Part shown: positions 1 through 64,000 of the stretch, one piece after another
Numbering within the stretch: the first letter of the stretch is position 1
Layout of the letters: every line of letters begins with the position of its first letter
Assembly (NCBI GenBank): GCA_013791905.1
Contig: VMSX01000029.1
Location: forward strand, 248,001 to 312,000
Source of the DNA: Rhodocyclaceae bacterium
Lineage (GTDB): Bacteria > Pseudomonadota > Gammaproteobacteria > Burkholderiales > Rhodocyclaceae
Direction: 5' to 3'
Length of the DNA stretch: 64,000 nt
Program-made: the position numbers and the translations under genes
Notes under the pieces: generated by a model
What the model saw: only the letters and a program-made list of their open reading frames with translations
Databases searched by the model: none
What the model was told of the DNA's origin: nothing

Positions 1-1
1 C

Positions 2-412
2 CAGAGCATTGCCTTTGAAGTGGCACTTGATAACGCCCCCTACGAAAAAGCCATCGAACTGGTGACCGCCGCCCTCAAAACCGAAGGCTTCGGCATCCTG
101 ACCCGGATCGATGTGCGCGCCACGCTGAAGGAAAAAATCGATGCCGACTTTCGGCCCTACGCCATCCTTGGCGCCTGCAACCCCCCGCTCGCGCATCGGG
201 CACTCTCGCATGACGCCGTGGTCGGCCTGATGCTGCCCTGCAATGTCACGGTGGAAGCGACGCCGGCCGGTGGTTCAATGGTGCGTATCGCCGATCCGGA
301 TGTCTTTCTGCAGGTCGGCGAGTTCCGCCATGACAAGGAGTTGCAGGCGATTGCAAGCGAGGCACGCGAACGACTCCTGCGGGCCGTCAGTACGCTGAAC
401 GCCAGCAAGTAA
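2..412 (+). CDS. DUF302 family protein (5' end outside window)
   Basis: The frame is open to the left edge, so the true start is probably upstream; GTG at 20 is the first start-like codon inside the window. The visible protein shows the DUF302 pattern: an amphipathic N-terminal segment, GFGILTRIDV, then the signature FRPYAILGACNPPLAHRAL and GLMLPCNVTV. DUF302 proteins are small alpha/beta proteins of unknown function, often near copper, sulfur or redox genes; the genes that follow here fit that setting. A GC-rich hairpin lies just after the stop codon. Family assignment is firm; the function is not known. Confidence 0.85.
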   Translation, partial: QSIAFEVALDNAPYEKAIELVTAALKTEGFGILTRIDVRATLKEKIDADFRPYAILGACNPPLAHRALSHDAVVGLMLPCNVTVEATPAGGSMVRIADPDVFLQVGEFRHDKELQAIASEARERLLRAVSTLNASK

Positions 413-434
413 GGCTTTCGGCAGCAAGGCTTTG

Positions 435-456
435 ACGCCGGCCCACGGGCCGGCGT
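435..456 (+). terminator. Hairpin after the DUF302 gene, possible terminator
   Basis: ACGCCGGCCC and GGGCCGGCGT form a 10-bp perfect inverted repeat 22 bases after the DUF302 stop codon. Only a short mixed T-rich stretch follows, so termination is plausible but not certain. Confidence 0.5.
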
Positions 457-621
457 TCTCATTGGCTTTTCACAAAACCTCACGGTAGAGCCGGAGAGGC
501 GAAGCAGTGTGCGCTGCAAGGGCGTGCGCAGACCGAACATGACAGAAATGTCATGTTTGCGTCAGCTTGCTGTGGGGAGGCGTTGCGCATACTGGCAACA
601 ACCTCACTCAAGGAGCTTCGC

Positions 622-1059
622 ATGAAATTACCCTTCCGCACGGCTGTCTTTCTCTCCATGCTGGCACCCGTCGCCTGGGCGGCAGCGCCGCTGCCCCCGG
701 TGCATGTGTATAAAAGTCCGGCCTGCGGCTGCTGCGGCAAATGGGTTGATCACATGAAAGACAGCGGCTTTGATGTCATCACCCACGATACCCACAATGT
801 TGTCGAACACAAGACGCGTCTGGGCGTGCCGGTGGCGATGGGCTCGTGCCATACGGCCGAGGTCGGCGGATATCTGGTCGAAGGCCACGTGCCCGCGACG
901 GATGTGAAACGGCTGCTGGCGGAAAAGCCTTCCGCCAGGGGCCTTGCCGTACCGGGCATGCCGGCCAGTTCGCCCGGCATGGATAGCCCGCGCAATATTC
1001 CCTACGAAGTCGTGCTGATCGGAAAGAGTGGTGCAACGACGACCTACGCACGCCATTGA
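622..1059 (+). CDS. DUF411 domain protein with signal peptide (predicted periplasmic metal-binding protein)
   Basis: The ATG at 622 has AAGGAG about 7 bases upstream and starts a 146-residue protein with a clear signal peptide (MKLPFRTAVFLSMLAPVAWA). The frame is open further upstream, but that stretch lacks a ribosome site and would bury the signal peptide. The mature protein begins VHVYKSPACGCCGKW, the DUF411 metal-binding motif, followed by GVPVAMGSCHTAEVGGYLVEGHVP. DUF411 proteins are usually linked to copper handling in the periplasm. The Met-rich secreted protein downstream suggests a shared copper-related role; this is inference. Confidence 0.88.
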   Translation: MKLPFRTAVFLSMLAPVAWAAAPLPPVHVYKSPACGCCGKWVDHMKDSGFDVITHDTHNVVEHKTRLGVPVAMGSCHTAEVGGYLVEGHVPATDVKRLLAEKPSARGLAVPGMPASSPGMDSPRNIPYEVVLIGKSGATTTYARH

Positions 1060-1116
1060 AAAAGAATTCAGGAAACAGCTTGATTAATTTTCTAACAACC
1101 AAGGAAAGGAACCACC

Positions 1117-1566
1117 ATGAATACGAACACTCTCTCCCGCAGAGCAATGCAAATCGCGCTGGCCGTTGGCCTGGCAGCACCTCTGGCCCTGTTTGCCGCA
1201 GGTAATGCCACCCATCAACCCGGCATGGCACAAGCGGCAAATGTTCCCGCCAATGCGATGCCAGGCTACCAAGGACAAATGCAGGGCCGAATGCAGACGA
1301 TGCAGGCACGCATGCAGGCCATGCAGAGCATCACCGATCCGCAGGCACGCATGCCGCTGATGCAGGCACAGATGAAGGACATGCAGGAAGTGCAGGCCAT
1401 GATGAAGGAGGCCAACGCGGGTTGTCCCATGGCTGACGGCAAGGGCGGCGTGGGCCAGATGGGTGGCGCGCAGGGCGGCATGATGATGGGCGGCGGCATG
1501 GCGGCTGGCGTGGGCAAGGGCGGTGCAATGCCCATGCCGAACATGCCGGCGACGCCGGCAAAGTAA
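1117..1566 (+). CDS. Secreted methionine-rich protein, possible copper-binding
   Basis: A 149-residue protein with an N-terminal signal peptide ending near AALFAAG-like residues 20-30. The middle (residues 45-95) is a run of MQGRMQTMQARMQAMQ-type heptads, likely helical, and the C-terminal third is Gly/Met rich (MMMGGGM). Methionine clusters of this kind are common in periplasmic copper carriers and chaperones. A good ribosome site (AAGGAAAGG) lies 7-14 bases before the start. No named family is recognised. Its position after the DUF411 gene supports a metal role by inference only. Confidence 0.65.
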   Translation: MNTNTLSRRAMQIALAVGLAAPLALFAAGNATHQPGMAQAANVPANAMPGYQGQMQGRMQTMQARMQAMQSITDPQARMPLMQAQMKDMQEVQAMMKEANAGCPMADGKGGVGQMGGAQGGMMMGGGMAAGVGKGGAMPMPNMPATPAK

Positions 1567-1652
1567 GGGCATTTCATCTCATCCCTCGCTGGCGTGATGC
1601 GGGTGAGGGTTGAGCTGCATAGCTATTTCAATGAACTCACAGGAGGCGGATC

Positions 1653-1889
1653 ATGTATGGAATCGAACATGGCATGGGCTGGGGACTGGGTGGCTTTGGC
1701 ATGCTCCTGGTCTGGCTGGTCCCGATACTGCTGGTCGTCCTGCTGGTGCGCGCTTTCATCGGGCGGTCGGCCGGACCGGATGACACGCGGCCACGCAAGA
1801 CCCCGCTGGAAATGCTCGACGAGCGTTATGCCCGTGGCGAGTTTGAGCGCGACGAGTACCTCAAGCGACGCGGCGATCTGGCGCATTAG
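1653..1889 (+). CDS. Small membrane protein with SHOCT domain
   Basis: 78 residues. One transmembrane segment (about residues 15-37, FGMLLVWLVPILLVVLLVRAF) is followed by a cytoplasmic C-terminal SHOCT domain: LEMLDERYARGEFERDEYLKRR. A strong ribosome site (AGGAGG) precedes the ATG. SHOCT domains are short putative oligomerisation modules. Such proteins often accompany copper or heavy-metal genes, as here, but a specific role cannot be assigned. Confidence 0.8.
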   Translation: MYGIEHGMGWGLGGFGMLLVWLVPILLVVLLVRAFIGRSAGPDDTRPRKTPLEMLDERYARGEFERDEYLKRRGDLAH

Positions 1890-1958
1890 TTCGCACATGT
1901 CACGGTACCGGTCAGCTGCGGCCAGACTTCAGCCAATAAGTCTCGCGGCGAGTCACCC

Positions 1959-2102
1959 ATGCTGCTTTGGCTGAAACACCTGCGCGACAGTTTCCGCGCC
2001 TGGCGCAAGCGCAATGCGGCAGCCCACGCCGGGGCAAAACCCTCAGCGTGCTGCTCGGCGCCACCGCCGGGTGCAGGTAGCAGTACCGATCACCCCCTGT
2101 AA
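1959..2102 (+). CDS. Possible 47-residue small protein
   Basis: An open frame MLLWLKHLRDSFRAWRKR followed by an Ala/Gly/Pro-rich tail with adjacent cysteines (SACCSAPPPG). The basic amphipathic N-terminus and CC motif resemble small betaproteobacterial hypothetical proteins, but the ribosome site is weak (GGCGAG). It occupies most of an otherwise empty 300-bp gap between the SHOCT gene and the RlmN-like gene. It could be a chance frame. Confidence 0.3.
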   Translation: MLLWLKHLRDSFRAWRKRNAAAHAGAKPSACCSAPPPGAGSSTDHPL

Positions 2103-2190
2103 TCCTGCTGCAGCGCGGCTGTTTGCCGCGCCCTGTTCCAGGCAGGATTGTCCGGCGCTAGTTGTCCGGTGCTAGCATTCGCCCCCTCTT

Positions 2191-3201
2191 ATGCGCATCG
2201 AACAACTCCGTCAGCGCTTGCACGACCACGGCGCCAGGCCCTGCCATGCCGCGCGCGTGCTGCGCGCCTGGCTGCAGGCCCTGCCGCTCGACAGCGGCCC
2301 GGTGCCTGCCGATCAATATTTCCCCTTGCCGGTGCGCGCCGCCTTGCCCGCCCTTGCGGCGGAGCTGGCAACGCTGACGCGCCTGCGTGACGAACATGCT
2401 GGCGAGGACGGTTCCGCGCGCCTGCTGGTCGAACTGGCCGATGGCCAGACGGTGGAAAGCGTGTTGCTGCCGAAGGATGGCGTATGCGTGTCGACCCAGG
2501 TGGGTTGTGCGGTCGGTTGCGTGTTCTGCCTGACGGGGCAGGGGGGTCTGCTGCGTCAGCTCGACAGCACGGAGATCGTCGCCCAGGTAGTGCTGGCGCG
2601 GGCGCGGCGCCCGGTCAGGCGCGTCGTGTTCATGGGCATGGGCGAGCCGGCGCATAACCTGGACAACGTGCTGGAGGCCATCGAACTGCTCGGCACGGCG
2701 GGCGGCATCGGCCACAAGAATCTGGTGTTCTCCACCGTCGGCGACCGGCGCGTGTTCGAGCGGCTGCCACAAGGACCGGTCAAGCCGGCGCTGGCGCTGT
2801 CGCTGCATTCGACCGACGCTGCGCTGCGCGCGCGCCTGCTGCCGAAAGCCCCGCGCATCGATCCGGCCGAGCTGGTCGCACTGGGTGAAACCTACGCCCG
2901 CGCCACCGGCTACCCGATCCAGTATCAATGGACGCTGCTCGATGGCGTCAATGACAGCGACGCTGAACTCGACGGCATCGTCCGACTGCTGCAGGGCAAA
3001 TACGCCGTGATGAACTTCATCCCCTACAACGCCGTCAGCGGCCTCGCGTTCCGCCGCCCCGCTGCGGAGCGCGCCGCGGCGATGTCGCTCCACCTCTACC
3101 GCCACGGCATCCTGACCAAACTGCGCCAGTCGGCCGGGCAGGACATCGACGGCGGCTGTGGTCAGTTGCGGGCGCGGGACGCGGTCCCGCGCCGCGCCTG
3201 A
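2191..3201 (+). CDS. RlmN-like radical SAM RNA methyltransferase
   Basis: 336 residues. The radical SAM cluster motif is CAVGCVFC within CVSTQVGCAVGCVFCLTG, typical of the RlmN/Cfr family. FMGMGEPAHNLDNV, LSLHSTDAALRARLLP and the C-terminal GGCGQL, which holds the second catalytic cysteine, are also present. RlmN methylates C2 of A2503 in 23S rRNA and A37 in some tRNAs. This copy is shorter than E. coli RlmN (384 residues) and its N-terminal part diverges, so it may be a paralogue rather than the housekeeping enzyme. A copy of the dispersed 22-nt repeat starts at the last base of its stop codon. Confidence 0.85.
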   Translation: MRIEQLRQRLHDHGARPCHAARVLRAWLQALPLDSGPVPADQYFPLPVRAALPALAAELATLTRLRDEHAGEDGSARLLVELADGQTVESVLLPKDGVCVSTQVGCAVGCVFCLTGQGGLLRQLDSTEIVAQVVLARARRPVRRVVFMGMGEPAHNLDNVLEAIELLGTAGGIGHKNLVFSTVGDRRVFERLPQGPVKPALALSLHSTDAALRARLLPKAPRIDPAELVALGETYARATGYPIQYQWTLLDGVNDSDAELDGIVRLLQGKYAVMNFIPYNAVSGLAFRRPAAERAAAMSLHLYRHGILTKLRQSAGQDIDGGCGQLRARDAVPRRA

Positions 3202-3222
3202 AAGTCGGCTCTGGCGGGACGG
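3201..3222 (-). repeat. Dispersed 22-nt repeat, copy 1
   Basis: AAAGTCGGCTCTGGCGGGAC with one change from the consensus. It begins at the last base of the RlmN-like stop codon and extends into the intergenic region. Confidence 0.75.
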
Positions 3223-3295
3223 CGACATGACCCAGAACAAGTCATGCGCACCATGCGCTCAAGGTCAATAAGCGTGTCTTTATCGCATGTCCATG

Positions 3296-4090
3296 TCAGA
3301 GAATCCCGCCGAGCAACAGCCAGCCACCCCAGGCCATGAGTCCCAATCCGGCCAAGTGCGCGACAGGTATTTCTTGCGGGGCAATCTTCTCGATCAGTAC
3401 GAAAGCGGCAATGGCGGCCACCCAGAGCAGGTTCATCACGCCACCCACAAACAGCAGCGCCATCAACGCCCAGCAGCAGCCTGCGCAGAATGCACCGTGG
3501 CGCAAGCCCATTACCAGCGCGCCACGGTGGCCGTCGCGCCATTCGGTGAGGAGAAAGCCCAGCGGCGAGCGGCATTTTGATAGGCAGGCGTGCTTGAGCC
3601 GGCTCCATTGAAATGCCCCGGCCGCGACCAGCAGCAGGCCACCCAGCATGGGGCTGGTGCTGACCATCATCGGCGAGAGCAGTGCGGCCTGGTGCAGCCA
3701 CCACTGGGCCAGTGTTGCGGCCAGGCTGAAGGTGCTCCAGACGATAGCGTAACCAGCCAGAAAAACCGCAGTCGGCACAACGGCATCTCCATTTGCCAGA
3801 CGATCACGTTGCACGGTGGTGAAGGTGAGAATCATCGGCGAGGCGGAAGGCACCATCATGGCCACCATCATCACCGCCCACATCAGGAACATCAATACGA
3901 AATCGACCGCCCCCCAGGGTTGCCATTGGGGCATGGCCATGCCCGGCATCTGCATCTGCATCGGCATCGCGGCCATGCGCCACGCCAGATATATCAGGTA
4001 GGCCCAGGACAGCGCGGTAATGCCGGCGAGCCCGGCCAGCACGATACGCCGGTCGCGGCGGTAAATCGCGTTCACATCGATGGCCGACAT
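3296..4090 (-). CDS. DUF2182 integral membrane protein
   Basis: 264 residues with about six to seven hydrophobic segments. The N-terminal loop is methionine rich (MPMQMQMPGMAMP), followed by MWAVMMVAMMVPSASPMIL, the characteristic DUF2182 signature of a predicted metal-binding membrane protein. A Cys pair (HGAFCAGCCWALM) lies in the second half. It is downstream of the DUF1326 gene on the same strand; these two families are often adjacent. Function is unknown, with a role in metal transport or insertion suspected. Confidence 0.85.
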   Translation of the reverse strand: MSAIDVNAIYRRDRRIVLAGLAGITALSWAYLIYLAWRMAAMPMQMQMPGMAMPQWQPWGAVDFVLMFLMWAVMMVAMMVPSASPMILTFTTVQRDRLANGDAVVPTAVFLAGYAIVWSTFSLAATLAQWWLHQAALLSPMMVSTSPMLGGLLLVAAGAFQWSRLKHACLSKCRSPLGFLLTEWRDGHRGALVMGLRHGAFCAGCCWALMALLFVGGVMNLLWVAAIAAFVLIEKIAPQEIPVAHLAGLGLMAWGGWLLLGGIL

Positions 4091-4140
4091 TCAGGAACTA
4101 TTCCAGCTGGTGAGGTAGCGTAGCGATGGGCCACTTGTGA

Positions 4141-4186
4141 TCTGACAGAAGCGAGGCCGGCAGCCTTGTGCCGGCCCCTGGTCAGA
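4141..4186. other. Nested stem-loop between the DUF1326 and DUF2182 genes
   Basis: Outer arms TCTGAC and GTCAGA enclose an inner 7-bp hairpin GGCCGGC/GCCGGCC. It starts two bases beyond the DUF1326 stop. It could be an intercistronic processing or attenuation structure; there is no T tract on the transcribed strand. Confidence 0.45.
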
Positions 4187-4187
4187 C

Positions 4188-4790
4188 CTATGCACCCTGA
4201 TAGGTGAACGGGGAGTGGAAGCCGTTCTTGTTGCTGAACTGCCAGCTCAGGCCGTGATCCTCGTAACGCACTTCTTTCGATCGTGACGCCACTGCGGCGT
4301 GGCCGGGTGCGATGCACAGGGGGTGGTTGCTGATGGTGACCTCCGCGCCGCCCTGGCCCTCGATGCTCTCGATAGTGGCTGCGCCGATTTTCCCCATATC
4401 AAGGGTGCGTTGTTTGCCTGTGGCGGCAAAGGTCATCGGCACGTTCTTCACGCCAATGACCTCGCCAATATTCGCAGCCAGCAGGGCGGGGTGCCCGCCA
4501 GCTTTGCCGCCGAAGATTTGCGTCAAGGCATCGCGCTGGGCTTCACTGGCCTTCTCATCCAGATAGAGCGCGACCTTCCACTTCACCTCGGCCATGTGGC
4601 CGGGCGAGTGCACCGCAAGGGCTACGTTCAGCCCGTCTACCTTGACGTCGCCAAAGTTTCCCTGGTCGACATGCCAGGCAACGAGAGCGGTACATTCTTC
4701 AGCAGTAGGCGCGCCGAGGAACACACACGGACAAGCCACATCACAATTGCAGGCTTCGAAGTAACTTCCTTTCAGGTTCCATGTTGTCAT
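4188..4790 (-). CDS. DUF1326 domain protein
   Basis: The start at 4790 is chosen because GAGGAG lies 8 bases upstream and because the family begins with a WxLxGxYFEACNCDVACPC motif, seen here as WNLKGSYFEACNCDVACPC. 200 residues; the frame extends a further 32 codons upstream without a ribosome site. The cysteine cluster suggests metal or cofactor binding. It pairs with the downstream DUF2182 membrane protein, about 97 bp away across a stem-loop, and the two probably form one operon. Biochemical function is unknown. Confidence 0.85.
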   Translation of the reverse strand: MTTWNLKGSYFEACNCDVACPCVFLGAPTAEECTALVAWHVDQGNFGDVKVDGLNVALAVHSPGHMAEVKWKVALYLDEKASEAQRDALTQIFGGKAGGHPALLAANIGEVIGVKNVPMTFAATGKQRTLDMGKIGAATIESIEGQGGAEVTISNHPLCIAPGHAAVASRSKEVRYEDHGLSWQFSNKNGFHSPFTYQGA

Positions 4791-5055
4791 AACAAATCTC
4801 CTCTGTGGTCGGTCCTTGAATGCGACCTGTAAATTTAGGGTACGCCGCTGGAGCATCCTGTTCAACGCTGTTGTCATCATGGTCATTCCGAGCAGTTCTG
4901 CAAGTCATCAACTTGTATGCATGCCGCCGCTAAGGCCAGCGTCTGAGTGTCGAATGACAGGCACACTGCAGCCGTATCCCATCAGGATGCTGGCGGGGCA
5001 CGCGACGAATCTGGCACAATCGCCCCCCATACGACGATGCCGACAGGTAGAGACC

Positions 5056-5448
5056 ATGAAATTTGTAATCAGAACTTTCTTCCGCACCCTGCGGGTTGTG
5101 ATCGGCCCGTTCATGCTGCTGTGGGAATTTGTCAGGCGGCCCAAGGGGCTGGTGCGCCCACCGGCGCTACAGCAGCAGGTCGATCAGGCCTGCCGCAGCC
5201 TCGTCCTGTACCAGTTCAGGACGTGTCCGTTCTGCATCAAGGTGCGGCAGGAAATGCGCCGCCTGTCACTCGACATCGAATTCCGTGACGCGCAGGAAGA
5301 CCCACAGAATCGCGCCGCCCTCTTGCAAGGCGGCGGGCAGGTCATGGTGCCCTGCCTGAAGATCACCGACCCGTCCGGTTCCAGCGAATGGCTGTACGAA
5401 TCCGGCAAGGTCATTGCCTATCTGCGCGGGCGTTTTGCGGCGGTCTGA
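5056..5448 (+). CDS. Membrane-anchored glutaredoxin
   Basis: The ATG at 5056 gives 130 residues. An N-terminal hydrophobic stretch (RTLRVVIGPFMLLWEFV) is followed by a glutaredoxin fold starting SLVLYQFRTCPFCIKV. The CPFC motif is a dithiol active site, and VPCLKI supplies the cis-proline region. It would carry out thiol-disulfide exchange near the inner membrane. The longer frame reaching upstream to 4816 runs across the DUF1326 promoter region and is unlikely to be translated. Confidence 0.85.
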   Translation: MKFVIRTFFRTLRVVIGPFMLLWEFVRRPKGLVRPPALQQQVDQACRSLVLYQFRTCPFCIKVRQEMRRLSLDIEFRDAQEDPQNRAALLQGGGQVMVPCLKITDPSGSSEWLYESGKVIAYLRGRFAAV

Positions 5449-5543
5449 GCCAGCCTGCTGCCGAATTGCCGGACGCAATACGCCGAGAACGGTGAACCGC
5501 ACTTCACGATATCGCTCGTCACCTGACGTCAGGCAAGCCGCAC

Positions 5544-6419
5544 ATGATTGAGAAAATTGTCGAAATCACCCTGCCCATCTTTGTTGTTGCACTGATCGGT
5601 TTTTTTTACGCCCGTGCCGTCAAGCCGGATTTGGCGGGGGCCAACAAACTGGTGGTGGATATCGCGCTGCCAATCCTGATTTTCACTTCCCTGTCCACCA
5701 AGGAGTTCAACCCGCAAACGGCAGCACTATTCAGCGCTGCCGCCGTCTTGCTGATCGTGCTGAGCGGCTTGCTGGCCTACCCCTTGAGCAGGTTGTCCGG
5801 CGCATCCTGGCGGGCTTTGCTGCCGTGTGTGATGTTCACCAATGTGGGGCCGGTCGGCATCCCCCTGATCGTGCTGGCCTATGGTCCGGCGGGCCTGGCG
5901 CCGGCCGTGGTGCTGCTGGTGCTGTCCAACATCCTGCACTTCACGCTGGGTGCGGGTCTGATGAGTGGGCGCGTCGATTGGCGCATGGTCTACGCCAACC
6001 CCCTGGTGTGGGCCACGCTGCTGGGCATTGGCTTTTCCCAGTTGCAATGGAGCCTGCCCAGCTGGGCAGGGGCGCCCCTGAACATGATCGGCAGCATCCT
6101 GGTGCCCATGATGCTGCTGTCCCTGGGCGCCCGACTGTCATCCAGCCAGGTCAGCGATGTCAAGGTCGGGATACTGTCAGCCTTGATTGTGCTGGGGACA
6201 CGGCTGGTCGCAACATGGCTGATACTGCAATTTCTGCCTTTGCACGGCATTGAACGGGGCGCCCTCATCCTCTTTGCGTGCATGCCCGCTGCCGTGTTCA
6301 ATTTCATGCTGGCGGATCGCTTTCATTGCGAGCCCAACAAGGTGGCCTCCATGGTCATCGTCGGTCACGTCGCCAGCCTGGTTTGCCTGCCCCTGGGCAT
6401 CTGGCTTGCATTCATGTGA
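5544..6419 (+). CDS. AEC family (auxin efflux carrier-like) transporter
   Basis: 291 residues with about ten hydrophobic segments in the two-bundle arrangement of the AEC/BASS superfamily. The N-terminus MIEKIVEITLPIFVVALIGFF and NVGPVGIPLIVL match the family. Bacterial members export or import small carboxylates such as malate or malonate; the substrate cannot be read from sequence. It converges on the panE-like gene, with a 42-bp gap and no clear terminator. Confidence 0.85.
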   Translation: MIEKIVEITLPIFVVALIGFFYARAVKPDLAGANKLVVDIALPILIFTSLSTKEFNPQTAALFSAAAVLLIVLSGLLAYPLSRLSGASWRALLPCVMFTNVGPVGIPLIVLAYGPAGLAPAVVLLVLSNILHFTLGAGLMSGRVDWRMVYANPLVWATLLGIGFSQLQWSLPSWAGAPLNMIGSILVPMMLLSLGARLSSSQVSDVKVGILSALIVLGTRLVATWLILQFLPLHGIERGALILFACMPAAVFNFMLADRFHCEPNKVASMVIVGHVASLVCLPLGIWLAFM

Positions 6420-6461
6420 GTGCGCAGCAAGTCGCTGAATGCGCAAGGACGTCAGGTTCCC

Positions 6462-7349
6462 TTAGCGGGATTCCAGCAGCTTGACCAGGGTATGCAGGAC
6501 CCGATTGGCAGGTGTCGGGATGCCCAGCGCCTGGCCTTTGGCAATCACGTAGCCGTTCAGATGGTCGATCTCGCTGCGCTTGTGGCGCGCCAGATCCTGG
6601 GCGGTTGATGAAAGCTGGGTCGGCATGGTGCGCGCGATCTTCTGCACGGCCTCCCACATGTCGCCGGGAACGGTGACGCCGGCACCCTGTGCAACATCAA
6701 GACACTCCTGCACGACAGCGCGCATTACTTCTTCCACGCCTTCACCTTGAGTGAGGCGACCATAGGGCAGTTGCGTGATCGCGGACAGGGCGTTGTAGGC
6801 GCAATTGAGGATCAGCTTGGCCCACAGCGCACCCATTATGTTGGCGGAGATATCCACCGGGACTTCTGCAGCGGCAAACAATTTCACCAGTTCCGCGCTG
6901 GATGCCGACGCGCCGATGACCAGTTCGCCGCGGCCATGGTGCTTGACCTGGCCGGCCCCGGCCATTTCGGTGGCAACGTAAACCACCGCAGGAATGACTT
7001 CGCGCTGCAACAGGGTTTGCAGCCGCTCGGCATTATCCACGCCATTCTGCAAGGTCAGGATTACCGCGTCAGCATCAAGATGCGGGGCCATTTCCGCAGC
7101 GACGTGCGCGGTATCGGTCGACTTGACGCAGCAGAGCACCAGCTTCGCTCCCTTGATGGCGCTGGCTTCGGTGCTGGCTTGAACCGGCACATGCGCCTTG
7201 AATGACTGCGTATCCATCAGCAAGCCGTCGCGACGGACCGCCGCCACATGCTGTGGCCGGCCGATCAACACCACCTCATTGCCGGCACGCGCCAGCATGC
7301 CACCGTAGTAGCAACCCACTGCACCTGCGCCCATCACCGCTGTCTTCAT
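6462..7349 (-). CDS. panE: 2-dehydropantoate 2-reductase (PanE/ApbA family)
   Basis: The Rossmann motif MGAGAVGCYYGGML is at the N-terminus and the C-terminal domain follows at about residue 180 (LWAKLILNCAYNALSAIT), with the catalytic lysine region in that segment. The enzyme reduces ketopantoate to pantoate with NADPH in pantothenate synthesis. The start at 7349 is preferred because AAGGTGG lies 8 bases upstream; a TTG seven codons earlier is possible. About 295 residues, normal for the family. Family members can also act on other 2-oxoacids, so the symbol is probable rather than certain. Confidence 0.85.
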   Translation of the reverse strand: MKTAVMGAGAVGCYYGGMLARAGNEVVLIGRPQHVAAVRRDGLLMDTQSFKAHVPVQASTEASAIKGAKLVLCCVKSTDTAHVAAEMAPHLDADAVILTLQNGVDNAERLQTLLQREVIPAVVYVATEMAGAGQVKHHGRGELVIGASASSAELVKLFAAAEVPVDISANIMGALWAKLILNCAYNALSAITQLPYGRLTQGEGVEEVMRAVVQECLDVAQGAGVTVPGDMWEAVQKIARTMPTQLSSTAQDLARHKRSEIDHLNGYVIAKGQALGIPTPANRVLHTLVKLLESR

Positions 7350-7691
7350 CTTCTCATCCACCTTGTTCAAGTTGGCGAGTATTGTGGGTTACCAACTGCA
7401 TGCCAAGCCCGCTCTGCAGGGGAAACCGCCAAAAGCATAACAGTAAGCATGCCACGAGCAAGGCTGGAATGGTGATGGCAAAACGCGAACGCTACTCAGC
7501 CAAGAGCAATTGTTGTGCTTTTGACGAAACCTGATGGGCTATATTCTTGGCAAAAGACAAACAGGCGAACCACCCACCCATGCATGCCAAAGCATGAGAA
7601 AACGCAGCGAACAGAAAGTGAAACAACAGTTTGCCACGCCGCCCGCAATCTTCGTACTACCAATGCTTGGAAGTCTGCGGGACGCGGACGC
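7350..7691. other. 342-bp gap with no convincing gene
   Basis: Lower G+C than its surroundings. Short frames on both strands lack ribosome sites and recognisable domains. A TTGACG (7521-7526) and TATATT (7540-7545) occur, but the spacing of 13 is too short for a normal sigma-70 promoter. I see nothing else here. Confidence 0.5.
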
Positions 7692-7925
7692 CTACAAACC
7701 GACCAACTCGGCATGCACTCCCGTATCTTTTACTTTCAACAAGATGTTTTTCCCGCTCGTGCATTCCGGATTGTATGCCACCAACATCAGATGCATATTT
7801 CCTGACGGCACGCCAGCGCTGATCACGCATTCATCTGTCCGTACTGCCTCTCCCAATTTCACCAGTGCTTCTTTGGAAAGCGACTCGTCAATATGGACAA
7901 GAACATCCGCAATTGAGAATTCCAT
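7692..7925 (-). CDS. Small HMA-like (ferredoxin-fold) protein
   Basis: 77 residues with a beta-alpha-beta-beta-alpha-beta pattern: SIADVLVHIDE, a helix LSKEALVKLGEAV, CVISAGVPSG, HLMLVAYNPE, then a final helix and VHAELVGL. This resembles short heavy-metal-associated-like domains of betaproteobacteria but lacks the CxxC metal motif. AGAGGGG precedes the ATG at good spacing. It is flanked by two gaps of more than 300 bp with little coding content. Confidence 0.65.
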   Translation of the reverse strand: MEFSIADVLVHIDESLSKEALVKLGEAVRTDECVISAGVPSGNMHLMLVAYNPECTSGKNILLKVKDTGVHAELVGL

Positions 7926-8310
7926 GATGCAACCCCTCTCTTGGTGTGTGAAATATTTCTAATACCAGTATAGGTCACTAGGTTGCTGTGTCTGACAGAT
8001 TTGGGACTCGATCCGCCAGCCAGGTTGCAGCGGTCATTGGGAAAAGTCGGCGCTGGCGGGACGGAGTGCCCCGCAGCGGGTATGAAATGCCCCGCATGGG
8101 GTACGACGCCAACCGGGGCAATGCGCGCTAACGCACAAAGAAAATCCAGGATTCGACAGATAATAATAGGGTAACTGACGTGCGATGCTTCCGCCCCGCG
8201 CTGCGGGTGCCGATCGCGATTGATGATTTGCACAAGGTGTATGGAATCGTTTCCCCTGTGCAGGTAAATTACCGACCATGAACAGCAGAATAAAAACGGA
8301 GCGTTAAACA
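7926..8310. other. 385-bp gap holding a dispersed repeat copy
   Basis: Between the small HMA-like gene and the MipA-type gene. It holds one perfect copy of the 22-nt repeat (8042-8064) and a short GCCCCGCA/TGCGGGGC-rich stretch at about 8068-8100. No convincing open frame. The promoter of the MipA-type gene presumably lies in the A+T-rich last 100 bases. Confidence 0.5.
8042..8064 (-). repeat. Dispersed 22-nt repeat, copy 2
   Basis: Exact match to the consensus, AAAAGTCGGCGCTGGCGGGA plus CGG, in intergenic DNA. Confidence 0.85.
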
Positions 8311-9711
8311 ATGATTTTCGGTCCCGGGTATTCGCTGCAGGCAACTGCGGCTCTTGCACTGTGCCTGAGCTTTTTCTCTGGGTATGGGGTGGCGGCAGAC
8401 GCCGACCTGCCCATCCTTGCAGCTACAGTGCCGGTGGCCAATGGCGGAGCGGGGTTGGGCTTTGCCTCGCGGTTTGAAGACTCGCCCTATCGTGGTGGGG
8501 GGACGCGCCATGATTTTGTTCCGCTCTATTTCTACGAGGGCAAGCATGTCTTTCTTGAGGCCTCGCGTATCGGTCTGAAACTCAATGAAACACCCGAATC
8601 ACGTTTCGACGTGTTCGTCAGTTATCGTTTCGAGGGCTTCCCGTCCGACCTGATCCCGGCGAGCCTGGCCGGCATGGCCACGCGTGAGCCGGGAGTGGAT
8701 CTGGGACTTGCTTATCAACAACGCAAACCGTGGGGCACGCTGTTTGGCGAAGTGCTGAGCGACGTCGCCGGTGGATCGGGCGGCCACGAAGTTCGGTTTG
8801 GCTACCGCCATGACTGGACAATCGGCAAGCTGCAGTTGCAGCCCCAACTCGTATTCGCCGCGCGCGATGCCAAGCTGAATAATTACTACTATGGGGTGCG
8901 GCCGGCCGAAGCGACGCTGACGCGCCCTGCCTACGAACCGGGCAGCGGGGTCAATGTCGAGCTCGGCTTGTCTGCGTCGTACCCACTCTCCGAACGCTGG
9001 CGGCTGATTGGTGGCGTATCCGCCAAGCGTTGGCCGTCAGGTGTGCGCGCCAGCCCGGTTGTCGAGAATCGCACGCAACTTGCCGGGCAACTCGGCCTGG
9101 TCTACGATTTTTCACCGAAACATGACGCCTGGCCCGAGGGTCGGCCGCTGGTCGTCAAGGCGATGTACGGCAAGGCCACCGATTGCGATGTGGCCAAGGT
9201 GATGCTGCTCAAATGCTTTTCCACCAATACCATTGACCAGACGCGCATTAGCTCGATTGAACTCGGTCGCCCCTTCATTGAGCGCCTGAACGGCTGGCCG
9301 CTCGATTTTGTCGGCTACGTTGGTCTCCTGCACCACAACGAACGCGGACTGCAGGATGACATCTGGCAAGCCAACATTTATATGAAGGCTTATTACTACG
9401 GATTTCCCTGGAGCGAACGCGTGCGCACCCGCCTGGGCTTCGGTGTCGGCGTCTCCTATGCGGAGCGCGTGCCTTTCGTCGAACAGCGCGACCAGGCGGC
9501 ACGCGGACGCAACAGTTCAAGGCTGCTCAACTACCTCGATCCGAGCATTGACTTCAGTTTGGGTGATCTGATCGGCGCGAAGTCCATGAGAGAAACCTAT
9601 GTCGGCCTGGGTGTGTCACACCGCTCGGGCATATTCGGCTCCTCACGCCTGCTCGGCAATGTGAACGGGGGCGCGAATTACATCTATTCCTACGTGGAGT
9701 TTCGCATGTAG
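8311..9711 (+). CDS. MipA/OmpV family outer-membrane protein with a C-terminal extension
   Basis: 466 residues with a signal peptide ending near GYGVAADA. Residues about 35-268 match MipA/OmpV, ending in ASPVVENRTQLAGQLGLVYDF. MipA proteins are about 250 residues; here some 200 further residues follow, rich in alternating aromatic beta-strand patterns (NIYMKAYYYGF, RLGFGVGVSYAE) and ending YIYSYVEFRM with a terminal hydrophobic residue. The extension looks like a second small beta-barrel, with a resemblance to lipid A deacylase-like barrels (GLGVSHRSGIFG), which is inference. A ribosome site (CGGAG) precedes the ATG. Confidence 0.75.
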   Translation: MIFGPGYSLQATAALALCLSFFSGYGVAADADLPILAATVPVANGGAGLGFASRFEDSPYRGGGTRHDFVPLYFYEGKHVFLEASRIGLKLNETPESRFDVFVSYRFEGFPSDLIPASLAGMATREPGVDLGLAYQQRKPWGTLFGEVLSDVAGGSGGHEVRFGYRHDWTIGKLQLQPQLVFAARDAKLNNYYYGVRPAEATLTRPAYEPGSGVNVELGLSASYPLSERWRLIGGVSAKRWPSGVRASPVVENRTQLAGQLGLVYDFSPKHDAWPEGRPLVVKAMYGKATDCDVAKVMLLKCFSTNTIDQTRISSIELGRPFIERLNGWPLDFVGYVGLLHHNERGLQDDIWQANIYMKAYYYGFPWSERVRTRLGFGVGVSYAERVPFVEQRDQAARGRNSSRLLNYLDPSIDFSLGDLIGAKSMRETYVGLGVSHRSGIFGSSRLLGNVNGGANYIYSYVEFRM

Positions 9712-9802
9712 TTGCTGTCAGGGCATGTGGCGGCGCGAGCTCAGTTGCCTTTGATAATGATGGCCGCATCATTACGATTCAATAACCGGGGAGTGAATCA
9801 AG

Positions 9803-10243
9803 ATGCAAACGCTAGCCGGCATTACCAACGTCGCCCATGTCATTCAGTTGGCGGTCGCCCCGGTGTTTTTGCTCACGGGGGTCGGGGCGATTCTGGCCGT
9901 GCTGGTCAATCGCCTGGGCCGGGTGGTGGATCGCTTTCGCGCCCTTGAGCAAAACCTGCCGGCGGTGAAGGAGGCTGCGCTGGTTTCGGTGCAAATCGAA
10001 ATGGCCAATCTCACGCAGCGTGCCCGCATGATCCACTGGGCCATCGGATTGTGCACCGGCTGCGCGTTGCTGGTGTGCCTGGTGATCGCCACCCTCTTCG
10101 TCGGCTCGATAGCGAATGTGGAGATGCCGGCGGTTATCGCGATCCTGTTTATTCTGGCCATGCTCGCGCTGGTCGCCGGGCTGGTGTTCTTTTTGCGCGA
10201 GATCGCCCTGGCCAAGGGCAGCATCCATGTAATTCCGCGCTGA
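9803..10243 (+). CDS. DUF2721 membrane protein
   Basis: 146 residues with three hydrophobic segments: residues 10-30 (VIQLAVAPVFLLTGVGAILAV), about 75-100 and about 105-130. NRLGRVVDRFRALE after the first segment is typical of DUF2721. The family has no known function. A strong hairpin follows the stop codon, before the convergent HU gene. Confidence 0.85.
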   Translation: MQTLAGITNVAHVIQLAVAPVFLLTGVGAILAVLVNRLGRVVDRFRALEQNLPAVKEAALVSVQIEMANLTQRARMIHWAIGLCTGCALLVCLVIATLFVGSIANVEMPAVIAILFILAMLALVAGLVFFLREIALAKGSIHVIPR

Positions 10244-10268
10244 CGGTTGCACCGTCGGACCGGAAAGC

Positions 10269-10295
10269 CCGGTACCCGACGTCGTCGGGTACCGG
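10269..10295. terminator. 12-bp GC-rich hairpin between convergent genes
   Basis: CCGGTACCCGAC and GTCGGGTACCGG form a perfect stem with a 3-base loop in the 60-bp gap between the DUF2721 gene and the convergent HU gene. It could stop transcription from both sides, although T tracts are poor. Confidence 0.55.
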
Positions 10296-10303
10296 TTCCC
10301 AGA

Positions 10304-10600
10304 TTACTTCTTCTTGGCGGCCTTCTTGCCGGCGACGGCGGTCTTGAAGGTGGCGCCAGCGGTAAAGCGCGGCACGGTGGTGGCGGCGATTTTCAGGACA
10401 GCGCCGGTGGCCGGATTGCGGCCGGTGCGCGCGGCACGCTTGGAGGGCTTGAAGGAGCCAAAGCCGACCAGTGTCACGCTATCGCCCTTGGCGACGGCCT
10501 TGACGACGGTGGCGATGGTGGCGGCCAGTGCCTTCTCGGCATCGACCTTGGTGATATCGGCAGACTTGGCGATGGCTTCGATCAGTTCGGATTTATTCAT
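10304..10600 (-). CDS. HU-family DNA-binding protein (first copy)
   Basis: 98 residues beginning MNKSELIEAIAKSADI, with the HU signature GFGSFKPSKRAARTGRNP and a Lys/Ala C-terminal tail (AGKKAAKKK). HU dimers bend and compact DNA. AGGA lies 9 bases upstream of the ATG at 10600, so it can be translated alone. The same frame is open upstream through a complete GIY-YIG domain, so a fused product is also possible. A second HU gene is at 45258. Confidence 0.92.
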   Translation of the reverse strand: MNKSELIEAIAKSADITKVDAEKALAATIATVVKAVAKGDSVTLVGFGSFKPSKRAARTGRNPATGAVLKIAATTVPRFTAGATFKTAVAGKKAAKKK

Positions 10601-10879
10601 GGTGTCATTCCTGTGTGAGTGATGGATAAGTGACTGGACGGCGGAAATCTTCTTTGTCTTCGGTAACCTCTTGATTGCCAATTCGACCCGCAATGCATCT
10701 GAGCGCGAACCGACGGGAGAGGATGCTACCAAGTGCAAGGGCATATGTGAACGGGTGTAGCGCGCGCCTTTGCCGGAAAGATGCTCACGCCAGCGGCGCG
10801 CGACGTCGGTGGTGACTCCGGTATAGAGGGAACCGTCGCTGCATTCGAGGAGGTAGAGGTACCAGAGAACGTGGGACAT
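10304..10879 (-). CDS. GIY-YIG endonuclease domain reading in frame into HU
   Basis: The first 85 or so residues are a UPF0213/YhbQ-type GIY-YIG domain: WYLYLLECSDGSLYTGVTTD holds the paired LYL/LYTG elements, ARRWREH the conserved Arg, and DALRVELAIKRL the Glu. E. coli YhbQ is about 100 residues and ends with its own stop; here no stop codon intervenes (the linker is LIHHSHRNDT) and the frame continues into HU, giving 191 residues. Start ATG at 10879. A perfect 43-bp palindrome lies 14 bases upstream. Either the GIY-YIG protein is always fused to HU, or HU comes mainly from its internal start. Confidence 0.8.
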   Translation of the reverse strand: MSHVLWYLYLLECSDGSLYTGVTTDVARRWREHLSGKGARYTRSHMPLHLVASSPVGSRSDALRVELAIKRLPKTKKISAVQSLIHHSHRNDTMNKSELIEAIAKSADITKVDAEKALAATIATVVKAVAKGDSVTLVGFGSFKPSKRAARTGRNPATGAVLKIAATTVPRFTAGATFKTAVAGKKAAKKK

Positions 10880-10892
10880 GGGCTAGATTTTA

Positions 10893-10935
10893 GGGTGTGT
10901 TCTGAATCATCCGGCGGATGATTCAGAACACACCC
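10893..10935. repeat. Perfect 20-bp inverted repeat with 3-base loop
   Basis: GGGTGTGTTCTGAATCATCC at 10893-10912 and its exact reverse complement at 10916-10935, loop GGC. No T tract follows on either side. It lies just upstream of the GIY-YIG start codon and 40 bp from a 22-nt repeat copy. Confidence 0.9.
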
Positions 10936-10975
10936 AAGTCAGGCGACGCTCCGCCCCACGCCAACAGCCGACGGA

Positions 10976-10999
10976 AAAAGTCGGCGCTGGCGGGACGGC
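10976..10999 (-). repeat. Dispersed 22-nt repeat, copy 3
   Basis: Exact match including the extra GGC that extends the consensus. Intergenic, between the palindrome and the diguanylate cyclase gene. Confidence 0.85.
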
Positions 11000-11123
11000 G
11001 TCAGCCGGATCGCCACCAGCATTGGGACGGCCTCAGGTCTCCTCCGCCACCATCCGCGTCGAGCGCCGCACACCTGGGCGGCGTGTCTGGCGCACGAATT
11101 TCCCCGGGCGGCCGATCGGGCAG

Positions 11124-12035
11124 TCAGGCAGGGATCAGTTCCCAGTAGCAGACCTGGTTGCGTCCCTTTGCCTTGGCGCATAGCAAGGCGTGGTCGGCGC
11201 GCCTGAAGTTGCCTTCCAGGTCTTCATCGACATCCATCACGGTAATGCCAAAAGAGGCGGTTATCTGCAAGCTTTGACCTTCGCTGATGGGGATGGCGAA
11301 GTCGGCAAGGTCTTCGCGCAAGCGGTTCAATATGGCCATGGCGTTTTCTGGCCCGGTATCGGGCAGGCAGATCATGAATTCCTCGCCCCCGTAGCGGAAA
11401 AAGCTGTCATAGGGGCGAATCTTGTCCTTGATGAAGCGTGAGACGGCCCGCAACACGTCATCGCCAGCACCGTGGCCATGGGTGTCATTTACCTGCTTGA
11501 AGTGATCCAGATCCATCAGGCTCAGGCAGCAGGGCGCCCCGGAGCGGCGTGACCGTTCAAGCTCTTCGCCCAGGCGCATGCTCATGGCGTGCCGGTTCCA
11601 GGCGCCGGTCAGGTGGTCTACCGTGCAGATCTGGCTGATGATGTGGTTCTGGCAGCTGACCAAGGCCATCTTGAAGTCCATGGCCACCTCCATGAAGTGC
11701 TCATAGTCCACGGAGGAAATGGCTTGTCCCTGCTGATGGGCGAGCAGCAGCTTGCGGGCAGCGTCATGCATGTCCTGATGGGGGCTTTCCATGCCATGCA
11801 GGGAATATTCACTGTTGCGCAAATACTCCGGCAGGCTGTAGAACCACTTGCCGAAACAGCACTGGCGATACGCATCGACAGCCAGGTCGCCGGGTTTCGG
11901 CGCTTCGGCGCAAATCAGCGTCCGATGCAGTTCCTTCAGCCAATGCAGGTGCTTCGACAGGGCGAGATCCAGCTCGCGCAGTATGGAGAGGGCATTTTGC
12001 AGCAGTGAGACGGTGTTATTGCTCTGGTTTTTCAT
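11124..12035 (-). CDS. Diguanylate cyclase with CZB zinc-binding sensor domain (DgcZ-like)
   Basis: 303 residues. The N-terminal CZB domain (about residues 20-135) has the HLHWLKELHRTL and CCFGKWFYS elements that bind zinc in E. coli DgcZ. A GGDEF domain follows (about 140-300) with MDLDHFKQVNDTHGHGAGD and the active motif GGEEF. The product-binding I-site RPYD sits exactly five residues before it, so feedback inhibition is expected. It makes cyclic di-GMP. The gene begins 21 bp after the 2-oxoacid oxidoreductase operon on the same strand and could be co-transcribed. Confidence 0.92.
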   Translation of the reverse strand: MKNQSNNTVSLLQNALSILRELDLALSKHLHWLKELHRTLICAEAPKPGDLAVDAYRQCCFGKWFYSLPEYLRNSEYSLHGMESPHQDMHDAARKLLLAHQQGQAISSVDYEHFMEVAMDFKMALVSCQNHIISQICTVDHLTGAWNRHAMSMRLGEELERSRRSGAPCCLSLMDLDHFKQVNDTHGHGAGDDVLRAVSRFIKDKIRPYDSFFRYGGEEFMICLPDTGPENAMAILNRLREDLADFAIPISEGQSLQITASFGITVMDVDEDLEGNFRRADHALLCAKAKGRNQVCYWELIPA

Positions 12036-12056
12036 GTGCCCCCCGTGCTTTCCGGA

Positions 12057-13691
12057 TCAGTTCCCCTCAGGCACCATCTTGATGGCTCCGCAGGGGCACT
12101 CGGTGGCGCAGATGCCGCAGCCCTTGCAGTAGTCGAGGTTGAACTTGAAGCGCTTGCCGGGGCCGAGCTTGATCACGGCGTTGTCGGGGCAGACGCCGTA
12201 GCAGTTGTCGCACTCGAAGCAATTGCCGCAGGACATGCAGCGGCGCGCCTCGAACAGGGCATTGGTTTCGTCCAGCCCGCCCAGCACTTCGTCGAAGGTG
12301 GATTGGCGGCGGATGATGTCGAGCACCGGTCGCATGGTTTTCGGTGCGTCAGAGTAATACCAGGGGTTCATGCGTTCGAAGGTGGCCAGTTCATGGCGCG
12401 GTGGCGGCACCCAGGTCTCGCCGCGCAGCCATGAATCGATGGCGCGCGCGGCCAGCTTGCCGTGGCCGACCGCCACCGTGACGGTGCGCTCGTTGCCAGC
12501 CATGTCGCCCCCGGCGAAGACGCCCGGATGGCCGGTCATCATGCCGGCATCGATCTCGATCATTCCCTTGTTGACGACCAAGCCCGGCACGTTATCCAGC
12601 AGGGAGAGGTCGGCGTCCTGGCCCAGCGCCAGCACCACCGAATTGGCTTCGATGCGCTCGAACTCGCCGGTTGGCTGCGGGAAGCCCTTGTCGTCGAGCG
12701 CCATCTTCTCGACCATGATGTCCCCGCCGTCCTCACTCATGCCGGCTTCCTTGATGGTCGTCAGCCACTTGATCGAGATGCCTTCCTGCAGCGCCTCTTC
12801 GACCTCGAAGTGGTGCGCCGGCATCTTTTCGCGGGTGCGGCGGTAGACGATGATCGCTTCTTCCGCGCCGAGGCGCTTGGCGGTGCGCGCCACGTCGAGG
12901 GCGGTGTTGCCGCCGCCATAGACCACTACCTTGCGGCCGAGCAGCGGTGCGGATTCGCCTTCCATGTCGCGCAGCACCGCGACGGCATCGAGCACCTTGC
13001 AGGCATCGCCGGCGGGGATGTAGGCCCGCTTGGCGATGTGGGCGCCGACGCCGAGGAACACGGCGTCGAAGCCGTCTTTCATCGCCTCGAGAACGTTGGT
13101 GACCTTGGTCTGTAGCTGGATTTCAACGCCGAAGTCGGTGAGTCGCTTGATTTCGGCGTCGAGCACCTCGCGCGGCAGGCGGTATTTGGGAATGCCGAAA
13201 CGCAGCATGCCGCCGGCCAGCGGGCCGGCCTCGTAGATCACCGCCTGGTGACCCATGCGCGTCAGGTGATAGGCCGCGGACAGGCCGGCCGGGCCGGAAC
13301 CGACGACCAGCACGCGGCGGCCGGTGGGGGGGGCGGCCGGCGCGAATTGCCAGCCATGTTTGTTGGCTTCGTCACCGAGAAAGCGTTCGACCGAGTTGAT
13401 ACCGACTGCCGAGTCGACCTGCTCGCGGTTGCAGGCACCCTCGCAGGGGTGGTAGCAGACGCGGCCCATGATGGCGGGCATGGGGTTGTTCTCGACCAGC
13501 GAGCGCCAGGCTTTTTCGTAATTGCCGCTCTCGGCATGGAACAGCCAGCCCTGGATGTTTTCGCCCGCCGGACAGGCGGCGTTGCAGGGCGGCAGCCGGT
13601 CGACATACTCGGGGCGCAGCGTGCGCCATGAACCGGTCAGGTTGGCCAGCGATGAACCGGGGTCGAGGGTGATGGCGAAGGGTTTGTCCAT
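12057..13691 (-). CDS. NAD(P)-binding FAD/Fe-S reductase subunit of the 2-oxoacid oxidoreductase
   Basis: 544 residues. The N-terminal GltD-like Fe-S module (PPCNAACPAGENIQG, CYHPCEGACNR) is followed by an FAD motif VVGSGPAGLSAAYHL, an NAD(P) motif VYGGGNTALDVARTAKRLGA, GGDMAGNERTV, and a C-terminal 2[4Fe-4S] ferredoxin domain (CMSCGNCFECDNCYGVCP and CKGCGICATECPCG). The ferredoxin part replaces the separate delta subunit of classical enzymes. It would pass electrons between the thiamine enzyme and NAD(P). Its start codon directly abuts the stop of the beta-subunit gene. It resembles the NAD-linked subunit of phenylglyoxylate dehydrogenase and the SfrB/NfnB-type reductases. Confidence 0.85.
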   Translation of the reverse strand: MDKPFAITLDPGSSLANLTGSWRTLRPEYVDRLPPCNAACPAGENIQGWLFHAESGNYEKAWRSLVENNPMPAIMGRVCYHPCEGACNREQVDSAVGINSVERFLGDEANKHGWQFAPAAPPTGRRVLVVGSGPAGLSAAYHLTRMGHQAVIYEAGPLAGGMLRFGIPKYRLPREVLDAEIKRLTDFGVEIQLQTKVTNVLEAMKDGFDAVFLGVGAHIAKRAYIPAGDACKVLDAVAVLRDMEGESAPLLGRKVVVYGGGNTALDVARTAKRLGAEEAIIVYRRTREKMPAHHFEVEEALQEGISIKWLTTIKEAGMSEDGGDIMVEKMALDDKGFPQPTGEFERIEANSVVLALGQDADLSLLDNVPGLVVNKGMIEIDAGMMTGHPGVFAGGDMAGNERTVTVAVGHGKLAARAIDSWLRGETWVPPPRHELATFERMNPWYYSDAPKTMRPVLDIIRRQSTFDEVLGGLDETNALFEARRCMSCGNCFECDNCYGVCPDNAVIKLGPGKRFKFNLDYCKGCGICATECPCGAIKMVPEGN

Positions 13692-14693
13692 TTAGCGGGT
13701 TCCTTGTTCAAGGAGGCCGTAGCGCTTGATGTTGCGGTCGGCCTGCGCCTGCAGGTGGGCGATCACGTCTACCTTGGGCTGCTTGCCGAACAGGTGTGCG
13801 TAGCGCTTCTGCGGTTTCAGATAGTCCTCCACCGGCAGCGGGTGCCGTATCGCCAGCACCGACTTTATCTCGCCGTACTCGGCCTCGAACACCGGGAAGG
13901 TGCCGGTTTCCTTGGCCAGCCGCGCCATGCGGATGGTGTCGTGCGCCGCCGTGCCCCAGCCGAGCGGACAGGGGACGAGGATGTGGATGTAGCGGGCGCC
14001 GCGGATTTCCATGGCCCGCCGCACCTTGGCTTCCAGATCACGCAGGTCGGCCACGGTGGCGGTGGCGACGTAGGGAATGTCGTGGGCCAATGCAATGGCC
14101 GGCAAAAACTTGCCCTGGCCGAAGACGTTGCCGGGCGCGCTGCCGACCGCCGGCGTGGTGCTGGTGCGCGCAGCCGAAGGCGTTGCCGACGAACGCTGCA
14201 CGCCGGTATTCATGTAGCCGCCGTTGTCGTAGCAGATGTAGAGCACGTCATCATTGCGCTCGAACATGCCCGACAGGCAGCCGAAACCAATATCCGTTGT
14301 TCCGCCGTCGCCGCCCTGGGCAACGACGCGCGTCTGCGTCTGGCCCTTGACCTTCAGCGCCGCGGCGATGCCGGTGGCCACGGCAGCCGTGTTGCCGAAG
14401 AGGGAATGGATCCACGGAATCTGCCACGAGGTCTCGGGGTAGGGCGTCGAAAACACTTCAAGACAGCCGGTGGCGTTGGCGGCGATGACCTGGCCGTTGG
14501 TCGCTTCCATGGCGGCGTCGATGGCGTAGCGCGCGCCCAGCGCCTCGCCGCAACCCTGACAGGCGCGGTGGCCGGAATTGATCGAGTTGAAGCGCTTGTC
14601 GCTGGATTGCACGCTGCGCTCTTCGGGCGGCAGCAGGCGGTTGCCGACGGTGAAGGTGCCGGTCTGGTAGAACTTGACGGGTTGGAATGACAT
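13692..14693 (-). CDS. 2-oxoacid:acceptor oxidoreductase beta subunit (thiamine diphosphate-binding)
   Basis: The start at 14693 has AAGGAAAGGAAG upstream; 333 residues. HRACQGCGEALG carries the conserved Cys pair of PorB-type subunits. The thiamine diphosphate site runs from GDGGTTDIGFG to DNGGYMNTGVQRS. It binds thiamine diphosphate and, with the alpha subunit, oxidatively decarboxylates a 2-oxoacid to an acyl-CoA. The substrate (pyruvate, phenylglyoxylate or another) cannot be decided from sequence. The 178-bp gap before it is filled by structured element A. Confidence 0.87.
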   Translation of the reverse strand: MSFQPVKFYQTGTFTVGNRLLPPEERSVQSSDKRFNSINSGHRACQGCGEALGARYAIDAAMEATNGQVIAANATGCLEVFSTPYPETSWQIPWIHSLFGNTAAVATGIAAALKVKGQTQTRVVAQGGDGGTTDIGFGCLSGMFERNDDVLYICYDNGGYMNTGVQRSSATPSAARTSTTPAVGSAPGNVFGQGKFLPAIALAHDIPYVATATVADLRDLEAKVRRAMEIRGARYIHILVPCPLGWGTAAHDTIRMARLAKETGTFPVFEAEYGEIKSVLAIRHPLPVEDYLKPQKRYAHLFGKQPKVDVIAHLQAQADRNIKRYGLLEQGTR

Positions 14694-14871
14694 AACGGTC
14701 TTCCTTTCCTTTAGCGTGAAAAACGCAGCGTTTGCGCCGGGCCGTCCCAAGCAAACGCGGCACGCGGCGCAGCCGCAATCCGCACTTGCGCTGGAAATAG
14801 TGCCCCGTGATACACGAGCGCCAGCGAGCCGTTTGGAACCCCACGCGAGGGGGGAGAAGGGGGGCGGGCCA
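14694..14871 (-). repeat. Structured intercistronic element, copy A
   Basis: Fills the gap between the alpha and beta subunit genes. The hairpin stem GCGTTTGC/GCAAACGC (14728-14735 and 14751-14758) encloses the 15-base loop TTGGGACGGCCCGGC (minus strand). Upstream on that strand is the conserved block TGCGGCTGCGCCGCGTGCCG and a C-rich start just after the alpha stop codon. Confidence 0.85.
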
Positions 14872-16140
14872 TCAGTAGTTGCGTGCGGCGACGACGCCGA
14901 CATCGCGCAGCAGTGCTTCTGCCACCGGGCCGCTCTTGCGGTGCGCCTTTTCACGTTCGAGCTGGTTGTTGACCACTTTCCAGTCGAGGTCGAGGAAGGT
15001 CACCGGATCGATGTTGTCCATTTCCGCCTTGCGGAACACGGCGTGCAGTGACTTCTTGGTGATGGCGCGACCGCCGAGGCCGGCGATCACGGTGTAGCCC
15101 TTGAGGCCCATGCCGGTGACGGCCATGCGCACGTTGGTTGCGACAATGCCGCCGATGCCGATGGCCAGGCTCTTTTCGAGCACGACAAAACGCTTGCAAT
15201 GCTGCAGGGCGGCCGCGACGCCAGCGAGCGGGAAGGGGCGAAAACAGGTGATGCCGAGCACGCCGATCTTGTGGCCGCCATTGTCACCCTGGCGCATCTC
15301 GTCGATGACATCCTTGATGGTGCCGAGCACCGAACCCATGGCGATGATGATGGTTTCGGCATCCTCGGTGCTATAGGTGTGCAGCAAGCCGCCGGAATCG
15401 CGGCCGAACACCGCCTTGAACTCGGCGGCATAGGCGGGGATCAGCGTCAGTGCTTCCATCTGCTTGGCATGCGCGAGATAGCGCACTTCCATGAAGGCTT
15501 CGGGGCCGACCATCGCGCCAATCGAGACCGGTTCGGCCGGATCGAGCACTTGGCGCGGCGAGTAGGGCGGCAGGTAGGCATCGACCTGTTCCTGCGTCGG
15601 CATATCGACGCGCTCGTAGGCATGCGTCAGGATGAAGCCGTCCATGCAAACCATGATGGGCAGCGACAGTTCCTCGGCCAGCCGGAAGGCCTGGATATGC
15701 AGGTCGAGTGCTTCCTGGTTGGTCTCGGCGAACAGTTGCAGCCAGCCCGAGTCGCGCTGCGACAGGGCATCGGAATGGTCGTTCCAGATGTTGATCGGGG
15801 CGCCGATGGCGCGGTTGGCCACCGTCATGACAATCGGCAGGCCAAGGCCGGAAGCGTTATAGACCGCTTCGACCATGTACAGCAGCCCTTGCGAGGCGGT
15901 GGCTGTGTAGCTGCGCGCGCCGGCGGCGGAGGCGCCAATCGCCACCGACATCGCGGCGAATTCGGATTCGACGTTGATGAATTCGCTGTTGGTGAGCGAA
16001 CCGTCCTTGACCATTTCGCCCAGTGCTTCGACGATGTGGGTCTGCGGTGAAATCGGATAGGCGCAGATCACTTCGGGGCGGCACAGCGCCACGGCCTCGG
16101 CGACGGCGCGCGAGCCTTCCATTTGCTTAAGCATTGGCAA
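14872..16140 (-). CDS. 2-oxoacid:acceptor oxidoreductase alpha subunit
   Basis: 422 residues, PorA/PadG-like: an N-terminal thiamine-dependent pyrimidine-binding domain (GSRAVAEAVALCRPEVICAY, then YPISPQTHIVEAL), NVESEFAAMSVAIGAS, and ANRAIGAPINIWNDHSDAL. A C-terminal transketolase-like domain II starts near residue 255 (IIIAMGSVLGTIKDVID). It works with the beta and gamma subunits in CoA-dependent 2-oxoacid oxidation. Its start overlaps the gamma gene by 14 bp, suggesting translational coupling. Confidence 0.88.
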   Translation of the reverse strand: MPMLKQMEGSRAVAEAVALCRPEVICAYPISPQTHIVEALGEMVKDGSLTNSEFINVESEFAAMSVAIGASAAGARSYTATASQGLLYMVEAVYNASGLGLPIVMTVANRAIGAPINIWNDHSDALSQRDSGWLQLFAETNQEALDLHIQAFRLAEELSLPIMVCMDGFILTHAYERVDMPTQEQVDAYLPPYSPRQVLDPAEPVSIGAMVGPEAFMEVRYLAHAKQMEALTLIPAYAAEFKAVFGRDSGGLLHTYSTEDAETIIIAMGSVLGTIKDVIDEMRQGDNGGHKIGVLGITCFRPFPLAGVAAALQHCKRFVVLEKSLAIGIGGIVATNVRMAVTGMGLKGYTVIAGLGGRAITKKSLHAVFRKAEMDNIDPVTFLDLDWKVVNNQLEREKAHRKSGPVAEALLRDVGVVAARNY

Positions 16141-16708
16141 CTTCCCCCATTTCTCCGCGGACGATCTGATAGGCCTCGGTTGCCGCAGCGATATTGCCGG
16201 CGGCCACCTTGCCGGAGAAGCGTTCCTCGATCGCCTTGATTACCGAGGCCAGCTGGATGACGTTCGAGATGGCGGCAAAGCCGCCCAGCAGCGGCACGTT
16301 CGGCACGGGACGGCCGACATGTTTCATTGCCAGTTCGGTGGCGGACACGGTGCGCAAGCGGGCCGGATCCCAGACCTTCGCCAGATCGGCAAGCCCGAGT
16401 TCCGCGTAGCTCTTGCTGGTGTTGATGAGGATGTAGCCGTTGTTCTTGAGGCCGGAGAAGACATCGACCTGGTGCAGCAGGGTCGGGTCCTGGATGATGA
16501 TCGCATCCGGCTCCATGATCGGCTCGCGCAGCCGGATTTCCTTGTCGTCGATGCGACAGAACGCCACCACGGGTGCGCCGGTACGTTCGGAACCAAAACT
16601 CGGAAAAGCCTGGGCATGGCGCCCTTCGTCGAAGGCGGCAACCGAAAGCATCTCCGCCGCTGTTACTACGCCTTGGCCGCCCCGGCCGTGAATGCGAACC
16701 TGGAACAC
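16127..16708 (-). CDS. 2-oxoacid:acceptor oxidoreductase gamma subunit
   Basis: The GTG at 16708 is preferred because AGGAGG lies 6 bases upstream; a TTG seven codons earlier sits before the ribosome site. The protein opens FQVRIHGRGGQGVVTAAEML, the classic gamma-subunit motif, with FGSERTGAPVVAFCRI following. About 193 residues. The gamma subunit belongs to the core (alpha beta gamma) of PFOR-like enzymes. First gene of the operon; a probable promoter lies 60-90 bp upstream. Confidence 0.87.
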   Translation of the reverse strand: MFQVRIHGRGGQGVVTAAEMLSVAAFDEGRHAQAFPSFGSERTGAPVVAFCRIDDKEIRLREPIMEPDAIIIQDPTLLHQVDVFSGLKNNGYILINTSKSYAELGLADLAKVWDPARLRTVSATELAMKHVGRPVPNVPLLGGFAAISNVIQLASVIKAIEERFSGKVAAGNIAAATEAYQIVRGEMGEVANA

Positions 16709-16770
16709 GCTGTACCTCCTGACTGCCAATCGCCGACAATCGAACAGACCGGCTAAAAGATAACCTTCGT

Positions 16771-16800
16771 ATTATCCCCCATTCGGAGTGATCCCCTCAA
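16771..16800 (-). promoter_or_regulatory. Probable sigma-70 promoter of the 2-oxoacid oxidoreductase operon
   Basis: Minus-strand TTGAGG (16795-16800) and GATAAT (16771-16776) are separated by 18 bases. This lies between the end of the histidine kinase gene and the start of the gamma gene. Confidence 0.4.
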
Positions 16801-16819
16801 GAGGGCAAGAGGCGTGTTC

Positions 16820-20497
<3,678 letters not shown>

Positions 20498-20512
20498 GGC
20501 GCTCGGCGATGG

Positions 20513-21571
20513 TCACGAAGGCGTCGAAAAGTTGGCGAGGAAGGCGTCGGTGATGTCGGGATCGAAATGCGTGCCGCGTCCGGCCGCAATGATGTCCCGC
20601 GCCTCCTCGAAAGGCATGGGTTTCTTGTAGACCCGCCACGAAATCAGGGCATCGAAGACATCGGCCAGTGCCATGAGCCGGGCCGAGGGCGGAATCGTCT
20701 CGCCTGCCAATCCGTCCGGGTAGCCGCTGCCATCCCATTTTTCGTGATGCCAGTGGGCGATTTCCTTGGCCAGCATGAGAAAAGGCAAAGGTTCTCCGCT
20801 CGCTGTCTCGGCGTGCTCGATGGCGTCCGAACCGAGCCTGGCGTGGGTCTTCATGATGAGCCATTCATCGGCGGTGAGGCTGCCGGGCTTGAGCAATATG
20901 TTGTCGGGGATGCCGACCTTGCCGATGTCGTGCAATGGTGCGGAGCGCGTCAGCAGTTCGATGTTGTGTTCGGAAAGAAAGTCGGCAAAACGCGGGTGGT
21001 CCCCGAGTTTTTGCGCCAGCAGGCGCACATAGGTCTGGGTGCGCAAGATGTGGTTGCCGGTCTCGGGGTCTCTTGTCTCGGCGAGGTTGGCCAGCGCCAG
21101 GATGCTGACCGCCTGGATGCGCTCGTTTTCGGCCATGCGCCGCGCGATCTCGGCTTCGAGGAAGGTGTTTTGGTCCTTGAGCCAGTCACGGGCGCGCTTG
21201 AGTTCGAGCTGGGTCTTGACGCGGGCCAGCACGATCGGCGGTTGGTAGGGCTTGGCGATGTAGTCGGCGGCGCCCTGCGCCAGGCCGTGCTGTTCGTCGG
21301 CGGTATCGGCGAGGGCGGTGAGAAAAATGACCGGAATGTCGCGGCTGGCCGGGTCGGCGCGCAACCGGTCGAGCACCGCGTAACCGTCCATCTCCGGCAT
21401 CATCACGTCAAGCAGAATAAGATCCGGACGCGGTTCCTGCAGGGCATAGCGCAGGGCGGTTGGCCCCGAGTTGGCAGCCCGCACCCGGTAGCCCGCAGCG
21501 CGCAACAAAACACCCAGCACCGCCAGATTTTCAGGCATGTCATCGACGATCAGCAAAGTGGCTAAGCTCAT
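20513..21571 (-). CDS. Response regulator with HD-GYP cyclic di-GMP phosphodiesterase domain
   Basis: The receiver domain is N-terminal (LLIVDDMPENLAVL; phospho-accepting Asp in LILLDVMMPEMDG; KPYQPP). The HD-GYP domain follows from about residue 165: HDIGKVGIPD and HHEKWDGSGYPDGL, with the metal-binding HD and the GYP motif intact. It should hydrolyse cyclic di-GMP under phosphorelay control. I chose the ATG at 21571 (MSLATLLIVDD) because that is where the receiver fold begins; an ATG at 21613 adds 14 residues. It lies just upstream of the hybrid kinase on the same strand. Confidence 0.92.
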   Translation of the reverse strand: MSLATLLIVDDMPENLAVLGVLLRAAGYRVRAANSGPTALRYALQEPRPDLILLDVMMPEMDGYAVLDRLRADPASRDIPVIFLTALADTADEQHGLAQGAADYIAKPYQPPIVLARVKTQLELKRARDWLKDQNTFLEAEIARRMAENERIQAVSILALANLAETRDPETGNHILRTQTYVRLLAQKLGDHPRFADFLSEHNIELLTRSAPLHDIGKVGIPDNILLKPGSLTADEWLIMKTHARLGSDAIEHAETASGEPLPFLMLAKEIAHWHHEKWDGSGYPDGLAGETIPPSARLMALADVFDALISWRVYKKPMPFEEARDIIAAGRGTHFDPDITDAFLANFSTPS

Positions 21572-21835
21572 GGCAGTGGCAAGAAGTTCGTCAGTGTGCA
21601 GGGGATATTCCATAGGATATATATGGAACAGGTAATGATCGCACCTTTATCCTGGATTGTGCCATCACAAATATCAATAAACTGCTTGTCATGCTGATTG
21701 TCCGGCCTGCCAGGATGTCCAGCACAGGGCTACCGGGAGGCATGCCGCATTGTGTAAAATCGCAGATTCCTGACGGTGTTCGTCGGGAATCGCGACAAGC
21801 GGCATTTTGCAGTTCCCGACCGGAGGAAACAAACC

Positions 21836-24520
21836 ATGGCCACCGACAATAACAGCGGGGCGCCCCTCGACGCCGACAGCCAGGAAACCCGCGAATGGCT
21901 GGACGCCCTTGAGGCGGTCATCGAACAGGAAGGCCCGGAGCGTGCGCACTTTCTGATCGAGCGTCTGGTCGAGCTCGGCCGCCGCGCCGGCATCAACCAG
22001 CCCTACTGCGCCAATACCGAATACGTCAATACCATCCCGGCCGACCATCAAGTCATCGCGCCGGGCGACTATGCCATCGAAAACAAGATCCGCGCCTACG
22101 TGCGCTGGAACGCGCTGGCCATGGTGCTGCGCGCCAACAAGGGCGGCTCCAACCTCGGCGGCCATATCGCCAGCTTCGCCTCGGCCGCGACCCTCTATGA
22201 CGTCGGCTTCATCCATTTCTGGCGCGCGCCGACCGAGCAGCACGGCGGCGATCTGGTGTTCATCCAGGGCCATTCGGCGCCCGGCATCTATGCCCGCGCC
22301 TTTCTACTCGGTCGCTTGAACGAAGAACAGCTTGACGGTTTTCGTCAGGATGTCGACGGCAAGGGGCTGACTTCCTATCCGCACCCCTGGCTGATGCCGG
22401 ATTTCTGGCAATTTCCCACCGTGTCGATGGGCCTCGGTCCGTTGCAGGCCATCTATCAGGCCCGCTTCATGAAATACATGCACGATCGTGGCCACGTCGA
22501 CGCCGCCGGCCGCAAGGTCTGGGCCTTCATGGGCGACGGGGAGATGGACGAGCCGGAATCGATGGGCGCCATCGGCATGGCCGGACGCGAGAAGCTCGAC
22601 AACCTGATCTTTGTGGTGAACTGCAATCTGCAGCGCCTCGATGGCCCGGTGCGCGGCAACGGCAAGATCATTCAGGAGCTTGAAGGCGATTTCCGCGGCG
22701 CCGGCTGGAACGTCATCAAGGTCGTCTGGGGCGGCTACTGGGATACGCTGCTGGCCCAGGACAAGAAGGGTCTGTTGCGAACCCGCATGATGGAGTGCGT
22801 CGATGGCGAATACCAGACCTTCAAGTCGAAGGACGGCGCCTATGTGCGCGAGCACTTCTTCAATACGCCGGAATTGAAGGCGATGGTTGCCAACTGGACC
22901 GACGACGATGTCTGGCGTCTCAATCGCGGCGGCCACGACCCGCACAAGGTGTTTGCCGCCTATCAGGCCGCCATGAATCACACCGGCCAGCCGACCGTCA
23001 TCCTCGCCAAGACCATCAAGGGCTACGGCATGGGCGAGTCGGGCGAGGCGCAGAACATCACCCATCAGCAGAAGAAGATGGGCACCACCTCCATTCGCGC
23101 CTTCCGCGACCGTTTCAAGCTGCCGATCAGCGACGACGAGCTGGAAAATCTGCCCTATCTGAAGTTTGCCGACGGTTCTCCAGAACTCGAATACATGCGC
23201 GGGCATCGCATGGCGCTGGGCGGCTACCTGCCGCAGCGTCGTCGTGCCGTCGAGCCGCTGCCGGTGCCGGCGTTGTCCGCCTTCGACGCGCTGCTCAAGG
23301 CGACCGGCGAGGGGCGCGAGATTTCCACCACCATGGCTTTCGTGCGCATGCTCAACGTGCTGCTCAAGGACAAGACACTCGGCCGCCGCGTAGTGCCCAT
23401 CGTCCCTGATGAGTCGCGCACCTTCGGCATGGAGGGCATGTTCCGCCAGTATGGCATCTGGAATCAGCAGGGCCAGAACTATGTGCCGCAGGACGCCGAC
23501 CAGTTGATGTTCTACAAGGAGTCGAAGGACGGCCAGATGCTGCAGGAAGGCATCAACGAGGCCGGTGCGATGTCTGACTGGATCGCCGCCGCCACCGCCT
23601 ACTCGACGCATGGCGTGCAGATGCTGCCCTTCTACATCTTCTATTCGATGTTCGGCCTGCAGCGCACCATGGATCTGTGCTGGGCGGCCGGCGACTCGCG
23701 CGCCCGCGGTTTTCTCGTCGGCGGCACGGCCGGACGCACCACGCTCAATGGCGAGGGCCTGCAGCATGAGGACGGCCATTCGCATGTGCTGTCGGCGACG
23801 ATCCCCAACTGCATCTCCTTCGACCCGACCTTCGCCTACGAACTGGCGGTGATCGTGCAGGACGGCCTGCGCCGCATGGTGGCCGAGCAGGAGGACGTGT
23901 TCTATTACCTGACGGTGATGAACGAGAACTACGAACATCCGGCGATGCCGGCGGGCGCCGCACCGAACATTCTCAAGGGCATGTACCAGTTCCGCAAGGG
24001 AGCCGCCAACAACGGCCCGCGCGTGCAACTGCTGGGCTCGGGGACGATCTTCCGCGAGTCGATCGCCGCCGCCGCGCTGCTGAAGGAGGACTGGGGCGTC
24101 GAAGCCGACCTGTGGAGCTGCCCGAGCTTCACCGAACTGGCCCGCGACGGCCACAACTGCACGCGCCATCATCTGCTGCATCCCGACGCAGCGCCGTCGG
24201 TTTGCCATGTCGCGAGCTGCCTTGGCGATACGCGTGGCCCGGTGATCGCGGCGACCGATTATGTGCGCCTGTTTGCCGAGCAGATCCGCCCCTATGTCAC
24301 CGCTGGCGGCCGCCGCTATGTCGTGCTCGGCACCGACGGTTTCGGTCGTTCCGACACGCGCGAACAGTTGCGCCATTTCTTCGAGGTTGATCGTTACTGG
24401 ATCACTCTGGCTAGCCTGCGCGCACTGGCCGACGATGGTCAGATCGAAGCCGCCAAGGTTGGCGAGGCCATCAAGAAATACGGCCTCGACCCCGATAAAC
24501 CCAATCCCGTGAAAGTCTAA
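21836..24520 (+). CDS. aceE: Pyruvate dehydrogenase E1 component (homodimeric)
   Basis: 894 residues, close to E. coli AceE (887). The ATG at 21836 has CGGAGGAAAC upstream. It shows the expected EWLDALEAVIEQEGPERAHFL start, HISSFA-type region (GGHIASFASAATLYDVGF) and the thiamine diphosphate motif FMGDGEMDEPES with NCNLQRLDGPVRGNG. It decarboxylates pyruvate and transfers acetyl groups to the lipoyl groups of AceF. First gene of aceE-aceF-lpdA, with 10 bp to aceF. Confidence 0.97.
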   Translation: MATDNNSGAPLDADSQETREWLDALEAVIEQEGPERAHFLIERLVELGRRAGINQPYCANTEYVNTIPADHQVIAPGDYAIENKIRAYVRWNALAMVLRANKGGSNLGGHIASFASAATLYDVGFIHFWRAPTEQHGGDLVFIQGHSAPGIYARAFLLGRLNEEQLDGFRQDVDGKGLTSYPHPWLMPDFWQFPTVSMGLGPLQAIYQARFMKYMHDRGHVDAAGRKVWAFMGDGEMDEPESMGAIGMAGREKLDNLIFVVNCNLQRLDGPVRGNGKIIQELEGDFRGAGWNVIKVVWGGYWDTLLAQDKKGLLRTRMMECVDGEYQTFKSKDGAYVREHFFNTPELKAMVANWTDDDVWRLNRGGHDPHKVFAAYQAAMNHTGQPTVILAKTIKGYGMGESGEAQNITHQQKKMGTTSIRAFRDRFKLPISDDELENLPYLKFADGSPELEYMRGHRMALGGYLPQRRRAVEPLPVPALSAFDALLKATGEGREISTTMAFVRMLNVLLKDKTLGRRVVPIVPDESRTFGMEGMFRQYGIWNQQGQNYVPQDADQLMFYKESKDGQMLQEGINEAGAMSDWIAAATAYSTHGVQMLPFYIFYSMFGLQRTMDLCWAAGDSRARGFLVGGTAGRTTLNGEGLQHEDGHSHVLSATIPNCISFDPTFAYELAVIVQDGLRRMVAEQEDVFYYLTVMNENYEHPAMPAGAAPNILKGMYQFRKGAANNGPRVQLLGSGTIFRESIAAAALLKEDWGVEADLWSCPSFTELARDGHNCTRHHLLHPDAAPSVCHVASCLGDTRGPVIAATDYVRLFAEQIRPYVTAGGRRYVVLGTDGFGRSDTREQLRHFFEVDRYWITLASLRALADDGQIEAAKVGEAIKKYGLDPDKPNPVKV

Positions 24521-24530
24521 GGAGTCCGCA

Positions 24531-25907
24531 ATGATGGAAGTCAAGGTTCCCGACATCGGCGACTTCAATGACGTGCCGGTGATCGAGGTGCACGTCAAGC
24601 CCGGCGATGTCATCAAGGCCGAAGATACCCTGATCACGTTGGAATCCGACAAGGCGACGATGGACGTGCCTGCCCCGGCCGCCGGTACGGTCAGGGAAGT
24701 GAAGGTCAAGGTTGGCGACAAGGTTGCCAGGGGCACGCTGGTGTTGCTGCTCGATGCCGCTGCTGGCGCGCCTGCGGCGACGCCGGAACCGGCAACAGCG
24801 CCCGCGCCAGCCAAGGCCCCTGCCGCCGCCGCCGCCGCCGTCTTGCCAGCGCCGACTTTTGTCGCACCGGCCGCCGAGGGCGAGGTCTGCGATTTGCGCC
24901 CGACCGAGGCCGAACCTACCACGGCCCCGCAGCGGATTACCATGCCGACGCCGGGCGCCACCGCGACCGAAATCCAGGGTGGCAAGGACCGCATCCGGGC
25001 GCACGCCAGTCCCTCGGTGCGCCGTTTTTCCCGCGAACTGGGCGTCGACATTCTCAAGGTCAGCGGCAGCGGGCCGAAGGGCCGCATCACCCAGCAGGAT
25101 GTGCAGAATTTCATCAAGAACGTGATGAGTGGAGCGGCTGCACCGTCAGCGCCCGCTGCCACTGGTGGCGCCGGTTTGAACCTGCTGCCGTGGCCGCAAG
25201 TCGATTTCGCCAAGTTCGGCCCCGTCGAGGTCAAGCCGTTGTTGCGCATCAAGAAGATTTCCGGCCCCAACCTGGCGCGCAACTGGGTGATGATCCCGGC
25301 GGTCACCTATCACGAGGACGCCGACATCACCGACCTCGAAGCCCTGCGCGTGCAGCTCAACAAGGAAAATGAAAAGGCCGGCATCAAGGTCACCATGCTG
25401 GCATTCATGATCAAGGCCGCGGTGGCCATGCTGAAGAAATATCCCGAACTGAACAGTTCGCTGGATGGCGACAATCTGGTTTACAAGAACTACTGGCACA
25501 TCGGCTTTGCCGCCGACACGCCGCACGGCCTGATGGTGCCGGTGCTGAAAAATGCCGACCAGAAAGGCGTGTTCGAAATTGCCCAGGAAACCTCCGATCT
25601 GGCGAAAAAGGCGCGTGACGGCAAGCTGCCGCTCGCCGACATGCAGGGCGCCACCTTCACCATCTCCAGCGTCGGTGGCATCGGCGGCACGGCGTTTTCA
25701 CCGATCGTCAATGCGCCCGAGGTCGGCATCCTCGGCGTCAGCAAGTCGAGCATGAAACCGGTCTGGGATGGCAAGCAGTTCGTGCCGCGCCTGATCGTGC
25801 CGCTGTCCTTGTCGGCCGATCACCGTGTTGTCGACGGCGCGCTGGCGACGCGCTGCAATGCCTATCTCGCGCAACTGCTCGGCGACTTCCGGAGGGTAAA
25901 TTTATGA
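24531..25907 (+). CDS. aceF: Dihydrolipoyllysine acetyltransferase (E2)
   Basis: 458 residues. A single lipoyl domain (residues 1-80; ESDKATMDVP gives the lipoylated Lys) is followed by an Ala/Pro linker, a peripheral subunit-binding domain (HASPSVRRFSRELGVD, GRITQQDVQNFI) and the catalytic domain ending LSADHRVVDGALATR. E. coli AceF has three lipoyl domains; one is usual here. The interdomain linker includes a 22-nt repeat copy read AVLPAPTF. AAGGAGT precedes the start. Confidence 0.96.
   Translation: MMEVKVPDIGDFNDVPVIEVHVKPGDVIKAEDTLITLESDKATMDVPAPAAGTVREVKVKVGDKVARGTLVLLLDAAAGAPAATPEPATAPAPAKAPAAAAAAVLPAPTFVAPAAEGEVCDLRPTEAEPTTAPQRITMPTPGATATEIQGGKDRIRAHASPSVRRFSRELGVDILKVSGSGPKGRITQQDVQNFIKNVMSGAAAPSAPAATGGAGLNLLPWPQVDFAKFGPVEVKPLLRIKKISGPNLARNWVMIPAVTYHEDADITDLEALRVQLNKENEKAGIKVTMLAFMIKAAVAMLKKYPELNSSLDGDNLVYKNYWHIGFAADTPHGLMVPVLKNADQKGVFEIAQETSDLAKKARDGKLPLADMQGATFTISSVGGIGGTAFSPIVNAPEVGILGVSKSSMKPVWDGKQFVPRLIVPLSLSADHRVVDGALATRCNAYLAQLLGDFRRVNL
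24837..24860 (+). repeat. Dispersed 22-nt repeat, copy 5 (in aceF linker)
   Basis: GCCGTCTTGCCAGCGCCGAC plus TTTT; two changes from the consensus. Read AVLPAPTF in the linker between the lipoyl and subunit-binding domains. Confidence 0.75.
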
Positions 25908-26019
25908 CCCCCTTCCCCCCATCCCCCTTCCCAAGGCAGGGGGTGACTCAGGTTCGCGGGCTACGCCCGCTCCATTGCGTTGACTCGCTGCCTCCTTGGG
26001 GCGGCCCTACGGAGGCAGC
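25908..26019 (+). repeat. Structured intercistronic element, copy D
   Basis: Fills the aceF-lpdA gap. It starts with a C-rich run at the aceF stop and ends with a perfect 9-bp stem, GCTGCCTCC (25987-25995) and GGAGGCAGC (26011-26019), around the loop TTGGGGCGGCCCTAC. The lpdA ATG follows with no gap. A second small hairpin GCGGGC/GCCCGC lies upstream. Confidence 0.8.
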
Positions 26020-26022
26020 ATG
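26011..26022 (+). promoter_or_regulatory. lpdA ribosome-binding site inside the element D stem
   Basis: GGAGG (26011-26015) is four bases from the ATG and forms the 3' arm of the 9-bp stem, so it is paired when the hairpin folds. No other Shine-Dalgarno sequence is near. Confidence 0.7.
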
Positions 26023-27807
26023 AGCCCCACAGTTGAAGTCAAAGTACCGGACATCGGCGATTTCAAGGATGTGCCGGTCATCGAGATCCACGTCAAGCCG
26101 GGTGATGTGGTCAAGGCCGAGGATGCGCTGATCACGCTCGAATCCGACAAGGCGTCGATGGATGTGCCGAGCCCGGTGGCCGGCACAGTCGAGGCCGTGA
26201 AGGTCAGCCTGGGAGACAAAGTCGGCGAAGGTGCGCTGATCGCCCTGATAAAAGTCGGTGCTGGCGATACGGCGGCAGCCGCTCCTGCGTCGGCCGCTCC
26301 GCAGGAAATTGCACCCCCCCGGCCCCCGGCTCCCGCCACTACTCCCGCAGCGGGTAGTTACAGCGGCAAGGCCGATATTGAAACCGAAATGCTCGTGCTT
26401 GGCGCCGGACCCGGCGGTTACTCGGCTGCCTTCCGCAGTGCCGATCTCGGCATGAAGACGGTGCTGGTCGAACGCTACGCCACGCTGGGTGGCGTTTGCC
26501 TCAATGTCGGCTGCATTCCATCCAAGGCGCTGCTGCATGTTGCGGCGGTGATGGATGAAGCACAGCACGTGAGCGTTGCCGGGGTGAGCTTCGCCGCACC
26601 GCAGGTCGATATCGACAAGCTGCGGGCGCACAAGGCCAGGGTTGTCGGCAAATTGACTGGCGGACTTTCCGGCATGGCGAAGGCGCGCAAGGTCGAAATC
26701 GTGCGCGGCTATGGCCACTTCCTCGACGCCCATCATCTCGAAGTCGAGACGACCACCGGCGCGGCGCAGGAGAAAACCGGCGAGAAAAGAGTCATCCGCT
26801 TCGCAAAGTGCATCATCGCCGCCGGTTCGGCGGCTTTCCATCTGCCGTTCATTCCACGCGATCCGCGCATCGTGGACTCGACCGGTGCACTCGAACTAAG
26901 CTTTGTGCCGCGGAAGATGCTGGTCATCGGCGGCGGCATCATCGGCCTGGAAATGGCCACCATCTATTCGACGCTGGGCGCGCAGGTCGATGTGGTCGAG
27001 ATGCTCGACGGCCTGATGCAGGGGCCGGATCGTGATGCGGTGAAGGTGTGGGAGAAGCAGAATGCCCAGCGCTTCGACAAGATCATGCTGAAGACGAAGA
27101 CGACAGCGGTCGAGGCGAAGGACGATGGCCTCTGGGTGACATTCGAGGGCGCCGCAGCGCCCGCCGAACCGCAGCGTTACGACCTGATTCTGCAGGCTGC
27201 CGGGCGCAGCCCCAACGGCAATAAGATCGGGGCTGCCAAGGCGGGGATTGCGGTCGATGCGCGCGGCTTCATTCCGGTCGACAGCCAGATGCGCACCAGC
27301 GTGCCGCACATATTTGCGATCGGCGACATCGTCGGCCAGCCGATGCTGGCGCACAAGGCCGTGCATGAGGCGCATGTCGCCGCCGAGGCCGCCGCCGGAC
27401 AGAAGGCCCATTTCGATGCGACGGTCATTCCCGGTGTCGCCTACACCCATCCCGAAATCGCCTGGGTCGGCCTCACCGAAGAGCAGGCGAAGGCAGCCGA
27501 ACGGCCGGTCGAGGTGGCGAAATTCCCCTGGGCGGCTTCCGGCCGCGCCATTGCCAACGGTGCCGAATATGGTTTCACCAAGCTGATCTTCGATGCAGAA
27601 ACCCATCGCGTGGTGGGTGGCGCGATTGTCGGTCCCAATGCCGGCGACATGATCGGCGAGATTGCGCTGGCCATCGAGATGGGGGCCGATGCCGTCGATA
27701 TCGGCAAGACCATCCATCCGCACCCGACGCTGGGCGAAAGTATCGGCATGGCGGCTGAAGTGGCGCACGGCAGTTGCACCGATCTGCCGCCGCAGCGCAA
27801 GCGCTAA
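26020..27807 (+). CDS. lpdA: Dihydrolipoamide dehydrogenase with N-terminal lipoyl domain (E3)
   Basis: 595 residues. Residues 1-80 are a lipoyl domain ([10 protein letters not shown]) nearly copied from AceF. After a linker the flavoprotein starts ([18 protein letters not shown]), with redox-active [29 protein letters not shown] for NAD and the C-terminal His-Glu pair HPHPTLGE. It reoxidises dihydrolipoyl groups with NAD. The linker contains a 22-nt repeat copy read KVGAGDTAA. The ATG at 26020 directly abuts element D, which supplies the ribosome site; a TTG eight codons upstream lies inside the hairpin loop. Confidence 0.96.
26250..26273 (-). repeat. Dispersed 22-nt repeat, copy 6 (in lpdA linker)
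   Basis: Three changes from the consensus. Read KVGAGDTA in the linker between the lipoyl and flavoprotein domains. Confidence 0.65.
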
Positions 27808-27842
27808 ACTGCGTGCATCCATTGTAAGGCCGAGGAGACAGC

Positions 27843-28514
27843 ATGACCCAGGACGAACTCAAACAGCAGGTGGCCAATGCCGCCCGCGATTACGTGGCGG
27901 AAACCGCGCCGGCGGGCAGCATCATCGGGGTCGGCACCGGTTCGACCGCCAATTTGTTCATCGACGCGCTGGCGAGCATCAAGGATCGGATCGGCGCGAC
28001 CGTCGCCAGCTCCGAGGCGACGAAAAAACGTCTGGAAGGGCATGGCATCCGGGTGCTTGACCTGAACGAGGTCGACAGCATGCCGATCTATGTCGATGGC
28101 GCCGACGAAATCACCGGCAAGCTGGCCATGGTCAAGGGCGGCGGCGGCGCCTTGACGCGCGAAAAGATTGTCGCGGCGGTGGCCGATAAATTCGTTTGCG
28201 TCTGCGACGACAGCAAACTGGTTGAGTCGCTCGGCAAGTTTCCATTGCCGGTCGAGGTGATTCCGATGGCGCGTGCCTACGTGGCCCGCGAAATCGTCAA
28301 ACTGGGTGGGCAGCCCCGCCTGCGCGCGGGATTCGTTACCGACAACGGTAATGACATTCTCGATGTGCTGGGTTTGCGGATCGCCGATCCGGTGGCTTTT
28401 GAAACCGCATTGAACGGGATTGTCGGCGTCGTCACCAATGGCCTGTTCGCCTGTCGTGGCGCCGACCTGTTGCTGCTGGCCACCCCGCACGGCGTCAAGC
28501 ACATGACGCGGTGA
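27843..28514 (+). CDS. rpiA: Ribose-5-phosphate isomerase A
   Basis: 223 residues with the RpiA motifs [29 protein letters not shown] and [12 protein letters not shown], which bind the sugar phosphate and hold the catalytic Asp, Glu and Lys. It interconverts ribose 5-phosphate and ribulose 5-phosphate. GAGGAGACAGC precedes the start. It is 35 bp after lpdA and may share its transcript. Confidence 0.96.
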
Positions 28515-28615
28515 GCGCAACACTATGCTGGTGACGCGGCGACTGCAATAAATCCGTCATCAAAAAACCGTAAACTTGATGTAATACTTGTCGATTCTTT
28601 CAGGAGCGCCGTGTC

Positions 28616-29317
28616 ATGACCGAACATATCCTCAAACAGTTCGATACCGAACTGGAAGATGTCCGCAGCAAGGTACTGCGGCTGGGCGGGGTGGTCGAGC
28701 GCCAGATCATCCAGGCCATGACGGCTTTGCGCAACGCTGATCTGACCCTCTGCGAGCAGGTGATCACTGGCGACCACGAAGTGAACCGGCTGGAGGTCGA
28801 ACTGGACGAAGACTGCGTCCACATCATCGCCCGGCGTCAGCCGGCGGCCCGCGACCTGCGCATGATCATGACGGTGGTCAAGACGATTACCGACCTTGAG
28901 CGCATCGGCGACGAGGCCAAGAAGATCGCCAAGAAGACGCGTGCCATGTACTCCAGCGACATTGCCTATGTGCCGCGCATCGAACTGCACCATTCCGCCG
29001 ACACCGTTGTCTCGATGTTGCGCCAGGCGCTTGACGCCTTCGCCCGTGCCGACTGCTCGGTAGCCGCGGAAGTGGCGCGGCGCGACAAGGAGGTCAATGC
29101 CGAATTCAAGGCGGGCATGCGCCAGCTGATCACCTTCATGATGGAAGATCCACGCACCATCTCGCGCGCGCTGGAACTGCTGTTCATCGCCAAGGCGATC
29201 GAACGCATCGGCGACCACGCCAAGAACATCTCGGAGTATGTGGTTTACATGGAAAAGGGCCGCGATGTCCGCCACCTCGGCCTGGCCGGGCTGGAACGCG
29301 CAATGGAAAAAGACTGA
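28616..29317 (+). CDS. phoU: Phosphate signalling complex protein PhoU
   Basis: 233 residues of helical bundle in two repeats, each with the E(X)3D metal-binding pattern (LERIGDEAKKIAKK and IERIGDHAKNISEY). PhoU links the Pst transporter to the PhoR-PhoB phosphate response. No pst or phoBR gene is next to it here. AGGAG lies 10 bases before the ATG. The A+T-rich upstream region has a CCGTCAT, but no convincing Pho box. A polyphosphate-dependent kinase gene lies 2 kb downstream on the other strand. Confidence 0.95.
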   Translation: MTEHILKQFDTELEDVRSKVLRLGGVVERQIIQAMTALRNADLTLCEQVITGDHEVNRLEVELDEDCVHIIARRQPAARDLRMIMTVVKTITDLERIGDEAKKIAKKTRAMYSSDIAYVPRIELHHSADTVVSMLRQALDAFARADCSVAAEVARRDKEVNAEFKAGMRQLITFMMEDPRTISRALELLFIAKAIERIGDHAKNISEYVVYMEKGRDVRHLGLAGLERAMEKD

Positions 29318-29365
29318 TTTTTGATAATGGAGTTAACGGCGCAAAGTTGCTCGTTTAGCCTATTA

Positions 29366-29521
29366 ATGTAGCCTTTCCGCCGGGCCGCCCCAAGGAAAGG
29401 CGGCACGCGGCGCCAGCCGCAATCCGCACCAGAACCAAAATCGGCGCGCCCCGTAATATTCGAGCGCAGCGAGCAATAGTAACCTCCCCGCGCGGGGAGG
29501 CTGGGAGGGGCGGGTCTTCTA
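29366..29521 (-). repeat. Structured intercistronic element, copy B
   Basis: A perfect 8-bp stem GCCTTTCC/GGAAAGGC (29371-29378, 29394-29401) encloses GCCGGGCCGCCCCAA on the plus strand (TTGGGGCGGCCCGGC on the minus strand). The conserved GCGGCTGGCGCCGCGTGCCG block and a CCTCCCCGCGCGGGGAGG hairpin are also present. On the minus strand it begins right after the yggX stop codon and ends toward phoU. Confidence 0.85.
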
Positions 29522-29794
29522 TCAGCTTCGCGGCGGAACGAAGCCACCGACCTGATCGGCGCCGGCGCCAAAGAAATGCTTCTCGACCTGTTCGGCAAGA
29601 TACTTGCGATGCTGGGCATCGGCCAGGTTCAGGCGATTTTCGTTGATGAGCATGGTTTGCAGGCGGATCCACTGTTGCCAGGACTCTTTCGAAACATTCT
29701 CGAAAATCCGCTTGCCCAGTTCGCCGGGCATCGGAGGAAAGTCTAGACCGTCGGCTTCGCGGCCGAGTTTCACGCAATTGACAGTTCTTGTCAT
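29522..29794 (-). CDS. yggX: YggX-type Fe(2+)-trafficking protein
   Basis: 90 residues, the usual size, with [20 protein letters not shown] at the N-terminus (conserved Cys) and [20 protein letters not shown]. The family helps protect Fe-S clusters from oxidative damage. It ends an apparent rsmE-pap-argA-yggX run on the minus strand, 33 bp after argA. Element B begins at its stop codon. Confidence 0.95.
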
Positions 29795-29827
29795 GGGGTA
29801 ATCCTTCAGTCTTTAAAAAATGCGATT

Positions 29828-31174
29828 TTACAGGGACTTCACGAGTACCTTCGAGCGCCGCTGAAAGTTGTAGAGTTCACGCCGTGCCTTTGGCAAGGCA
29901 TCCAGCCCGGCTTCGACAAAGCCGCGCTCGGTGAACCAGTGGGCGGCGCGCGTGGTCAGCACGCAGAGGCGCTTGATCTTCAGCGCCTTGGCGCGCGTTT
30001 CGAGATGGCGCCGTAACTGATCGCCGAAACCGGCACGCTGGTATTCAGCTAACACCACGAGACAGGCGAGTTCGGCAACCGCCGGTTCACCACGGACGCG
30101 CGGCAGCGGATAGAGCGCGGCGCAACCCACCACCACGCCATCATGGTCAAGCAGGGTGAAGCGGGAGATTTCCATCTCCAGGCGTTCGCGGCCGCGTTTG
30201 ACCAATGTGCCATCCGCTTCCAGCGGCGCGATCAGCGCCAGCACGGCAGCCACGTCGTCCGGCGTTGCTTCGCGCAGGCGCGCCAGCGGGGCGCGGGTCA
30301 TCACAGTGCCGACACCATCGCGCGTGAATAATTCCATCAGCATCGCGCCGTCCATTGCGCGGTCGAGAAAATGGACGCGGCCGACGCCGTTGCGACAGGC
30401 GCGCATGGCGCCCGGCAGCACGCGGGTCACCTCGGGCGACTGCTTGATTTTCTTGGCGAGCAACTGCTCGCATTCCTCGACGGTCAGCGCATCAATGTGG
30501 TGGCCCTTGCGGTCGACCAGTCCCGGCGCGTCGCCAAGAAAAATCAGCTTGTCGGCCTTGATGGCGACAGCCACCGCCTCGGCAACTTCTTCCCAGGCGA
30601 GATTGAAGATGTCGCCGGAGGGCGAGGCGGCAATCGGCGTGATCAGGACGACGTTTTCCTGCGAAAGATCGGCGCGAATTTCATCCGCTTCGACCTTGCG
30701 CACCGCGCCGGCGAACTGCATGTCGACGCCATCCAGCACTCCGACCGGCTTGGCGGAGATGAAATTACCGCCGGTGACGCGCAGAAAGGCGCCCGCCAGT
30801 GGTGTGTTCGGCAGTCCCTGCGACAGCAGCGCCTCGATCTCGATGCGGGTGACACCCATTGCCCGCTTGACGGATTCGAGCGTCGCGGCATCGGTGACGC
30901 GCAGGCCCTTGTGAAAACGCGGCTCCAGCCCCCGTCCGCGCATCTCGGCGTCGATCTGCGGGCGGGCGCCATGCACCAACACCAACTGGATGCCCATGCT
31001 GTCGAGCAATGCGATGTCGTGAATCAGTGCCTGGGCGACGCCGGTCTGCAGGACTTCGCCGCCGAAGGCGATGACAAAGGCGCGGCCGCGAAAGGCGTGG
31101 ATGTAGGGTGCCGCCTGGCGTACCCAGGCTACCAGGCGGGCATCCGTCAATGCGTTGGTTTCAGTTTCTGCCAT
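29828..31174 (-). CDS. argA: Amino-acid N-acetyltransferase (N-acetylglutamate synthase)
   Basis: 448 residues. The N-terminal amino-acid-kinase-like domain (FVIAFGGEVLQ, LVLVHGARPQI) is joined to a C-terminal GNAT domain from about residue 300 (ACLVVLAEYQRAGFGDQLRR holds the acetyl-CoA loop). It makes N-acetylglutamate, the first step of arginine synthesis, and is normally inhibited by arginine through the kinase-like domain. It starts 3 bp after the upstream phosphotransferase gene ends. Confidence 0.95.
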   Translation of the reverse strand: MAETETNALTDARLVAWVRQAAPYIHAFRGRAFVIAFGGEVLQTGVAQALIHDIALLDSMGIQLVLVHGARPQIDAEMRGRGLEPRFHKGLRVTDAATLESVKRAMGVTRIEIEALLSQGLPNTPLAGAFLRVTGGNFISAKPVGVLDGVDMQFAGAVRKVEADEIRADLSQENVVLITPIAASPSGDIFNLAWEEVAEAVAVAIKADKLIFLGDAPGLVDRKGHHIDALTVEECEQLLAKKIKQSPEVTRVLPGAMRACRNGVGRVHFLDRAMDGAMLMELFTRDGVGTVMTRAPLARLREATPDDVAAVLALIAPLEADGTLVKRGRERLEMEISRFTLLDHDGVVVGCAALYPLPRVRGEPAVAELACLVVLAEYQRAGFGDQLRRHLETRAKALKIKRLCVLTTRAAHWFTERGFVEAGLDALPKARRELYNFQRRSKVLVKSL

Positions 31175-31177
31175 GCG

Positions 31178-32728
31178 TCAGCCCTTCTTGTCGCCTTTTT
31201 TGCCGCGGCATTTTCCCTTGGCCGGGGTAGCTGCAGTGGTGGGTAACGTGGCATCGAGTGCCGCCTCGAGCCGCTCGCAGATGGTGCGGATCACCTTGAC
31301 GCGCGCATAGCCCTTGTCGTTCGCCTCGACCAGCGTCCACGGTGCCAGGCCCGAACTGGTGCGATCGACCATGTCGCACACGGCCTGGTGATAGGCATCC
31401 CATTTCTCGCGGTTGCGCCAGTCTTCGTCGGTCAGCTTGAAGCGCTTGAACTCGATCTTCTCGCGCTCCTTGAAACGACGCAACTGCTCGTCCTTGCTGA
31501 CCTGCAACCAGAATTTGATGACGATCGCGCCGGCTTCTGAGATCTCGTGCTCGAAGTCATTGATCTCGGTGTAGGCGCGCAGCCAGTCGGCCTCGGCGCA
31601 GAACCCCTCGACGCGTTCGACCAGTACGCGGCCATACCACGAACGGTCGAAGATCGAGAAGCGGCCGATCCGCGGCACATGCCGCCAGAAACGCCACATG
31701 TAGGGCTGGGCGCGCTCTTCCTCGGTCGGCGCGGCGATTGGCACGATCTGGTAGTTGCGCGCGTCCATCGACGCGGTAACGCGCCGGATCGCGCCACCCT
31801 TGCCGGCAGCGTCCGATCCCTCGAACACGCAGATCACCGAATGCTGTTTGAAGCGCGGGTCGCGCACCAGTTCGGAGAGTCGCCCTTGCCACTTGGCGAG
31901 CTGGTTATCGTATTGCTTCTTCGTCAGCGTGTGTTCCAGATTGAGCTCGGAGATGACGTCGCGGCCGTCGATGTTCGGCAGTATCGGCGGCGCCACCGGG
32001 GTCACCTGCTTGTCGGGATCGGCAAGGCGTTGGCGGATGGCGTCGAGGATAACCTTGCCCGTGGTGAGCGAACGGTAGCGATCATCCTCGCCTTCGACGA
32101 TGATCCATGGCGCCCACGGCGTGTTGGTCATGCGCAGCACATGGCCGACCACTTCCTGCAGCTGGTCGTAGGTCTTGAGTCGGTCCCAGTTCCATTTGGT
32201 GACGCGCCAGGCAGTGTGCGGATTTTTCTCCAACGCCTTCAGGCGGCGTTTCTGGCCGTCTTTGGTCAGGTGGAACCAGAACTTGAGCACCAGCGCACCT
32301 TCATTGACCAGCATCGCCTCGAAGCGATTGATCTGGTCGATGCGCTGATCCATCTGCGCCTGCGTCATGCCGCCGTCGATGCGATCGTGGATCGGGCCCG
32401 AATACCAGGAACCGGCGAAGATGCCGACCCGTCCCTTGGGCGGCAGCGCGCGCCAGTAGCGCCACATGTAGGGGCGTTCGCGCTCCTCGTCGGTCGGTTC
32501 GGAGAAGGCCAGCGTCGAGATGAAGCGGGGATCCATCCATTCGTACAAGACATTGATCGTTTCACCCTTGCCGGCACCGTCCTGGCCGCTGACCAGCACG
32601 ACCACCGGGATCTTCTTGTTTTCCTTGAGGTCGAATTGCGCCTCAAGTAGATCGGCGCGCAGGGTGGTCACTGCTTTCTTGTAGGTTTCCTTGTCCAGCT
32701 TGTGGCCCAGTTCTGCGGATTCAAACAT
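31178..32728 (-). CDS. pap: Polyphosphate:AMP phosphotransferase (two-domain PPK2)
   Basis: 516 residues made of two PPK2 domains. The first has Walker A GQDGAGKGETIN with FAGSWYSGPIHDR; the second has GSDAAGKGGAIRR with FDRSWYGRVLVERVEG. Two-domain PPK2 enzymes transfer phosphate from polyphosphate to AMP, giving ADP. Both P-loops look intact, although in characterised enzymes one domain dominates. The Lys/Gly tail is low complexity. The neighbouring argA is 3 bp away, so the two are likely co-transcribed. Confidence 0.92.
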   Translation of the reverse strand: MFESAELGHKLDKETYKKAVTTLRADLLEAQFDLKENKKIPVVVLVSGQDGAGKGETINVLYEWMDPRFISTLAFSEPTDEERERPYMWRYWRALPPKGRVGIFAGSWYSGPIHDRIDGGMTQAQMDQRIDQINRFEAMLVNEGALVLKFWFHLTKDGQKRRLKALEKNPHTAWRVTKWNWDRLKTYDQLQEVVGHVLRMTNTPWAPWIIVEGEDDRYRSLTTGKVILDAIRQRLADPDKQVTPVAPPILPNIDGRDVISELNLEHTLTKKQYDNQLAKWQGRLSELVRDPRFKQHSVICVFEGSDAAGKGGAIRRVTASMDARNYQIVPIAAPTEEERAQPYMWRFWRHVPRIGRFSIFDRSWYGRVLVERVEGFCAEADWLRAYTEINDFEHEISEAGAIVIKFWLQVSKDEQLRRFKEREKIEFKRFKLTDEDWRNREKWDAYHQAVCDMVDRTSSGLAPWTLVEANDKGYARVKVIRTICERLEAALDATLPTTAATPAKGKCRGKKGDKKG

Positions 32729-32793
32729 TCGTTGCCCTCATTGCAAAGAAACGGTATTGGCTGGTTTTAACGCCAGCGAATGTCATGCAAAAA

Positions 32794-33534
32794 CTAAAAA
32801 TCACCCCATATGGCCTGCATTGCCGCCAGTACGGCGGCGCCGGCGGTCTCTGTGCGCAATATACGCGGTCCCAGCCGGATCGGCTGAAAGCCGGCGGCTT
32901 GCGCAGCCAGCATTTCCCCTTCCTCCCAGCCGCCTTCCGGGCCGATCAATGTAACCAGCGGTGTCGAGGGTTTGGCCAGCTCGTGCAGCGCGATGCCGGT
33001 GTCAGGTGATAGCAGCAGACGTAGCGTGTTCTGCCCCTTTGTCTGGGCCAGATAGCGGGGTAAATCAAGCACCGGTGCGACCACGGGCACCTGATTGCGG
33101 CCACACTGCTCGCAGGCGGCGCTGGCAATGTTGTTCCAGTGGGTGATGCGGCGGTCCATGCGCTCGCCAGATAACCTGATCACGCTGCGCTTTGCCGCCA
33201 CCGGCTGAATCGCCGCGACTCCCAGTTCAACGCTTTTCTCCACTACCCAGTCCATTTTGTCACCGGACGGCAGGCCCTGGGCCAGGGTGATCTGTAAGGG
33301 GGATTCCCGGTCAGTCGCGTCGAAGGATTGCAAGGCCACGCGCATCATCCGGGACGCCGTCCCGCCAGCGCCGACTATTGTTGCCTGCCATTCGCCGCCG
33401 CGGCCATCGAAGAGAATCAATGGTGCGCCCTCTTTCAGGCGCAGTACCCGAATTGCATGATGGGCCGCTGCCTCGGGCAGATCGACCTGCGCGCCCGGAG
33501 CAAGGGGAAAGGGACAATGGAAGCGCGGTATCAT
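32794..33534 (-). CDS. rsmE: 16S rRNA (uracil1498-N3)-methyltransferase
   Basis: 246 residues with a PUA-like N-terminal domain and a SPOUT C-terminal domain that ends in the knot region LIGPEGGWEEGEM and RLGPRILRTETA. It methylates U1498 of 16S rRNA. A 22-nt repeat copy in the N-terminal domain is read IVGAGGTAS, between two strands. It is divergent from the DUF748 gene with a 44-bp gap that must hold both promoters. Confidence 0.95.
   Translation of the reverse strand: MIPRFHCPFPLAPGAQVDLPEAAAHHAIRVLRLKEGAPLILFDGRGGEWQATIVGAGGTASRMMRVALQSFDATDRESPLQITLAQGLPSGDKMDWVVEKSVELGVAAIQPVAAKRSVIRLSGERMDRRITHWNNIASAACEQCGRNQVPVVAPVLDLPRYLAQTKGQNTLRLLLSPDTGIALHELAKPSTPLVTLIGPEGGWEEGEMLAAQAAGFQPIRLGPRILRTETAGAAVLAAMQAIWGDF
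33356..33379 (+). repeat. Dispersed 22-nt repeat, copy 7 (in rsmE)
   Basis: GCCGTCCCGCCAGCGCCGAC then TATT; one change. Read on the coding strand as IVGAGGTAS in a loop of the PUA-like domain. Confidence 0.8.
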
Positions 33535-33578
33535 GGGCTGATTATTTCACAATGCTCCCGTGTTAGAGGCGCCTGCTC

Positions 33579-36500
33579 ATGAAAATCCCCGCGCTTTCCC
33601 GACTATCCCGGCTCAAGAAGCTGGCGCTCATCCTGATTGGCCTGAGCCTTGCCACCTTGTTGTTCCTGTGGCTCGCCCTGCCGCGCATCGTCCAGTCGCA
33701 GGCGGAAAGAATCGTCGCCGAAAAGACCGGCCATCGCCTGAGCATGGAACGGCCGGAATTCAATCCTTTCGACTTGCGCCTGCGCGTACCCAAGCTGCGT
33801 CTGACGGAGCCTGACGGTAAGCCGCTGCTGGCCTTCGATGAATTGCTGGTCGACATTTCCATTACGAGCCTGTCGCAGCGCGCGCTGGTTTTTGACGCCA
33901 TCAAGTTGAGCAGCCCGGAAGTGACGCTGGTCGAACTGCCCGCGGGTGGCCTCAACTGGCTGCCTTTCATCAACGCGCTGAAAGACAAAGAGGCCAAGCC
34001 GGATGCTGAAATGCTCCGTCTGTACGTTCATAGCCTGGTGCTGGCCGGCGGTCGCCTCGATTTTGCCGATCAGCGCACTGCGCCCGGTTTCGCGGCGCGC
34101 CTGGAACCGCTGGACTTGAATTTGAGCGGGCTATCCACTCTGTCGGGTGATACAGGGCAATTCAAGATTGCGGCTCGCACTGCGCTGGGTGCCAAGATCC
34201 TGCTGCAGGGTGACATGGCGCTGAACCCCGTGACGGCTACCGGCACCTTCAATCTGGAGGACCTGCAACTGGCCCAGTTGGCGCCCTATCTCAAGAGTGT
34301 GCTGTCAGAGACACCGCAGGGAACGGCCGCGCTGTCCGCCAGTTATCGGGTCGGCAATGACGGCAACAAGCTGGCTGCGACTATCGATCAGATCACCGCA
34401 AAACTCTCCGTACTCCGCTTGCCGTTGAAAGAGCCGGCGGGGGCCGTCGTGGCCATTGAGCAGATCGAACTACAGGATGGGCGCTTCGAGCTGGCGAAGC
34501 AGGAACTCACAGTCGGCGCTGTCCGGATCGGCAACGGCAAGCTGGAACTGCCGAAAATCGAATCCCCACCGCAATTTGCCACCTTCACGCTTGAAAATGC
34601 ACGTATCAACCTGGTCGAACGTCTGGCGACTCTTGGCCAGGTCAAGCTGACAGATGCCCGCGTGTACGCAACCCACGATGCACAGGGGCAGATCGACCTG
34701 CTTCACGCTGTCAAGACCAGACCGGCTACGCCACCCGCAACTGAACCAGCGTCTGGCACAACGCCCTGGCGCTACCGGCTCGACGCGCTGGACGTGGGGA
34801 ATCTGAATGTTGTCCTGCGTGATACCAGTGTGCAGCCCGCGGCCGATCTGGCACTGGAAAACCTTAGGCTGAAGGTCGCCGGGGTGACAGATGATCTTAC
34901 GGCGCCCTTGCCTGTCCGGCTCGCCTTTGATATCAGGGAAGGCGGGCGTTTCGAAGGCGAAGGCAGCGTCATCCCCGCTTCTTCGTCGGTCGATTTCAAA
35001 CTCAAGCTGACCGACCTGGTACTCAAACCAGCGCAGCCTTATCTGTCGAAAAAGGCGCATCTGACAATTGCCGATGGGCGTTTTTCCAGCCAGGGTCATA
35101 TTGGCTACAGCGCCGCAAAGGGCGTCGACTATCGCGGTGACTTCACCCTCGCCAACCTGCGCCTGAACGAAGCAGGGGGCGACAATTTGATCCTCGCCTG
35201 GAAAACACTGGAGAGCCGTCTGATATCGCTGAACGCGCAGCAGCTCAAAATGGACGAATTGCGGGTTGACGGCCTGAATACCCGGCTGATCATCGACAAG
35301 AACAAGAACAGCAACATCAAGAAACTGATCAAGCCGGCTGCCATCGATGCGGCGCCACCCGCCGCCGCAACAACTCAACATGGCACGCCAGCCTTCCGCT
35401 TCGACATAGACCGGATTCGCTTCCGTAACGGTGCCATGGATTTTGCCGACCATTCGCTGATCCAGCCGTTCGGTACGCGCATCCACAAATTGCGAGGCAG
35501 CGTCAACAACCTGTCCAGTCGCCCCGGTGCGCCGGGCCAGGTGGAACTCGATGGCGAGGTGGACGAATACGGTCTGGCGCGCGCCGTTGGAGAGGTTGAC
35601 CTGTTCAACCCCACCGAATCCATGGATCTCAGGGTGATTTTCCGCAATGTCGAAATGTCGCGACTGACGCCTTACGTGGCCACTTTTGCCGGCCGCAAGG
35701 TCGAGGCCGGCAAACTTTCGCTCGATCTGCGCTACAAGATAAAACAGCGCCAGTTGCAGGGCGAAAACCAGATCGTCATCCACCGCATGATCCTCGGCGA
35801 ACGCATTGAAAGTTCAACTGCCGAAGACCTGCCGCTCGATCTGGCCATCGCCATTCTGCAGGACGCGGATGGACGCATCGAGCTTGAACTGCCGGTTGCC
35901 GGCAACCTCGACGATCCCCAATTCGACTATGGCCTGATCGTTCGCAAGACGATCAGCAGTGCTCTGGGCAAGATTGTCACCGCCCCATTCCGTGCGCTGG
36001 CGGCTTTGTTCGGTGGCGGTGAACAGGCTGACAGCATTGCCTTCGAGGCTGGTGCGGCACAGCTCACGCCGCCTGAACGCGAGAAACTGGTCCGCCTTGC
36101 CGAGGTTCTGGCCAAGCGCCCGGGCCTGGTCCTGGCACTGGGCGCAAACTATGCCGAGGCAGATCGCGTTGCGCTGCAGGGCGTGCAATTGCGTCGCGCT
36201 GTGCTGGCGCGCGCCGGCCAGCAGGTGGCAGAACGCGGTGACCCCGGCCCCGTGTCGACGCGTCAGCCGAAGGTGCAGGCTGCGCTGGAGAGCCTGTTTG
36301 CCGAGCGCATCGGGGCAACCTTTCTGGAGGCCCTGAGAACCGGTTTCCTGCGCGCCAACCCGGACCTGAAAGAAGAGGGCGCGAGCGGAAAAATGATCTC
36401 CAGACACTCCGGCCCAGCGTCGGAGAGAGCTGCTCCGGGTGAAGACAGCACTGCACAGAACGCCACGCAAACCAGCGGCGCGGATTTTCATGGCGTCCTG

Positions 36501-36716
36501 TTCGAGCGTTTGCGCGCGACGGAGGTGGTTACGGATGAGCGCCTGCAAACACTGGCGCAAACGCGCGGCAAGAACATGATTGAAGCGCTCAAGGCTGCCG
36601 GCGTGGCGGACGAGCGCCTGCAAGCATTGGCGCCGGAAGCCAGCGAAAGCAGGGACGGCGAGATACCCGTCAAGCTGGTGCTCGAAGCGGCCAAGACTGG
36701 CAGCAAGGCAAATTGA
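33579..36716 (+). CDS. DUF748 (AsmA-like) envelope protein
   Basis: 1045 residues. One N-terminal membrane anchor (KLALILIGLSLATLLFLWLALP) is followed by a very long periplasmic part rich in beta-strands, with RPEFNPFDLRLRVPKLRLTE typical of the family. Near the C-terminus (about residues 830-885) is an OmpA-like segment (FEAGAAQLTPPEREKLVRLA). AsmA-like proteins of this size are thought to move phospholipids between the membranes; that role is not proven for DUF748. Length and layout are normal for the family. Confidence 0.85.
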   Translation: MKIPALSRLSRLKKLALILIGLSLATLLFLWLALPRIVQSQAERIVAEKTGHRLSMERPEFNPFDLRLRVPKLRLTEPDGKPLLAFDELLVDISITSLSQRALVFDAIKLSSPEVTLVELPAGGLNWLPFINALKDKEAKPDAEMLRLYVHSLVLAGGRLDFADQRTAPGFAARLEPLDLNLSGLSTLSGDTGQFKIAARTALGAKILLQGDMALNPVTATGTFNLEDLQLAQLAPYLKSVLSETPQGTAALSASYRVGNDGNKLAATIDQITAKLSVLRLPLKEPAGAVVAIEQIELQDGRFELAKQELTVGAVRIGNGKLELPKIESPPQFATFTLENARINLVERLATLGQVKLTDARVYATHDAQGQIDLLHAVKTRPATPPATEPASGTTPWRYRLDALDVGNLNVVLRDTSVQPAADLALENLRLKVAGVTDDLTAPLPVRLAFDIREGGRFEGEGSVIPASSSVDFKLKLTDLVLKPAQPYLSKKAHLTIADGRFSSQGHIGYSAAKGVDYRGDFTLANLRLNEAGGDNLILAWKTLESRLISLNAQQLKMDELRVDGLNTRLIIDKNKNSNIKKLIKPAAIDAAPPAAATTQHGTPAFRFDIDRIRFRNGAMDFADHSLIQPFGTRIHKLRGSVNNLSSRPGAPGQVELDGEVDEYGLARAVGEVDLFNPTESMDLRVIFRNVEMSRLTPYVATFAGRKVEAGKLSLDLRYKIKQRQLQGENQIVIHRMILGERIESSTAEDLPLDLAIAILQDADGRIELELPVAGNLDDPQFDYGLIVRKTISSALGKIVTAPFRALAALFGGGEQADSIAFEAGAAQLTPPEREKLVRLAEVLAKRPGLVLALGANYAEADRVALQGVQLRRAVLARAGQQVAERGDPGPVSTRQPKVQAALESLFAERIGATFLEALRTGFLRANPDLKEEGASGKMISRHSGPASERAAPGEDSTAQNATQTSGADFHGVLFERLRATEVVTDERLQTLAQTRGKNMIEALKAAGVADERLQALAPEASESRDGEIPVKLVLEAAKTGSKAN

Positions 36717-36746
36717 AATATCAACACATCATGAGGAGAATACGCC

Positions 36747-37301
36747 ATGGTTAGCACCCCCACCCCCGTCTGTAACTTCGGCTGGCCAGCCGTCGATTTC
36801 AACCTGCCCGGCGTCGATGGCCGGCACCACAGTCCTGCCACAGCGCGTGGGCCGAATGGCCTGCTGGTGATGTTCATTTGCAACCACTGCCCCTACGTCA
36901 AAGCGGTGCTCGACCGCATCGTGCGTGACACCCGCGAACTCAAGACGCTCGGCATCGGCAGCATCGCCATCATGAGCAACGACCCGAAAGAATATCCGGA
37001 AGATTCCTGGGGCAACATGATCAAGGTCGCGCGCACTTTCGATTTCCCCTTTCCCTACGTGCTCGACAACACGCAGAAGGTTGCCCAAGCCTATGGTGCC
37101 GTGTGCACGCCGGATTTTTTCGGGTTCAATAGCAAGCTTGAATTGCACTATCGCGGCCGGCTCGACGAATCGCGCAAGGAGGCTGCACCGCCTGATGCGC
37201 GCCGTGACCTGTTCGAGGCGATGCAGTTGGTCGCCCAGACCGGAGAGGGGCCGCGCGAGCAGATTCCGGGCATCGGTTGTTCGATCAAATGGAAGAATTA
37301 A
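36747..37301 (+). CDS. Thioredoxin-like (AhpC/TSA-type) protein
   Basis: 184 residues of redoxin fold: WPAVDFNLPGVDG, then FICNHCPYVKAVLDRI with a CxxC pair in the expected place, and a cis-Pro region (GAVCTPDFFGF). Closely related proteins are usually annotated as thioredoxin family members without a signal peptide; they probably act in the cytoplasm. AGGAG precedes the start. Element C begins right after its stop codon. Confidence 0.85.
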   Translation: MVSTPTPVCNFGWPAVDFNLPGVDGRHHSPATARGPNGLLVMFICNHCPYVKAVLDRIVRDTRELKTLGIGSIAIMSNDPKEYPEDSWGNMIKVARTFDFPFPYVLDNTQKVAQAYGAVCTPDFFGFNSKLELHYRGRLDESRKEAAPPDARRDLFEAMQLVAQTGEGPREQIPGIGCSIKWKN

Positions 37302-37532
37302 ACGCCCGCCCCCCTTTGTGCGCCGTTGGCGCATCCCTCGCTTTGCTCCGGACCGCTGCTGCGCAGCGTCCTGCGGCCTGCGGCCTGGTGCCCCCTCGCG
37401 GGGGGTTCTTACCGGCTCGCGTTGCTCGTTGCTCACGGGGCGCTTCTTTGGGCGGCGGAGCGGGTTGCGGCTGGCGCCGCGTGCCGCATTTGCTTGGGGC
37501 GGCCCGGCGCAAACGCTGTATTTTCACGTTAA
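37302..37532 (+). repeat. Structured intercistronic element, copy C
   Basis: Fills the 231-bp gap up to rarA. Stem GCATTTGC (37486-37493) and GCAAACGC (37509-37516), 7 of 8 pairs, around TTGGGGCGGCCCGGC. Preceded by TTGCGGCTGGCGCCGCGTGC, a CCCCCTCGCGGGGGG hairpin and a longer GC-rich stretch. This is the longest copy. Confidence 0.85.
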
Positions 37533-38873
37533 TTGAACACTGACTTGTTCGCCCACCGAGGCGCCCTTGCCCATGCACCGTTGGCGGAGCAGTTGCGTCC
37601 CGCCACGCTCGATGAGGTGATCGGGCAGCAGCATTTGCTTGGCCCCGGCAAACCACTGCGGTTGGCGTTTGAATCGCGTACCCCGCATTCGATGATTCTC
37701 TGGGGGCCGCCGGGGGTGGGCAAGACCACGCTGGCGCGGCTGATGGCCACGGCTTTCGAGGCGGAATTCATCGCCCTGTCAGCAGTCCTTTCCGGGGTGA
37801 AGGACATCCGTGCCGCCGTCGAGCAGGCCGAACTGACGCTCGCCCAGAACGGGCGGCGCACGCTACTGTTCGTTGATGAAGTGCATCGTTTCAACAAGTC
37901 CCAGCAGGACGCGTTTCTGCCCTTCGTCGAACGGGGCCTGCTGACCTTCATCGGCGCCACCACCGAGAACCCCTCTTTTGAAGTGAACTCTGCGCTTCTC
38001 TCGCGCGCAGCAGTGTATGTGCTGAAAAGTCTCACGGCGGAAGAGTTGCAGCTGCTATTCGCGCACGCGCAAGCGCGTGCTTTCCCCGATCTCGAATTTT
38101 CGTCCGAGGCGGTGGAGCGTCTCGTCGCCTATGCGGATGGCGATGCGCGGCGCTTGCTGAACGTGCTGGAAACCCTGCGCACGGCGGCGGCGTCAGCCAA
38201 ATTTCCGGATGATCGCCGTCTCGTCAGCGCCGACTTTCTGCAGGCGGCGCTGGCGGCCGACCTGCGGCGTTTCGACAAGGGCGGCGATGCCTTCTATGAC
38301 CAGATTTCCGCCCTGCACAAGTCAGTGCGCGGCTCCAACCCGGATGCGGCGCTCTACTGGCTGGTGCGCATGCTCGATGGCGGTGCCGATCCGCTCTATA
38401 TGGGGCGGCGCATCATCCGCATGGCCAGCGAGGACATCGGTCTCGCCGATCCGCGCGCCCTGCGCATCGCGCTCGACGCGGTGGAAACCTACGAGCGGCT
38501 CGGCTCGCCGGAGGGGGAGCTGGCATTGGCCAACGCGGTGCTCTACATGGCGGTGGCGGCGAAATCGAATGCCGGCTATCTGGCTTATGGCGCCGCGCGC
38601 AAGTTTGTCGCGCAGGACACGAGCCGGCCGGTGCCGGAACACCTGCGCAACGCGCCGACCAAACTGATGAAGGAGCTGGGTTTCGGCAGCGCATACCGTT
38701 ACGCGCACGACGAACCGGAAGCCTACGCGGCGGGCGAAACCTACTTACCCGAGAACATGCCGGGCATCAATTGGTATCGCCCCACACCGCGCGGACTGGA
38801 ACAGAAGATTGGCGAAAAACTCGCCCATCTGCGGACGCTCGACGCGCAACATAAAAAGCAGCAGAAGGACTGA
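37533..38873 (+). CDS. rarA: Replication-associated recombination protein A (AAA+ ATPase)
   Basis: 446 residues with Walker A GPPGVGKTTLARL, Walker B LLFVDEVHRF and IGATTENPSFEVN, all typical of RarA/MgsA. It acts at stalled replication forks. The start appears to be TTG at 37533 without a clear ribosome site, directly after element C. There is no in-frame ATG before the conserved LAEQLRPATLDEVIGQQHLL. Its stop codon abuts the end of the convergent small gene. Confidence 0.93.
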   Translation: MNTDLFAHRGALAHAPLAEQLRPATLDEVIGQQHLLGPGKPLRLAFESRTPHSMILWGPPGVGKTTLARLMATAFEAEFIALSAVLSGVKDIRAAVEQAELTLAQNGRRTLLFVDEVHRFNKSQQDAFLPFVERGLLTFIGATTENPSFEVNSALLSRAAVYVLKSLTAEELQLLFAHAQARAFPDLEFSSEAVERLVAYADGDARRLLNVLETLRTAAASAKFPDDRRLVSADFLQAALAADLRRFDKGGDAFYDQISALHKSVRGSNPDAALYWLVRMLDGGADPLYMGRRIIRMASEDIGLADPRALRIALDAVETYERLGSPEGELALANAVLYMAVAAKSNAGYLAYGAARKFVAQDTSRPVPEHLRNAPTKLMKELGFGSAYRYAHDEPEAYAAGETYLPENMPGINWYRPTPRGLEQKIGEKLAHLRTLDAQHKKQQKD

Positions 38874-39134
38874 TCACTGCTCGGGGTGATTGGCGACAAA
38901 CTGACGATAGGCGCGCCGGGCAGCCCTTAGCGCTGTGGTATGACCGCCGCTTTTGGCGTCGTTGATGGCGTTCTTCAGCAGCTCGCGCAATACCTCCACA
39001 CCATCCTCCGATTGCGCCAGGCAACAGGCCAACTCTGCCGCAGTGGCGAACGGCACATGTTCCAAGCCCGCGATGATGGTCACCTCGTCCTCGGTCAGAT
39101 CGCTGTAATCAAGGCATTCCTTGATGGAGATCAC
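38874..39134 (-). CDS. Small conserved protein of unknown function
   Basis: The GTG at 39134 is chosen because the family starts ISIKECLDYSDLTEDEV and TGGGGA lies upstream; the frame is open for 12 more codons. 86 residues, mostly helical, with AAELACCLAQ in the middle. Similar short proteins occur widely in betaproteobacteria, with no function that I know. Its end abuts rarA tail to tail, and it is divergent from serS. Confidence 0.65.
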   Translation of the reverse strand: MISIKECLDYSDLTEDEVTIIAGLEHVPFATAAELACCLAQSEDGVEVLRELLKNAINDAKSGGHTTALRAARRAYRQFVANHPEQ

Positions 39135-39154
39135 AGGTATTCCCCATAAAATAG

Positions 39155-41922
<2,768 letters not shown>

Positions 41923-41951
41923 CAATTCTTCATGCGCTGGAGGAGGCCGCA

Positions 41952-41982
41952 TTGTGCCACGCAAGTGCGGCACGGTTATAAT
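41952..41982 (+). promoter_or_regulatory. Probable promoter of tRNA-Ser
   Basis: TTGTGC (41952-41957) and a consensus TATAAT (41977-41982), 19 bases apart, end about 11 bases before the tRNA. A GC-rich discriminator (GCGCTCGCC) fits stringent control. Confidence 0.5.
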
Positions 41983-41992
41983 CGCGCTCGCC

Positions 41993-42080
41993 GGAGGGGT
42001 GGCAGAGTGGTCGAATGTACCTGACTCGAAATCAGGCGTACTGCAAGGTACCGTGGGTTCGAATCCCACCCCCTCCGCCA
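41993..42080 (+). tRNA. tRNA-Ser (anticodon CGA)
   Basis: Acceptor arms GGAGGGG/CCCCTCC, D arm with GTGGCAGAGTGGTCGAATG, anticodon stem CCTGA/TCAGG around loop CTCGAAA (anticodon CGA), a long variable arm typical of class II tRNA-Ser, T arm GTGGGTTCGAATCCCAC, and an encoded CCA at 42078-42080. Confidence 0.97.
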
Positions 42081-42116
42081 ATTGCCTGTACCGCCTGACC
42101 TGCATCAAGGACAGAG

Positions 42117-43316
42117 TTGCAAAGGCGCCGCACACTGTGCGGCATGACTTCCCTGATGAAAATCGTCGCACACCCGCTCTGGCTGGTTGGCTTCCGCCCC
42201 TTTTTCGCCCTCGCCTGCCTGGCGGGCCTGAGTCTGCCGCTGTGGTGGGTGTTGGTGTATACCGGCGCCGTCCCGCCAGCGCCGACTTTTGTTGGCCCTT
42301 TGCAGTGGCACGCCCACGAAATGTTCTACGGCTTCGGCTGGGCGGCGCTGGGCGGTTTTCTGCTGACCGCCAGCAAGAACTGGGTGGGGGTACGTGGCTG
42401 GCACGGTGGCGCGTTGATCCTCCTGGCCGCTGCGTGGGTTTTCGACCGCATTGCCATGAGCCTGGGTGCTGGCTGGCCACCCGAACTCTTCTGGCTGGCG
42501 CACGGCCTGTTCCAGGCAGCAATCGTCGCCATGCTGCTGTGGACGCTGTTTGTCCAGCGCGTGCGAGAAAACAACAGCGACAACTACTTCTTCTGGATCA
42601 TCCTGCCGCTGTTCCTGCCGGCCAAGTTTCTCATCGTGCAAGGCGACTATTTCGCCCTGGGCTGGAGCATGACGCTCGCGCTGTTTCGCGTGGCGTTCCT
42701 CATCATGCTGGAACGCACGCAGGTGCAATTCATGCGTGGCGCCTTCAAGGTCGATATCCTGCGCAATCCGCACCTGGACCTTGCCATCAAGTGGCTGGCG
42801 GTGATCCTCGTTTTCGGCCAGTTACTGCCCGCCATACTCACCGGGACGCTTGAATTTGTCCTCGCGCTGCTGCTGCTGGGCCGCTTCGTTGGGTGGTATC
42901 CACGCAAGGCATTTACGCGGCTCGATATCGGCATCATGTATCTGGGCTACTTGGCTATCGTCACGCAACTGCTAATCAACGCCATCGGTCAATTTGTCGA
43001 TTTGCCTTGGGTCGGCAGCGTCTCCGCACATGTATTCACTGTCGGTGTCATGGGGTTGATCCTGCCGGCCATGATCGTGCGCATCTCCAAGGGACATACC
43101 GGGCGCAACGTCGTCTTCGAGCGCGCGGATAAACTGGTGTTGTGGATTATGCTGGGAGGTTTCGTCGCGCGCGTCGTCGCGCCGCAATTTTATCCGGCCG
43201 GCTACACGATGTGGTTGCATCTCGCGTCCGTCTGCTGGCTCGTCGCCTTCGGATTGTTGCTGTGGCGCTACTTGCCATTTTTGCTGACGCCGCGCGTCGA
43301 TGGCAAGGCGAACTAA
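42117..43316 (+). CDS. nnrS: NnrS family membrane protein
   Basis: About 399 residues and twelve hydrophobic segments. HPLWLVGFRPFF at the N-terminus and WHAHEMFYGFGWAALGGFLLTA are NnrS hallmarks. NnrS is a haem- and copper-containing protein that lowers nitric-oxide stress in denitrifiers. The TTG at 42117 has AAGGA 5 bases upstream and may be the real start; ATG at 42144 lacks one. A 22-nt repeat copy is read AVPPAPTF in the loop just before WHAHEM. Confidence 0.9.
   Translation: MQRRRTLCGMTSLMKIVAHPLWLVGFRPFFALACLAGLSLPLWWVLVYTGAVPPAPTFVGPLQWHAHEMFYGFGWAALGGFLLTASKNWVGVRGWHGGALILLAAAWVFDRIAMSLGAGWPPELFWLAHGLFQAAIVAMLLWTLFVQRVRENNSDNYFFWIILPLFLPAKFLIVQGDYFALGWSMTLALFRVAFLIMLERTQVQFMRGAFKVDILRNPHLDLAIKWLAVILVFGQLLPAILTGTLEFVLALLLLGRFVGWYPRKAFTRLDIGIMYLGYLAIVTQLLINAIGQFVDLPWVGSVSAHVFTVGVMGLILPAMIVRISKGHTGRNVVFERADKLVLWIMLGGFVARVVAPQFYPAGYTMWLHLASVCWLVAFGLLLWRYLPFLLTPRVDGKAN
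42267..42290 (+). repeat. Dispersed 22-nt repeat, copy 8 (in nnrS)
   Basis: Exact match to the consensus over 24 bases. Read AVPPAPTF between the first and second membrane segments. Confidence 0.85.
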
Positions 43317-43582
43317 AAAGTCGGATCGGGCGCAATTCCCGTAGCGATCGCTTGATGCGGCAGGCGTGAAGCGCTAAGCAGGCACATAGGAGGCCTGCAG
43401 GCAGGGTTTGCTGGGTTGCACCCCTACACCGAAATTATTCTTTTCCGTTTGAGCGCAGTGCCAAGCGGCGCTAGCCGGCGTTGTGTCTTCAAGCGAACAG
43501 GAGCGGGTTTCCGGAGTTGTGGCGTCGACGCAATCGACCCTCAGGAACTTTTGCTACATGACTATGCATGCAGCGAAGGCGT
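43317..43582. other. 266-bp gap with no gene seen
   Basis: Begins with a degenerate 22-nt repeat-like stretch (AAAAAGTCGGATCGGGCG) at the nnrS stop codon. No convincing frame, hairpin or promoter follows before the infA end. Confidence 0.45.
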
Positions 43583-43840
43583 TCAGTGCCGGCGGCGCTG
43601 TGGGGCGTTCGGTGTGCGGCCTTCAATGTGACGGAAATTGATGCGCCCCTTACTCAAATCGTAGGGAGATAATTCGAGGGAAACCTTGTCGCCAGCGAGA
43701 ATGCGAATGTGATGTTTGCGCATTTTGCCTGCGGAATAAGCCACCAGATCGTGACCATTATCCAACTGCACGCGAAAGCGTGAGTCAGGGAGCACTTCAA
43801 GTACTACACCATTCATTTCGATAAGTTCTTCCTTAGCCAT
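43583..43840 (-). CDS. infA: Translation initiation factor IF-1
   Basis: The ATG at 43840 has GGAGG upstream. 85 residues; the first 70 match IF-1 ([53 protein letters not shown]). E. coli IF-1 is 72 residues, so this copy has a basic 13-residue tail ([12 protein letters not shown]). Such longer forms are known in betaproteobacteria, often as a second infA copy. It lies downstream of the cold-shock gene, beyond that gene's terminator. Confidence 0.92.
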
Positions 43841-43870
43841 AAGCATGCCTCCATGGAAGATTGAAAATAA

Positions 43871-43896
43871 AAAAGCCCGGCATGCGCCGGGCTTTT
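43871..43896 (-). terminator. Intrinsic terminator of the cold-shock gene
   Basis: On the minus strand AAAAGCCCGGC and GCCGGGCTTTT pair over 11 bp with a 4-base loop, followed by TTTATTTTC. It lies 55 bases after the cold-shock stop codon and ahead of infA. Confidence 0.9.
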
Positions 43897-43951
43897 CCGG
43901 TAAGGCGGCGCTAATCTTTAGCGCATGACGCATGCGTCATGCCGTCAGTAC

Positions 43952-44158
43952 TTAGTCGGCCGCGTTAATGTTCGACGCCTGCAGACCCTTGGGGCCCGTG
44001 GTAACGTCGAAGCTGACCCGCTGGCCTTCTTTCAGAGTCTTGAAACCCTGGCCTTGAATTGCGGAGAAGTGCGCGAAAAGGTCGTCGCCACCGCTTTCGG
44101 GTGTGATGAAACCAAAACCTTTTGAATCATTGAACCACTTTACAGTACCTGTTGCCAT
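43952..44158 (-). CDS. Cold-shock protein (CspA family)
   Basis: 68 residues with RNP1 KGFGFIT and RNP2-like DLFAHFSAI, plus [14 protein letters not shown] at the start. It binds single-stranded nucleic acid and acts as an RNA chaperone. AGGA lies 10 bases before the ATG. About 270 bp separate it from the divergent gene at 44428, room for a long cold-shock type leader. An intrinsic terminator follows. Confidence 0.95.
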
Positions 44159-44427
44159 GTCTTGAATATCCTAAAAAAACAAATAAAGGGGCGAACCCCG
44201 GAGGGACGATAGTCAAGACGGCTGGGTGATGAAGGTAGAAATACTGCGGGAGCCGCGGGTACTGAACCGAACAACAATGACACTGCTTGAAAATCGCTGG
44301 CGCGAACTATGCACTGGATTTCAGATTAATGCAATGAATATTTCCCTGCATGGCAAAGTACAGCGTCTTGTTTTATAAATGCATTGGGGCTATATTGGCT
44401 CGAAGGAGTCTGTTTCGGATCTTGTCT

Positions 44428-44844
44428 ATGGCTGCCACTTCTTCTATTGCGGGTTCGCAAACTGTTACGCAAAGTGCGCTGCAGGAGTTGCGGTTGCAGC
44501 AGGCCAGGCAGAATGCCGGGAGGGCTGAACAGGTTGCCCGCTCCTTGCAGCGGCAGGCCGCTGATGCACAGCGCGATGTGGACCGTGCCGAAGCGAGTGC
44601 CCGGTCTCTAGCGGTGCAGTCGGAACAGGCGCAGAATATTGCGGGCCGGGTTCGACAAGGGTTGGCGGCTCTCAGGTCCGTCGGGGAGATGCAGTCGCGG
44701 TTGTCTGCTACCGTCGATCAAGTTAGTGTTCAATTAGGTGTTGTGCCAGTGACGAATGAGAGTGCAGAAGTGACCTCGGCACCCACGCCAGTTATCAATA
44801 CATCCGGGCAACTTACGGGGACTGTAGTGAACACCACGGCTTGA
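44428..44844 (+). CDS. Unknown coiled-coil protein with NTTA tail (first of a pair)
   Basis: The ATG at 44428 gives 138 residues (MAATSSIAGSQTV); TTG at 44422 is an alternative and the good AAGGAG at 44403 is a little far for either. Residues 15-90 form a Gln/Ala/Arg-rich coiled coil (LQELRLQQARQNAGRAEQVA). The C-terminus PVINTSGQLTGTVVNTTA matches the tail of the next protein. No signal peptide. I do not recognise a named family; similar proteins occur in Rhodocyclales without known function. Confidence 0.75.
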   Translation: MAATSSIAGSQTVTQSALQELRLQQARQNAGRAEQVARSLQRQAADAQRDVDRAEASARSLAVQSEQAQNIAGRVRQGLAALRSVGEMQSRLSATVDQVSVQLGVVPVTNESAEVTSAPTPVINTSGQLTGTVVNTTA

Positions 44845-44868
44845 CTGGTGAGTTTAGATGGAGGTGAT

Positions 44869-45144
44869 ATGGCGATCAATAGTGTGAGTTCAGCGAGTAG
44901 TGCAGTTCAACAACAGCAGCAGCAACTCCAAGTGGCGGCCAATCAGGCACAATTCCGGACGGTCGAGGGTTCGCGCCCTGATGGCGATGCAAACAGAACC
45001 CCCCCAGCACAGACAACAGCCAGGCAGCCTGAGCCGGTGCAACGCATGCAGCAACCCGAACAGATCGAGCGTCCGGAGCCACCCAAGCCTGTGATGAATG
45101 CGCAAGGGCAAAAAACAGGTACCATCATTAATACGACTGCCTGA
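44869..45144 (+). CDS. Unknown Gln/Pro-rich protein with NTTA tail (second of a pair)
   Basis: 91 residues; GGAGG lies four bases before the ATG. The N-terminal part is Gln-rich (AVQQQQQQLQVAANQAQF), the middle is a Pro/Glu/Arg disordered stretch, and the C-terminal PVMNAQGQKTGTIINTTA aligns with the preceding protein (P-V-x-N-x-x-G-Q-x-T-G-T-x-x-N-T-T-A). It starts 24 bp after it and is likely in the same operon. The shared tail suggests a common partner or localisation signal; that is inference. Confidence 0.75.
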   Translation: MAINSVSSASSAVQQQQQQLQVAANQAQFRTVEGSRPDGDANRTPPAQTTARQPEPVQRMQQPEQIERPEPPKPVMNAQGQKTGTIINTTA

Positions 45145-45257
45145 TGGTGCGGTTGGTGCGTCCATATATGAATAATCGCCGGGTGCCGGATGGGTTTTTC
45201 CGGTGACCCGTTTTAGTTGTTCCTAATCAAAAAACCATACCCCGAGGAGTTAATGCC

Positions 45258-45554
45258 ATGAATAAGTCTGAACTTATCGAAGCCACTGCAAAGGCAGCTG
45301 ACATTTCAAAAGCAGCAGCTGAGCGCGCGCTTTCCGCCTTGATCGATGCAGTGGTCAATGCGGTCGCCAAGGGCGACGCCGTCACTTTGGTTGGCTTCGG
45401 AAGTTTCAAACCAGTTAAACGTGCTGCTCGTACTGGCAAAAACCCCAAAACCGGCGAAGCGTTGAAAATTGCCGCTACTACCGTACCAAGATTTTCTGCT
45501 GGTGCGGGTTTCAAGGCTGCCGTTTCCGGCAAGAAGGCCGTGAAGAAAAAATAA
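45258..45554 (+). CDS. HU-family DNA-binding protein (second copy)
   Basis: 98 residues, starting MNKSELIEATAKAADISK, with GFGSFKPVKRAARTGKNP and a GKKAVKKK tail; strongly similar to the copy at 10304. GAGGAG precedes the ATG at proper spacing. Here HU stands alone with its own terminator, unlike the first copy, which continues from a GIY-YIG frame. Confidence 0.95.
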   Translation: MNKSELIEATAKAADISKAAAERALSALIDAVVNAVAKGDAVTLVGFGSFKPVKRAARTGKNPKTGEALKIAATTVPRFSAGAGFKAAVSGKKAVKKK

Positions 45555-45603
45555 GCTGCTTAATTTTGCCGGCAGTCGTTGCCGGTAAACTTTACTTGCC
45601 ATG

Positions 45604-45631
45604 AAAAAGCCAGCCCGCAGGCTGGCTTTTT
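45604..45631. terminator. Bidirectional intrinsic terminator after HU
   Basis: GCCAGCC and GGCTGGC with a 4-base loop, flanked by A5 and T8, so the stem extends to 12 pairs. It serves the HU gene on the plus strand and the lipoprotein gene on the minus strand. Confidence 0.93.
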
Positions 45632-45651
45632 TTTGCCATGAAGAAAGAGAC

Positions 45652-45888
45652 TTACTTCTTCACTTCAGCCGGTGCCATGGCCGGAGCAGCGCCTTCGGTC
45701 GGCTTGGCGGCATCAGCCGGAGCAGCAGCGGGAGCCGCAGCGGCATCGGCAGCAGGTGCGGGAGCCGGTGCCATGGCCGGAGCCGGGGCAGCAACAGGTG
45801 CGGGAGCCGGAGCCGGAGGAGCTTCTTTTTTGCCACAGCCAGCAAGAGCAAGAGCGGTCAAGGTCAATACGAGGAGGGAGGCTTTCAT
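45652..45888 (-). CDS. Small Ala/Pro-rich lipoprotein
   Basis: 78 residues. A lipoprotein signal (LTLTALALAGC) is followed by GKKEAPP and a low-complexity Ala-Pro chain with AMAPA repeats. The chain probably forms an extended linker in the periplasm. No family function. GGATTCC-type upstream sequence gives a modest ribosome site (AAGGATTCC on the coding strand is AGGA at about 9 bases). Confidence 0.7.
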   Translation of the reverse strand: MKASLLVLTLTALALAGCGKKEAPPAPAPAPVAAPAPAMAPAPAPAADAAAAPAAAPADAAKPTEGAAPAMAPAEVKK

Positions 45889-46050
45889 GGAAGGAATCCT
45901 TTAGAAATGTTCATGGGGTATCGTTTGGCATTTAGCCAACGAGGATCGCATATTAGTCCATTCTAACGTGTCTGGCTAGCCCATCGGAAGCGTCCCGCGG
46001 GACGGAAGTTTACGCACCAAATAGCTGCGTGGACGGATGGTGCAGGGCCC

Positions 46051-46509
46051 TCACTGATCAAGGCTGAGCTTTTCCTTCAACCAGTTGAACGTCCAGAGTA
46101 GCGCGGCTTCCAGATGGCAAGCCGCTGCGGGGCTCAATCCGGCACCCAGTTCGAAGCTTTCGCCCCGAATCGCGAGCAGATGGCACGGCGGCGGAGCTGC
46201 GCCGTAGAGATCGACATAAACTTGCATCACTGCTTCAGGGGTGATGGCGTGGGTACTGAAACTGGCGTCGTGTGCTGGCGCAAGCAGGCTCGTGCTGAAG
46301 GGTGCTGCGGCAGAAAAACTTGCATCGACGAAGAGGATGCACTGGCGGCCTTGTATGTCGAGCGCGTTTTCCACCTGCAACTGGAAGTCGGTAAGGCATT
46401 CGACACCCGGCAAGCCGAGCGACTCGATGCGTTCGATGAACAGCGGCCCGAGCGCATCGTCGCCCCGGCTCGGATTGCCCCAGCCGAAAATCAATATGGG
46501 TGCTGTCAA
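46051..46509 (-). CDS. hoxW: Hydrogenase maturation endopeptidase (HoxW/HycI type)
   Basis: 152 residues. GWGNPSRGDDALGPLFIERI contains the conserved acidic residues that sense nickel in the large subunit, and FVDASFSAAAPFS follows. These proteases cut the C-terminal extension from HoxH once nickel is inserted. It lies 12 bp downstream of hoxH in the same operon, which fits the role. Confidence 0.92.
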   Translation of the reverse strand: MTAPILIFGWGNPSRGDDALGPLFIERIESLGLPGVECLTDFQLQVENALDIQGRQCILFVDASFSAAAPFSTSLLAPAHDASFSTHAITPEAVMQVYVDLYGAAPPPCHLLAIRGESFELGAGLSPAAACHLEAALLWTFNWLKEKLSLDQ

Positions 46510-46521
46510 GATGTATCTGGC

Positions 46522-48009
46522 TCAGGACCTTGGACAACTGTCGTTCATGTTGCGTGTCATACGATCGATCGCCGTCCCGTCAGCGCCAATTAATTCAACT
46601 TCCAGCGGCATCTTCCCGAGAGCATGGGTGGCACAGGAGAGACAGGGATCGAAACAGCGAATGGCGACTTCGATGTGGTTGAGCAGTCCCTCCGTCAATT
46701 CGCGACCGTCGAGATACTGTTTTGCCACAACGCGGATCGCCTCGTTCATCGCCTGATTATTGTGGGTGGTCGATACGATGAGGTTGGCGCGGATGACCTG
46801 ATCGTGCTCGTCGACGCGGTAATGGTGGATCAAGGTGCCGCGCGGGGCTTCGATGACGCCGACGCCGCGCTCTTGACGTTTACCGCTGGACATCAGTTCC
46901 TTGCCGCACACATCGTCGTCGTGCAGCAGATCCTTGATCACCTCGGCGGCATGCAGCATCTCGATCATGCGCGCCCAATGGTAGCCAAGCGTGGCGCCCG
47001 TCGCACTGCCATTATCGAAGGCCATGAACTCGCTGCGCTCCTTGTCGGCCAACGGTGTCGGAATGAAATCGCATTGCGTTACGCGCGTCAGCGGACCGAC
47101 ACGATACCAGCCGGTATCCGACGAGCCCATCGCGTTGAAGAAGGGGAATTTCATGTAGCTCCAGGATTTCACGTCCTCGGAGATGACGTCCCAGTAGCGG
47201 CTGTAATCGAAATGGTCGAACAGGGTGCTGCCGTCGGCACGGCGTGCACGCAAGCCGCCATGGTAAAGATCCATGGCACCATCGGCACGCACCAGTCCCA
47301 TGTTGTGGGCGCTGATGCGGCCGAAGCTGTTGTAGAACTCCAGATGCTGTTCGAACAGTTGCTTGATCAGGTTCACTGCATCGCGGCTCCAGGCGATCAT
47401 CTGGTAGATGTCCTTCTGCAGCGTGGCACGTTCCTCGGCGGTCAGTGACTTGTTTACCCCGCCGGGAATCGAACCGGTGCCGTGCACCCGCTTGCCGGCT
47501 GTCATGCGAATGATTTCCTGACCGTACTTGCGTAGTAGCACGCCTTTCTTGGCTATGTCCGGATGCGCTGCGATCACGCCGACGATATTGCGGTGTGCGA
47601 CATCGGAGTCGAAGCCGAACAACAGGTCGGGTGAGGACAGGTGGAAGAAGTGCAGGGCGTGCGATTGCAGAATCTGGCCGTAATGCATCAACCGGCGGAT
47701 CTTTTCGGCGGTCGGCGTGAGTGTTGCCCCGACGATCATGTCCATTGCCTTCGATGCAGCCAGATGGTGCGACACCGGGCAGATGCCGCAGAGGCGTTGC
47801 ACCATTACCGGCACTTCCCAGTAGGGACGTCCCTCGATGAATTTTTCGAAGCCTCGGAATTCGGTGATGTGCAGGCGCACTTGCTGAACATGGTTGTCGT
47901 CATCGAGTAGGAGGGTGACCTTGCCGTGGCCTTCGACGCGCGATACTGGTTCGATGGCGACGCGTTTGAGGTTCTCGGGGTGGCTGGCGGTTTCCAGTGC
48001 AAAGGGCAT
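46522..48009 (-). CDS. hoxH: NAD-reducing hydrogenase large (NiFe) subunit
   Basis: 495 residues from the ATG at 48009 (GAGG upstream). Nickel ligands sit in RLCGICPVSHH near residue 65 and DPCLSCATH near the C-terminus. Cleavage after that His by HoxW would remove the last 25 or so residues, which include IGADGTAIDR. This segment matches a 22-nt repeat copy read in the usual KVGAGGTA frame, though the family often has a similar sequence. HoxH forms the hydrogenase module with HoxY. Confidence 0.95.
   Translation of the reverse strand: MPFALETASHPENLKRVAIEPVSRVEGHGKVTLLLDDDNHVQQVRLHITEFRGFEKFIEGRPYWEVPVMVQRLCGICPVSHHLAASKAMDMIVGATLTPTAEKIRRLMHYGQILQSHALHFFHLSSPDLLFGFDSDVAHRNIVGVIAAHPDIAKKGVLLRKYGQEIIRMTAGKRVHGTGSIPGGVNKSLTAEERATLQKDIYQMIAWSRDAVNLIKQLFEQHLEFYNSFGRISAHNMGLVRADGAMDLYHGGLRARRADGSTLFDHFDYSRYWDVISEDVKSWSYMKFPFFNAMGSSDTGWYRVGPLTRVTQCDFIPTPLADKERSEFMAFDNGSATGATLGYHWARMIEMLHAAEVIKDLLHDDDVCGKELMSSGKRQERGVGVIEAPRGTLIHHYRVDEHDQVIRANLIVSTTHNNQAMNEAIRVVAKQYLDGRELTEGLLNHIEVAIRCFDPCLSCATHALGKMPLEVELIGADGTAIDRMTRNMNDSCPRS
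46571..46591 (+). repeat. Possible degenerate 22-nt repeat (in hoxH)
   Basis: GCCGTCCCGTCAGCGCCAAT, with few changes from the consensus, in the processed C-terminal extension. May be chance similarity because hoxH genes often encode a similar motif here. Confidence 0.4.
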
Positions 48010-48020
48010 TGGGTTTTTCC

Positions 48021-48578
48021 TCAATCGTAACGAATCAGGCCGTGGCCGAGGCGTGGCGTGTGTCCGGCAAGCAGGTCGGTGAGAAATTTCCAGATGGCAT
48101 CACCCGATGGTGGGCAGCCCGGCAGAAAGTAATCGATATTGACTACTTCATGGATCGGATGCACATGGTTGAGCGGTAGCGGCAGTTCAAGATCGTTAGG
48201 AATCTGCGTGCCTTGCACAAGACCCTCTTCAGTGACGTACACCGCGGCGAGGATGTCACGCAGGTCGAGGTGATTGCGTTGCGCGGGTAGACCGCCATTC
48301 ACTGCACAGGCACCCAGCGCAATCAGGATCTTGCAGTTGGCGCGAAATTCGCGCAGCACATGCACGTTTTCCGCATTGCAGACGCCACCCTCGATAATGC
48401 CGATGTCGCAGGGGCCGCAATGCTTGATGTCAGTGAGCGGTGAGCGGTCGAATTCAATGAATTCGAGCAGTTCGAGCAGGCGCTCGTCGATGTCGAGAAA
48501 CGACATGTGGCAGCCGAAGCAACCGGCCAGGCTGGTGGTCGCCACCCGCAATTTGACTGGTTTGCGCGGGGCGTTCAT
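48021..48578 (-). CDS. hoxY: NAD-reducing hydrogenase small subunit
   Basis: 185 residues. Ligands of the proximal [4Fe-4S] cluster are in TSLAGCFGCHMSFLDID, CGPCDIGIIEGG, GACAVNGGLPAQRN and PGCPPSGDAIW. Short small subunits like this have only the proximal cluster, as expected for HoxY. It overlaps hoxU by four bases (ATGA). Confidence 0.95.
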   Translation of the reverse strand: MNAPRKPVKLRVATTSLAGCFGCHMSFLDIDERLLELLEFIEFDRSPLTDIKHCGPCDIGIIEGGVCNAENVHVLREFRANCKILIALGACAVNGGLPAQRNHLDLRDILAAVYVTEEGLVQGTQIPNDLELPLPLNHVHPIHEVVNIDYFLPGCPPSGDAIWKFLTDLLAGHTPRLGHGLIRYD

Positions 48579-49312
48579 GACCGTCCTCCCGGACCAGGCA
48601 TGACCGGCTTGAATTCGTCAACATGGGCGGAGATCGGTGCGTCGTCGAAGTGACGTTGACCAATGGGCACGGCGAACCCCATGCGCTTCGGCAGGATCAC
48701 GCCCACTGGACAGACCTGCGCGGCCTTGTCGGTGAGGCTGAAGTTGGTGTCGGCCAGTCTGCCGGATTCGGCATTGACCACCAAGTGTTTTTTGATGCCG
48801 CGTCCGGAGAGGGCGAAAACGAATTTGCCATCGACCTCGGTGCTGGCGCGGATGCACAATTCGCAGAGGATGCATCGGTTGAAATCGAGCAGCACGTCAG
48901 GGTGTGAAGCATCCACTGGCCGGGTGGGATACATGAGGTTGAAGCGCGGCGTCATCACGCCCAGTTCATAACCCAAGGCCTGTAACTTGCAAAAACCACT
49001 TTTTTCGCAGGAAGGACAGAAATGGTTGCCTTCGATCAACAGCATCTGCACGAGGGTGCGGCGCTTGTCGAGAATCTCGGGGGTGTTGCTTTCCACTTCC
49101 ATGCCGTGGGCGGCTGGCGTGGTGCAAGAGGTAGCCGGGCGTCCGTTGATCTTTACGGTACATAGCTTGCAGCTGCCATGTGGCCGGAACTCTGGGTGGT
49201 AGCACAGATGTGGAATGAACACGCCAGCGCTCAGCGCGGCCTGCATCACGCTCTGGCCTGGGGTGAAGGGAATTTCCTGGTCATCGAGGATAAAAGTATT
49301 GGTCTCGCTCAT
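48575..49312 (-). CDS. hoxU: NAD-reducing hydrogenase diaphorase subunit HoxU
   Basis: 245 residues, NuoG-like. The N-terminal [2Fe-2S] ligands are LCYHPEFRPHGSCKLCTV, then HFCPSCEKSGFCKLQ and CILCELCIRAS for [4Fe-4S] clusters. It carries electrons between the diaphorase HoxF and the hydrogenase HoxYH. It overlaps hoxF and hoxY by four bases at each end, which implies tight translational coupling. Confidence 0.95.
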   Translation of the reverse strand: MSETNTFILDDQEIPFTPGQSVMQAALSAGVFIPHLCYHPEFRPHGSCKLCTVKINGRPATSCTTPAAHGMEVESNTPEILDKRRTLVQMLLIEGNHFCPSCEKSGFCKLQALGYELGVMTPRFNLMYPTRPVDASHPDVLLDFNRCILCELCIRASTEVDGKFVFALSGRGIKKHLVVNAESGRLADTNFSLTDKAAQVCPVGVILPKRMGFAVPIGQRHFDDAPISAHVDEFKPVMPGPGGRS

Positions 49313-51177
49313 TGGGCGATCTCCGATTGCGTTTCCAGGTGCGCGCCGGCGTCGTCGCGACCGGTCATCTGCCGGGCTTGCGACAAGGCGGCATCGAGGT
49401 CGAAGGCGGGCACGAATTTGAGCAGTTTGAGGCGACGCTCATAGGCCGGGCGAAACTTCTCCAGCGTGTAGAGCAGGGGATTACAGGCGGTGTGACCCAG
49501 GCCGCAATGAGCGGTCGTCTGCAACAACCGGTTGAGATGGAATATCTCGTCGATATCGGTACGCGTGCCATTGCCATCGGCAATCTTGTCGACCAGGTTT
49601 TTCAGCAGCGTGGTGCCGACCCGGCACGGCGTGCAGAACCCGCAGGATTCGTGGGCGAAGAAATGCACGAAGTTACGTACCACCTCAAAAATGTCGCGCT
49701 GCTGCCCGAAAACCATGAAGGCGCCAGCGGTGGGAACATCGCCGAAGGCGATGCGCCGATCGAATTCGTCCCGGTTGAGACAAATGCCCGATGGACCGGA
49801 AACCTGCACGGCTTGAGTATTGTGGGCACCGCATTCCTCCAGTACCTGACGCACCGTGACGCCGAATGGATACTCGTAAATGCCTGGCCGCTCGCAATCG
49901 CCTGAGACGGAGAGGATCTTGGTCCCGGTGGACCGCGCACTGCCGAAGCTGCGATACCAGTCGCCGCCCTTTGCCGCAATCAGTGCTGCCGAGGCAAATG
50001 TCTCGACGTTATTGACGACGGTCGGTTGATTGAGAAAGCCGTTGGTGACGGGGTAGGGCGGGCGGTTGCGCGGCACACCGCGTTTACCTTCCAGCGACTC
50101 GATCAACGCCGATTCCTCGCCGCAGACATAGGCGCCGGCGCCCAGATGTACCTCAATGTCGAAGTTGAAGCCCTCGCGGCCCAGAATGTTCTCGCCGAGC
50201 AGTCCCAGTTTGCGGCGTTTTGCCAGAACGGCATTGAGCGGTTCCAGCAGATAGCGATACTCCCCGCGTAAATAGACGAAACCCTTGTTGGCGCCGATGA
50301 TGTAGGCGGCAACGGTCATGCCCTCAAGCACCAGATCGGGCTGGCGCGTCAGGAGCACACGGTCCTTGAAGGTGCCGGGCTCGCCTTCGTCGGCGTTACA
50401 GACGACATAGCGGGTGCGTCCCGGTGCGTTGTGACAGGCTTCCCATTTCAGGCCGGTGGTGAAGCCGGCGCCGCCGCGACCGCGCAGGGCGGACTTCTTG
50501 ATTTCATCCAGTGTCGCCGAGGCCCCGATGTCGCTGGCCTGCATGGACTCATGCCATGAACGCTCGCTGAAGGAGGTTTCAACCTCGGTTGCCGCACCGC
50601 GCGCAAAGCTGATGCGCAGCGCTTCTCCGGGGGGCATGGTGTTGGTGAGCAGAATGTCGGCGCGGCGAATGTTGTCCTCGATCTTGAACCATTCAGCCGG
50701 CCATTCGGTAATCGGCGTTTGGTTGTGGATCAGTTCCACCATCTGATCGATCCGCTCCGCTGTCATGTGCGTGATGGCACGATAATTAACCAAGATGGCG
50801 GGACCCTGATCGCACATGCCGGTGCAGGAGGTCGTGTCTACACTGACCAGACCATCAGCCGAGACGCGGCCAGGTTCGAGCCAGAGTTTTTTGCACATGG
50901 CCTGCATCAAATCCATGTTGCCAAGCATGCGGTCGGTGATGTTGTCGCTCCACAGCACGCGGTAGCGACCGAGTGGCGTGGTATGAAAGAAACTATAGAA
51001 ACCGGCGGTGCTCTCCACTCTGGAGCGGGGCCAGTTGATGCCTGCTGCGATCGCGGTGAGGGTTGCTGGCGAGAGCCAGCCAAGCTCCTCCTGCGTTTCG
51101 CGCAAAATCTGCATCAGGCGCGTGCCGTCTTTGCCATGACGGACCAGCACTTCATTGATTGCATCGGTATCGTTCAT
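49309..51177 (-). CDS. hoxF: NAD-reducing hydrogenase diaphorase subunit HoxF
   Basis: 622 residues from the ATG at 51177; a GTG seven codons upstream is possible. The N-terminal NuoE-like part has TTSCTGMCDQGP for [2Fe-2S]. The NuoF-like part has the FMN/NAD motifs GRGGAGFTTGLKWE and CNADEGEPGTFKDR and a [4Fe-4S] site ESCGFCTPCRVGT. It oxidises or reduces NAD. First gene of hoxFUYHW, divergent from hypD with 78 bp between. Confidence 0.95.
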   Translation of the reverse strand: MNDTDAINEVLVRHGKDGTRLMQILRETQEELGWLSPATLTAIAAGINWPRSRVESTAGFYSFFHTTPLGRYRVLWSDNITDRMLGNMDLMQAMCKKLWLEPGRVSADGLVSVDTTSCTGMCDQGPAILVNYRAITHMTAERIDQMVELIHNQTPITEWPAEWFKIEDNIRRADILLTNTMPPGEALRISFARGAATEVETSFSERSWHESMQASDIGASATLDEIKKSALRGRGGAGFTTGLKWEACHNAPGRTRYVVCNADEGEPGTFKDRVLLTRQPDLVLEGMTVAAYIIGANKGFVYLRGEYRYLLEPLNAVLAKRRKLGLLGENILGREGFNFDIEVHLGAGAYVCGEESALIESLEGKRGVPRNRPPYPVTNGFLNQPTVVNNVETFASAALIAAKGGDWYRSFGSARSTGTKILSVSGDCERPGIYEYPFGVTVRQVLEECGAHNTQAVQVSGPSGICLNRDEFDRRIAFGDVPTAGAFMVFGQQRDIFEVVRNFVHFFAHESCGFCTPCRVGTTLLKNLVDKIADGNGTRTDIDEIFHLNRLLQTTAHCGLGHTACNPLLYTLEKFRPAYERRLKLLKFVPAFDLDAALSQARQMTGRDDAGAHLETQSEIAQ

Positions 51178-51255
51178 GTGTTTCCATTCAAAAAACACGC
51201 TAGACCATCGGGGCAGGCTACTCCATTCACGCTACTGAATTTTGCGCTGGATCAA

Positions 51256-52404
51256 ATGAAATATATCGACGAATTTCGTGACGGCAAGTTGGCGCGTGTC
51301 CTGGCGACGGCGATTGCAGCGGAGGCTAGGCCAGACCGGCGCTACGCCTTCATGGAATTTTGTGGCGGTCATACGCATGCGATTTCGCGTTATGGTGTCA
51401 GTGACCTTTTGCCGACCAACGTGCGAATGGTGCATGGACCGGGCTGCCCCATTTGTGTGCTGCCGATTGGCCGCATCGATATGGCCATTGCGCTGGCGCT
51501 CGAACATGATGTGATCCTGTGCAGTTATGGCGACTGCCTACGCGTGCCGGCCTCTGATGGCTGCTCGTTACTGAAGGCCAAGTCGCGCGGCGGCGATGTG
51601 CGCATGGTGTATTCAGCGGTGGACGCCTTGAAGATTGCCCGTGAGCAGCCTGCGCGGCAGGTGGTGTTTTTCGCCATCGGATTCGAGACCACGACGCCGC
51701 CGACGGCAGTGGTGATCAGGCAGGCTGCGGCAGAAGGGCTGAAGAATTTCAGTGTGCTCTGCTGCCACGTGCTGACTCCCGCTGCGATTGTCAGCATCCT
51801 CGAATCACCCGGGCTGAGCAAGGCTGATGTGGTGCTACTTGATGGTTTTATCGGCCCGGCGCATGTGTCGACGGTGATCGGCAGCCAACCCTATGAGGGG
51901 TGCGCAGTTAAATATCGTAAGCCAGTGGTCATTGCTGGCTTCGAACCGATTGATGTGATGCAGGCGATTCTGATGCTGATCCGGCAGGTGAATGAGGGAC
52001 GCGCCGAGGTGGAAAACGAATTCACGCGTGCGGTGACGCGCGAAGGAAACCGCAAGGCGCAAGATCTCGTCGCTGATGTGTTTGAGTTGCGCCCCAGCTT
52101 CGAGTGGCGCGGTCTGGGGACAATAGCGGATTCGGCGCTGGCAATCAGACCGTCATATGCCGGGTTTGATGCCGAGCGGCGCTTTGCGCTAGTCTATCGT
52201 GCCGTAACTGATCACCAGTCATGCGACTGCGGGGCCATTCTCCGCGGGGTCAAACAGCCGCGCGACTGCAAGCTGTTCGGTACTGTGTGCACCCCGGAAA
52301 ATCCGGTCGGCTCCTGCATGGTTTCATCGGAGGGAGCCTGTGCTGCGCATTATACTTACGGACGCGCTACGCCGCAGAACACCAGTGAGTCGGTGAACGG
52401 ATAA
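51256..52404 (+). CDS. hypD: Hydrogenase maturation factor HypD
   Basis: 382 residues from the ATG at 51256. It has the HypD motifs EFCGGHTHAISRYG, GPGCPICVLP, AIGFETTTPPTA and a C-terminal [4Fe-4S] site with QSCDCGAILRGVKQP and CTPENPVGSCMVSSEGAC. HypD works with HypC in Fe(CN)2CO assembly for [NiFe]-hydrogenases. The frame is open upstream, antisense to hoxF, but that part is not coding. The other hyp genes are not in this window. Confidence 0.94.
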   Translation: MKYIDEFRDGKLARVLATAIAAEARPDRRYAFMEFCGGHTHAISRYGVSDLLPTNVRMVHGPGCPICVLPIGRIDMAIALALEHDVILCSYGDCLRVPASDGCSLLKAKSRGGDVRMVYSAVDALKIAREQPARQVVFFAIGFETTTPPTAVVIRQAAAEGLKNFSVLCCHVLTPAAIVSILESPGLSKADVVLLDGFIGPAHVSTVIGSQPYEGCAVKYRKPVVIAGFEPIDVMQAILMLIRQVNEGRAEVENEFTRAVTREGNRKAQDLVADVFELRPSFEWRGLGTIADSALAIRPSYAGFDAERRFALVYRAVTDHQSCDCGAILRGVKQPRDCKLFGTVCTPENPVGSCMVSSEGACAAHYTYGRATPQNTSESVNG

Positions 52405-52438
52405 ACGGCGCTGGCATCTTGAGGATGCCAGCGCCGTT
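52404..52438. terminator. Terminator between hypD and rpsT
   Basis: AACGGCGCTGGCATC and GATGCCAGCGCCGTT form a perfect 15-bp stem with a 5-base loop, beginning at the last base of the hypD stop codon. It lies between convergent genes and could serve both. Confidence 0.75.
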
Positions 52439-52471
52439 CGGCAACTGCGCGAACCGCGAAGGGTCGAGGGT

Positions 52472-52732
52472 TCAGAGACCCTTGACAGCTGCGGAAAGAC
52501 GGCTCTTGTGACGTGCTGCAGCGTTTTTGTGAATGATGCGCTTGTCAGCGATGGAATCGATGATGCACTGCGATTCCTTGAAGACGGCCTGGGCGGCAGT
52601 CTTGTCGCCAGCAGCAACAGCCTTGCGCACCTTCTTGATTGCGGTGCGTAATTCGGAGCGCTGACTCATGTTCTGGGCGCGGCGCTCGACAGCTTGACGG
52701 GCGCGCTTGCGGGCTTGTACGGTATTGGCCAT
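52472..52732 (-). CDS. rpsT: 30S ribosomal protein S20
   Basis: 86 residues, the normal size, starting [20 protein letters not shown] and ending with [17 protein letters not shown]20 binds 16S rRNA in the body of the small subunit. It is divergent from murJ, a common arrangement. Confidence 0.97.
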
Positions 52733-52937
52733 GTGTTATTCCGGCTAAATGATCGTTATTGAGTGATCGGTGAAAAGCGCGAGATTATAATGCGGGCTGC
52801 GCGCCTTTGCAAGGTGCTTTTAGTTCCGGCGCAGGGTGAGTTTGCCTGCTTTCACAGGCATCAGCCTTTCCTGCAACTTCGCTTTCCTTTTTGGTGCTTT
52901 CCCGCTTCGTTGCGCCCGGAACCGTTACCATCGCAGA

Positions 52938-54476
52938 ATGAACCTGCTTCGCACCCTTGCTACGGTTAGCAGCATGACGCTGTTGTCGCGCGTTCTCGGT
53001 TTCGTTCGCGACTTCGTCATTGCCCGCACCTTCGGCGCCGGCATGCTGACTGATGCCTTTTTTGTTGCTTTCCGGCTGCCCAACCTGTTGCGCCGGCTGT
53101 TTGCCGAGGGGGCCTTCTCACAGGCTTTTGTGCCTCTCTTGGCAGAGTATCGCAATCAACGAAGTGCAGATGAAACCCGCCAACTCGTTGATCGCGTCGC
53201 CACCCTGCTGTTTATGATCGTACTGGTGGTGGCGGCACTCGGCGTGATCGGTGCGCCACTGCTGATCTATGCGACGGCCCCCGGTTTTGTGCCAGATGCG
53301 GACAAATTCGGGTTGACGGTGACGCTGACCCGCATTGCCTTCCCCTATATCCTGTTTATGTCCATGGTCGCTCTTGCGGCCGGGATACTCAACACTTGGA
53401 GCCGTTTCGCGCTGCCGGCCTTTACGCCCGTATTGCTCAACTTGTCCTTTATCGGCATGGCACTGTTCGCCGCGCCTTATTTCGACCCGCCGGTGCTGGT
53501 GCTGTCTTGGGCGGTGTTTCTTGGTGGCTTGTTGCAATTGGCAATCCAACTGCCCGCCTTGCGCCGCATCGGCATGTTGCCGCGCTTCGACTTCGCGCCG
53601 GGCGATCCTGGGGTCAGGCGGGTGTTCAAGTTGATGGCGCCCGCCGTGCTGGGCGTTTCGGTATCCCAGGTGTCGCTGCTCATCAATACCATCTTCGCTT
53701 CCTTCCTGGTTGCCGGCAGCGTGTCATGGCTCTACTACGCCGACCGGTTGATGGAGTTTCCGGCCGGTCTGCTGGGCGCGGCGCTGGGCACGATCCTGCT
53801 GCCCAGTCTTGCCAGAGCTCACGCCAGTGACGATCCACAGGCATTTTCCGCCCTGCTTGACTGGGGGCTGCGCCTGACCTTTATGCTAACCCTACCAGCG
53901 GCCGTCAGTCTTGCCATGCTGGGCGTCCCATTGATCGCCACCCTGTTTCAGCATGGCGCGTTCACCGCTGCCGACGTTCTGCAGACCCGGCTGGCGCTGG
54001 TGGCCTATAGCATCGGCCTGACCGGCATGATTCTGGTGAAGATTCTGGCGCCCGGCTTTTATGCGCGCCAAAACATCAAAACGCCCGTAAAGATTGCCTT
54101 GCTGACCCTGGTGGCGACTCAGGCGATGAACCTCGCCTTCATCGTGCCTTTCAAGCACGCCGGCTTGGCGCTGTCCATCGGGCTGGCCGCCTGTCTGAAT
54201 GCGGCCCTGCTCTACTATGGGCTGCGCCAGCGCAAGCATTACACGCCCAGTCCTGGTTGGGGGTTGTTCCTGCTCAAGATCATGCTGGCACTGGCTGTAT
54301 TGGTCGCCACGCTCTGGTTTGGCATGGGCAAGGAGGCCGACTGGCTGGTTGCACCTGCACTTGAGCGTGTGGCGCGGCTTGCCGGCCTGGTGGGAGCCGG
54401 AATGGCGGTCTACCTGGCAGTTCTTTGGCTGCTAGGATTTCGTCTGAACGACTTTCGCCAGCGCGGATCTACCTGA
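52938..54476 (+). CDS. murJ: Lipid II flippase MurJ
   Basis: 512 residues from the ATG at 52938. Opens [29 protein letters not shown], continues with [28 protein letters not shown], and has about fourteen hydrophobic segments. Arg residues in the first helices are those needed for lipid II flipping. It moves the peptidoglycan precursor to the outer face of the inner membrane. Confidence 0.96.
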
Positions 54477-54538
54477 TCTGTCTTTGCCGTTCCGGTTGTT
54501 GTTGGCGGGTGCCTGCGCCGTCCAATATTGCAGGCGGC

Positions 54539-54560
54539 GGACCGCCCAGCGCCGACTTTT
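54539..54560 (+). repeat. Dispersed 22-nt repeat, copy 9
   Basis: GGACCGCCCAGCGCCGACTT then TT; slightly degenerate 5' half. A truncated copy (CACGCCGACTTTTGT) lies at 54676-54690. Intergenic, between murJ and hppA. Confidence 0.7.
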
Positions 54561-54708
54561 GGTTTCGGCCGCGCCATTGCGCTTAACCGGCTCAAGCCGG
54601 TCAGCCTTCGCCAAATGTCGGGATAAAAATCTGCCTACTCGCCGTCTCGCCAGTCCCACGGGGATTCCCTTCGGTCACGCCGACTTTTGTAACTGGTCTC
54701 ATACAAAA

Positions 54709-54738
54709 AAAACGGGCAACCCGAAGGTTGCCCGTTTT
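54709..54738 (-). terminator. Intrinsic terminator of hppA
   Basis: AAAACGGGCAACC and GGTTGCCCGTTTT form a 13-bp stem with a 4-base loop; on the minus strand it is followed by a run of Ts. Located 22 bp after the hppA stop codon. Confidence 0.93.
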
Positions 54739-54760
54739 ACTTACTGCTATTAATTCAGAA

Positions 54761-56854
54761 TCACGCAACCAGCGGCACGATCAGCAGTGCCACGATGTTG
54801 ATGATCTTGATCAGCGGGTTGATCGCCGGGCCGGCCGTATCCTTGTAGGGATCGCCAACGGTGTCGCCGGTAACGGCCGCCTTGTGCGCGTCCGAACCCT
54901 TGCCACCGAAATTGCCTTCTTCGATGTATTTCTTGGCGTTGTCCCAAGCACCACCGCCGGTGGTCATGGAGATCGCCACGAAGATGCCGGTAACGATGGT
55001 ACCCATCAGCACGCCGCCGAGAGCACGCACGCCTGCACCAACGCCGTCCACTTCGGGCATGAGGAAGTTCATGCCGAGGGCGACAACGACTGGCACCAGT
55101 ACGGGCAGCAGCGAGGGGATCATCATTTCCTTGATGGCGGCCTTGGTCAGCATGTCGACACAGGTGCCGTATTCCGGCTTGGCTGTGCCTTCCATGATGC
55201 CCTTGATCTCGCGGAACTGACGACGCACTTCGACGACGATGGAGCCGGCGGCGCGACCGACGGCTTCCATGCCCATGGCGGCGAACAGATAAGGCACCAT
55301 ACCGCCGATGAACAGGCCGATGATGACTGCGGGGTCGGACAGGTCGAAGAGGAACTTGACACCCGGCTTGAAGGCTTCAAGCGCGTGAGTAAAGTCGGCA
55401 AACAGCACCAGCGCGGCCAGGCCGGCGGAACCGATCGCGTAACCCTTGGTCACTGCCTTGGTGGTGTTGCCCACGGCGTCGAGCGGGTCGGTTACGTCAC
55501 GGATTTCCTTCGGCAGATTGGCCATTTCAGCGATGCCGCCAGCGTTGTCGGTGATCGGACCGTAGGCGTCAAGCGCAACGATGATTCCGGCCATCGACAG
55601 CATGGAGGTCGCAGCGATGGCAATGCCGTAGAGACCGCCGAGCAGGTAGGACGACCAGATGGCTGCGCAAACGGCCAGAACCGGCAGTGCGGTGGAGCGC
55701 ATCGAGACACCAATGCCGGCGATGACGTTGGTGCCGTGGCCCGTCGTCGAAGCTTGCGCGATGTGACGCACCGGGGCGTACTCGGTTGCCGTGTAGTACT
55801 CGGTGATCACGACCATCAGACCCGTCAGCACCAGACCAATCACCGCTGCGCCGTAAAGACGTAGATGACCGCCGCCGCTGATGCCCATGACGGCATCGAG
55901 AATGTTGTCGGGGAGGAAGTAGGTGGTGATCGGGTAGAAGGCGATCAAAGCCAGGACGCCAGCGACGATCAGGCCCTTGTACAGCGCGGTCATGATCTTC
56001 TGGCCAGGCGTATATTTGACGAACATTGCACCGATGATCGAGGCGATGATCGAGAAGCCGCCCAGTACCAGCGGATAGATCACGGCCTGCTGTTCGAAGC
56101 CCTTGAGAATCAGCGCGCCGATCAGCATGGTGGCGATGATGGTCACGGCGTAGGTCTCGAACAGGTCGGCAGCCATGCCCGCGCAGTCGCCGACGTTGTC
56201 GCCGACGTTGTCAGCGATAACAGCGGGGTTACGCGGGTCGTCTTCGGGAATGCCGGCTTCGACTTTGCCCACCAGGTCGGCGCCAACGTCAGCGCCCTTG
56301 GTGAAGATGCCGCCGCCCAACCGCGCGAAGATCGAGATCAGCGAGGAACCGAAGCCGAGGCCGATCAGCGGATGCAGGATCTGGGTCATCGGGACATCGC
56401 CCATGGTCGACTTGAGGAAGGCGTAGTAACCCGCGACGCCGAGGAGACCGAGGCCGACCACCAGCATGCCGGTGATGGCACCGCCCCTGAAGGCGACGTT
56501 AAGCGCGGCGTTGATGCCTTGCTTTGCGGCCTCGGCGGTACGCACGTTGGCGCGCACGGAAACGTTCATGCCGATGAAGCCGGCCAAGCCAGACAGTACT
56601 GCGCCCAGGATGAAGCCGACTGCCGTGGCAGTACCCAGGAACATCCAGATCAGCACCGCCAGTACTGCGCCGACCATGCTGATGGTGGTGTATTGACGCT
56701 TCAGATATGCTTGCGCACCTTCTTGAACCGCTGCGGAAATTTCCCGCATCCGGTCGTTGCCGGTTGCCAGCCCAAGAATCCACTGGGTAGAAATTAGACC
56801 GTAGGCAATAGCGCCAACGGCACAGACCAACGCAAAAATCAGACCTTCTGACAT
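54761..56854 (-). CDS. hppA: Membrane proton-translocating pyrophosphatase (K+-insensitive type)
   Basis: 697 residues, about sixteen membrane segments. Pyrophosphate-binding motifs [20 protein letters not shown] and [19 protein letters not shown] are intact, as is the C-terminal [29 protein letters not shown] has Lys where K+-dependent enzymes have Ala, so this is predicted to be K+-independent and proton-pumping. It hydrolyses PPi and pumps protons, or makes PPi in reverse. It lies downstream of pfp on the same strand, which suggests joint PPi use. Confidence 0.93.
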
Positions 56855-56909
56855 GACATAGACCCCCCTGTTTCCAAAATGAAATGTGATGAATTAAAAC
56901 TGAACGAGA

Positions 56910-58178
56910 TTAAAGCTTGAACTCCGGCAACTTTCTTGTCACAGCAACGTTCTTCAACGTTACATATTTTGGCAAACCATCTGCGCCATAAGGCGGATAG
57001 TCCTCACCTTTCATCAGTGGCGCGAGGTACTCGCGACACTTGGCGGTGATGCCGAAGCCGTCCTTGGTGATGAAGCTCTTTGGCATCATCTTCTCGACGT
57101 TGGCCACCTTGGCCAGCGGCGCCATGCCAACTTTCCATTTATATGGCTTGTTCGAGGTCCGTTCGACGGTCGGCATGACCGAATTATGGCCTTGGAGAGC
57201 GAACTCGACTGCTGCCTTGCCTACGGCATAAGCCTGGTCTACATCCGACTTGGAGGCGATATGACGTGCCGCGCGTTGCAGGTAGTCTGCGACGCCCCAG
57301 TGGAATTTGTGTCCCAGCGCATCTTTCACCATGTTGGCGACAACCGGTGCAGCGCCGCCCAACTGGGCATGGCCAAAGGCATCGCGCGTACCCTGCTCGG
57401 CGAGGAACTTTCCATCCGGGTAGTGGCAACCCTCGGAGACGACGACGGTGCAGTAACCAAATTTCTTGACCAGACCATCGACCTTGGCGAGAAACTTCTT
57501 CTGATCGAAGAGCACCTCAGGGAACAGCACGACGATCGGCAGTTCTGTTCCTTCCGATGAGGCCATCGCTCCGGCAGCAGCGATCCAGCCGGCATGACGC
57601 CCCATCACCTCGAGCACGAACACCTTGGTCGAAGTCTTGGCCATCGAGCGTACGTCGTAGGTCGCTTCCAGCGTGGACACGGCGATGTACTTGGCGACTG
57701 AACCAAAACCGGGACAGTTGTCAGTAATCGGCAGGTCGTTGTCGACCGTCTTGGGTACATGGATAGCCTGTAGCGGGTAACCCATGGCCTTGCCCAGTTG
57801 CGACATCTTCAAACAGGTGTCAGCAGAGTCGCCGCCACCGTTGTAGAAGAAATAACCGATGTTATGGGCTTTGAATACCTCGATCAGGCGATCGTACTCG
57901 CGCTTGTTGGCTTCCAGGCTCTTCAGCTTGTAACGGCATGAACCAAAGGCGCCGGACGGCGTGTGGCGCAGGGCAGCGATAGCAGAAGCAGACTCCTTGC
58001 TGGTGTCGATCAGATCCTCGGTGAGCGCGCCGATGATGCCGTTTCTGCCGGCAAAGACCTTGCCAATCCGGTCCTTGTGCTTGCGCGCAGTCTCGATCAC
58101 GCCACAGGCCGAGGCGTTGATGACGGCTGTAACGCCGCCCGATTGTGCGTAGAAGGCGTTAATCTTCTTGGCTGCCAT
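56910..58178 (-). CDS. pfp: Probable pyrophosphate-dependent 6-phosphofructokinase
   Basis: 422 residues. GGGDSADTCLKM and PKTVDNDLP replace the GGDGS and PGTIDND of ATP-PFK; the Lys in PKTVDND is typical of PPi-dependent enzymes. Also YNGGGDS, EVMGRHAGWIAAAGA and the substrate loop SEGCHYPDGKF. It would phosphorylate fructose 6-phosphate with PPi, reversibly. The adjacent hppA supports PPi use. The donor is inferred from motifs, not shown. Confidence 0.85.
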   Translation of the reverse strand: MAAKKINAFYAQSGGVTAVINASACGVIETARKHKDRIGKVFAGRNGIIGALTEDLIDTSKESASAIAALRHTPSGAFGSCRYKLKSLEANKREYDRLIEVFKAHNIGYFFYNGGGDSADTCLKMSQLGKAMGYPLQAIHVPKTVDNDLPITDNCPGFGSVAKYIAVSTLEATYDVRSMAKTSTKVFVLEVMGRHAGWIAAAGAMASSEGTELPIVVLFPEVLFDQKKFLAKVDGLVKKFGYCTVVVSEGCHYPDGKFLAEQGTRDAFGHAQLGGAAPVVANMVKDALGHKFHWGVADYLQRAARHIASKSDVDQAYAVGKAAVEFALQGHNSVMPTVERTSNKPYKWKVGMAPLAKVANVEKMMPKSFITKDGFGITAKCREYLAPLMKGEDYPPYGADGLPKYVTLKNVAVTRKLPEFKL

Positions 58179-58197
58179 GAATTAGCTCTCCCGTGGC

Positions 58198-58932
<735 letters not shown>

Positions 58933-58966
58933 CTAGATTTTATCTATTACAGGATAGCTGTCCTGA

Positions 58967-59731
58967 TTAGTGCGGTGCAGCAAAAATGGCCCGCACCCGC
59001 GTTAAATCCTCCTGCGTATCGACGCCAGGGGAGGGGGGATGGGTACAGGTTATAACCTGAATGGCGAAGCCGTGCCAGAGTGCGCGTAACTGTTCCAGTG
59101 CCTCCCATCCTTCAAGGGGCGCCGGATCAAGGGCGCCATACTGGCGCAAAAAGTTTACGCGATAGGCGTACAGGCCGATGTGCCGTTGTGCAATGAAGTT
59201 CGCCGGGAAACTGTCAGCTTGTTTGGCAAATCCGTCACGGTGCCAGGGAATCGGTGCCCGCGAAAAATACAGTGCGCGACCGTTTTCAGCCGTTACTACC
59301 TTGACGACGTTGGGATTCATGAACTCAGTGATGTCGGTGATCGTGTGCGCAGCGGTGGCCATGGCAGCTGCGCGATCGTTTTCCAGCGCTCGTGCCACGG
59401 CGGTTATCACGGTCGGATCGATCAGTGGCTCGTCGCCCTGCACGTTAACCACGACCGCATCTTCCGGCCAGCCGAGCTGTTGAGCAACTTCGGCAATCCG
59501 ATCGGTTCCGCTCGGGTGATCTGCGCGCGTCAGCGTCACGGCATGACCATGCGCGGCAACAACGTCCCTTACCCGAACATCATCAGTCGCAACAATGACC
59601 TCGCTGGCGCCACTGGCAAGTGCTGCTTCCACCACCCGCACGACCATGGGCTTGCCGGCAATGTCGGCCAAGGGTTTGCCGGGCAGGCGCGTCGAAGCGT
59701 AGCGGGCCGGAATGACGACGCGAAACGACAT
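58967..59731 (-). CDS. kdsB: 3-deoxy-manno-octulosonate cytidylyltransferase
   Basis: 254 residues from the ATG at 59731. [20 protein letters not shown] holds the CTP-binding loop and [13 protein letters not shown] the metal site; [12 protein letters not shown] follows. It activates Kdo as CMP-Kdo for lipopolysaccharide. It follows ycaR by 6 bp in the exbB-exbD-lpxK-ycaR-kdsB-adk order common in betaproteobacteria. Confidence 0.96.
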
Positions 59732-59737
59732 CAATAA

Positions 59738-59914
59738 TTATTCTTCCGTCGGAGTGAGCTGGCGGGCCTCGTCTTCCAGCATCACCGGAATGTCATCCTT
59801 GACCGGGTAGGCGAGTCGACAAGGCTTGCAGACCAGTTCGGCCTGGGGCTTGCGGTAATCGAGCGGGCCCTTGCAGAGCGGGCAGACGAGGATTTCAAGC
59901 AGACGGGGGTCCAT
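59738..59914 (-). CDS. ycaR: Trm112/UPF0434-like small zinc-ribbon protein (YcaR)
   Basis: 58 residues. [16 protein letters not shown] and [20 protein letters not shown] give two CxxC pairs for a zinc ribbon. The start is chosen at MDPRLL because the family begins there, inside the last 20 bp of lpxK. Function in bacteria is unclear. Its overlap with lpxK suggests translational coupling. Confidence 0.9.
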
Positions 59915-60908
59915 CGATTTTCTCCAGAACAAAGTGGGCAAGGTCGGGTTCGATGCGGGCTTCGACCGGTAACACCCAGATCGGCAGCGGGGTAAGGCCG
60001 GCGCATTTTAGCGCGTCCTTTTCCGTCATCAGGATCGCATCGCCAGCAAAGCTTAAATCGGTGCTGGTGTAGTGGTGGTGATCGGGAAAAGCGTGGGCTA
60101 CAAAATCCAGACCCAGCGCTGTCAGATGGTCGAAGAAGCGCTGTGGTTCGCCGATGCCAGCGACTGCATGAAGTTTGCAGCCGGTCAGGTCGCTCGCCAT
60201 ACAGGTGATGCCCGGATCTTCGAGGCGATGGAAGCGTTCGCCAGCCAGTTGCATCCTGAATACAGGTACCTCCGCTACCGGGGCGCTTGCCTCCCCGTTC
60301 AGTACGATTGCATCTACTGACCCAAGGCGACTCGCCGGCTCGCGCAACGGGCCAGCCGGGAGCGGCCAGCCGTTCATCAGGCCGCGTCGGTCGATCACGG
60401 CTATTTCAACAGTGCGCGCCAGGCGATAGTGCTGCAGGCCATCGTCGCAAAGTATCAGGTCGCAATCAGGATTTTCCGCTAGCAAGGCTTGTGCCGCCGC
60501 TACGCGATCTGTGCCGACATAAACCGGGCAGTTGGTACGCTGCGCCAGCAGCAATGGTTCGTCGCCCACGTCGGACGCCGTAGCGCCAGCGCCGACTTTT
60601 CTTACCGCCATACTATTGCCGCCATAGCCGCGACTGACAATGCCTGGTTTGCGTCCCGCTGCAGTCAATTGTATTGCGAGCCACAGTGTCAGGGGTGTCT
60701 TGCCCGCGCCGCCGGCGATGATGTTGCCGACGACGATTACCGGCACTGGCAGGTGCACGGTGGTTAGCAGACCCAGCTGATAAGCGGTACGGCGTAAGCG
60801 TGAGAGTAGGGCAAACAGCAGACCGAAAGGCCATAACGCAAGCGCAGCAGGCCCGCGCTTGCGCCAGAGGCTGGTCAGGGCATCACTGCTGCGTTTGCTG
60901 GGTGGCAA
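59895..60908 (-). CDS. lpxK: Tetraacyldisaccharide 4'-kinase
   Basis: 337 residues. N-terminal hydrophobic helix, then [18 protein letters not shown] (P-loop) and [21 protein letters not shown]. It phosphorylates the lipid A disaccharide at the inner membrane. A 22-nt repeat copy is read KVGAGATAS just before the conserved VGDEPLLLA, in a loop that is variable in the family. The start overlaps exbD by 26 bp. Confidence 0.95.
60577..60600 (+). repeat. Dispersed 22-nt repeat, copy 10 (in lpxK)
   Basis: GCCGTAGCGCCAGCGCCGAC plus TTTT; two changes. Coding strand read KVGAGATAS. Confidence 0.8.
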
Positions 60909-61299
60909 AGGAAATGTGCGAAAGGCCGGCGTTCCGTGCGGCCTGCATGACGTCGATCACGCTCTGGTGCGTGGCCTTGGCATCGGCGTTGATGATGATG
61001 ACCGGTTCGCGTGCCCCTTCGGCGGCGCGGCGCAACACAACACCAATCGCCTCAACGCCGCCGGTCACTGGTAGCTTGTTCACCAGCACGCTGCCGCTGG
61101 CGGTGACTGCGACATCGATGTCGTTGGATTTGTCCTGTTGCGACTGAACGTCAGCAGTCGGCAGATTTATTTCAAGACCGGCGAATTTGGAATAGGTCGT
61201 GGTGACCATGAGAAAAATCAGGATCACCAGAAACACGTCGATCATCGGGATCAGATTGATCTCCGGTTCGGCGCGGGGACTGCCACGCTGGAAGTTCAT
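60883..61299 (-). CDS. exbD: ExbD/TolR-type biopolymer transport protein
   Basis: 138 residues from the ATG at 61299. One membrane helix (INLIPMIDVFLVILIFLMVTT), including the proton-carrying Asp, then a periplasmic domain (VIINADAKATHQSVIDVMQ). It forms the proton channel that powers TonB- or Tol-like systems with ExbB. Its ribosome site is the 3' arm of the element E stem. Confidence 0.93.
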   Translation of the reverse strand: MNFQRGSPRAEPEINLIPMIDVFLVILIFLMVTTTYSKFAGLEINLPTADVQSQQDKSNDIDVAVTASGSVLVNKLPVTGGVEAIGVVLRRAAEGAREPVIIINADAKATHQSVIDVMQAARNAGLSHISFATQQTQQ

Positions 61300-61308
61300 G
61301 ATGCCTCC
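61299..61308 (-). promoter_or_regulatory. exbD ribosome-binding site inside the element E stem
   Basis: On the minus strand GGAGG (61304-61308) is followed by CATC and the ATG, the same 4-base spacing as at lpdA, and it is paired in the hairpin. Confidence 0.65.
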
Positions 61309-61384
61309 GCCGGGCCGCCCCAAGGAGGTATCCGCCCACCGGTGGGGGGTAGCGAGCCGGTTTTGCGAGCGTGGGGGGCCATTG
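61300..61384 (-). repeat. Structured intercistronic element, copy E
   Basis: Fills the exbB-exbD gap. Stem with one G-T pair (61301-61308 and 61324-61331) around GCCGGGCCGCCCCAA on the plus strand, which reads TTGGGGCGGCCCGGC on the coding strand. A CCCCCCACGCTCGC stretch follows the exbB stop and the hairpin ends one base before the exbD ATG. Confidence 0.8.
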
Positions 61385-61990
61385 TTACTTGCGTTCCCCG
61401 TGCAGTAACTCGATCAGCTTCAAGGCTTGCAGCTCCATTTCAATCACGCAGCTATCGACAAACGCACGAAAATGCCGGTAGGCGATCATCGCCGGAATGG
61501 CAATGATCAGGCCAAACCCGGTGTTGTAGAGCGCGATGGAAATGCCATGCGCGAGTTGCTGGGGATTGTGACCGACGCCGGTGGCCGAGCCGAAAATCTC
61601 GATCATGCCGACGATGGTGCCGAACAGGCCCATCAGCGGTGCCATTGAGGCGATGGTGCCAAGGGTAGTAAGGAAACGTTCAAGTTCGTGGGCCACGCCG
61701 CGGCCGGCTTCCTCGACGGCATCCTTCATTATTTCGCGGGAACTGTTGTTATTCTTGAGACCTGCCGCGAGGATGCGCCCGAGTGGCGAATGGGCATTCA
61801 GCCGCGCCAGAAATTCTTCAGTGATCCCGCCACGCTGATATTCGGCAATGGCGCTTTGCAAGAGGCCGGGCGGTACGATTTTGGCGCGCCGCAATGCCGT
61901 GCTGCGCTCGATGATGAGTGCAACGGCAATGACGGAAGTTATCAGCAGAAACCAGATCGGCCAACCGGCAGCCTGAATGATTGAAAACAC
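61385..61990 (-). CDS. exbB: ExbB/TolQ/MotA-family proton channel protein
   Basis: 201 residues, three membrane segments. LTTLGTIASMAPLMGLFGTIVGMIEIF is the family core, followed by GISIALYNTGFGLIIAIPAMIAYRHF. Works with the ExbD-like protein. First gene of the exbB-exbD-lpxK-ycaR-kdsB run, which makes lipid A and envelope transport a shared theme. Confidence 0.93.
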   Translation of the reverse strand: MFSIIQAAGWPIWFLLITSVIAVALIIERSTALRRAKIVPPGLLQSAIAEYQRGGITEEFLARLNAHSPLGRILAAGLKNNNSSREIMKDAVEEAGRGVAHELERFLTTLGTIASMAPLMGLFGTIVGMIEIFGSATGVGHNPQQLAHGISIALYNTGFGLIIAIPAMIAYRHFRAFVDSCVIEMELQALKLIELLHGERK

Positions 61991-62146
61991 GGGCAGTCCT
62001 CCCGGACACTACTAGCAGAGCCAGCACTTTACTACGAACCGGGACAGGCCATGTTGCGTCGGCAATGCGGAAAAACAGCGGTTTCCCCCCTGTTGTCTTC
62101 GCTTGAAATGAAATTCTGCGCCAAGTCTGGCGCATACAATGACTGC

Positions 62147-63601
62147 ATGGATTCCGCCCCGGATATTGCCAATATTGTTGATGACTGGCTCAGGCAGTTT
62201 GCTGCCTATCCCGCCGCGCATGCTGCGCTGGCACCGGTTGCTGTCTTTCGCGAAATTGGCGCACCAGCCGATCTTTCCCTTGTCGTGCCAGCCCTTGCCG
62301 CGCTGGCTGCCGAGGCGTTGGCACGTGATCGTACGCTCTGGATCGTCACTGCCGACGATAGCCTGCTGCCCGATATCTCCAATGCCCTCGACCTGCGCTT
62401 GAGACCGCTTTGTCTGGTCCTGCCGGGGGCCGACTACGCTGGCAGCATTGCCCTGCGCGCCACTCTGTCGCTTCTGAAAAGTCGCCTGACGCGGGCTGCC
62501 GAGGATAGCAAAGGCCCGGCCTGGGCCGCCATGCGTACCCGCCTGCGCGTTGATGATGCACTCTGGCGCTCCTGTCTAGCCTGGAGTGCACGCGGACTCG
62601 ACCGCGAGACGCCGCCAGCGGCAATCGGCAGCCTGTTTCCGGTGCGCATCGGTCCGTGGGCATTGGCCGAGCGCCTTGCCGCTCCCGCCGATTGGGTGAT
62701 GCTGATTCAATCCGGCCAGTTACCGGAAACAGTCCGTACGCCATGGCCAGATGCAAGATGCACCCTGATGCTCGCCACAGGATTTGTCAGTGGTGTAACC
62801 AGTCTGGTTGTCGTTGATGAAGCTATCCGTCTACGTGCCGAAATCGAGGTGCTGGGCCAGGAATTGGCGGAAATGGAACTGGAACTCGCCACTGCGCAAG
62901 GCGAATTGGCCGGATTTACCGAGCGCTACCACGCGCTGATCGCCGGACGGATAGCCGACCTCGATCGCATTCAAGCCGACTTGGCGCAAGCCAAAATGCA
63001 GCGCACCCCTGACGACCCGGCCCTTGATATGGCCGCCCGACAAGCTGCGGCACGTGCTCAACAAACTCGCCGCGAAAGCGCCGCCTATGGTAACCGCGAT
63101 GCCAGTGGCGAACACTCAACGGAACAAGTTTTTAAACCCAGTAACGACCTGAAAAAGCGCTTTCGCCAGCTGGCGCAAAAAATTCATCCTGATCGTGCCT
63201 GTAATGAAGCTGATCGGGCTTGGCGCACCCAGCTGATGAGCGAGGCCAATCGCGCCTACCGCGCTGGCGACATTCGTAGTCTGGATGAGGTATTTGCTCT
63301 CTGGCTCGAAGGTCAGCACGGTAACCGATCAACGCTGTCGGGTGCCGTCCCCTCAGCGCCGACTTCCGCAGGCGTCGATGCGCTGGCTGCCGAGGTGACA
63401 AGAATCCGCCAGCGCCTTGTCGCCATCACTACCGAACTCGATCGGCTCTATGGTTCGAAACTCTACGAACTGTTTGCCGCTGTACGCGTCGCCGCAAAAC
63501 AGGGGCGTGACCTATTGCAGGAAATGGCCCAACGGCTGGACGGCCAGATAGAGCAGGCCAATAACGAACTGGACCGGCTGGATCCAGTCGCGGTGAGTTA
63601 A
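62147..63601 (+). CDS. J-domain and coiled-coil protein of unknown function
   Basis: 484 residues from the ATG at 62147; the frame is open 32 codons further up without a good start. Residues 1-210 have no domain that I recognise. A long coiled coil (about 222-290, LRAEIEVLGQELAEMELELA) leads to a J domain at about 330-395 with HPD at 347-349 (RQLAQKIHPDRACN) and EANRAYRAGD, followed by a second helical segment. A 22-nt repeat copy at residues 400-408 is read AVPSAPTS. It likely recruits DnaK to a client. It overlaps the convergent hydrolase gene by 4 bp. Confidence 0.8.
   Translation: MDSAPDIANIVDDWLRQFAAYPAAHAALAPVAVFREIGAPADLSLVVPALAALAAEALARDRTLWIVTADDSLLPDISNALDLRLRPLCLVLPGADYAGSIALRATLSLLKSRLTRAAEDSKGPAWAAMRTRLRVDDALWRSCLAWSARGLDRETPPAAIGSLFPVRIGPWALAERLAAPADWVMLIQSGQLPETVRTPWPDARCTLMLATGFVSGVTSLVVVDEAIRLRAEIEVLGQELAEMELELATAQGELAGFTERYHALIAGRIADLDRIQADLAQAKMQRTPDDPALDMAARQAAARAQQTRRESAAYGNRDASGEHSTEQVFKPSNDLKKRFRQLAQKIHPDRACNEADRAWRTQLMSEANRAYRAGDIRSLDEVFALWLEGQHGNRSTLSGAVPSAPTSAGVDALAAEVTRIRQRLVAITTELDRLYGSKLYELFAAVRVAAKQGRDLLQEMAQRLDGQIEQANNELDRLDPVAVS
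63344..63367 (+). repeat. Dispersed 22-nt repeat, copy 11 (in J-domain gene)
   Basis: GCCGTCCCCTCAGCGCCGAC then TTCC; a few changes. Read AVPSAPTS just after the J domain. Confidence 0.7.
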
Positions 63602-64000
63602 AGCAGGATTTCCAGACCCTCGCGCCCCAGCATGACTTCGCAGCCGGGCTCCGGATGGCGACTCATGGCTTCTGCAAAAACTCTTTCCAGTTCATCGTCA
63701 CTGCGGGTTGGTTCGTGGTGCGTGCAAATCAGTCGTTTGGCGCCAATGCGCTGCGCCAAATTTATGGCATGGTCAAAAGAACCATGCCCCCAACCGATCT
63801 TTGGCGGATATTCGGCCAGTGTGTAGGCTGTATCGCAGATCAGCAGATCCAGTTCACCTAGGGCGGCATACAGTTCGGTGTAACGGTGGTCGATCATTGC
63901 CTGATAGTTGGCGTGCTCGGGGTCATCGGGGGGGTAGATGTTGGTCCACGGTTCATGGTCACCGGTGAAAAACATCGATCGGCCATTGCACGCGACGCGG
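63598..64000 (-). CDS. Metallo-beta-lactamase-fold hydrolase (5' end outside window)
   Basis: The C-terminal half is visible. The frame is open to the right edge (RVACNGRSMFFTGDHEP), so the N-terminal HxHxDH motif lies outside. FTGDHEPW supplies the conserved Asp/His, and LICTHHEP the last His of the metal site. Similar enzymes are often beside two-component regulators; here it faces the J-domain gene. The substrate cannot be assigned. Confidence 0.85.
   Translation of the reverse strand, partial: RVACNGRSMFFTGDHEPWTNIYPPDDPEHANYQAMIDHRYTELYAALGELDLLICDTAYTLAEYPPKIGWGHGSFDHAINLAQRIGAKRLICTHHEPTRSDDELERVFAEAMSRHPEPGCEVMLGREGLEILL

Follow-up and report, generated by a model that had tools for sequence, protein, structure and literature searches.

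Does the joining of a GIY-YIG nuclease domain to the nucleoid protein HU in one reading frame represent a genuine fusion, and could one such gene make free HU as well as a nuclease tethered to it?

A GIY-YIG nuclease domain is fused in frame to HU

The question is raised by an ORF at 10304..10879 on the minus strand of the window, the 64,000-nt stretch of Rhodocyclaceae DNA that was analysed. Its 191 codons begin with the ATG at 10877-10879 and stay open until the stop at 10304-10306. They encode a GIY-YIG domain of the YhbQ/Slx1 type, followed by a linker of 12 residues and then by a complete HU. The preliminary description had read this ORF as a GIY-YIG domain fused in frame to HU, and this was confirmed, with both Pfam domains scoring above their curated cut-offs within the one 191-codon frame. 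It had also proposed looking in relatives for the missing stop; this was done and the same in-frame join was found at 19 further loci. Because these loci carry the same fused frame, a sequencing or assembly error as the source of the fusion is ruled out.

The GIY-YIG domain (residues 6-77; 10649..10864, minus strand) is of the Slx1/YhbQ (UPF0213) type. It matched PF01541 with an E-value of 1.1e-14 and a score of 54.9 bits (cut-off 22.6), and the UPF0213 structure 1zg2 with a profile E-value of 9.5e-25. Two solved sequence relatives of the domain were found, both of them UPF0213 proteins. In the alignment of the 20 fused loci, Y9, Y19, R29, H33 and E66 are invariant. Four of these, Y9, Y19, R29 and E66 (20/20), are the putative catalytic residues, matched by order and spacing rather than by structural superposition to the residue types given for At-HIGLE in the available text of PMC9071465. 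With a UPF0213-related GIY-YIG domain and the putative catalytic Tyr, Tyr, Arg and Glu, the GIY half belongs to the Slx1/YhbQ type. The protein departs from the prokaryotic members in one usual, though not strictly required, trait, the lack of auxiliary domains, since HU is attached. One locus, L037, has Glu at the nearly invariant Gly16.

The HU domain (residues 94-191; 10307..10600, minus strand) has its own ATG at 10598-10600 and a basic C-terminal tail. Residues 94-182 matched PF00216 (Bac_DNA_binding) over positions 1-89 of the 90-position profile (E 1.5e-28, 99.3 bits vs a cut-off of 22.4). The DNA-binding arm, RTGxNPxTG, is present, and its G153, N155, P156, T158 and G159 are invariant in the 20 rows. 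The full domain and arm place this part in the HU family (PF00216). The HU part scored below the NCBIfam equivalog cut-offs for both HU-beta (91.3 vs 157 bits) and HU-alpha (89.6 vs 162 bits). The HU-HIG family PF18291 was matched at 40.8 bits (cut-off 26.2) on the region where PF00216 reached 99.3, and the partner here is GIY-YIG. A standalone HU gene is also present in the window at 45258-45554 on the plus strand.

An AlphaFold2 model of the fusion, built on the 20 rows of the alignment, predicted two folded parts joined by a low-confidence linker (mean pLDDT 78.9, pTM 0.42, residues 86-91 and 187-191 below 50). Foldseek searches with this model matched HU structures, 1p71 first, and the UPF0213 protein 1zg2 at rank 33.

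In the samples searched, the fusion occurs mostly in one family

We searched genomes at increasing taxonomic distance. Within the genus, 9 of 19 genomes had fused frames (loci L001-L009, plus L020). The family sample of 297 genomes had them in 15, with at most 11 candidates scored per genome and L031-L040 as the new loci. The genus and family searches supplied the alignment of 20 fused loci from 19 genomes. The window's own genome has two fused copies, the second of which, L020, is on another contig. In the order sample 2 of 399 genomes had the fusion, the window's own genome included, and the other (L212) is from another family of the order; in the class sample it was found in the own genome alone (1/369). 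The order and class searches took sampled genomes and the 8 best candidates of each, with limits of 1e-58 and 1e-55, and may have missed fusions. A scan of named genomes gave 8 fused loci among the 80 listed, 6 of the 80 being unreadable by the ORF pattern; the fused loci came from Rhodocyclaceae and Sulfuritalea MAGs, among others, and L137 and L141 were new. L137, L141 and L212 are thus three fused loci beyond the 20 aligned. The suspicion that the fusion is not common was correct, as the searched samples place it mostly in a single family.

A search of the 297 genomes with the GIY part only returned 22 loci of at least 60% identity. Sixteen run in frame into HU, two run, also in frame, into the tail of a deleted HU, one runs into MeaB, and in three (L098-L100) HU does not follow immediately. 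Among all 22 there was no case in which a stop or a change of frame separated an intact GIY from a following HU.

Spread of the fusion by phages or plasmids was considered and set aside. None of the 404 phage records with any match reached 80% coverage of the query, and 2 of the 1918 plasmid records with a match did so: H2 (36.6% identity), where HU and a hypothetical protein are annotated, and H4 (33.7% identity), where no gene is annotated at the site.

Both domains are conserved and the linker is free of stops

To compare constraint along the ORF, we calculated pN/pS over all pairs of the 20 rows. The ratio was 0.28 for GIY-YIG and 0.27 for HU, from which we conclude that selection is acting on both domains. 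The linker (residues 82-93; 10601..10636, minus strand), which is open and in frame according to the alignment, the stop counts and the model, gave 0.74; as protein it is near neutral and drifts. Despite this drift, its 321 codons contain no in-frame stop, compared with 2 of 301 in one of the alternative frames and 12 of 301 in the second, although the aligned rows are related and these codon counts are therefore not independent. The linker lengths of 36, 48, 51 and 69 nt are all multiples of three. When neutral evolution was simulated along the tree of the 20 rows, about 8.5 rows were expected to carry a stop and none was observed. All 20 rows were stop-free in 13 of 5000 runs (P 0.0026), a low estimate since the simulation leaves out constraint on the ribosome-site bases. 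This stop-free linker is the main evidence, drawn from sequence comparison, for production of the joined protein and for its importance.

HU seems to have a promoter and ribosome site of its own within the nuclease gene

According to the preliminary description, HU keeps its own ATG and ribosome site, and this too was borne out. A Shine-Dalgarno-like AGGAA lies at 10608..10612 (minus strand), 8-12 bases upstream of the HU ATG, and A/G-rich, ribosome-site-like bases are present about 8-18 nt before this ATG in all 20 loci. Arginine codons in the linker are AGG in 18 of 30 cases, whereas AGG makes up 7 of the 151 arginine codons of GIY and 1 of the 78 of HU, and in L005 and L007 the ribosome-site bases are kept where the amino acid changes. 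The mean duplex energy of the site with the 16S tail was -4.9 kcal/mol, compared with -2.3 at random GIY positions. Standalone HU starts (n=28) averaged -7.6 kcal/mol, and 5 of the 20 fused sites reached -6. By these predicted energies, a ribosome-site-like stretch is present at HU but is weaker than usual.

A promoter-like element for HU, which the earlier sequence description had missed, is embedded in the GIY coding sequence at 10723..10751 on the minus strand. It consists of TTCACA (10746-10751), a 17-nt spacer and a TG-extended TAGCAT (10723-10728), and lies 128 nt upstream of the HU start in the window and 128-143 nt before the HU ATG across loci. A promoter scan found this one site (TTCACA-17-TAGCAT with TG) in the region, with 0.2 expected in shuffles. 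The TG-extended TAGCAT was found in 19 of the 20 fused loci, in each of which it ranked first or shared first place among the candidates; L039 has no such element. The -35 part is weak, reading TTCCCA in 16 of 20, TTCACA in two, TTCCCG in one and nothing recognisable in L039. Codon 52 is GCA in 20/20 rows, and codon 51 is GTA in 11 of 11 valine rows and CTA in 8 of 9 leucine rows, so that the TA stays. Normalised synonymous entropy over codons 49-56 was 0.22, the lowest window of the ORF (20 rows), compared with 0.61-0.74 and 0.62-0.74 elsewhere in GIY (windows at codons 5-40 and 57-88). It was 0.33 at the ribosome site and 0.29-0.65 in the HU windows, two of which were as low as 0.29 and 0.33.

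The three fused loci outside the alignment, L137, L141 and L212, have TAGGAT in place of TAGCAT. TAGNAT at this place was absent from the 36 compared GIY genes without HU, a partial set that takes every third locus of L142-L210 and for which the five nearest genes, L098-L102, are the closest comparison. The sequence at this site is TAGCAT (L104) and TAGTAT (L097) in the HU-deleted loci and TAGAAT in the MeaB-fused L103. Seven loci have an intact HU and a broken or lost GIY; TAGCAT is kept in L021, L022, L041, L046 and L064 and not in L023 and L043. L023 and L043 are counted as remnants from likeness of linker, HU and neighbourhood alone, the single frameshift of L041, from a 59% complete genome, may be a sequencing error, and L065 was left out of the count as its contig ends inside the gene. 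Among standalone HU genes, 4 of 28 had TAGCAT anywhere in the 250 nt upstream, and on this count the element is not the general HU promoter of these genomes. From these patterns of conservation, HU seems to have retained a promoter of its own inside the nuclease coding sequence.

The start of the nuclease part is poorly marked

The position of the GIY start differs between loci. With starts chosen by a simple rule, the mean duplex energy at its ribosome site was -2.3, no better than at random GIY positions (-2.3), and L037 has no ATG, GTG or TTG between the preceding stop and the GIY domain. Since the start is variable and poorly marked and one locus is without a usual start codon, the fusion protein may be scarce. 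A leaderless start was considered from the TAAAAT just upstream of the window's ATG and rejected, as no motif common to the 20 starts was seen by eye.

A perfect 43-bp inverted repeat lies just upstream of the fusion start (10893..10935), between a GGDEF gene and the fusion gene, and is without a T run. By exact match its core was found at one place in the own genome, and inspection by eye of some 100 nt upstream of each of the other 19 loci showed no such palindrome. It was set aside on these grounds and is probably not part of the system.

The two halves can be lost separately and may not share a strict joint descent

Both GIY and HU have been lost separately in several loci. L097 and L104 have a deletion of the HU core, yet their GIY frame continues into the lysine tail of HU; the frame of L104 begins with a PF12843 (QSregVF_b) domain. 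In L103 (G197:C43; fusion ORF 4149-5396, minus strand) a GIY domain of the same clade is in frame with a MeaB GTPase (Pfam E 4.1e-84). Trees of the two halves, made by a quick method from fewer than 100 columns each, were compatible with one clade of GIY halves, fused and HU-deleted (AU p 0.82), and rejected one clade of HU halves, fused and remnant (AU p 0.012). We therefore do not claim that the halves descend strictly together from a single fusion. As the HU halves are not one clade and the GIY halves may be, HU was probably swapped or joined again.

The neighbourhoods of fused loci largely differ. A long syntenic block is shared with the second fused copy in L105, L116, L117 and L118, whose genomes belong to four genus codes. 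Of the four copies, three (L020, L033 and L034) have nearly identical DNA, a sign of probable recent transfer. The gene that immediately follows GIY(-HU) encodes an HNH endonuclease (PF01844) in L097 (308-787), L114 (5643-6020) and L119 (4270-4692), and the sequence after the solo GIY of L098 resembles these HNH downstream stretches.

A probable dual-product gene for free HU and a tethered nuclease

We consider it probable that this is a dual-product gene, giving free HU and a scarcer HU-tethered nuclease. That one gene could make both had been proposed in the preliminary description, and the proposal gains support from the stop-free linker, its lengths in threes, the ribosome-site-like stretch and the promoter-like element. 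In this model, upstream transcripts translated from the GIY start would give a 191-residue Slx1/YhbQ-like nuclease with HU at its C-terminal side, and the sigma-70-like extended -10 promoter inside GIY, together with the internal ribosome site in the linker, would give an ordinary 98-residue HU. Free HU would be in excess, coming from this gene and other HU genes, and most of the fusion would therefore be paired with plain HU in mixed dimers. HU has a preference for nicks, forks and four-way junctions, and it bends DNA; it may thereby bring a weak nuclease to branched or broken DNA; the HU part would fill the role that SLX4 has for eukaryotic SLX1. The two products, the mixed dimers, the nuclease activity and its targeting are all inferred. 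More tentatively, and with rather less confidence than an even chance would allow, we propose that an Slx1-like nuclease carries HU on the same chain as a bend- and junction-finding scaffold that replaces SLX4, in an overprinted gene whose nuclease coding sequence doubles as the HU promoter and ribosome-site region, so that one locus would set the ratio of tethered to free HU.

The join could instead be neutral read-through, in which a GIY stop was lost just upstream of HU, and HU is harmless baggage with its own promoter behind an unchanged GIY. In its favour, a member of this GIY clade is joined in frame to MeaB (L103), HU can be deleted (L097, L104) and GIY broken or lost (L021, L022, L041, L046, L064), and the available part of PMC1564403 cautions that certain single GIY-YIG fusions may be without functional meaning. 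An idle join nevertheless predicts that linker stops should be common, and none was seen where the simulation, with ribosome-site constraint outside the model, expected them in about 8.5 of 20 rows; the frame is also kept in both HU-deleted loci. We regard this reading as unlikely. The embedded promoter-like element, the ribosome-site-like stretch, the poor GIY start signals and the retention of element and HU in five of the seven loci with a broken or lost GIY would also fit a gene in which HU alone is made to any extent and the GIY segment is kept mainly as the seat of its promoter. However, a promoter has no need of the other ~60 codons, and the low GIY pN/pS (0.28) holds across the domain, with Y9, Y19, R29 and E66 unchanged in 20/20 rows, which makes such a gene quite improbable.

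It is still harder to credit that the GIY-YIG domain is a selfish module, a mobile element that settles in frame upstream of useful genes such as HU and MeaB and is hence hard to lose. The largely different neighbourhoods of the fused loci and the existence of the MeaB fusion speak for mobility, but the nearest solved structures are of the YhbQ/Slx1 and not the homing type, the available text of PMC1564403 describes inheritance of the Slx1 family as mostly vertical, and GIY has been lost with HU kept in several loci.

Comparison with known systems

The dual-product reading can be set beside what is described for HU and for Slx1-type nucleases, as far as the available portions of the papers go. 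HU binds junctions, forks, nicks and overhangs (PMC5683647). Fungal Slx1 finds branch points via a DNA bend and, without Slx4, is an inhibited homodimer with an occluded active site (PMC6902002); SLX1 is described as inactive alone (PMC8287910). The plant relative At-HIGLE needs no Slx4 to work, and its own C-terminal region tunes it (PMC9071465). YhbQ is grouped with Slx1 (PMC7017083), and prokaryotic Slx1-like proteins, typically without auxiliary domains, are represented by 191 tabulated bacterial sequences in PMC1564403.

The fusion shares its GIY-YIG domain and catalytic pattern with the UPF0213/YhbQ proteins BH0048 (1zg2) and EF2693 (1ywl) and differs from them in carrying HU and an embedded HU promoter-like element. 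With HU proteins (PF00216; 1p71, 4p3v) it shares a complete domain with the RTGxNPxTG arm; here, however, HU has an N-terminal nuclease extension and a promoter-like element inside another coding sequence. Like SLX1-SLX4 and At-HIGLE, as these are described in the sources at hand, it would be an Slx1-lineage nuclease controlled by a partner or an added C-terminal region, except that the added part is a nucleoid protein on the same chain and neither SLX4 nor a RING domain is present. Prokaryotic Slx1-like domains with added modules are on record as fusions to methyltransferases, HsdR and a SPOUT enzyme; none of those in the available text of PMC1564403 concerns HU, and the word histone is absent from its main text. 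Among 64 GIY ORFs read from L142-L210 (69 loci), 15 have tails of at least 80 aa, and all 15 are from Burkholderia. Their nuclease is of the same type and is extended by a basic part, perhaps one that binds DNA, but these tails (135-216 aa, net charge +19 to +40) are low-complexity, basic and Ala-rich, unlike HU.

No report of a GIY-YIG/HU fusion was found among the matches listed in literature searched, by titles and abstract openings, for such fusions or for YhbQ/Slx1 relatives; a Deinococcus methylation paper that names both proteins mentions them separately in its available text. The domain families are already known, and the new part is the fusion architecture and the overprinted HU promoter-like element. 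Here the coding sequence of one protein retains a promoter-like element and a ribosome site for another, and the loci that have lost one half serve as natural deletions. Slx1-like proteins occur in many bacteria, yet YhbQ is seldom named in the literature searched, as far as its available text goes. A natural fusion to HU suggests that the substrate of Slx1-like proteins is bent or branched nucleoid DNA.
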